Under the pieces are notes generated by a model. The model was not told the origin of the DNA. It saw nothing but the letters and a program-made list of their open reading frames with translations, and ran no database searches. From an uncultured SAR86 cluster bacterium (lineage in GTDB: Bacteria; Pseudomonadota; Gammaproteobacteria; Magnimaribacterales; D2472), in assembly GCA_902514105.1 (NCBI GenBank), contig CABXPU010000001.1, positions 1-36,104 of the forward strand: a stretch of 36,104 bases of DNA, written 5' to 3'. Positions 1 through 36,104 of this stretch are shown one piece after another. The position numbers and the translations under genes are program-made. Position 1 is the stretch's first letter. Each line of letters opens with the position of its first letter.

Positions 1-451
1 TAACCATTATTGTTTGGCCCTCAACAGAACCATTTGCCAGTATTCCATAATATGCAGTCGATGCAGGAATACCCATACAAGCTGCAGCTTCAAATGAAGT
101 GCTTTGGTCCATCTTGACAGCCTGCATCGCTGGTAATGCAATCAATTCTGCGCATGTTCCAAAAGCTCTCCCAAAAGCTCCATTCCAAATCCAAACATGC
201 TCTCCTATCCTATCTGAACTAACCCCTTCGCCAACATCAACAATTATTCCGCCACCATCAGAATGAGGAATAACCATTGGATATTGAAGATCACCCCTAG
301 CACCCGCCCTAATTTTTACATCAGAAGGATTAACACCAGAAGCTTTAACATTAACTAAAACCTCTCCAGCTTTAGGATGGGGATCAGATATTTCTCCAAC
401 TCTTAGAACATCAGAAGCAGAGCCTGTTTTTTCATACCATACAGCCTTCAT
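1..451 (-). CDS. Zinc-type alcohol dehydrogenase / NADPH:quinone reductase family protein (3' part truncated by window edge)
   Basis: Reverse-strand reading from ATG at 451 is open to the edge: MKAVWYEKTGSASDVLRVGEISDPHPKAGEVLVNVKASGVNPSDVKIRAGARGDLQYPMVIPHSDGGGIIVDVGEGVSS..., the typical N-terminus of the MDR/quinone reductase family. Absent from the ORF track because no stop lies inside the window. Confidence 0.85.
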   Translation of the reverse strand, partial: MKAVWYEKTGSASDVLRVGEISDPHPKAGEVLVNVKASGVNPSDVKIRAGARGDLQYPMVIPHSDGGGIIVDVGEGVSSDRIGEHVWIWNGAFGRAFGTCAELIALPAMQAVKMDQSTSFEAAACMGIPASTAYYGILANGSVEGQTIMV

Positions 452-1249
452 TTATTCACCATCTTCATCAATTATTGATAAATTTTCAGTATGACCATCG
501 ATAACTAGCATTTGACCTGTTATTTTTTTTGCCAAAGGCGATAACAGATATACCACCATTCCTATAATCTCTTCTACATCAATAAAAACCTTTAGCGAGG
601 TTTGGTTAAGATATGCACTTTTAATTTTTTCTGGCGTCGTATCTCTATACTTAGCCTCTTTTTGAATTACATTTTCTATTCTATTTCCATTAACAGATGT
701 TGGGCATATTGTATTTACTCTTATATTTTCTGCTCCATACTCCATAGCCCAAGTTTTTGTTAATCCAATTAAAGACCATTTCGAGGCGGAATAAGATGAT
801 CGAAGGGGAGTCCCCATAAAAGATGAAGTAGACCCAATATTTATAATTGAACCACCTCCAGCCTTCTTTAAAAGAGGTATAGCCAGCTTACTGCAAAGAA
901 AAGTGCCATCTAGATTTACATTTAATGTTTCTTTCCACTTATCAAAGCTAGTATCTTCAAGCTTAGCTGAAGGTCCGGCTATCCCAGCATTATTTATAAG
1001 AACATTAATCTCTCCAAATTTATCTTTTATTGAAGAAAACATTGAGGATATTTGCTTTTCATTAGCAACATCTGCTTCTATCGAAATAATGTTTGGATTA
1101 TTTTGAGAAAATTCATTCAGTAAAGTTTTATTCTTATCACAAATTAGTACTTGCGCTCCTGCTTGTGAGAGAGCTACTGCCATTTCAGCACCAACTCCAG
1201 AAGCTCCAGCAGTTATAACGATCTTTAAATCTTTAATATGTTCCATCAA
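452..1249 (-). CDS. Short-chain dehydrogenase/reductase (SDR)
   Basis: Rossmann motif TAGASGVGAEMA, NNAG motif, catalytic S/YxxxK (SYSASKWSLIGL). Confidence 0.9.
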   Translation of the reverse strand: MMEHIKDLKIVITAGASGVGAEMAVALSQAGAQVLICDKNKTLLNEFSQNNPNIISIEADVANEKQISSMFSSIKDKFGEINVLINNAGIAGPSAKLEDTSFDKWKETLNVNLDGTFLCSKLAIPLLKKAGGGSIINIGSTSSFMGTPLRSSYSASKWSLIGLTKTWAMEYGAENIRVNTICPTSVNGNRIENVIQKEAKYRDTTPEKIKSAYLNQTSLKVFIDVEEIIGMVVYLLSPLAKKITGQMLVIDGHTENLSIIDEDGE

Positions 1250-1261
1250 AAGGATTTTTTC

Positions 1262-1678
1262 TTACAGATCCCCATCTTTTCTTACTTCACTTCTTTGAAC
1301 CTCAAATTGTTCTCCGTACCTTGCCTCTAATTTCTTTTGATTCTCACTTATAACCTCGTAAGGATCGAGTCCCAAAGATGCACATGCGGTTGTCCAATAC
1401 CACATAATATCTCCCAACTCTCTTTTCATATGAAAGATATTATCCTCTGATGCGGGCTTGCCTTGAAGAAACATTTTCTTAACGATTTCAACAAATTCAC
1501 CAGTCTCACTCCCAAGACCCAGAGCAGCTGTCAACAATCTTGGACTCTTAATGGGAGACTCTGAATCTATTTCATCCAATCTTTTTTTAAGAGCATCTAT
1601 ATCTATGCTTGGATCACTAGTTACTTTCGTAACAAAATCAGTATAGGTTTTAAAAAAATCTTTAGTTTCTTGACTCAT
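1262..1678 (-). CDS. MazG-like nucleotide pyrophosphohydrolase
   Basis: MSQETKDFFKTYTDFV...LGLGSETGEFVEIVKKMF...MKRELGDIMWYWTTACASLGLDPYEVISENQKKLEARYG. The ExxE...ExxD pattern (ETGEF / ELGDI) is MazG-like. The start was moved from 1735 to ATG 1678 because the longer ORF runs into the upstream gene. Confidence 0.75.
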   Translation of the reverse strand: MSQETKDFFKTYTDFVTKVTSDPSIDIDALKKRLDEIDSESPIKSPRLLTAALGLGSETGEFVEIVKKMFLQGKPASEDNIFHMKRELGDIMWYWTTACASLGLDPYEVISENQKKLEARYGEQFEVQRSEVRKDGDL

Positions 1679-2600
1679 CGAATATCTCCTCTGAAAGTTT
1701 TTTGCATGTTGAATTAAACTCTGCAATTGTTTCATTAATAATCTCTTCTACAGATTTTACACTATCAATTAAACCAACTGATTGGCCTGATAATGCTGGC
1801 GCCGCTTCCATATCGCCCTCAAAATATAAATCTTTTATATTAGCTAGAGCCGTCATATCCATTATACCGTCTTCATGAATCTTGCTTGTAAGTTCAGATT
1901 TTAAAGCCCTTATGCAAGGCTTTGACCTTTTATTTAAGATCCATGTACCAGCTTCATCAGAAGCTATTATTTTATCTTTAAAATTATCATGGACTGGACT
2001 TTCTTTGCTTGAAACAAACCTAGTACCCATCTGGATTCCTTCAGCCCCTGCAGCAAAAACTGACGCCATGCCAACACCATCAACAATTCCACCTGCAGCA
2101 ATAATGGGTATATCAGTTTCTTTTCTAATTGCCTGAATTAGTACAAGCAGACCAATTTCCTCAGATCCTTTAAATCCACCGCCCTCAGTACCCTCAACCA
2201 CTAATCCATCAACACCAGCATTAACAGCCTTCATAGCACCCGCAACATTAGGCACAGCATGATATACAGTTATCCCTGCTGACCTTAATACTCCAATATA
2301 CTTAGACGGATCCCCTGCAGAAGTTGTTACAAATTTGATCCCGTGTTCAACAATAAATTTAACCATACTGTCATCTTTTAAGAACAACAACGGAAGATTT
2401 ATTCCAAAAGGTTTATCTGTTAAACCAGACATTTTACGAATTTCTTCTTTACAATTTTCAACCTCACCTGAAGAAGTTTCAATAATTCCAAACCCTCCCG
2501 CATTAGATACAGCAGAAGCCAGCTGACTTCTTGCTATCCAACCCATTGGGGCTTGAACTATGGGGTATTTAGAACCAAGATGTTTTAAAACTCTATTCAT
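1662..2600 (-). CDS. Nitronate monooxygenase / 2-nitropropane dioxygenase family flavoprotein
   Basis: YPIVQAPMGWIA...AGGFGIIE...PIIAAGGIVDGVGMASVFAAGAEGIQMGTRF is characteristic of the NMO/FabK-like TIM barrel. Confidence 0.88.
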   Translation of the reverse strand: MNRVLKHLGSKYPIVQAPMGWIARSQLASAVSNAGGFGIIETSSGEVENCKEEIRKMSGLTDKPFGINLPLLFLKDDSMVKFIVEHGIKFVTTSAGDPSKYIGVLRSAGITVYHAVPNVAGAMKAVNAGVDGLVVEGTEGGGFKGSEEIGLLVLIQAIRKETDIPIIAAGGIVDGVGMASVFAAGAEGIQMGTRFVSSKESPVHDNFKDKIIASDEAGTWILNKRSKPCIRALKSELTSKIHEDGIMDMTALANIKDLYFEGDMEAAPALSGQSVGLIDSVKSVEEIINETIAEFNSTCKKLSEEIFDESRN

Positions 2601-2620
2601 TTAATCTCCTATTCAAAGTC

Positions 2621-3466
2621 TCAGTTATCAATTTTTAGCGATCTTTGACTATCCGCAATATTGTATAAATGATCTTGCGCCTCTGGCTTTAATTGGGCAA
2701 CACCCATAGTCAAAACATCAATAACAGCAGTATAAGCAAGACGTGAAGTTAGTGGCATAGTTAATCTATCGTTACTTCCAACATTAATTGTTAAAGAAAA
2801 ATCACAAACTTTAGCCAGGGGAGTATTTCCTGGCATAATCCCAATAACCTTAACTCCTGATTCCCTCACTGTCTTAACGCTATCAACTAGAGCTGAAGTT
2901 GTGCCTGACTGAGATATAGCAACAACAACATCATCTTTGTTCAGCGAATTGGCTGACATAAATTGAATATGAGGGTCTGAAATGCAAGAAGAGGGTATTT
3001 GTAATCTAAAGAATTTATGCTGCCCATCCATTGCAACAGGCGCAGAACCCCCAAAAGCATAAAATTCAACTCTACTAGCTTTTGCCAATGTTTGAATTGC
3101 CTGCTCTAGAATTTTCTGATCAATCTGTGATCTTACATTTAATATTTCACTAACCGCAGTATCAAAAACCTTTTCACAAAGTTCATGGATAGAATCATTT
3201 GGGTGGATTTCATATATCTCAAAATAATCATCTGCTGCTAATTGTTGGGATAAATTAATTTTCATCTCTTGAAACCCAGAAAACCCAATAGCTTTACAAA
3301 ACCTGATTAAGGTTGGCTCACTAATACCCATAAGAGATGAAGCTTCCGCTGTTTTAAGGTTAATTACAGATTTTGGTTCTTTTAAGATAAATTCAGCAAC
3401 AATTTTTTCAGATTTCCTTAATTCTGGTAGAGTATTTTTAATCTGTCGCAATAATTTTGTTGGCAT
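2621..3466 (-). CDS. MurR/RpiR family transcriptional regulator with SIS domain (HexR-like)
   Basis: N-terminal HTH_6 (LRKSEKIVAEFIL...MGISEPTLIRFCKAIGFSGFQEMKINLSQQL) followed by an SIS domain (FGGSAPVAMDGQHKFFRL...AISQSGTTSALV). Resembles HexR as recalled. Confidence 0.85.
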   Translation of the reverse strand: MPTKLLRQIKNTLPELRKSEKIVAEFILKEPKSVINLKTAEASSLMGISEPTLIRFCKAIGFSGFQEMKINLSQQLAADDYFEIYEIHPNDSIHELCEKVFDTAVSEILNVRSQIDQKILEQAIQTLAKASRVEFYAFGGSAPVAMDGQHKFFRLQIPSSCISDPHIQFMSANSLNKDDVVVAISQSGTTSALVDSVKTVRESGVKVIGIMPGNTPLAKVCDFSLTINVGSNDRLTMPLTSRLAYTAVIDVLTMGVAQLKPEAQDHLYNIADSQRSLKIDN

Positions 3467-3508
3467 AAGGTTAGAATATCCTTCCTAAGCTAAAAAATGA
3501 ATCCCTAA

Positions 3509-5692
3509 ATGGATGTATCTTACATATTAGACAATTTAAATGAAGAACAGCGACAAGCTGTCACATCTGAAAAACAGCATCTTATGGTGCTGGCGGGAGC
3601 TGGGTCGGGCAAAACAAGAGTTTTAGTTCATAAAGTAGCATGGGAAGTTGAAGCCCTAAAGAAGAACCCATCAGCGATTATGGCTGTAACTTTTACAAAT
3701 AAAGCAGCAACAGAAATGCGTTCAAGAATTGAAGATCTCCTTCAATCTCCAGCTAATGATTTATGGTGTGGAACCTTTCATGGCCTTTCTCATAGATTAT
3801 TAAAACGTTTTTACAAAGAAGCCGATCTAGATGGTGGTTTTACAATACTTGATTCTGATGATCAGCTGCGAATTATTAAAAGACTTTCAAAAGAGCAAAA
3901 CTTAGATGAAGCCTCTTGGCCAGCAAGACAAAGTCAATGGCAGATAAATTCATGGAAAGATGACGGGCTAAGATGTAAAGATGTAAATGACCAAGGAGAT
4001 TTTTTTAAAGAAACTATAAACAAAGTATATAAAAGTTATGAAGAAGTCTGTAAACAAGATAATTTACTAGATTTTGGTGAATTACTTTTAAAATCTTTTG
4101 AACTGATTAAAGACAATGAATTCGTAAGGTCTTATTTTCATTCAAGATTTAAATCAATTTTAATTGACGAGTTTCAAGACACCAATGTTATTCAATATAA
4201 ATGGCTATTAGAAATAGCCTCACCATCTGCATCTATAACCGCAGTTGGAGATGACGATCAATCTATCTATGGATGGCGAGGTGCCAAAGTAGAAAATGTA
4301 GCGTCATTTACTAAAACCTTTAAAAGCTCAGAAACAATTAGATTAGAGCAAAATTACCGCTCGACAAATATTATCCTTTCGGCAGCAAATGCACTCATAG
4401 AAAATAATACTGACAGGATGGGAAAGAATTTATGGACTGAACAGATTGAAGGTGAAAAGATTATTTTATATCAGGCTTTCAACGAACAAGACGAAGCACG
4501 CTTTGTAGCAGATATTCTTCGAGAGTGGATGAGCAAAGGAGAATTGTATGAAGATGCTGCAGTGCTTTATAGATCTAATGCCCAATCTAGGGCTATAGAG
4601 GAGGCGCTGCTTAGGTCATCTATACCATATAGGATATATGGCGGTCATAGGTTTTATGAAAGATTAGAAATAAAGAATGCCATAAGCTATCTCAAAATTA
4701 TTTTTAATCATTCTGATAACCCCTCTTTTGAGAGGTCTGTCTCAAATCCAACTAGGGGTGTTGGGGAGAAAACGCTAAATAAAATTAGGAATACTGCTAA
4801 AAAATATAATATTTCATATATTAAGGCTTCAGCAAAATTAATTGATGAAGGTTCTATTTCTGGAAGGGGCGGCTCAGGCCTAAGAGCATATTTAGAGTTG
4901 ATAGCTCATTGTAGAGAAATGGCCGAAAACAACCCTCTATCTGAGTTGATGGAGCACATAATTCAAAGCTCTGGCTTGTATGCATATCATGGGAAAGAGC
5001 CAGGAGAAAAAGGCAAAACGAGAACTGAGAACCTAGAAGAATTAATTTCAGCAACCAAGAATTTTGAGCAAAGTGTTGTTGATGAAAGAAAGAGGATTGA
5101 AGTTGCAGAAGAATATCTTGATATGATTTCACTTGATTCTGGAGATAGACAAGCAAGCGAACATGACGATGCAGCTCAATTAATGACATTACATTCCGCA
5201 AAAGGTTTAGAGTTTAAATTGGTTTTAGTTACCGGGCTGGAAGAGAGTTTATTTCCTCATGGTCGTTCTATGGATAGCATTTCACAGCTAGAAGAAGAAA
5301 GAAGACTTTGTTATGTGGGCATAACAAGGGCTATGCAAAAACTATATATTACTTATGCAGAGTCTAGAAGATTACATGGTTCAGATACTTTTAATCCACC
5401 ATCAAGGTTTATAAGAGAAATACCAAAAGATTTAATAGATGAGATTAGGCCAAGAGCTCAAACAACAAGCGCTTTTACAGAACGCAAATATCCAGTCGCA
5501 AAAGAATCTAAATATAAAGTAGAAGAAGAAATAGGATATGCATTAGGACAAAAAGTATTGCACCCTTCATTTGGAGAGGGCATAGTGCTTAATTATGAGG
5601 GGACTGGAGAGGCAGCTAGAGTTCAAATTAATTTTGATGAAGTTGGGACTAAATGGTTAGTTTTATCTTTTGCTAAACTTGAGAAAATATGA
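3509..5692 (+). CDS. uvrD: ATP-dependent DNA helicase UvrD/Rep family (UvrD-like)
   Basis: LNEEQRQAVTSEKQHLMVLAGAGSGKTRVL (Walker A), DEFQDTN, GDDDQSIYGWRGA, LEQNYRS, TLHSAKGLEF, RRLCYVGITRA: superfamily 1A helicase motifs in order. Confidence 0.95.
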   Translation: MDVSYILDNLNEEQRQAVTSEKQHLMVLAGAGSGKTRVLVHKVAWEVEALKKNPSAIMAVTFTNKAATEMRSRIEDLLQSPANDLWCGTFHGLSHRLLKRFYKEADLDGGFTILDSDDQLRIIKRLSKEQNLDEASWPARQSQWQINSWKDDGLRCKDVNDQGDFFKETINKVYKSYEEVCKQDNLLDFGELLLKSFELIKDNEFVRSYFHSRFKSILIDEFQDTNVIQYKWLLEIASPSASITAVGDDDQSIYGWRGAKVENVASFTKTFKSSETIRLEQNYRSTNIILSAANALIENNTDRMGKNLWTEQIEGEKIILYQAFNEQDEARFVADILREWMSKGELYEDAAVLYRSNAQSRAIEEALLRSSIPYRIYGGHRFYERLEIKNAISYLKIIFNHSDNPSFERSVSNPTRGVGEKTLNKIRNTAKKYNISYIKASAKLIDEGSISGRGGSGLRAYLELIAHCREMAENNPLSELMEHIIQSSGLYAYHGKEPGEKGKTRTENLEELISATKNFEQSVVDERKRIEVAEEYLDMISLDSGDRQASEHDDAAQLMTLHSAKGLEFKLVLVTGLEESLFPHGRSMDSISQLEEERRLCYVGITRAMQKLYITYAESRRLHGSDTFNPPSRFIREIPKDLIDEIRPRAQTTSAFTERKYPVAKESKYKVEEEIGYALGQKVLHPSFGEGIVLNYEGTGEAARVQINFDEVGTKWLVLSFAKLEKI

Positions 5693-6777
5693 TGAAACAT
5701 AAATATTTATTTATTCTTAGCTTAATATTCTTAACTTCTTGTGCTGAAAATAACTCTGAAACATCTAATGATTCACAGCTTAATGAGACTTTTAATTGGC
5801 GTCTAGTAACTGCATGGCCAAAAAATTATCCTGGTCTCGGGATGGCGCCTGAAAGAATTGCTGACTTAGTAGAGGAAATGAGCAATGGTCAAATGAAAAT
5901 AACGGTTTATGGGGCCGGTGAACAGGTTCCAGCCTTTGGAGTATTCGATGCAGTATCTAGTGGTTCTCATCAGATGGGACATGCTGGAAGTTATTTTTGG
6001 AAAGGCAAAGTTCCCGCAGCTCAATTTTTCTCAGGAGTACCTTTTGGTTTTACTTCAGATGAGATTAATGCCTGGGTATACAAGGGGGGCGGTTTAGAGA
6101 TATGGCGTGAAATATATGAACCTTTTAATTTATACCCAATGCCAGCTGGAAATACAGGAACACAAATGTTTGGATGGTTTAACAAAGAAATTAATTCATT
6201 GGATGATATAAAGGGCTTAAAAATGAGAATACCTGGAGTGGGAGGAGAAGTTTTTAAGCGAGCAGGAGGAATTCCTGTAACATTGCCAGCAGGCGAGCTC
6301 TTTACGGCACTACAAACAGGTGTTATTGATGCAACTGAGTGGGTTGGTCCATATAACGATCTAACTTTTGGGTTTCAACAGGCAGCCAAATATTATTATT
6401 ATCCAGGATGGCATGAACCAGGCTCAATGTTAGAGCTGATCATTAATCAAGATGCTTGGAACTCTTTACCTAAGCATTTGCAAGTTATCATTGAAACAGC
6501 AGCAAAAGCAGTGAATCAAGAGACTCTAGATGAATATACCGCAAGAAATAATAGAGCTCTAAGAGAGCTTATTGATGTTCATGGCGTAGATTTAAGAAAA
6601 TTACCTGATGATGTAATAGATGAATTTAAAATTATTTCTAACAATATCCTTGAAGAGAATGCAGCCAATGATGCCGTTGTTAATAAGGTATACCAATCAT
6701 TTAAAACTTTTCATAAAGAAGTTTCAGATTATCATGCGATTTCAGAAAATGCTTTCATCGAGGCTAGAAATAATTAG
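5689..6777 (+). CDS. dctP: TRAP transporter solute-binding subunit (DctP/TakP-like), predicted lipoprotein
   Basis: Lipobox-like N-terminus (FILSLIFLTSC|AE); WRLVTAWPKNYPGLGMAPERIADLVEEMSNGQMKITVYGAGEQVPAFGVFDAVSSG and LKMRIPGVGGEVFKRAGG...LFTALQTGVIDATEWVGP typical of DctP-family TRAP binding proteins. Overlaps the uvrD stop by ATGA. Confidence 0.88.
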   Translation: MMKHKYLFILSLIFLTSCAENNSETSNDSQLNETFNWRLVTAWPKNYPGLGMAPERIADLVEEMSNGQMKITVYGAGEQVPAFGVFDAVSSGSHQMGHAGSYFWKGKVPAAQFFSGVPFGFTSDEINAWVYKGGGLEIWREIYEPFNLYPMPAGNTGTQMFGWFNKEINSLDDIKGLKMRIPGVGGEVFKRAGGIPVTLPAGELFTALQTGVIDATEWVGPYNDLTFGFQQAAKYYYYPGWHEPGSMLELIINQDAWNSLPKHLQVIIETAAKAVNQETLDEYTARNNRALRELIDVHGVDLRKLPDDVIDEFKIISNNILEENAANDAVVNKVYQSFKTFHKEVSDYHAISENAFIEARNN

Positions 6778-7379
6778 TGGGCAATGATTTAACTTTTAAA
6801 TCCCTAGGTCTTACTGCTTATCAAGACTGCTATGAGTCTATGCGAGACTTCATACAAGAGCCTAATTTTAGTAATCAGATATGGCTTCTTGAACATCCTC
6901 CCGTATTCACTTTAGGGACTGCTGCAAACAAAGATCATATCTTAGACGCTAAAGATATTCCTGTTATTAAAACTGATAGAGGGGGAGAGGTTACTTATCA
7001 TGGCCCCGGTCAGCTAGTAATTTATTTTCTATTAGATATAAAAACCTTAAAGTGGGGCCCAAAAAGCTTAGTAACAAATTTAGAACATTTTGTTCAGTCA
7101 TTATTAAGACAATACGATATTGAGACTAATATAATAAGTGGAGCCCCGGGTGTTTATGTTGATAATATGAAGATTGCATCAATAGGTCTTCGAATCTCAA
7201 AAGGAAAAACTTATCATGGGATCAGTTTGAATGTTGATATGGATTTAGATCCATTTAGTCAGATCAATCCATGTGGCTACGAAGGGTTAAAGGTAACGCA
7301 AATAAGAGATTTTATTGATAAAATAGATATTAATGAAGTTGAGTCTTCAGCGATAGAGATTTTAGGAAACCAATTTTAA
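6777..7379 (+). CDS. lipB: Octanoyl-[acyl-carrier-protein]:protein N-octanoyltransferase LipB
   Basis: [21 protein letters not shown]...[24 protein letters not shown]...[52 protein letters not shown] start at 6777, overlapping the dctP stop by 1 nt. Confidence 0.95.
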
Positions 7380-7381
7380 TT

Positions 7382-8356
7382 ATGGAACTTATCCCAACAG
7401 TAAAGATTGTAAACAGAGATGGCATTAAAGCTGTTAAAAATGGTCAAAAAGCTAATAAATATTCTCATGTTCCAAATTCTAGAAAACCAGAATGGATAAG
7501 AGTTAAAGCCTCATTTGATCCTCGTTATAACAAAATTAAAGATCTTGTTAGCGATAAGCGCTTAAACACTGTATGTGAAGAATCAATGTGTCCCAACATT
7601 TCTGAATGTTGGTCAAGTGGAACTGCTACCTTTATGTTATTAGGTTCAGTTTGCACCCGGGCTTGCAAGTTCTGCTCAATAGACACAGGTAATCCCAAAG
7701 GTTGGCTAGATAAAGATGAACCAGAGAACACCGCAGATGCTGTGAAACATATGCAATTAAAATATGTCGTATTAACTTCAGTTAATAGAGACGATCTAGA
7801 GGATGGCGGGGCTGACCATTATGCAAGGACTGTTAAAGCCATAAAAGAAAAAAATCCCAATACCGCAGTAGAAGCTCTCACGCCTGATTTCAAAGGCATA
7901 TATTCTTCAATACAAACTATTGTTAATTCAGGTCTTGAAGTTTTTGCACAAAACTTAGAAACGGTTGAAAGACTTACACATCATGTTAGAGATATAAGAG
8001 CAGGCTATCAGCAAACGCTTAACGTTTTAGCTGAGTCTAAAAAAATTAATCCAAATGTCTTAACCAAGACCAGCTTAATACTAGGCCTTGGAGAAACAGA
8101 CGAAGAGATTGAGAAGACAATGGATGATTTAATTAAGCATCAAGTTGATATTCTTACACTCGGCCAATATTTAAGACCAACACTCAATCATTTACCTGTA
8201 GAAAGATGGGTTACCCCTGAAGAATTTAATAGATATAGGGATATAGGTTTAAGTAAAGGGTTTTTAGAGGTTGTTTCTGGACCTATGGTTAGATCAAGCT
8301 ATAGAGCAGAGAGGGCTTTAGAAAAAAATAATGCTGGGCTTGGATTAGCAATATAG
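7382..8356 (+). CDS. lipA: Lipoyl synthase LipA (radical SAM)
   Basis: [13 protein letters not shown] auxiliary cluster motif; [11 protein letters not shown] radical SAM CxxxCxx[25 protein letters not shown]-terminal motif. Adjacent to lipB. Confidence 0.97.
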
Positions 8357-8375
8357 TTTTTTAAGGATATAAAAA

Positions 8376-9230
8376 ATGACCAATACAAATTTTAAAGACT
8401 TTATTTCGGATTATTCGATTGAAGTTGTTCCAAACTCTGCTGCAAAGATAGAATCTTTTTCAGATCTTCTGCCTCAAAATACAAGAGTTTATATAGCGCA
8501 TCTAGAAAAAGAGGATATAAGAACAATGGTTTCTACAGCTAAAAGACTTAGCGATGAAGGCTTTACTGTGATGCCACATTTCCCAGCTAGAATAATCAAA
8601 AATCAGTCAGTTTTAAATGATTGGATTTCTATGTATCAGAATGAAGCTGGAGTAAATGAGGCTCTTCTATTGGCCGGCGGCTCAACAAAACCAATAGGAG
8701 AACTTGATTCCTCTATTCAATTAATTGAATCAGGTTTATTTGACAAGGCTGGCTTCAAAAGGCTTCATATAGCCGGGCATCCTGAGGGTAGTAAAGATAT
8801 AGATCCTGATGGTGGAATTAAAAATGTTTCTGAAGCTCTTTCATGGAAACAAGAATTTTCTAAAAGAACAGACGCATCAATGGCAATAGCGACTCAATTT
8901 TGTTTTGATGCAGATATTGTAAAAAAATGGGCAGATCGCATTAAGGAAGATGGAATTGATATTCCTATTCATATTGGAATAGCTGGACCAGCAAAACTAC
9001 AGACATTACTTAAATTTTCAGTTGAATGTGGGATAGGTGCCTCAATGAAAATTCTCACTAAAAGAGCAAAAGATATAACAAAGTTATTATTGCCCTATAA
9101 ACCAACGCAAATCCTTAATGACTTAGCTGAATATAAATCTCAAGATCCAGAATTAAATATTGAGCAAGTTCACTTTTTCCCAATTGGAGGCATTAAACAA
9201 ACCACCAATTGGCTTGAAGAAGTTAATTAA
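8376..9230 (+). CDS. Methylenetetrahydrofolate reductase (MetF-like) family protein
   Basis: TIM-barrel FAD-type MTHFR features: YIAHLEKEDIRTMVSTAKRLSDEGFTVMPHFPAR...LLLAGG...LHIAGHPEG...ATQFCFDADIVKKWADRI...DIPIHIGIAGPA. Confidence 0.7.
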   Translation: MTNTNFKDFISDYSIEVVPNSAAKIESFSDLLPQNTRVYIAHLEKEDIRTMVSTAKRLSDEGFTVMPHFPARIIKNQSVLNDWISMYQNEAGVNEALLLAGGSTKPIGELDSSIQLIESGLFDKAGFKRLHIAGHPEGSKDIDPDGGIKNVSEALSWKQEFSKRTDASMAIATQFCFDADIVKKWADRIKEDGIDIPIHIGIAGPAKLQTLLKFSVECGIGASMKILTKRAKDITKLLLPYKPTQILNDLAEYKSQDPELNIEQVHFFPIGGIKQTTNWLEEVN

Positions 9231-10396
9231 TAGGTTATATAAGCTGCAACATTCCAGAAGTTAAACTCTGTCTCTGTTGTTACCTGCGCTTCTGGTATTG
9301 AGATGCTTATCTCATGAACTCCTTTTTCAAGTCTTCCAAGGTCAATTCTTTTTGGAGAAACTAAACTGCCTGGACACCAACCAGACCTAGAATAATCTGA
9401 AGAGGCAATTCTTTCTTCATGAGGCTCACCTTTCCATTCAGTTGTTTCCGACCAAACCCCAGAGCTAGGATTAAATCTTCTATAAGATGCACAATCATCT
9501 CTCCAAGGAGTAAATTCTTCTACCAGACCACCATTTAAACTAACCCTATTTATTTTTTTTACAAACTCATCGCCAGTGCCATGACCACCATGACCTGTTG
9601 TTAAATAATAAAGCACTACATCAGCATCTTTTTCTAGCTCAAAGTTTGCAGCTAAGGGTTTTGTAGCAAACTTATCATAACCATTTTGTGAAGTAGATAT
9701 AGGAGTAGTATTTACAAGTGAAACAATATTAGAAGCTCTTTTTGGCCTTTTCTCAAGAGGCTCAGAAAACACTATATTTGCATCAATCTCCCATCCTTTT
9801 TCAGACCAAGTATCCACAAAGACTCCAACCATAATCTCACCTTTTAATATTGGCATTAAATGAGAAATATCTTCACTCCAAGAGATATTTTCTTCCCATT
9901 TAGCAATATAAACAGGCTTTAGCTTTTCACAGCATTCCTGTGTATTGAAATAACCCACTCCAAATGGAGTTATAAATCTGAGAAGTTCTAAAGGGGGGAA
10001 ATATTGCTTATCCTCATTAAAGAATTTTTTTATAGCTGGATGTGGATCATTTTCTTCACCCATGCTTGGAAAATCTTTATTTTTTAGATCTATCAGCGAG
10101 TAATCTGAAGATGGAGGAATAATAAAGAATGAACCCGATTTATCCCAAGGGTCTCCTGTTGAAATAAGTCTTATATTGGCGCTAGCATGAAGATAATCAT
10201 TATTCATTGGCAGATTAATCTTTTTTAAAACCACTCTCCCCGAATCCATTCTGATTATTTCACGATTAATATCTTCTGGGTCTTTAAAATTAACCTTTTG
10301 ATTATCAAAGATCTCAAAAGCTACCATCTCATCTACAGATTCATCTGAGCAGGAAGAGATAATTATTAAAATAAAAAAGATATTTAAGTACTTCAT
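9227..10396 (-). CDS. Peptide-N-glycosidase F (PNGase F)-like predicted lipoprotein
   Basis: Signal with lipobox-like ISSC at residue 16. Matches PNGase F as recalled: GDPWDKSGSFFI (vs CDEWDRYANVYV), FITPFGVGYF (vs FITPYWVGTE), VDTWSEKGWEIDANIVF (vs TETWLAKGREYSVDFDIVY), TTGHGGHGTGDEFVKKINRVSLNG (vs ISGWGHA...AEWCFRTHTIAIN), SRSGWCPGSLVSPKRIDL (vs DRAGWCPGMAVPTRIDV). Confidence 0.8.
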   Translation of the reverse strand: MKYLNIFFILIIISSCSDESVDEMVAFEIFDNQKVNFKDPEDINREIIRMDSGRVVLKKINLPMNNDYLHASANIRLISTGDPWDKSGSFFIIPPSSDYSLIDLKNKDFPSMGEENDPHPAIKKFFNEDKQYFPPLELLRFITPFGVGYFNTQECCEKLKPVYIAKWEENISWSEDISHLMPILKGEIMVGVFVDTWSEKGWEIDANIVFSEPLEKRPKRASNIVSLVNTTPISTSQNGYDKFATKPLAANFELEKDADVVLYYLTTGHGGHGTGDEFVKKINRVSLNGGLVEEFTPWRDDCASYRRFNPSSGVWSETTEWKGEPHEERIASSDYSRSGWCPGSLVSPKRIDLGRLEKGVHEISISIPEAQVTTETEFNFWNVAAYITY

Positions 10397-11739
10397 AAAG
10401 CAAATAATACGATGCTGGGGAAAATTAATACAATTATGAGTATTAAGAGTTGAATTAATATAAAAGGCATCACCCCTTTATATATATCTGACGTTTGAAT
10501 GGATTCACTAGCAACACCCCTTAAATAAAATAGAGAAAACCCAAATGGAGGAGTTAAGAATGAAGTTTGAAGGTTTATAGCCAAAAGGATTGCAAGCCAT
10601 ACTGGGTCAAATCCCATCATCAATAATGGCGGGGCAACTAATGGCACTATTACATAACAGATTTCAATGAAGTCTAAAATAAATCCAAGCAGAAAGACTA
10701 CGAATAAAACAAAGATCAGCGCTCCATAGGCTCCTCCTGGCAATGAATTAAATATAAGTTCAATTAAGTCATCTCCTCCGACACCTCTGAAGACTAAAGA
10801 AAAGATTGAGGCACCAATAAGTATAGTAAAAATCATGGTTGTAACAATTGCAGTTCTTTCACTGCTTTCTTTTAAAAAGCCTAACGTCAATTTTCCATTA
10901 ATTGTTGCAATAATCATTGCACCCATAGCCCCAATGGCTGCAGCTTCTGTTGGGGTTGCAATGCCAGCAATAATTGAACCTAATACCATAATAATTAGCA
11001 GTAAAGGCATGGCTAGAGTTTTTAAGAGCTCTGATTTAAGGGGAGGGCTGTCATCAGGCTTGAATTCTATTTCAGGATTCTTAGAGTTTTTATATATTGT
11101 ATATATAAGGTATGAAAGACAAATTAGCGCTCCTGGAAGGATGGCTCCAATAAAAAGATCACCAACAGTAACAGTCTTTTGTGAAAATATTCCCATGTTA
11201 TTTTGGGCTCTCTGATAAGCATTAGACATAACATCGCCAAGGAGAACCAGGGCTATAGATGGGGGAATTATCTGACCAAGGGTTCCAGTTGATGCAACCA
11301 AGCCTGAAGAGAAATCTTTTTTATATCCTTGTTTAACCAATACTGGAAGAGACATTAATCCCATGGTAACAACGGTTGCCCCAACTATCCCAGTGCTTGC
11401 TGCAAGAAGGGCCCCAACAAGAATAATGGAAATACTTAGACCACCGCGAATATTCTTAAATGCTAATGCCATATTCTCAAGCATCTTTGCAGCTATTCCA
11501 GACCTTTCTAAGATAGTTCCCATAAATATAAATAAAGGCACTGCAAGTAAAGTAACATTATTCATAATGCCAAAGATTCTTAGGGGGATACTTTTAAAGA
11601 TTGCAGGATCAAAGATTCCAAAAGGAATACATATTAAAGAAAAAATTATAGATATTCCCGCTAAAGTTAATGCTACAGGATAACCAAGTAATAAAGCAGC
11701 ACAAACCAGAATTAATAAGAGTAATGGAATTATTTCCAT
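10393..11739 (-). CDS. dctM: TRAP transporter large permease (DctM family)
   Basis: Highly hydrophobic 448 aa; LLAVPLFIFMGTILERSGIAAKMLENM...GIVGATVVTMGLMSLPVLVKQGYKKDFSSGLVASTGTLGQIIPPSIALVLLGD; ATPTEAAAIGAMGAM: DctM motifs. Confidence 0.95.
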   Translation of the reverse strand: MEIIPLLLLILVCAALLLGYPVALTLAGISIIFSLICIPFGIFDPAIFKSIPLRIFGIMNNVTLLAVPLFIFMGTILERSGIAAKMLENMALAFKNIRGGLSISIILVGALLAASTGIVGATVVTMGLMSLPVLVKQGYKKDFSSGLVASTGTLGQIIPPSIALVLLGDVMSNAYQRAQNNMGIFSQKTVTVGDLFIGAILPGALICLSYLIYTIYKNSKNPEIEFKPDDSPPLKSELLKTLAMPLLLIIMVLGSIIAGIATPTEAAAIGAMGAMIIATINGKLTLGFLKESSERTAIVTTMIFTILIGASIFSLVFRGVGGDDLIELIFNSLPGGAYGALIFVLFVVFLLGFILDFIEICYVIVPLVAPPLLMMGFDPVWLAILLAINLQTSFLTPPFGFSLFYLRGVASESIQTSDIYKGVMPFILIQLLILIIVLIFPSIVLFAL

Positions 11740-12203
11740 AGTATTTTCGATGCCTTATACAAGAAAGCAATTGTAAGAGTTATTGGAAATAAAAAGATAA
11801 ATGATTTTTGTAAGTAAACATACTTAAGGCCACCCGGTTCAGTAGAAATTTCTTTTATAGCCCACGATATATTTACCAAATCTAAAGAATATATAAATAT
11901 CACTAGACAGACTGGCATTAAAAATAAAGCGCCGCCCAGAAGATCAACCATATTCTTATATTTAGAACTAGCATTACGATAAAAGACATCTACTCTGACA
12001 TGCTCGTCCAAATTAAAAACAAAACCAGCACAACCTAAGAATAATAGAGCATGCAAGTACATAACCAGCTCTTGTAAATCTGTCCTACCAATTCCAAAAT
12101 AATATCTGCTTATAATTATTATCACCATAAGCAATGTCATTACTGGGATTAGGTATGAAATACACTTTCCCATTAGGTTTATAAATCTTTCTAACATTTT
12201 CAT
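11730..12203 (-). CDS. dctQ: TRAP transporter small permease (DctQ family)
   Basis: 157 aa, four hydrophobic segments; RYYFGIGRTDLQELVMYLHALLFLGCAGFVFNLDEHVRVDVFY is the typical DctQ motif. Upstream of and overlapping dctM. Confidence 0.92.
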   Translation of the reverse strand: MKMLERFINLMGKCISYLIPVMTLLMVIIIISRYYFGIGRTDLQELVMYLHALLFLGCAGFVFNLDEHVRVDVFYRNASSKYKNMVDLLGGALFLMPVCLVIFIYSLDLVNISWAIKEISTEPGGLKYVYLQKSFIFLFPITLTIAFLYKASKILWK

Positions 12204-12233
12204 TAGAAGTATCTTCTAGATTTAGTTAAAATT

Positions 12234-13007
12234 ATGAACATGATTATAGTTCTTTCTCCAGCAAAAACATTGGATTACTCAAATACAGCTAATGAGAATC
12301 ATACCGCGCCTCAGTTTTTAAACCAATCCAGCAAATTGATTAAAACTTTAAAAACAAAAGAACCAAAAGATATTGCATCATTAATGGGACTTAGCGACAA
12401 ATTAGCAATTCTTAATTTTGACAGGTACCAATCGTGGACTGCCAGTAAATCATTATCAGATGAATCCAAGCCATCCATGTTTGTTTTTAAGGGTGATGTT
12501 TATAAGGGGCTTCAAGCAGAGAACTTTACTGGGGGCGATATTAAATTTGCACAGCAGCATTTAAGAATCTTATCAGGTCTTTATGGCATATTAAGACCAT
12601 TAGATGTTATTAAGCCATATCGATTAGAGATGGGAACTAAATTAAAAACTGATTCAACCTCAAATCTATATGATTTTTGGGGCGACAAGATTCAAAAAAA
12701 TATAACTAATGAACTTAAGCAGCAGAAATCTAATCTATTAATTAATTTAGCATCAAAAGAGTATTTCTCAGCGCTTGGCAATATGCCAGAAGGCATCAAA
12801 GTTGTTTCTCCAGTTTTTAAAGATTTTAAAAACGGGAAATACAAAATAATCAGCTTTTATGCAAAAAAAGTTAGAGGGACAATGTCTAATTGGATTATTA
12901 AAAATAGGATTAAGGATATAAAAAAGCTTTATAACTTTAACGAAGATGGATATTACTTCTCTAAAGAGTTATCAACTCCTGAGGAGCCAGTATTTTTAAG
13001 GGACTAG
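12234..13007 (+). CDS. yaaA: Peroxide stress protein YaaA (DUF328)
   Basis: IVLSPAKTLDY...LSGLYGILRPLDVIKPYRLEMGTKLK...LINLASKEYFSAL: YaaA signatures. Confidence 0.95.
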   Translation: MNMIIVLSPAKTLDYSNTANENHTAPQFLNQSSKLIKTLKTKEPKDIASLMGLSDKLAILNFDRYQSWTASKSLSDESKPSMFVFKGDVYKGLQAENFTGGDIKFAQQHLRILSGLYGILRPLDVIKPYRLEMGTKLKTDSTSNLYDFWGDKIQKNITNELKQQKSNLLINLASKEYFSALGNMPEGIKVVSPVFKDFKNGKYKIISFYAKKVRGTMSNWIIKNRIKDIKKLYNFNEDGYYFSKELSTPEEPVFLRD

Positions 13008-13859
13008 ACCCTCTTTATCCCAAAAACTCTTTAATTCTTCCAGGTCCTCAAAAGTACCTCCTTCTTTTTTCATAAACGCAGTCATAGCAGTTTCCATATC
13101 AGCTTTGCTAAGAAGGCTAGAATTCCATGCGGCATGATAATCCAATGAATCTTGGACGCTGTGATCTCTTGCATAATTGATCTGTTTTTTAATTATTCTG
13201 CTAACAAGGGGAGATTTACCTGCTATCATTTTTGCAATCTTTTCAACCTCATTCACGAGTTCTTCCGATGAGGAATACACTTCATTAACAAAACCAAGTT
13301 CTTTAGCTTCTGCAGCATCAAACTTTCTGCCCGTGTATGCTAGCTCCCTAACTTTTGCAAGCGGCATAAGGCTTGGAAGTCTCTGCAGGGTGCCAACATC
13401 TGCTGCAATGCCTATGTCTACTTCTGCTATTTTAAAGAAAGCATTTGATGAACAAAATCTCATATCACAAGCAGCAACCATATCTATCCCGCCGCCAATA
13501 CAAGCGCCATCAATAGCAGCAATTGTTGGCAGCCTACACTCTTCAAGAGCTGTAAACGAGTTTTGAAGCTCTAAGATTTCGTGATAAAAGGCTTCTCTCA
13601 TTCTTGCCGGATCTTTTTTCTTATCAGAAACAGAAGGAGTAAAATTAGCAAAATCCATTCCAGCACTAAAATGTTTACCTTCCCCGGTTAGAAGGATCAC
13701 TCTTGCTTGAGCGCCCCTATCTATTTCTTTTATTAGTTCTGGTAATTCTTTCCAAAATAGACGAGTCATTGAATTAAATTTATTTGGTCTATTCATTTTT
13801 AGATGAGCAATATCATCCTTAATTGTTAGGTCAAAACATGTTGTTTTAGTCATTTTCAA
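12996..13859 (-). CDS. Enoyl-CoA hydratase/isomerase (crotonase) family protein
   Basis: HLKMNRPNKFNSMTR...GEGKHFSAGMDF...IAAIDGACIGGGIDMVAACDMRFCSSNAFFKIAEVDIGIAADVGTLQRLP. Alternative ATG at 13853. Confidence 0.9.
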   Translation of the reverse strand: MKMTKTTCFDLTIKDDIAHLKMNRPNKFNSMTRLFWKELPELIKEIDRGAQARVILLTGEGKHFSAGMDFANFTPSVSDKKKDPARMREAFYHEILELQNSFTALEECRLPTIAAIDGACIGGGIDMVAACDMRFCSSNAFFKIAEVDIGIAADVGTLQRLPSLMPLAKVRELAYTGRKFDAAEAKELGFVNEVYSSSEELVNEVEKIAKMIAGKSPLVSRIIKKQINYARDHSVQDSLDYHAAWNSSLLSKADMETAMTAFMKKEGGTFEDLEELKSFWDKEGLVP

Positions 13860-14007
13860 TCAGCTCCAAAGATTTTTTAACAGTATTTCTCATTTCATCC
13901 ACTAATTCAAAAGTTTTATGATGAGGCAAGACAACCTTTCTATCTAAACTAAGTTTAAATAAACCTTTTTCTATTTCTTTTAAATTCTTTATTAGTTCTG
14001 AGTTCAT
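13846..14007 (-). CDS. Small hypothetical protein (about 53 aa)
   Basis: MNSELIKNLKEIEKGLFKLSLDRKVVLPHHKTFELVDEMRNTVKKSLELIEND; fills the gap between divergent phoA and the crotonase gene and overlaps the crotonase start. ORF may begin at 14037. Confidence 0.5.
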   Translation of the reverse strand: MNSELIKNLKEIEKGLFKLSLDRKVVLPHHKTFELVDEMRNTVKKSLELIEND

Positions 14008-14054
14008 ATTTTTTAGCTTTATTTGTTTCAATGGCATTATAATCTCAATACTTT

Positions 14055-15212
14055 ATGAAATCATCAATACATAACAGCTTTCCGTTTGTTTGCATTTTTG
14101 CATGCCTTTTTCTTATTTCGGGAATCGTTGTCGCAAAAGAAAGCCCAGAAGAGTTTATCAAAATAGGAAATAAGCAAATACAAGAGCTGAATATTATTGA
14201 ATTTGATTCAAGTAATCCAAAGAATATTATTTTATTAATAGGTGATGGGATGGGGCCCAATCAGGTTTCTTTAGTAAGAATTGCAGCCGGTGGACCAGAA
14301 TATAGGCTTGCAATAGATATGATGCCATATATCGGTGTTGTGCTGACTCATTCAATCAATAATATATATACAGACTCAGCCTCATCCGCGACTGCATACT
14401 CTACTGGAGAGAAAACTATAAATGGTTATATAGCATTAAATAGTAAGAAAGAGCCTCTTCAAATCTTAACTGAAGAGCTTCACAAAAAAGGCTATGCAAA
14501 TGGCCTAGTTGCAACCTCATCAATTACCCACGCAACTCCAGCAGCTTTTTATGCAAGAGTTGATGACAGAGAGAAAGAAATAGAGATAGCCAAACAGCTA
14601 GTTAAGGCAGATTTTATTAGTATTGCTCTTGGAGGAGGCCAGGATTATTTTAAGAAAATTAAAGAGCCTAATATAAATTTTGTTTATACATTAGATGATA
14701 TTGATGAATCAGATGCCGCTAAAGATTCAAGGATAATCGGCTTGTTTGATAAAGAAGGGATTATGAGAGATAAAAACAAGCCCACTCAGCAAGCAATGAC
14801 AAAAAAAGCTTTAAACTTTTTAACAAGCAATACTAATTCATGCAATCGTTTCTTTTTGATGTCAGAAGGAAGTCAAATCGATTGGGCAGGCCATCTAAAC
14901 AATACAGAATATTTATTAGCTGAATTTGATGATTTTGATAAAACCATAAGAGACATCATTGAATTTGTTAACAGAGATAAAAATACTTTACTTATAGTTA
15001 CAGCCGACCATGAAACTGGTGGACTGCAATTGCTTGGTCAAAAAGATAATACAGTAAAAATTAAGTATACAACTCAAGGCCACTCAGCCCTTCCGGTTAA
15101 TGTTTATGCTTATGGTCCTGGAGCAGACAATTTTACAGGTGTAATGGATAACACAGACATTTTTAAGAAAATTTCTAGAATTACATCTATAAATCATTCA
15201 ACTTGTAATTAA
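14055..15212 (+). CDS. Alkaline phosphatase (PhoA family), predicted secreted
   Basis: Signal-like hydrophobic N-terminus; IILLIGDGMGPNQVS; YTDSASSATAYSTGEKT (nucleophile region); EGSQIDWAGHLN; LLIVTADHETGGLQ; GHSALPVNVYAYGPGAD. Confidence 0.9.
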   Translation: MKSSIHNSFPFVCIFACLFLISGIVVAKESPEEFIKIGNKQIQELNIIEFDSSNPKNIILLIGDGMGPNQVSLVRIAAGGPEYRLAIDMMPYIGVVLTHSINNIYTDSASSATAYSTGEKTINGYIALNSKKEPLQILTEELHKKGYANGLVATSSITHATPAAFYARVDDREKEIEIAKQLVKADFISIALGGGQDYFKKIKEPNINFVYTLDDIDESDAAKDSRIIGLFDKEGIMRDKNKPTQQAMTKKALNFLTSNTNSCNRFFLMSEGSQIDWAGHLNNTEYLLAEFDDFDKTIRDIIEFVNRDKNTLLIVTADHETGGLQLLGQKDNTVKIKYTTQGHSALPVNVYAYGPGADNFTGVMDNTDIFKKISRITSINHSTCN

Positions 15213-15218
15213 TAATTT

Positions 15219-16211
15219 ATGGACAAAAGTTCAAAGATTTTTATAGAGAATATTTCTAAACCTTTAAGAAAAATTGTTTCTGATGCCTCTAAGGAAATAA
15301 TGACGGTCTATGAAAGCGAATCTTTTAACACCCAAACAAAAATGGATGGATCTCCTGTCACTGAGGCTGATAGAAAAGCCCACAATGTAATTATTAAGGG
15401 ATTAAAAACTCTAACCCCAAACACACCAGTTATTTCTGAAGAAAGTTATGATGCTTCAAAAAAATCACCCAGTGGACGATATTGGTTAGTTGATCCACTT
15501 GATGGGACTAAAGGGTTTATTAATAAAGATGGAAATTTTACAGTTAATATCGCATTGATAGATAATACTGTGCCTATATTTGGGATTATTGAGGCCCCAG
15601 CAACCGGAAAAATTTGGTCAGGATCATTTTTTCAAAGACCACCTAGACGCTTTAGACTTGGAGCTATGTTTTTCTTTATAGGGCCATTAGCTTTATTTGT
15701 ATCAAACATCTTTGGTCCAATTAGCGCCTTAATCTTTTTGATGCTATTTTGGATTATTCCTTGGTTTAACCAGCATAAGAGTTATGGACCTCATTCAGTT
15801 ATAAAAGAAAAGATTGATGGAAAGCTTGTATATAAAGACGGCCCATTAAGATTGGTCATGAGCAAGAATCATCAAACTGAAATCGATAGAAAATTTTTAG
15901 ATTTCCTTACCAGTAAAGATATTGCATATGATCTTGTAGAAAAAGGTAGCTCCCTCAAATTATGTGCTCTTGCTGACAATGAGGCTGATATATATCCAAG
16001 ATTTGGACCAACTTCTGAGTGGGATATAGCTGCTGGACATGCTTGTCTTATTAAGCAGGGTGGCAGAGTATGCCAGATCTCATCTGGAGACCATTTAACC
16101 TACTCAAAGGAAGATTCAATACTTAATCCAGCCTTCGCAGCTTTTAGAAATACCTACCTAAAAGATAGATATTTAGGACTTATAAGCGATTTTTATAAAA
16201 AATTGGTATAA
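15219..16211 (+). CDS. cysQ: CysQ-like 3'(2'),5'-bisphosphate nucleotidase (inositol monophosphatase superfamily) with hydrophobic internal insertion
   Basis: KMDGSPVTEADRKAH, VISEES, WLVDPLDGTKGFINKDGNFTVNIALI, GSSLKLCALADNEADIYPRFGPTSEWDIAAGHACL are IMPase/CysQ motifs. Residues about 137-192 form a hydrophobic insert. Confidence 0.85.
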   Translation: MDKSSKIFIENISKPLRKIVSDASKEIMTVYESESFNTQTKMDGSPVTEADRKAHNVIIKGLKTLTPNTPVISEESYDASKKSPSGRYWLVDPLDGTKGFINKDGNFTVNIALIDNTVPIFGIIEAPATGKIWSGSFFQRPPRRFRLGAMFFFIGPLALFVSNIFGPISALIFLMLFWIIPWFNQHKSYGPHSVIKEKIDGKLVYKDGPLRLVMSKNHQTEIDRKFLDFLTSKDIAYDLVEKGSSLKLCALADNEADIYPRFGPTSEWDIAAGHACLIKQGGRVCQISSGDHLTYSKEDSILNPAFAAFRNTYLKDRYLGLISDFYKKLV

Positions 16212-16212
16212 T
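16204..16212 (+). promoter_or_regulatory. Putative extended -10 promoter element (TGGTATAAT) for rpoH
   Basis: TGnTATAAT read directly, overlapping the cysQ stop codon about 50 nt upstream of the rpoH ATG; no good -35 seen. AT-rich context lowers confidence. Confidence 0.4.
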
Positions 16213-16262
16213 TAGTCTAAATATATTAATAATTATTATATTTAATTATAAATATTTCATAT

Positions 16263-17123
16263 ATGGGAACAGAATTACAACCAATTCAGTTAACCACGCC
16301 AGGCAAGGATATAGAATCCTATTTGGCTTGTGTTCACTCGATACCTATTCTTACAAAAGAACAGGAGCAAGAACTCGCCTTAAAATTATATGAAGCTGAT
16401 GATTTAGATGCAGCTAGACAGCTTGTGATCCACCATCTTCGTTTTGTTGTTCATATAGCAAGATCTTATCAAGGGTACGGACTACCTCTGGCTGATATTA
16501 TTCAAGAAGGTAACGTTGGCTTAATGAAGGCGGTTGATAAATATGACCCTCACAGAGGCGTAAAAGTTGTATCTTATGCAGTGCATTGGATTAAAGCAGA
16601 GATTCATGAATATATTCTTAAAAACTGGAGACTGGTTAAAATTGCTACAACAAAAGCTCAAAGGAAATTATTCTTTAATTTAAGAAGCAGGAAAAAGAAT
16701 CTTGAATGGCTTACAAAAGATGAAGCTGCAAGCATAGCAAAAGATTTAAATGTTGAAGTTAAAGATGTCCTTCATATGGAAAATCGGCTTTCATCAACGG
16801 ATGCAGCCTTTGATTCACCAATTGGAGGAGATTCAGACAATGACATGATGTCTCCATCACAGTTCTTAGAAGATAAAAGTAGCAACCCAGAAGTTTTGGC
16901 TGAAGAGAGTCAGATGAATGAACTTAATTTAGCAGAATTAAGCGAAGCAATTAAAACTCTCGATGAAAGAAGTAAAGACATTATTCAAAGAAGGTTCCTA
17001 TCTGAAGACAAAGAAACACTTCATGATTTAGCTGCTGAATATGATATCTCGGCAGAAAGAGTAAGACAGATTGAAAATGGAGCTCTTAAGAAATTAAAAG
17101 CACTTATGTCTAACGCAGCCTAA
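16263..17123 (+). CDS. rpoH: RNA polymerase heat-shock sigma factor RpoH (sigma-32)
   Basis: RpoH box region [13 protein letters not shown]; sigma region 2 [61 protein letters not shown]-type sequence; region 4 [26 protein letters not shown]. Confidence 0.95.
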   Translation: [286 protein letters not shown]

Positions 17124-17146
17124 TAAGGCAGTATCAAAAAATCTAA

Positions 17147-17806
17147 ATGCGTCACAAATTTTTACCATCTTTTGTTAAAAGAAGGGGACGAATAACTAGG
17201 AGCCAGGAAAAGAACCTAGACCTATTACCTAATTATTTAGTTACTACCGGCAAAGAAATTGATGATATAAGTAAAGATTTTCAGAAAACTATTTTAGAAA
17301 TAGGTTTTGGAAATGGTGGAAACATCTTATCTCTCGCGAAAAACAACCCCGAAACATTATTTGTAGGTTCTGAAGTATATTTAGCTGGAATAGGACATTT
17401 GCTGGGAGAGATGGTTAGATCAAAGATAGCTAATATAAGAATTAATACAGGTGATATAAGACTGCTAATTGAAACAATTGATGAACCTGCTTTTGATGAG
17501 ATATTGATTATTTGTCCAGACCCCTGGCCAAAGGCTAAACATCATAAAAGACGATTGATTAATGAAGATTTTTTTAAATTAGTTTACCCAACGATTAAAG
17601 ATGACGGGGTTTTATTTATTTCAACAGACTGGGAAGATTATGCAGAGAGCATTGAAGAATCTATCGGATTATCAAATGGCTATCAAAGAGAAAGCTTTTC
17701 ATCATATGAAGAGAGCAGATTAACTAAATTTCAGGAAAGGGCTCTAAAGGAGGGTAGAAGAATTTTCTCATTCCCTTTAACTAAAAAGATTAATAGTATC
17801 GTTTAG
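17147..17806 (+). CDS. trmB: tRNA (guanine-N7)-methyltransferase TrmB
   Basis: RGRITRSQE...ILEIGFGNGGNILSLAKNNPETLFVGSEVYLAGIGHLL...ICPDPWPKAKHHKRRLI. Confidence 0.95.
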   Translation: MRHKFLPSFVKRRGRITRSQEKNLDLLPNYLVTTGKEIDDISKDFQKTILEIGFGNGGNILSLAKNNPETLFVGSEVYLAGIGHLLGEMVRSKIANIRINTGDIRLLIETIDEPAFDEILIICPDPWPKAKHHKRRLINEDFFKLVYPTIKDDGVLFISTDWEDYAESIEESIGLSNGYQRESFSSYEESRLTKFQERALKEGRRIFSFPLTKKINSIV

Positions 17807-18910
17807 AAATTTATAACCCCTAGATGTAGCTTTCACTCCATCTTTTTCTAATAACTTTTCTTTTATACCTCTCTCATACTTATCTAAAAAGGTATCAGAT
17901 ATATAGATATATTTTTTTTCAAGGTCTTTAAGACTGACACCCTCTTTTAGTCTTAAAAGGTTCATTGCTAAATCAAGATCATATGAATCAGGCGTGACTT
18001 CCGAATCAATAGTTTTAGCCGGGTCTTTTATATAAGAAGAAACTTTCTTTAGCTTGATCATTCTAGTAATTGAATCAATTGTAGTTATTTTACTGTGAGC
18101 ACCTGGCCCTATGCCCAAATAGTCGCCATAGAGCCAATAATTCATATTGTGTTGGCTCTGCTTATTTTTTTTAGACCAAGAAGAAACCTCATATTGGTAT
18201 AGGTTATTTTTATTGAGGAGATCTTTTGCTTCCATTTCCATAGACTCTATTAAGGAGTCTGTTGGTAAAACCAATTCTTTTTTATAAAAAATAGTATTTG
18301 GCTCAATTGTCAGTTGATAAAGAGATAAGTGATCAATATTAAAACTGCAAAAAGTTTCAATGTCATTCTTAAATGAATCAAGCTCTTGGCCCATAACTCC
18401 ATAAATTAGATCAATTGTTGTATTGATAGATTTAGTTTCAGAAGCTAATTTTATTGCTTTTAAAGCGTCCATTTCATCATGGTTTCTATCTAGGGCTTTT
18501 AAAGTCTCTCGATTAAAGCTTTGTATACCAATAGAAATTCTATTAATACCTATACTGATAAGATCATCTAAATAATCCTTACGAACTTCTTTAGGATTAA
18601 GCTCAAAACTTATTTCACAATCTTTTTCTAATAATTTGTTTTGATATAAATTATGGATAATCTTTTGAATAACTTCTATAGAAATCAAAGATGGCGTACC
18701 GCCACCAAAATATACCGATTTAAATTTTCTATTACTTATATATTCTTTTGAAAGATTTAAATCATTTATGATTGCTCTTAGGAGATCTTCTTCATCACCA
18801 GCACTTCTTTTGACTTCAATATTAAAATCACAGTATGGACATTGTTTTTCGCACCAAGGAAAATGAACATATAAAGAAATAGGAACCTTATGTGGTTTTA
18901 AGACTTTCAA
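17777..18910 (-). CDS. hemW: HemW-like radical SAM protein (coproporphyrinogen III oxidase-like)
   Basis: SLYVHFPWCEKQCPYCDFNIEV: CxxxCxxCxF motif distinguishing HemW from HemN; VYFGGGTPSLIS; NRISIGIQSFN; LIYGVMGQ; YLGIGPGAHS. Confidence 0.92.
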   Translation of the reverse strand: MKVLKPHKVPISLYVHFPWCEKQCPYCDFNIEVKRSAGDEEDLLRAIINDLNLSKEYISNRKFKSVYFGGGTPSLISIEVIQKIIHNLYQNKLLEKDCEISFELNPKEVRKDYLDDLISIGINRISIGIQSFNRETLKALDRNHDEMDALKAIKLASETKSINTTIDLIYGVMGQELDSFKNDIETFCSFNIDHLSLYQLTIEPNTIFYKKELVLPTDSLIESMEMEAKDLLNKNNLYQYEVSSWSKKNKQSQHNMNYWLYGDYLGIGPGAHSKITTIDSITRMIKLKKVSSYIKDPAKTIDSEVTPDSYDLDLAMNLLRLKEGVSLKDLEKKYIYISDTFLDKYERGIKEKLLEKDGVKATSRGYKFLNDTINLFS

Positions 18911-19493
18911 GCTTATTTAAAAATGATTTAGATGCTATTGCTCTGTGGCTAATTTCATTCTTCTCATTAGGATCCATATCTGCCATAGAGAATCCATATC
19001 CAGAGGGGTAGAAGATTTTATCGTATCCAAACCCACCCTCACCAGAGCTATTGATAGACACTTCTCCGTGAACCTCTCCACTAGAAAAAATTGGCATTGG
19101 ATCTTCAACAGAATGTACGCCAACCAAAACACATACATAATAAGCTGGTAAAGATTTTAAGCCTCTTGCTTTTAGTTCATCAATTATTTTGTTTCTATTA
19201 TCTAAGTCACTAGCATTCTCGCCAGCATACCTAGCAGAATAAATGCCGGGAGCAAAATCTAAACCTGGCACAACAATCCCGGAGTCATCAGCAACTGTAA
19301 ACAGTCCAGAATTAGATGATCCATGCCTGGCTTTTATTAAAGCATTCTCCAAGAAAGTCAGACCATCTTCTACAGACTCTTGGATATTTAATTCACCCTG
19401 AGAGATAACTTCATAATTTTTAAATATTCTTCTAAATTCTTTTAGCTTGCCCTTATTTGAGCTTGCCAATAATATTTTCTTATCTTCTTGCAA
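18888..19493 (-). CDS. rdgB: XTP/dITP diphosphatase (RdgB/HAM1)
   Basis: LLASSNKGKLKEFRRIF; FLENALIKARHGS; TVADDSGIVVPGLDFAPGIYSARYAG; GGFGYDKIFYPSG; KNEISHRAIA. Confidence 0.95.
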   Translation of the reverse strand: MQEDKKILLASSNKGKLKEFRRIFKNYEVISQGELNIQESVEDGLTFLENALIKARHGSSNSGLFTVADDSGIVVPGLDFAPGIYSARYAGENASDLDNRNKIIDELKARGLKSLPAYYVCVLVGVHSVEDPMPIFSSGEVHGEVSINSSGEGGFGYDKIFYPSGYGFSMADMDPNEKNEISHRAIASKSFLNKLESLKTT

Positions 19494-20073
19494 GCAGATA
19501 AACCCCTTCTGAAGATAAAAGATTAGGAAAGATTAAAGAGAACTTGCTAGGTTTCCTATTCTTGTTTAAATGAATACTATCTTCAATTATAAAATCTTCA
19601 TCCCTACACAAATCTTCAAAATCTTTAATAGTGCATAAGTGAATATTTTTAGTTCCATACCAACTTGATGGGAGGCTTGGAGTGACAGGCATCCTTCCAA
19701 GCATTAAAGCAATCCTGCATCTCCAATACCCAAGATTAGGAATAGTTACTATGCATCGATTAGAAAGTGTAAGAATTTTTTTTAAGGACACGTTTGGCTC
19801 TTTAAGGCATTGAATTGAGCTAGCCATAATTGCGACATCAAAATTACATTCAGAGAACTCATCTATGCCCTCATCAATATTTTTCTCTATTACAGGGATA
19901 TTATTTTTTAAGCAACCAGCAATCCCCTCTGGATCTATTTCAATTCCATAACCCAATATATTATTCTGATCTCTTAATTCCTTAAGCAAAGAACCATCTC
20001 CACAACCAAAATCAATAACATGACTAGAGGGCTCTATCCAATTTTTAATAATGTTTGTAATAGGATTAATCAT
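19480..20073 (-). CDS. metW: Methionine biosynthesis protein MetW
   Basis: VIDFGCGDGSLLKEL...GYGIEIDPEGIAGCLKNNIPVIEKNIDEGI...VTIPNLGYWRCRIALMLGRMPVTPSLPSSWYGTKNIHLCTIKDF; adjacent to metX. Confidence 0.93.
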   Translation of the reverse strand: MINPITNIIKNWIEPSSHVIDFGCGDGSLLKELRDQNNILGYGIEIDPEGIAGCLKNNIPVIEKNIDEGIDEFSECNFDVAIMASSIQCLKEPNVSLKKILTLSNRCIVTIPNLGYWRCRIALMLGRMPVTPSLPSSWYGTKNIHLCTIKDFEDLCRDEDFIIEDSIHLNKNRKPSKFSLIFPNLLSSEGVYLLARR

Positions 20074-21168
20074 TCAATTGTCTAAAAAAGCTTCGAGACT
20101 GTTTTGATATCTTTCATTTGAAAATAAGAAGCTATCATGCCCCTGTTGACCATCTAGCTCAAGATAGGAAGAATTTATTCCTGATTGCATTGCAGCTAGC
20201 TGAATTTCTTTTCCCCTATCTGGTGGGAATAACCAATCAGACTTAAAACCTACTATTAATAGTTTTGCTTTTATATTCTTAAGGGCTTCTTTTAGTTCAT
20301 CGTTATATTTTTCTGCAGGATCAAATCCATCCATTGCTTTAGACATAATTATGTATGTATTTGCATCAAAGAATTCTGAGAATTTTGTTCCCTTGTATTG
20401 CAAATAATTCTCAACTTCATAATCTACAAACTCACCAACCTTAGATTCATTTTTTTGAAATTTTCGTCCAAATCTTTTGTTCATATTTTCTTCAGACAAG
20501 TATGTAATATGAGCCAACATTCTCGCAGCCTTAACGCCGCTTTTTGGGAAAGTATTTTTTTTAAGATAATCACCACCACAAAAATCAATATCTTTCCTTA
20601 TAGATTCTCTGCTTACTTCATTTAAGGCTATATTTTGTGAGCTAGCTTTTGCTGCGGCAGCTATAACAGCTGATCTCTTAACATTATCTGGGAAAGTTAT
20701 TGCCCATTGTAAAGCCTGCATTCCACCAATACTTCCTCCCATTACAGCAGCCCAAGATGTTATTCCAAGTTTATCCTGGAGCATTTTCTGTGAATTTACC
20801 CAATCCAATACCGTTACATCAGGAAAATCTTTCCCATACACCTCATTTGTATCAGGAGAAACAGTTGTAGGCCCGGTAGAGCCAAAACAACTCCCCAAAT
20901 TATTTGGAGAAACAACAAAGAACTTATCTGTATCAATAGCTTTTTTGGGACCTATTAATTCATCCCACCAACCAGGCTTTCTATCCTCAGAGGAATTGCC
21001 AGCTGCGTGATGACTCCCTGAAAATGCATGACAAACCAAAATAGCGTTAGATTTATCTGAGTTTAAATTGCCATAAGTATCAACCATCAAATCAAATGAT
21101 TTAAGAATATCTCCGCATTCAAGAGTTATCCCCGAATCAAAGCTATGCAACTTTCTTTCTGACTTCAT
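20074..21168 (-). CDS. metX: Homoserine O-acetyl/succinyltransferase MetX family
   Basis: AILVCHAFSGSHHAAG...NNLGSCFGSTGPTTVSP...AVMGGSIGGMQALQWAITFP (nucleophile Ser)...GQQGHDSFLF. Confidence 0.93.
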   Translation of the reverse strand: MKSERKLHSFDSGITLECGDILKSFDLMVDTYGNLNSDKSNAILVCHAFSGSHHAAGNSSEDRKPGWWDELIGPKKAIDTDKFFVVSPNNLGSCFGSTGPTTVSPDTNEVYGKDFPDVTVLDWVNSQKMLQDKLGITSWAAVMGGSIGGMQALQWAITFPDNVKRSAVIAAAAKASSQNIALNEVSRESIRKDIDFCGGDYLKKNTFPKSGVKAARMLAHITYLSEENMNKRFGRKFQKNESKVGEFVDYEVENYLQYKGTKFSEFFDANTYIIMSKAMDGFDPAEKYNDELKEALKNIKAKLLIVGFKSDWLFPPDRGKEIQLAAMQSGINSSYLELDGQQGHDSFLFSNERYQNSLEAFLDN

Positions 21169-21692
21169 AGTAAAACCCTAGCTATTTGACCTAAAAGAAT
21201 ATCTACTTGATTTAATAGTATCAAAACAAACAAAGGAGAGAAATCAAGCCCACCCATTGCAGGAATATAATTCCTTATCGGATTCATTATTTTATTAGAG
21301 ATTTCTTCAATTAATTGCAAAAGAGGGTGGGGGTTTCCAGGAGAAACCCAACTTAGTATTACCCCCCCAATAACTGCAAATAATAGAATTTGACTTATAC
21401 TGCTCAAGATATTTAAAGCAGCATAGACAAATAAATCATATAACTCATAAGTTGATCCAGTAATCATATAGAAGCTTAGAAATTTAAATAAAAGTGCTGC
21501 AGCAAAGACCCCCAAAAGGCCGCCCATTAAAGATGTAAATGCAATTGATAAAGGATTTAAGATCTTAACCAGACTTTTGACTATTGGGTTGTAATAATTA
21601 ACTCTCAGCAATCTAAAGACTAGCAATATAACCAAAGCATAACTTATGGAGCTTATTAAGATGCTTAGAAGATTTATTAAATTAGTATTCAT
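21165..21692 (-). CDS. yggT: YggT family membrane protein
   Basis: About 175 aa, multiple TM segments; WVSPGNPHPLLQLIEEISNKIMNPIRNYIPAMGGLDFSPLFVLILL is the YGGT repeat signature. Next to proC and yggS. Confidence 0.9.
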   Translation of the reverse strand: MNTNLINLLSILISSISYALVILLVFRLLRVNYYNPIVKSLVKILNPLSIAFTSLMGGLLGVFAAALLFKFLSFYMITGSTYELYDLFVYAALNILSSISQILLFAVIGGVILSWVSPGNPHPLLQLIEEISNKIMNPIRNYIPAMGGLDFSPLFVLILLNQVDILLGQIARVLL

Positions 21693-22476
21693 CGCTTATT
21701 TCTTTTGATCGTTTAATGGCACTTAATATGCCTTTTTCAAAAAGTTCGAGAACATTATTGCTTATTAAGGAATTAATTCCAGCTTCAGTGGTACCTTTTT
21801 TTGAAGCAATTTTTTTTATTGCCTCATCAAAACCAACATTATCTTTAACTGAAGCAGAAACACCATCTAAAAAAGTACTAATAATTTTATTAGTTAACTT
21901 TTTATCTCCATTAGAAAGTTGAAGAACTCTTTTTTCATAGACTTTAAGAATATGGAAGAAATATGCAGGACCACTGCCTATCAAGCCAGTAAAATTATCT
22001 ATTTCATTTTCCTTTTTCAAAAATAAAGAAATACCAACTTTATCAAAGACTTTTTTAGAATAGTTCATAAGATCCTTAGACCCAGGATTTCCATAAATAG
22101 CTGTAATACCTTTGTTGTATGCAGAAGAAGTTATTGGCATTGCTCTTACGATTGTTGGAGCTTTAAACGCTGATTTAATTGTTTTAATCTGTATTCCTGC
22201 AACAACACTAATTAAATTCGGCTTATTATTAATAAGGGCTATTTCATTACATGCTTGAATAGCATCCTTTGGCTTTACAGCAAGAATTATATGATGATTA
22301 TTTTTGGTTAGCTGCCTTATATCTATGGGCTTAATGCCCATTTTTTTTATGATTTTATTATTTAAAGGATTTCTATCTATAAAACTAATATCCTTCTTCT
22401 CAAACCCATTATTTATCAAACCAATTATTATTGATTGACTAATATTTCCTGCACCAAAAAAAACTATTCCTTTCAT
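21682..22476 (-). CDS. proC: Pyrroline-5-carboxylate reductase
   Basis: IVFFGAGNISQSIIIGLI; ILAVKPKDA; VVAGIQIKTIKSAF; IVRAMPITSSAYNKGITAIYG; GLIGSGPAYFFHIL; KKGTTEAGINSL. Confidence 0.93.
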   Translation of the reverse strand: MKGIVFFGAGNISQSIIIGLINNGFEKKDISFIDRNPLNNKIIKKMGIKPIDIRQLTKNNHHIILAVKPKDAIQACNEIALINNKPNLISVVAGIQIKTIKSAFKAPTIVRAMPITSSAYNKGITAIYGNPGSKDLMNYSKKVFDKVGISLFLKKENEIDNFTGLIGSGPAYFFHILKVYEKRVLQLSNGDKKLTNKIISTFLDGVSASVKDNVGFDEAIKKIASKKGTTEAGINSLISNNVLELFEKGILSAIKRSKEISDEY

Positions 22477-23159
22477 TGCCTCTTTCCAAAAATAGACTCC
22501 CCAACTCTAATCATATTTGAACCAGATTCAATCGCCGCCTTAAAATCTGAAGTTGTCCCCATTGATAAAATATCTGCATTGGGGTGGCTAAGTTTCAAAT
22601 TGGCATGTAAAGCAAAGCATTTCTCCATTACTTTTTTTGTTTCCTCTATTTCATTCGAGAGCTTTGGCAGGACCATAATGCCCCTAAGATTAAGATTACT
22701 TTGTGTTTCAATCAAAGAAGATAATTCTAATAATTTATTAGGATTAATGCCTGACTTTGATACCTCATTATCAATATTAACTTGAATGCAAACATTTATG
22801 TTTTTATTTAAAGTCTTACATTGATTATTTAGTTTTAAGATTATTTTTTCTCTATCCAGAGAATGAACCCAATGAGCATGAGTTGCCACTAATTTAATCT
22901 TGTTTGACTGGATTGGCCCAATAAAGTGCCAAGTTATTTCATAGTCTTTTAATGCAGCTGCTTTCTTTTCTAGTTCTTGTACGAAATTTTCTCCAAAATT
23001 ATTGAATCCATTTTGATATGCATCTTTTATTAATGATACATCATGCTTTTTAGATACAGCTATGATCGAAATATCTTCCTCATTCCTCTTTGAATCTTTA
23101 CAAGCCATAGCAAAATCATGGTTAAAGTTTTTTATTTTATTATTTATTGAATCGCGCAT
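22473..23159 (-). CDS. yggS: YggS family pyridoxal phosphate homeostasis protein
   Basis: IIAVSKKHDVSLIKDAYQNGFNNFGENFVQELEKK; WHFIGPIQSNK; VCIQVNIDNEVSKSGINP; LSMGTTSDFKAAIESGSNMIRVGESIFGKR. Confidence 0.95.
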   Translation of the reverse strand: MRDSINNKIKNFNHDFAMACKDSKRNEEDISIIAVSKKHDVSLIKDAYQNGFNNFGENFVQELEKKAAALKDYEITWHFIGPIQSNKIKLVATHAHWVHSLDREKIILKLNNQCKTLNKNINVCIQVNIDNEVSKSGINPNKLLELSSLIETQSNLNLRGIMVLPKLSNEIEETKKVMEKCFALHANLKLSHPNADILSMGTTSDFKAAIESGSNMIRVGESIFGKRQ

Positions 23160-23674
23160 TTTGTTTTAATGAGAGGGGATAGCCCTATCCTAATAATTAC
23201 TTCTCTTGCATTATTTACGTCTGACTTATTTAAATATGGGCCAAGCATTACACCATATAATTTTCTCTCCATATTATTAATTTCTTCAAGATAGGGCTCT
23301 AGATCCATACTTCTTAGCTTATATAACATTTCAGAAGCAAATTTCTCTTTTCCATAGGCTTCAACCTGGAGGAAATATGTGCAATCAGATTTATCTAAAA
23401 CTTCTTTAATTTCAATTAATGTATTCTGCTCTTTTAACTTTTCCGGGAAAGTAATTGAGACTTTGTTTTCAGAAATAGGTCCAGGTTCAAAGATTTCTAG
23501 ATTGCTATCAAATAGATAGAAAGATGTATAAATTATAAGAAGCGAGATAGACAATAAAGTTATTATTATCTTTTTATTAAAGACCGGCTTATTTTTATTT
23601 TTAGATCTAAAAACTGTTCTGGTTTTTTTCGCTCTCTTTTTATTTGATGAGACTCTAGGTGCAAAATCTCTCAT
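23144..23674 (-). CDS. SPOR-domain membrane protein
   Basis: Basic cytoplasmic N-terminus, single TM (IIITLLSISLLIIYTSFYLF), C-terminal CTYFLQVEAYGKEKFASEMLYKLRSMDLEPYLEEI...YGVMLGPYLNKSDVNNAREVI is SPOR-like. Adjacent to argS. Confidence 0.8.
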   Translation of the reverse strand: MRDFAPRVSSNKKRAKKTRTVFRSKNKNKPVFNKKIIITLLSISLLIIYTSFYLFDSNLEIFEPGPISENKVSITFPEKLKEQNTLIEIKEVLDKSDCTYFLQVEAYGKEKFASEMLYKLRSMDLEPYLEEINNMERKLYGVMLGPYLNKSDVNNAREVIIRIGLSPLIKTKCAIQ

Positions 23675-23676
23675 AG

Positions 23677-25419
23677 TTACATTTTTTCTAGAGCATCTAT
23701 TCCTAAGAGATTTAAACCATTAGCAATTACAAGCCTGACAAGATTCAAGCTTTGTAAGATAGATTCTTGATTTTCTTTCGATTCTTTAAGGACAGGATTA
23801 TCGTTATAGAAGCTATGAAATTGGTGAGCAAGATCTCTTAGATAAAAAACCAATAAGTGGGGCTGAAGGGCTACTGCTGATCTTTCCACAACGCCTGGGA
23901 ATTTTGAAGCCTCATGAATTAATTTATCACAAGCTAAATAAGCACCATCTTCTATTGATTTGATGCTAGTTGGCAATGAATCATTCAGCTCTATATATTT
24001 ATTTTGGAGAGAACATATTCTCGCATGGGCATATTGGATGTAGTAAATTAAGTTTTCTTTATTTTGCGATTTTGCTAATTCAATATCAAAATCGAGATGC
24101 TGATCTGCTTGTTTTGATAAATAATAAAACCTTGCAGCATCAACCCCTATTTCATCCATTAAATCCCTAAGAGTGAAGAATTTGCCACTTCTAGTAGACA
24201 TTTTTATTTTTTCTTTACCTTGAAAAAGATTAGCAAATTGAACCAACTGGACATGTAAACTCTCTTTAGAAAAACCTAAACCCTCAAGTGATGATTCAAT
24301 TCTTTTGATGTATCCATGATGATCTGAACCCCATACATTAATAAGTCTATCAAAACCTCTATCAACCTTATCTTTATGATATGCGACATCAGCAGCAAAA
24401 TATGTTGCTCTCCCATCTTCTCTGATAAGAACTCTATTCTTATCATCGCCCACGTTTTCAGTATTTAACCAAAGCGCGCCCTCTTCTTTATAAGCCTGAC
24501 CACTTTTTTCTAATTGGTTAATTGCTGAATAAATCTTTGAATCTTTATCACCCACAGCTCCAAGACTTGATTCATAGAACCAATTATTAAAATCTACCTT
24601 AAAGGCCGCTAGATCTTCTTTAATTAAACCCAATACCACATTTAAAGACTTGTTTTTAGTATGCTCCCAAAGCTCGATGGCTTCATTCTTAAAATTTCTT
24701 ATTAGGGCATCAATTTCTTCTTCAGGATCAGAGGGCAGGTTCGAAATAATGGTTTTGAGCTGATTTTCATTAATGCAATCTTTTTTATCAATTTCATTAG
24801 AAATATCTATGATATATTTCCCTTTATAGCCACTAGATGGAAAACTATTTTCTTCAAAGCATTTAAAGAGTCTAAGCAAAACACTAACAGTCAAAATATC
24901 AATTTGCCTGCCAGCATCATTTATGTAATATTCTTTTGAAACCTCATAACCACTTGCCTCCAAGATTCTACCAAGAGCATCTCCAAAAGCAGCACCTCTT
25001 CCATGACCCACATGCAGAGGTCCAGTTGGATTTGCAGAGACAAATTCAATTTGGATTTTTTTACCTTCTCCCAAGTTAGATGTGCCATATGCTTTTTTAG
25101 CATTCAAGGAATCTGTTATAAGATTTACAAAATATAACCTATTTAAGAAAATATTTAAAAATCCAGGACCGGCAACTTCAATTTGATCTACTCCATCTAG
25201 ATTAATTAAATTTTTCTTTAGGGCTTCAGCAGCCTCTTTAGGGTTAGTTCCTGTAACGCTACCAGATACTAGACCAATATTTGTTGTAATATGACCCTTT
25301 TTCAAATCATCAGTTATTTCAGTTTTATACTTATCTTTAATTAATATTACATCTTCCTTGCTATACCCACTCTCTTTAACTAGAAAGTTTTCAATGTGTT
25401 GGTTAAAGAATTTAATCAT
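23677..25419 (-). CDS. argS: Arginyl-tRNA synthetase
   Basis: FVSANPTGPLHVGHGRGAAFGDALGRILEASGYEV (HIGH-like); VWGSDHHGYIKR; KIKMSTRSGKFFTLRDL (KMSKS-like). Confidence 0.96.
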   Translation of the reverse strand: MIKFFNQHIENFLVKESGYSKEDVILIKDKYKTEITDDLKKGHITTNIGLVSGSVTGTNPKEAAEALKKNLINLDGVDQIEVAGPGFLNIFLNRLYFVNLITDSLNAKKAYGTSNLGEGKKIQIEFVSANPTGPLHVGHGRGAAFGDALGRILEASGYEVSKEYYINDAGRQIDILTVSVLLRLFKCFEENSFPSSGYKGKYIIDISNEIDKKDCINENQLKTIISNLPSDPEEEIDALIRNFKNEAIELWEHTKNKSLNVVLGLIKEDLAAFKVDFNNWFYESSLGAVGDKDSKIYSAINQLEKSGQAYKEEGALWLNTENVGDDKNRVLIREDGRATYFAADVAYHKDKVDRGFDRLINVWGSDHHGYIKRIESSLEGLGFSKESLHVQLVQFANLFQGKEKIKMSTRSGKFFTLRDLMDEIGVDAARFYYLSKQADQHLDFDIELAKSQNKENLIYYIQYAHARICSLQNKYIELNDSLPTSIKSIEDGAYLACDKLIHEASKFPGVVERSAVALQPHLLVFYLRDLAHQFHSFYNDNPVLKESKENQESILQSLNLVRLVIANGLNLLGIDALEKM

Positions 25420-25421
25420 CT

Positions 25422-25982
25422 CTATGCTCTACCTACATACTCTTCTGAACGAGTATCCACTTTCACCGTTTCTCCCTCATCAACAAATAAAGGCACTTGT
25501 ATGCTTACACCCGTTTCTAGGGTAGCTGATTTAGTGGCCCCAGAGACTGTATCTCCTTTAACGCCAGGTTCAGAGCTTGAAATAACAAGATTAACAAATA
25601 CAGGAGCTTCAACGCTTATGGGTTGATCATTCCATAAGACTATTTCACATCTTTCTTGCCCTACAAGCCATTTTTTAGCATTGCCAATGGTTTTAGAATC
25701 TACTTCTAATTGGTTAAAACTAATTGGGTCCATAAAATTCCATGTTTCACCATCTGAATAAAGAAAATCCATTTCATTATGACTAACATCTGCAGTTTCA
25801 ACACTTTCACCAGATTTAAAGGTCTTATCAATAAGATTACCAGTTAAAAGATTTCTATATTTTACTCTCATAACTGCTTGGCCTTTACCGGGCTTATGAA
25901 ACTCATGATCAATAATAGAGCAGGGCGCCCCATCTAATAAAAGCTTAGTTCCATTTTTAAACTGGTTTGTTGAAATTTTCAT
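25422..25982 (-). CDS. efp: Elongation factor P
   Basis: MKISTNQFKNGTKLLLDGAPCSIIDHEFHKPGKGQAVMRVKYRNLLTGNLIDKTFKSGE...; retains KPGKGQA with the Lys that is beta-lysylated in E. coli EF-P. Confidence 0.96.
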   Translation of the reverse strand: MKISTNQFKNGTKLLLDGAPCSIIDHEFHKPGKGQAVMRVKYRNLLTGNLIDKTFKSGESVETADVSHNEMDFLYSDGETWNFMDPISFNQLEVDSKTIGNAKKWLVGQERCEIVLWNDQPISVEAPVFVNLVISSSEPGVKGDTVSGATKSATLETGVSIQVPLFVDEGETVKVDTRSEEYVGRA

Positions 25983-26020
25983 AATATACTATAAGTCTAT
26001 TTTAAAGGGGTGAATGTGAA

Positions 26021-27835
26021 ATGAACAAATTATTTAGCTTAGTAATATCAATATTTATTTTAGTATCTTGTTCTTCAAACGATTCTGAGGTTAAAACTAT
26101 ATCCGATGTAGAGTCATTTTTAGAGAAAGTAGAGCAAGAGGATAAAACTCTTGGTCCAGTTATTTCTTCTGCATATTGGATTAGTTCTAATTTTATAACT
26201 TACGATTCACAAAAGATAGTTGCTGATTTTGGTAAGCGTTATTCGCTTATGTCTGTAGAAAGGGCTAATGAAGCTGCAACATTTGATAATTTAGACCTTT
26301 CTGAAGATATGAGAAGAAAATTAGATCTTATAAAAGGTGGTTTTGTTATGCCAGCACCATTAGATGATGCTCTTGCTGGCGAGTTAGCGAATATAGAGTC
26401 TGAGCTAGGCGCAATGTATGGTTCTGGCAAGCACTGTTTTGCTGAAGATGATTGTTATGACCTTGAAGCTTTTGAACAAATAATAGACTCATCTCGAAAT
26501 CCTGACGAGCTTTTAAAAGCATGGGCTGGTTGGCGAGAAATTGGCAAGCCCATGAAGGATAAATATTTACGAATGGTTGAAATAGGAGAACTGGGCGCTA
26601 AGGACCTTGGTTATGAGGGGCTAACTGATTTATGGTTTAGTAAATATGACATGTCAGCAGAAGATTTTCTTGCTGATACAGATAGAGTTTGGGAAGAAGT
26701 GAAACCTCTATATGATGCTCTTCAATGTCATGTAAGATCAAAGCTCAATGCAGAATATGGAGATGACATAGTTCCTGCTGAAGGAATGCTACCAGCTCAT
26801 ATTCTAGGGAATATGTGGGGACAATCTTGGGCAAATATTTACGATATTGTTTTTGAAGAAGATCCAAATACTGAATCAATTGATTTGACTTCAATCATTC
26901 TAGAAAAAGACCTAACTGAAATTGAGATGGTTGAAATAGCAGAGGATTTTTTTCTATCTTTAGGTTTTGAGCCATTACCAGATACTTTTTGGGAGCGATC
27001 TTTATTTATTAAACCACAGGACAGGAATGTTGTATGTCATGCATCAGCATGGGACTTAGATCCAGCAACTAAAGATATCAGAATTAAAATGTGCATTGAA
27101 AAAAATGCAGAAGACTTTGTGACAATTCATCATGAGCTAGGGCATATTTTTTATTATCAAGCTTATAATCACCTTCCATCAGTCTACAGAAGTGGAGCAA
27201 ATGATGGTTTTCATGAAGCAGTAGGAGACCTTTTAGCTTTGTCTATTACACCTGATTATCTTACTCAGATAGGCTTTGTTACAGAAGCAGAGGCTGAAGC
27301 TGCTGAAGAAGATCCTATAGCACTTTTAATGAAACAAGCTCTAGATGGGGTAGTTTCTCTTCCATGGACTTTAATGCTTGATAAATGGAGGTCAGGAGTC
27401 TTTACCGGTGAGATAACAGAAGATAATCTTAATTCGAGCTGGTGGGAATTAAGAGAGAAATATCAAGGCATAACATCTCCGATGCAAAGAGGTGAAGAAT
27501 ATTTTGATCCGGGTGCTAAATATCATATTCCAGGAAACACCCCATATACTCGATACTATTTAGCAAAAATTATGCAGTATCAATTTCACGAGTCACTATG
27601 TAATGAAATGGGTTTTGAGGGAGCCTTGCATGAATGCTCAATTTATAACAATCCAGAAGCAGGTATTAAGATTAGAAATATGCTAGCACTGGGTCAAAGT
27701 AAGCCATGGCAAGATGCATTTGAAGCTTTAACCGGAGATAGAGCATTAAGCGGAAGCTCAATCTTGAACTATTATAAGCCTCTTCAAGACTGGCTTGAAA
27801 AAGAAAATCAAGGCCGATCTTGTGGGTGGGAGTAA
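26021..27835 (+). CDS. M2 family zinc metallopeptidase (angiotensin-converting-enzyme-like), predicted lipoprotein
   Basis: Lipobox-like FILVSC|SS; IHHELGHIFYYQAYNHLPSVYRSGANDGFHEAVGDL gives HExxH plus downstream Glu, with ACE-like context; GNMWGQSWANIYDIV; YHIPGNTPYTRYYLAKIMQYQFHESLC. Confidence 0.93.
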   Translation: MNKLFSLVISIFILVSCSSNDSEVKTISDVESFLEKVEQEDKTLGPVISSAYWISSNFITYDSQKIVADFGKRYSLMSVERANEAATFDNLDLSEDMRRKLDLIKGGFVMPAPLDDALAGELANIESELGAMYGSGKHCFAEDDCYDLEAFEQIIDSSRNPDELLKAWAGWREIGKPMKDKYLRMVEIGELGAKDLGYEGLTDLWFSKYDMSAEDFLADTDRVWEEVKPLYDALQCHVRSKLNAEYGDDIVPAEGMLPAHILGNMWGQSWANIYDIVFEEDPNTESIDLTSIILEKDLTEIEMVEIAEDFFLSLGFEPLPDTFWERSLFIKPQDRNVVCHASAWDLDPATKDIRIKMCIEKNAEDFVTIHHELGHIFYYQAYNHLPSVYRSGANDGFHEAVGDLLALSITPDYLTQIGFVTEAEAEAAEEDPIALLMKQALDGVVSLPWTLMLDKWRSGVFTGEITEDNLNSSWWELREKYQGITSPMQRGEEYFDPGAKYHIPGNTPYTRYYLAKIMQYQFHESLCNEMGFEGALHECSIYNNPEAGIKIRNMLALGQSKPWQDAFEALTGDRALSGSSILNYYKPLQDWLEKENQGRSCGWE

Positions 27836-27838
27836 ATT

Positions 27839-28690
27839 ATGAAACCAATACATTATTTATCTTTTGCTGCTTTGGGTTTTATTATTCCATTTGGTATTAG
27901 CTTATTAATTGGCAATCCATTAGTCCAAAATATAGTTCTAGCAATTTATATAATTCAATGGATTGCATTTATTCCGGCATATATTTTTCAGACAGAGAAA
28001 TTTTTTGATTTAACTGGAAGCATTACTTATTCCGGCGTATTTACTTATTTAATTTATTTAACTACCTCTGGGAGCATTAATACTAACTGGGGCTCTATAG
28101 TAATAGCATTTTGTGTAATCTTATGGGCTGGCAGGTTAGGAAAGTTTCTTTTTTCAAGGATAGCCAAAGATGGCGAAGACAAGAGATTTAGGACTATAAA
28201 GCCATCACCAAGCCAGTTTTTTATGACATGGACTTTGCAGGGAGCTTGGGTTTCTTTGTGCTCTTTATGCGCCATAACAGGAATAGCAAGCGATACAGGC
28301 ATTATTATTAATCCTATTTTTTATATTGGCCTATTTATGTTTATTGGTGGTTTCGCTATAGAAATAATTGCCGATCAGCAAAAAACGATTTTTAGAGCAA
28401 TACCTGAAAATAGAGAGAAATTTATAACTAGTGGTTTATGGGGCCGATCAAGGCATCCAAATTATTTCGGAGAGATTACTTTATGGACTGGCGTTGCTGT
28501 TATGTCTTTTTCTTCATTGTCAGGCATAGAATTTTTGACATTAATATCACCAATCTGGACATATTTATTATTAGTAAAAATTAGTGGAGTAAGGATGCTA
28601 GAAGGAAGGGGGCATGTTAAATGGGGAGATAATAAAGACTATATTTCTTATATTGAAAACACGCCCATGGTCTTTATCAAGTTTTGGTAA
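27839..28690 (+). CDS. DUF1295 / steroid 5-alpha-reductase-like membrane protein
   Basis: Multi-TM; TSGLWGRSRHPNYFGEITLWTGVAVMSFSSLSG...LLLVKISGVRMLEGR is the DUF1295 signature. Confidence 0.9.
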   Translation: MKPIHYLSFAALGFIIPFGISLLIGNPLVQNIVLAIYIIQWIAFIPAYIFQTEKFFDLTGSITYSGVFTYLIYLTTSGSINTNWGSIVIAFCVILWAGRLGKFLFSRIAKDGEDKRFRTIKPSPSQFFMTWTLQGAWVSLCSLCAITGIASDTGIIINPIFYIGLFMFIGGFAIEIIADQQKTIFRAIPENREKFITSGLWGRSRHPNYFGEITLWTGVAVMSFSSLSGIEFLTLISPIWTYLLLVKISGVRMLEGRGHVKWGDNKDYISYIENTPMVFIKFW

Positions 28691-28741
28691 GTATATTTAA
28701 ATACTAATGTCAAAAAAAAATACGCCATACCTCAATTAAAT

Positions 28742-28771
28742 TTGTCCTTTATTGGATTAACTTGCTAGAAT
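28742..28771 (+). promoter_or_regulatory. Putative sigma70-type promoter for the DUF3450/TonB operon
   Basis: TTGTCC (28742-28747), 18 nt spacer, TAGAAT (28766-28771), in the largest intergenic gap of the window. Confidence 0.45.
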
Positions 28772-28790
28772 GTCAGGACTTTTAAAGAGA

Positions 28791-28810
28791 TTATTAACAT
28801 AAGTTAATAA
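28791..28810. repeat. Perfect inverted repeat TTATTAAC-ATAA-GTTAATAA in the leader of the TonB operon
   Basis: 8-bp arms with 4-nt spacer read directly; lies between the putative promoter and the first ATG (28830). Confidence 0.7.
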
Positions 28811-28829
28811 TATATGGGGAGCAAATAAT

Positions 28830-29582
28830 ATGTCGAAATTACGAGCCATGATTATGTCTCTTGCTTTAGCTTTTCCTTTTGTGCTTAGTGCAACTGAAAT
28901 GGAATTAGTTTTAGAAGTAGGAAGAGAAAACTCAAATCTATCATCCGCATCTCAGGAGAGGATCGATAGCACAGAGAAAAAGACAGATAGAATCATAAAT
29001 GAATGGAAAGTTGTATCTAAGCAAGTAGAAGGCTTAAAGATTTATAACGAACAAAAAAGGATCCAAATTCAAGCTCAGCTTGAGTTAATGGATAAATTAG
29101 ATGATCAGCTTACACAGGTGGTTGTTATGCAGAGACAAATACCACCTCTTGCCCAGAGAATGTTAGAGGGTCTTGAGAAATTTGTTGAACTTGATTTACC
29201 TTTTCATGTAGAAGAAAGAAAACAAAGATTAGACTTGGTTAGAAGTTCATTGTCTAATCCGAAGGTTACTGCTTCAGAGCAAGTTAGACAGATCCTAGAG
29301 GCTTATAATATCGAGGGTGAATACGGCAGAAAGATCGACGCATTCGAAGCTCCAATTATTATTGACGGTCAAGAGATTGTTGCGAATGTTCTGGTTATCG
29401 GCAGAATCGGAATGTTTTATCAAACAAAAGATGAAAGAAGTAGCGGCGTATGGGACAAAGAAGTTAATGATTGGGTTGAGCTTGATAGTGGTTATAGAAC
29501 CGCAATTAGAGACGGCATTAGGATGGCTAAAAAACTAGCTCCTACAGATATGCTCATGTTACCAATAGTAGTTAAGGGGTAA
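28830..29582 (+). CDS. DUF3450 family periplasmic coiled-coil protein (TonB-system associated)
   Basis: Signal peptide MSKLRAMIMSLALAFPFVLSA; coiled-coil; IPPLAQRMLEGLEKFVELDLPFHVEERKQRLDLVRS...SEQVRQILEAYNIEGEYGRKIDAFE; first gene of the ExbB/ExbD/TonB operon. Confidence 0.88.
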   Translation: MSKLRAMIMSLALAFPFVLSATEMELVLEVGRENSNLSSASQERIDSTEKKTDRIINEWKVVSKQVEGLKIYNEQKRIQIQAQLELMDKLDDQLTQVVVMQRQIPPLAQRMLEGLEKFVELDLPFHVEERKQRLDLVRSSLSNPKVTASEQVRQILEAYNIEGEYGRKIDAFEAPIIIDGQEIVANVLVIGRIGMFYQTKDERSSGVWDKEVNDWVELDSGYRTAIRDGIRMAKKLAPTDMLMLPIVVKG

Positions 29583-29587
29583 AGCTA

Positions 29588-30982
29588 ATGAAACGTTTAA
29601 ATTTATTTTATTTTATATTAATTGTTACATTTGCAAATCCATCTTTTACACAGGATGCAGAAGATGCAAGTGTTGATCAAGAGCCTAGCACAGTTGAAGC
29701 TCTATTAGCTCTCGTTAAAGAGGGAAAGGTTAAAGAGCAATCTGAGAATACAAAAAGAGAGGCTGAATTCTTAGCTAATAAGAATAAGCAAGCAAGTATT
29801 TTAGCTGCTGAAAAGAGAGAATTAGCTCGACAAGAGAGGATTGCTGATAAATTAGAAGCTGAATACAAAGCAAATGCTGAAATCCTTAGAGTTAAAGAAG
29901 AAGCTTATAAGAAAGAATTAGGATCTTTGGTAGAATTATTTGGACATCTACAAAGCTCAGCTGGTGAAGCTTCATCAATGTTTGCTAGCTCCCTTAGTTC
30001 AGCAGAATTTGGATTAGAGAGAGTCTCCTTTTTAAATAATCTAACTGGGAAAATGTCAGAAACAACCGAATTGCCAACCGTTAGAGAAATTGAACGCTTA
30101 TGGTTTGAATTACAAAATGAAATGGTGGCTGGTGGAAATGTTGTTAAATTCAATACAACGGTTATAGATGTTGATGGCGAAACCACTGAATGTGAAGTTA
30201 CTAGAGTGGGTTTATTTAACGCTGTATGTGATGGTAAATATCTTGAATTTGCTTCATCAAAAGGTCAATACGCCTTTCTACCAAGACAACCTGCTGGCAG
30301 ATATACTAAAAGCGCAAAGAATTTAGGAGATGCTAGTGCAGGAGAGCAAGTCAAATTTGGAGTAGATCCTACGGGGCCTACTGGTGGAAGTTTATTGGCA
30401 AATCTTATTCAAACTCCATCCTTGGCAGAAAGAGCTGCTCAAGGTAGAGAAGTTGGTTACGCAATAATATTTGTTGGTATTATTGGTATCGCAATAGCAT
30501 TTTGGAAACTATACAGTTTATATATGCTAGGCATTGCTGTTAATAAACAAACTAAATCAAAAACTGCTGACGCAAATAATCCTTTAGGAAGAGTTCTTAA
30601 GGTAGGACAAGATAACTTTAAGAAAGATATAGATACACTTGAGCTAAGACTAGCCGAAGCAATTATGGCCGAAAGACCAGATATTGAGAGAGGTATTAGT
30701 GTTGTAAGAATCATTTCTGTTGTTGCTCCATTAGCAGGACTATTAGGAACAGTTACAGGTATGATCGTTACATTCCAGCAAATTACTTTATATGGTACTG
30801 GGGATCCTAAGCTTATGGCTGGTGGTATTTCTCAGGCACTTGTTACTACTGTTTTAGGACTATTGGTTGCTATTCCAACTACTTTACTTCATTCATTTAG
30901 CGCATCTTCAGCTAAAGGAATAATTAGTATCTTAGAAGAGCAAAGCACTGGTATTTTAGCTGAGCATTCAGAAACAAGTTAA
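29588..30982 (+). CDS. Large MotA/TolQ/ExbB proton-channel family protein with periplasmic coiled-coil N-terminus (TtpC-like)
   Basis: Signal peptide, alanine/lysine-rich coiled-coil, then VAPLAGLLGTVTGMIVTFQQITLYGTGDPKLMAGGISQALVTTVLGLLVAIPTTLLHSF. Confidence 0.9.
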   Translation: MKRLNLFYFILIVTFANPSFTQDAEDASVDQEPSTVEALLALVKEGKVKEQSENTKREAEFLANKNKQASILAAEKRELARQERIADKLEAEYKANAEILRVKEEAYKKELGSLVELFGHLQSSAGEASSMFASSLSSAEFGLERVSFLNNLTGKMSETTELPTVREIERLWFELQNEMVAGGNVVKFNTTVIDVDGETTECEVTRVGLFNAVCDGKYLEFASSKGQYAFLPRQPAGRYTKSAKNLGDASAGEQVKFGVDPTGPTGGSLLANLIQTPSLAERAAQGREVGYAIIFVGIIGIAIAFWKLYSLYMLGIAVNKQTKSKTADANNPLGRVLKVGQDNFKKDIDTLELRLAEAIMAERPDIERGISVVRIISVVAPLAGLLGTVTGMIVTFQQITLYGTGDPKLMAGGISQALVTTVLGLLVAIPTTLLHSFSASSAKGIISILEEQSTGILAEHSETS

Positions 30983-30988
30983 TTATTT

Positions 30989-31513
30989 ATGTATGCAATA
31001 ACTGAAGCATTTGTCTCAATTAGAGACTTCATGGAACAGGGTGGAGATGTTCTTTGGGGCATAGCTTTATTAGTCTTATTTATGTGGACTATGATCTTTG
31101 AGCGAATTTTCTATTACGCTCAAGGCTATGATGTTTATATTGCAGATATAGTTAAGAGATGGGAATCAAGAAAAGATAAAACTTCTTGGTATGCCCTTCA
31201 AATTCGTGAAAAGTATATGTCTCAAGCTAAAGTTGAGATCAATAGAAATTTATCATTAATTCAAACTTGTGTTGCCGTTGCGCCATTATTTGGTTTGTTG
31301 GGAACAGTTACAGGAATGATAGAAGTATTCCAAGTTATGGCTTTTAATGGAGGCGGAGATGCCAGATCAATGGCAGGCGGCGTCTCTAAAGCAACATTAC
31401 CTACCATGGCTGGTATGGTGGTGGCTTTATCTGGAGTTTTTGCGACTATTTATTTAAATAGTGCCAGTCAAAAAAGAGAGCATATGTTAAATGATATTAT
31501 TAAAAGATATTAG
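30989..31513 (+). CDS. exbB: ExbB/TolQ family biopolymer transport protein
   Basis: VAPLFGLLGTVTGMIEVFQVMAFNGGGDARSMAGGVSKATLPTMAGMVVALSGVF. Confidence 0.93.
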   Translation: MYAITEAFVSIRDFMEQGGDVLWGIALLVLFMWTMIFERIFYYAQGYDVYIADIVKRWESRKDKTSWYALQIREKYMSQAKVEINRNLSLIQTCVAVAPLFGLLGTVTGMIEVFQVMAFNGGGDARSMAGGVSKATLPTMAGMVVALSGVFATIYLNSASQKREHMLNDIIKRY

Positions 31514-31522
31514 GAGAGAATT

Positions 31523-31933
31523 GTGAGAAGAGGTTCAATTAGTAGTGCAGTAAAAGAAGAAGAAAGTGAGATTAATTTAACACCAATGCTTGATGTTGTA
31601 TTCATCATGCTTATTTTCTTTATTGTTACAGCCAATTTCATTAAGGAGCCTGGTTTAGAAATTAATAGACCAGATTCTGATACGGCAGAGACCCAAGAAA
31701 ATGCAGCTATTTTAATAGCAGTGGGACCAACTGGCGAAATATGGATGGATGGCAGAAGAATAGACGTAAGACAAGTTAAAGCAAATGTTGTAAAAATGCT
31801 TGCTGACAACCCTCAGGGATCTGTGGTTATTCAGGCTGATGAAAAAGCAGTTGCTGATACTATTATTAAAGTGATGGATGGTGCCAGAGAAGCTGGTGTT
31901 TCAGCTATATCTTTAGCATCAGAACCAAAATAG
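31523..31933 (+). CDS. exbD: ExbD/TolR family biopolymer transport protein
   Basis: GTG start; INLTPMLDVVFIMLIFFIVTANFIKEPGLEINRP with the conserved membrane Asp. Confidence 0.95.
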   Translation: MRRGSISSAVKEEESEINLTPMLDVVFIMLIFFIVTANFIKEPGLEINRPDSDTAETQENAAILIAVGPTGEIWMDGRRIDVRQVKANVVKMLADNPQGSVVIQADEKAVADTIIKVMDGAREAGVSAISLASEPK

Positions 31934-31942
31934 ATTATTAAT

Positions 31943-32626
31943 ATGACGACTGGGACAGCTAATAAATCTGTAAATTCAATAGAATCATTGGCCTCATTTC
32001 CAGCAAATAGATATTTATCTAGCGGAGCATTAGCATTTATAGTTTGTCTTGGATTGTTTTTTGTTATGGTTGTTCTAATTTCTCTGGGTGATAGCGGTAT
32101 TAAAGAAGATAACTCAGTTAAGCTTGCAGATATTGTTATGCCAGAAAGAGATATTGATACCTTAATGCAGGAGGTAGATAAACCCGAGGAGCCTGAAGAA
32201 CAGCCAGATGATATTGCTCAACCAGAGCTAGATCTTCAACCCCTAACAGGCGTCGATGTATCAATAGCTAAACCAAAAGCAAATATAAAAGCTGGGGGTT
32301 CATTCTTTAAAGATGGAGCATATATGCCTCTATTTGCTGTTCAACCCCAATATCCAAGAAGGGCACAAGAAAGAGGAACAGAGGGCTACGCAATTATTAA
32401 ATTTACAATTACTGAACAAGGTACAGCTGAAAATGCAGTTGTTGAAGAGGGTATGTGCGGAGATATTAATGACCCGGATGTAGTTCTAAGACCCTGCTCA
32501 ATATTTAATAATTCATCTATAAGAGCAGCAGCAAAATTAAAATACAAACCAAAAATTGTTGATGGTAAAGCTGTAAGAGTTGACAATGTTTTATATAGAT
32601 TCAGATATGAAATGGAGGATGATTAG
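31943..32626 (+). CDS. tonB: TonB family energy transducer
   Basis: N-terminal TM; acidic/Pro segment KPEEPEEQPDD; C-terminal PLFAVQPQYPRRAQERGTEGYAIIKFTITEQG...SIRAAAKLKYKPKIVDGKAVRVDNVLYRFRYEM. Confidence 0.92.
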   Translation: MTTGTANKSVNSIESLASFPANRYLSSGALAFIVCLGLFFVMVVLISLGDSGIKEDNSVKLADIVMPERDIDTLMQEVDKPEEPEEQPDDIAQPELDLQPLTGVDVSIAKPKANIKAGGSFFKDGAYMPLFAVQPQYPRRAQERGTEGYAIIKFTITEQGTAENAVVEEGMCGDINDPDVVLRPCSIFNNSSIRAAAKLKYKPKIVDGKAVRVDNVLYRFRYEMEDD

Positions 32627-32627
32627 A

Positions 32628-34091
32628 ATGAGAAGAATAAATCTTTTTAGGATTTCTTCAGCACTATTGGTGGCATTTATTTTTATGCCCATAGATGCTT
32701 ATGCTCAATCAAATGAATCTTCTAAACCAAAGAAGCAAACAACATATAAAAAAGCTAGAGTCCTTCAAACAAGCACCGCAAAGAAAATTGCTAAGGTTAC
32801 TGAGGCTCTTGAAAGAGTAAAGATTGTCGAAATAAAAGACACGAAAAAAGACTCTGAAACATTTGGACAAATGATTCCAACAGAAGAGCCTGATCCAGAT
32901 TGGAATACCGTTTATAAGATTCTTAGAGAAATGATTAGTAAATCTCAAGATATGAAAAGTTATGATAGGTCAATAATGTGGAATTATTGGGGCTATACAA
33001 AGTATTCAGAAGAAGATTACAAGGGCGCCATTGAGGCTTATACAAAAGTTATAAATGAAGAAGAAGTAACTCTTCCCCTCAGAACAGGAACACTTTTGAC
33101 CTTAGCTACACTGCATATGGTCGAAGAGGATTATGCAAAAGGAATTGAATTAATTTTGGTATGGATGGATGAGGTTGAAACTGTAACAGCACAATCATGG
33201 TCATTATTAATGACAGCTTATTTTGCTGAAGAAAACTACAGAAAATCACTTGATGCAGGACTTCAGGCGGTTTCATTGGCTGAAATAGAAGGATATACAC
33301 CCAAAGAAAATTGGTATGCAACCATGGCTGCATGTTATGACGAATTGAAAGCAGAGTTTGGAGAAAAAGTTACTTTATTAAAGCAGCTTGAGATATTTGA
33401 GATTCTCGTCAACTTGTATCCAAAGAAAAGATATTTTCTTAATCTAGCTCAAACATATGGAAGTCTTGAAAGAGAGCAAGACTATATGGTTGCTCTAAAT
33501 GCGGCATACATGAAAGATTATTTAGATAAAGAGGGTGAATATTTAACATTAGCACAATTGCTTTTAATGAATAACAACCCCTATCAAGCCGCAAAAGTTA
33601 TTGTCTATGGACAAAATAAAAAAATTCTTGTGACCGATGAAAAGACAAAGAAAGAAGAATTAAAGCCAGTTATCAAAGATTCTGAGAAGGTTCTAAAACT
33701 CCTTGCTGATTCTTGGAGAATGGCTCAAGAGATTAATAAAGCTATTCCTGTTTTAGAGGAGGCCGCGAAGCTTTCAAAAGATGGAGAAACTTTTGTTTTA
33801 CTTGGTAACCTTTATTTAGCTGAAGATAAGCTAGAACAAGCCATCTCTTCAATAGAGAAAGGTATTAAAAAAGGCAAGCTAAAGAAAAAATCTCAAGCGC
33901 ATTTAACATTAGGCCAGGCTCAATTTGAATTGCAGAATTTTGAAGAGGCTAAAAAACAATTTAGAATGGCAGCCAGAGACAAGGATAAGAAAATTAAGAA
34001 AACAGCTAATAACTGGATTAAATACACTGAGAACGAAGAAATCAGAGTTAAGAATATAAAGCTAAGAAGAGACTATATTCAGCAGTCATAA
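32628..34091 (+). CDS. Tetratricopeptide-repeat protein, predicted exported, associated with TonB operon
   Basis: From ATG 32628: MRRINLFRISSALLVAFIFMPIDAYAQ signal peptide, then TPR-like repeats (YSEEDYKGAIEAYTKVI; LGNLYLAEDKLEQAISSIEKGI; LTLGQAQFELQNFEEAKKQFRMAA). The tracked ORF start at 32580 lies inside tonB. Confidence 0.85.
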   Translation: MRRINLFRISSALLVAFIFMPIDAYAQSNESSKPKKQTTYKKARVLQTSTAKKIAKVTEALERVKIVEIKDTKKDSETFGQMIPTEEPDPDWNTVYKILREMISKSQDMKSYDRSIMWNYWGYTKYSEEDYKGAIEAYTKVINEEEVTLPLRTGTLLTLATLHMVEEDYAKGIELILVWMDEVETVTAQSWSLLMTAYFAEENYRKSLDAGLQAVSLAEIEGYTPKENWYATMAACYDELKAEFGEKVTLLKQLEIFEILVNLYPKKRYFLNLAQTYGSLEREQDYMVALNAAYMKDYLDKEGEYLTLAQLLLMNNNPYQAAKVIVYGQNKKILVTDEKTKKEELKPVIKDSEKVLKLLADSWRMAQEINKAIPVLEEAAKLSKDGETFVLLGNLYLAEDKLEQAISSIEKGIKKGKLKKKSQAHLTLGQAQFELQNFEEAKKQFRMAARDKDKKIKKTANNWIKYTENEEIRVKNIKLRRDYIQQS

Positions 34092-34595
34092 CTTCTTAAA
34101 GACCTCTACACTAAAATTATATTGGTTCACTTCACTTTTTAGAAAGTTTTTTGATGATTCTAATTCCCAATTCCTTAAGTCTATTTCAGGATAATAAACA
34201 TCACCATCAATTTCACAATCTACTCGAGTCAGTACTAGCTTATTAAAATAATTGATTGAGTCTCTGAAAAGATAGCCGCCCCCAATTATTGCAATCTCTT
34301 GAGCAGAGTCTAGATTTTTATTATATTTTTTGGCAGCGATAATAGCTTTTTCAAGATTCTGAAATATTGAAATACCATCAATCTCTCTTAGATTTGAAGA
34401 TATTACGAAGTTCTGTCTATTTGGAAGGGGCCGGCCTATTGATTCAAAGGTTTTTCTTCCCATGATAATAATCTTACCAGTGGTATATTCTTTAAAATGC
34501 TCTAAGTCATCTTTTAGCTGCCAAGGTAATTTGTTATTAACTCCAATGACATTATTATTAGACATAGCTACGACATGAGAAATAACTGAATTCAT
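34086..34595 (-). CDS. folA: Dihydrofolate reductase
   Basis: VISHVVAMSNNNVIGVNNKLPWQLKDDLEHFKEYTTGKIIIMGRKTFESIGRPLPNRQNFVIS; IIGGGYLFRD. Confidence 0.96.
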   Translation of the reverse strand: MNSVISHVVAMSNNNVIGVNNKLPWQLKDDLEHFKEYTTGKIIIMGRKTFESIGRPLPNRQNFVISSNLREIDGISIFQNLEKAIIAAKKYNKNLDSAQEIAIIGGGYLFRDSINYFNKLVLTRVDCEIDGDVYYPEIDLRNWELESSKNFLKSEVNQYNFSVEVFKKL

Positions 34596-34597
34596 CT

Positions 34598-35464
34598 CTA
34601 GATTGCCATTTTGGCTTTTATGGCAGGGTGATGTTTGTAATTCTTTAAAACAAAATCTTCTACTTTAAGAGAATGAATTTCATCAATTGAATTTATTTCA
34701 GGCATTTCTAATAATGGCATGGGCAAAGGCTCTCTTTTTAGCTGTTCTTTAACTTGGTCGATGCTATTTTTATATATATGAGCATCCCCAAAAGAATGAA
34801 CAAATTCACCCGGCTTTAGATCACATATTTCAGCGAATATACAAAGCAGCAATGAGTAACTTGCTATATTAAAGGGGACACCAAGAAACATATCCGCACT
34901 TCTTTGATACATATGACAACTTAGAGAACCATCACTACTAACATAGTATTGGGACATTACATGACAAGGGGGCAATGCCATTTTATTAATATCAGAAACA
35001 TTCCATGCATTTAATATATGTCTTCTGCTATATGGATTATTTTTAATGCCATCTACAAGGGTCTTAATTTGATCATGACCATTCCAATTTCTCCATTGAA
35101 CTCCATAAACTGGCCCTAATCTTTTTTCTAATTCATTGTTCTTGTAGCCTAAATCACGACCTTGATTATCAGCATTATCTGTCCAAATTGTTGAAAATTT
35201 CTCTAGGTCAGTTAATCCCTCTCTAGGTTTCCCAAATCTGATTTCAGCGAGTCTTCTCTCGTCATCAGAACCCTCTAAGAACCATAAAAGTTCTGATACA
35301 ACTCCCTTCCATGCTAAAGATTTTGTTGTAACGGCAGGAAAACCCTCTTTAAGATTAAATTTAAGCTGATGACCAAAAGAAGAAATTGTTCCTGTATTAG
35401 TTCTATCTTCTTTCTCCTCTCCAGACTCTAGAATTTGTGATAATAAATCTAAATATACTTTCAT
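34598..35464 (-). CDS. thyA: Thymidylate synthase
   Basis: From ATG 35464 (MKVYLDLLSQILESGEEKEDRTNTGTISSFGHQLKFNL); LPPCHVMSQYYV catalytic Cys; QRSADMFLGVPFNIASYSLL; FGDAHIYKN. The ORF-track start at 35545 lies inside lgt. Confidence 0.96.
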   Translation of the reverse strand: MKVYLDLLSQILESGEEKEDRTNTGTISSFGHQLKFNLKEGFPAVTTKSLAWKGVVSELLWFLEGSDDERRLAEIRFGKPREGLTDLEKFSTIWTDNADNQGRDLGYKNNELEKRLGPVYGVQWRNWNGHDQIKTLVDGIKNNPYSRRHILNAWNVSDINKMALPPCHVMSQYYVSSDGSLSCHMYQRSADMFLGVPFNIASYSLLLCIFAEICDLKPGEFVHSFGDAHIYKNSIDQVKEQLKREPLPMPLLEMPEINSIDEIHSLKVEDFVLKNYKHHPAIKAKMAI

Positions 35465-36104
35465 AATCTTTTTAAAGAAAATTTTAATAGCAAAAACCCA
35501 ACTAAGATCATTGGCAAGCAAAGCAATTGACCCATACTCATCCATTCTAATGCAACATAGCCAATATGTGCATCAGGCTGTCTAAAAAACTCAATAAAAA
35601 ATCTTATTAATCCATAAAAGATAAGAAATGAAGCCGAAATAACCCCTGTTTTAGAAGTTCTTTTGTTAATAAAAGAGAGAATCAAAAATAAGATAATTCC
35701 TTCTAAGAAAGCTTCATACAATTGAGATGGATGTCTGGGGATCCCAAATGGGTCTGTGGGAAAGATGAAGCCCCAATTGCCAGATGTAGCCTTTCCATAA
35801 AGCTCGCCATTAAGAAAATTGCCTATCCTAACAAGCCCCAAACCAATGGGCATAGCCAAAGTAATAGAATCAGTTAATCTTAAGAAATTAACTTTAAATC
35901 TTTTTGAATAAATAAAAACACTTAAAGCAACACCTGCAAGCCCACCATGAAAACTTAAACCACCCTGCCATATATAAAATAATGAAAGAGGATCATTGAT
36001 TAATTGATCGGTCCCATAAAAAAACATATAACCAATTCTGCCGCCAGCCATAGCCCCAAAGATTAGGCCATAAAGAAATACTAAATCATTAATTTGGTCT
36101 ATAG
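35461..36104 (-). CDS. lgt: Prolipoprotein diacylglyceryl transferase (5' end truncated by window edge)
   Basis: AGGRIGYMFFYG...WQGGLSFHGGLAGVALSVFIYSKRFKVNFLRLTDSITLAMPIGLGLVRIGNFLNGELYGKAT...PRHPSQLYEAFLEG. Open reading continues to the edge (IDQINDLVFLYGLIFGAMAGG). Overlaps the thyA start by 4 nt (ATGA). Confidence 0.95.
   Translation of the reverse strand, partial: IDQINDLVFLYGLIFGAMAGGRIGYMFFYGTDQLINDPLSLFYIWQGGLSFHGGLAGVALSVFIYSKRFKVNFLRLTDSITLAMPIGLGLVRIGNFLNGELYGKATSGNWGFIFPTDPFGIPRHPSQLYEAFLEGIILFLILSFINKRTSKTGVISASFLIFYGLIRFFIEFFRQPDAHIGYVALEWMSMGQLLCLPMILVGFLLLKFSLKRL

Follow-up and report, generated by a model that had tools for sequence, protein, structure and literature searches.

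The window, the whole stretch of 36,104 nucleotides that was analysed, is from a member of SAR86 and carries a gene whose product is probably a CysQ-type 3'(2'),5'-bisphosphate nucleotidase, tethered to the membrane by a hairpin that was built stepwise with a piece of ftsK, encoded on a recombined allele and acting on AcpS-derived PAP. A more specific version, in which the anchor was made by an in-frame copy of about 60 bp of the unrelated essential gene ftsK and the allele spread among SAR86 species by short-tract homologous recombination, thus relocating PAP recycling to the membrane, has about an even chance of being correct. The hairpin, two helices within one surface loop, would fasten CysQ to the inner membrane from the cytoplasmic side. 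Both halves of the enzyme would then be cytoplasmic, the two helices would span the membrane or dip into it, and the uncharged Asn-Ile-Phe-Gly-Pro turn would be located either outside or within the outer leaflet. The features of the locus are the following:

15219..16211, + strand: cysQ-like gene, 330 aa, IMPase-superfamily phosphatase of the CysQ type (ORF call, profile and structure matches)
15479..16457, no strand: tract of homologous recombination that includes the insert; identity to genome G004 is 92.4 %, that of the flanks 63-78 %
15492..15509, + strand: metal/catalytic motif DPLDGT, residues 92-97, invariant or nearly so across 43 orthologues
15627..15845, + strand: expanded loop, residues 137-209, 73 aa versus 17 aa in the congener G003 (from the loops of about 42 family orthologues)
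15636..15656, + strand: basic N-terminal flank RPPRRFR, residues 140-146, predicted to be on the cytoplasmic side by the positive-inside rule
15657..15713, + strand: hydrophobic helix 1, L147-F165 (AlphaFold2, hydropathy)
15693..15752, + strand: 20-codon block LFVSNIFGPISALIFLMLFW, absent from the form in genome G129 and similar to the coding region of the fourth transmembrane segment (TM4) of ftsK
15717..15785, + strand: helix 2, P167-Y189, hydrophobic up to F183, followed by a basic flank (AlphaFold2, hydropathy)
15798..15839, + strand: VIKEKIDGKLVYKD, predicted beta-hairpin linking the helices back to the core (AlphaFold2)
16017..16040, + strand: second motif EWDIAAGH, residues 267-274 (orthologue alignment)

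The reading frame is free of stops and frameshifts. Its product matched the Pfam family Inositol_P (PF00459; E 1.4e-43) in two stretches on either side of the insert, and the NCBIfam CysQ profile TIGR01331 (E 9.7e-68; 228.5 bits versus a cut-off of 228.8) in a match likewise split in two; all other NCBIfam models remained far below their own cut-offs on this protein. A Foldseek comparison of the AlphaFold2 model with the PDB revealed the fold of the IMPase superfamily, with CysQ of B. thetaiotaomicron (3b8b, E 3.3e-19) as best match, followed by other enzymes of the superfamily, M. tuberculosis CysQ being within the top five. A preliminary description, made from the sequence, had read the catalytic and metal motifs as unbroken, and SEE, DPLDGT and EWDIAAGH are indeed all present, (near-)invariant among 43 orthologues and aligned with 3b8b. 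The fold and the motifs DPLDGT, EWDxAAGH, GSSLKxC and YPRFGPT are common to the window protein and known CysQ (TIGR01331; E. coli, M. tuberculosis, B. thetaiotaomicron), but these lack the loop of 73 residues that, in the window protein, places a hydrophobic hairpin between the enzyme halves. The Inositol_P and CysQ profile matches omit residues ~136-209, and the alignment to 3b8b omits the same stretch. The gene is part of a block conserved throughout SAR86: alkaline phosphatase (in most genomes), cysQ, rpoH and trmB. An association of the insert with the upstream alkaline-phosphatase gene was rejected, as the same gene adjoins insert-less cysQ in many genomes.

The insert occupies a length-variable loop between core strands. 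In comparison to the insert-less congener G003 the loop has grown from 17 to 73 residues, a net gain of 56, in agreement with the in-frame insertion of about 55 aa proposed earlier; of the span given for it, the start at 15627 stands, the end at 15794 falls short, since the altered stretch reaches to about 15845. The hydrophobic part, L147-F183, comprises about 37 residues, uncharged throughout, with basic residues on both flanks. Its best 19-mer has a Wimley-White octanol sum of about -17, versus about -3 at best in the conserved ORFs of insert-less relatives. AlphaFold2 modelled the window protein (pLDDT 86.3) as an IMPase core with helices at 147-165 and 167-189, and yielded the same two helices and core for the G004 orthologue, at a modest helix confidence (pLDDT ~50-85). 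Thus the two hydrophobic stretches and the Gly-Pro turn of the preliminary description reappear as two joined helices in two orthologues, and the basic flanks it had named are borne out by the sequence. The basic flanks and the uncharged turn SNIFGP suggest, by the positive-inside rule, that both ends of the hairpin are cytoplasmic. The hydrophobic runs of ~18-19 residues, with Pro, Gly and Asn in them, appear short for full transmembrane helices, therefore the hairpin may equally well be a shallow, re-entrant one. A Pfam search of the insert alone gave no match. An intein or intron was rejected for a segment of only ~56 aa that is in frame and conserved.

The full insert was found in frame in two relatives of the same genus, G004 (82 % identity) and G001 (79 %), of which one is a single-cell genome and the other a MAG, and in these two independent genomes the insert itself is 90 % and 83 % identical to that of the window. 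The preliminary description had left it to close relatives whether the insert is real; an assembly artefact or frameshift as its source was rejected on its in-frame conservation across independent genomes. G002, a long-read MAG of the same genus, has the insert in frameshifted form; its neighbouring genes are frameshifted as well, thus sequencing errors are the likely cause. The named carriers are SAR86, the single-cell genome AG-313-D02 and FRAM18 MAGs, some of them filed as SAR86B. The loci L094 and L095 (FRAM18_bin311 and bin313) come from MAGs, apparently long-read, with frameshifts in cysQ and its neighbours and unreliable gene calls. In a genome of another genus, G129, the form is 20 residues shorter and has one hydrophobic run of ~17 residues, which cannot form a hairpin spanning the membrane twice. 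The cysQ of G120 (L080) has a longer loop of intermediate length that is not hydrophobic and opens with the same FFxRP motif, and a seemingly similar FFxRP loop of intermediate length was found in G127 (L063), in a copy riddled with frameshifts; these loops may represent an early stage of the hairpin. A search specific to the insert in 107 family genomes, with a cysQ match in 97 and the loop read directly in about 42, detected no copy beyond the forms in G001, G002, G004 and G129; a search of viral contigs gave no relative. In a class-wide sample, none of the ~90 CysQ above the cut-off had an interrupted match, the matches running unbroken over 725-762 nt, while that of the window is split. 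The architecture is thus no standard CysQ feature in SAR86 or in the class sample, as had been supposed. A core tree without the loop placed G120, G129, G003 and the three full-insert proteins in one clade (support 99/96). As G003 lies inside this clade, the simplest reading is that it lost the insert or had it replaced. The insert is dispensable, since this congener does without it, which counts against the anchor. The unrelated charged expansion at the same loop position in another SAR86 genus (L086 in G085) indicates that the cysQ loop tolerates insertions repeatedly.

The allele has a mosaic history. Between the window and G004, nucleotide identity is 0.635 up to 15479, 0.924 from there to 16457 and 0.783 beyond, and nearly identical change points were obtained against G001, with 89 % in the tract; the sequence around the tract is otherwise 63-79 % identical. 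The tract, the sharpest and highest within the 36-kb window, includes the second part of cysQ as well as the 5' end of rpoH. G004 and G001 share a tract of their own, 15300-16754, so that exchange at the cysQ locus is recurrent; a chimeric window contig, though formally possible, is therefore not needed as an explanation.

Part of the hairpin resembles a segment of FtsK. Among the weak matches of an insert search against the family genomes were FtsK frames, and about 20 residues from 159 on (to 178/179) resemble the fourth transmembrane segment of same-genus FtsK on the protein and the DNA level, above the nulls of real hydrophobic segments. The local alignment of the insert with FtsK scored 68 (shuffles 32 +/- 5), and the mean over 30 FtsKs was 51.8 (shuffles 29.4 +/- 2.8), exceeding all 289 real hydrophobic 41-mers; at the protein level the margin over the null is smaller, as real hairpins, paralogues included, reach 64 at the 95th percentile. 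Profile-profile comparison with FtsK gave an E-value of 1.2e-5, with 62 % identity over 21 columns and an hhalign probability of 81 %. In a BLASTN search over 61 genomes the best non-cysQ match was ftsK of G001 and G002 (E 1e-7, 79 % over 57 nt, in frame). As BLAST E-values are optimistic in these AT-rich genomes, an ungapped null of 220 hydrophobic 21-codon blocks was run against 428 kb: the cysQ block agreed with same-genus ftsK in 44-46 of 63 nt, versus a null mean of 36.6, and apart from it 40 of 63 was exceeded only by pairs that look like paralogues, judged from their sequences to be ExbD/TolR-like, ExbB/TolQ-like and FtsX-like. The ftsK-matched block and the one that G129 lacks have the same boundaries, give or take about two codons. 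From these similarities it appears quite probable that the block originated from ftsK, a fragment of which was copied into cysQ. Of the FtsK 4TM domain (PF13491) only ~20 residues are resembled in the insert and no other part of FtsK, and the Pfam model FtsK_4TM gave no match to the 72-aa insert; ftsK itself is still intact elsewhere (a 762-aa frame in G001). The recombination tract, the longer altered loop, the shorter hydrophobic form of G129 and the ftsK ancestry that half the hairpin appears to have are additions to the preliminary description. In the proposed order, the hairpin would have been built within SAR86 by lengthening and rising hydrophobicity of the loop to a G129-like form, by an in-frame copy of ~57-60 bp from the fourth transmembrane region of ftsK that turned one hydrophobic stretch into two, and by transfer of the allele between SAR86B species via homologous recombination over ~1 kb.

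This order could be reversed at one point, with the ftsK-like part present from the start and the G129 form derived later from the full hairpin by a deletion. G129 retains both flanks of the hairpin, as a deletion would leave them, but the gap matches the ftsK-like block within about two codons and the deletion must have hit there by coincidence; we regard this course as rather unlikely, and on the sequences an insertion into a G129-like loop as the likelier event. The entire hairpin, not just its second half, might also stem from another membrane gene, e.g., from the N-terminal hairpin of phosphatidylserine decarboxylase (Psd, gene psd). The membrane hairpin of Psd has the same layout as the insert in cysQ, a hydrophobic two-segment hairpin, a basic flank and then a DGK-containing strand. 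Against a Psd hairpin from genus g6 the G001 insert scored 82 (shuffles 28 +/- 5), and it was retrieved by a Psd query with an E-value of 3.6e-5. However, Psd of the same genus scored lower (30-61 for the G001 insert) and was mostly weak, the G129 form was near shuffle level, the hhalign probability was 46 % versus 81 % for FtsK, and no psd gene was among the matches listed in the DNA search. Psd was set aside as donor on this weak similarity, and such an origin is highly improbable; the resemblance is likely an analogy, and the two hairpins may work alike. The psd genes compared were L137-L147. This weaker similarity is a point against the preferred reading, since hydrophobic hairpins can evidently look alike.

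Other roles of the insert than that of a lipid anchor have to be considered. It may provide a hydrophobic surface for protein-protein contact, by self-association or by docking to a membrane protein, for which its marginal length for two transmembrane helices, the Pro, Gly and Asn within it and the single short hydrophobic run of G129 could be taken. The hydrophobic stretch is unbroken over its uncharged length between basic flanks, and in one half it is similar to a genuine transmembrane segment of FtsK, which renders a contact surface fairly improbable. Alternatively, the insert could be a nearly neutral passenger without a fixed role in a non-essential surface loop, carried along by recombination. 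Such a passenger would fit its lack in G003 and a loop length that varies in the family from 17 to 73 residues, with the unrelated expansion of G085 among the variants. Among the three full copies, however, pN/pS of the insert was 0.17-0.30 (C-terminal core 0.11-0.13), with bootstrap ranges that are broad, the stretch being short, and upper bounds below 1 for the 58-73 codon insert. The insert is thus under purifying selection, its substitutions keep the hydrophobicity and it was kept in three lineages, so that a passenger is improbable.

With the membrane anchor as the preferred reading, the substrate of the enzyme comes into question. CysQ removes PAP. AcpS releases PAP (3',5'-ADP) from CoA during the activation of acyl carrier protein. 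AcpS was present in 11 of 13 genomes of relatives; the genome of the window, 68 % complete, gave no match. Neither an APS kinase nor a PAPS reductase was convincingly detected in the relatives. Matches to the APS-kinase family were rejected as CysC, being partial (~90 of 152 positions, 23-31 bits) and in frames of 137-158 aa; they are probably another P-loop family, presumably TsaE. A published analysis of SAR86 likewise found sulfate incorporation without support (PMC11582366). With no sulfate-assimilation route to PAPS known for SAR86, and in view of the chemistry of AcpS, PAP released by AcpS is most likely the substrate of this CysQ. Closeness to membrane-linked lipid synthesis would be our guess for the benefit of an attachment. 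A literature search for a CysQ at the membrane gave a single promising paper, in which a cysQ is mentioned just as an adjacent gene (PMC10924467).

A membrane-linked member of the same superfamily occurs in animals. The Golgi PAP phosphatase gPAPP (BPNT2/IMPAD1) is anchored by one N-terminal transmembrane segment and has its enzyme part in the lumen. Both would be membrane-linked PAP phosphatases, anchoring and activity being predictions for SAR86, but CysQ of SAR86 has an internal hairpin and a predicted cytoplasmic enzyme. The locus presents a compact, testable case of a soluble enzyme gaining a membrane anchor, in which the likely donor, intermediate loops and the recombination tract are all visible. 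It raises the question why SAR86, with no known route to PAPS and PAP probably coming from AcpS, would dispose of PAP at the membrane.
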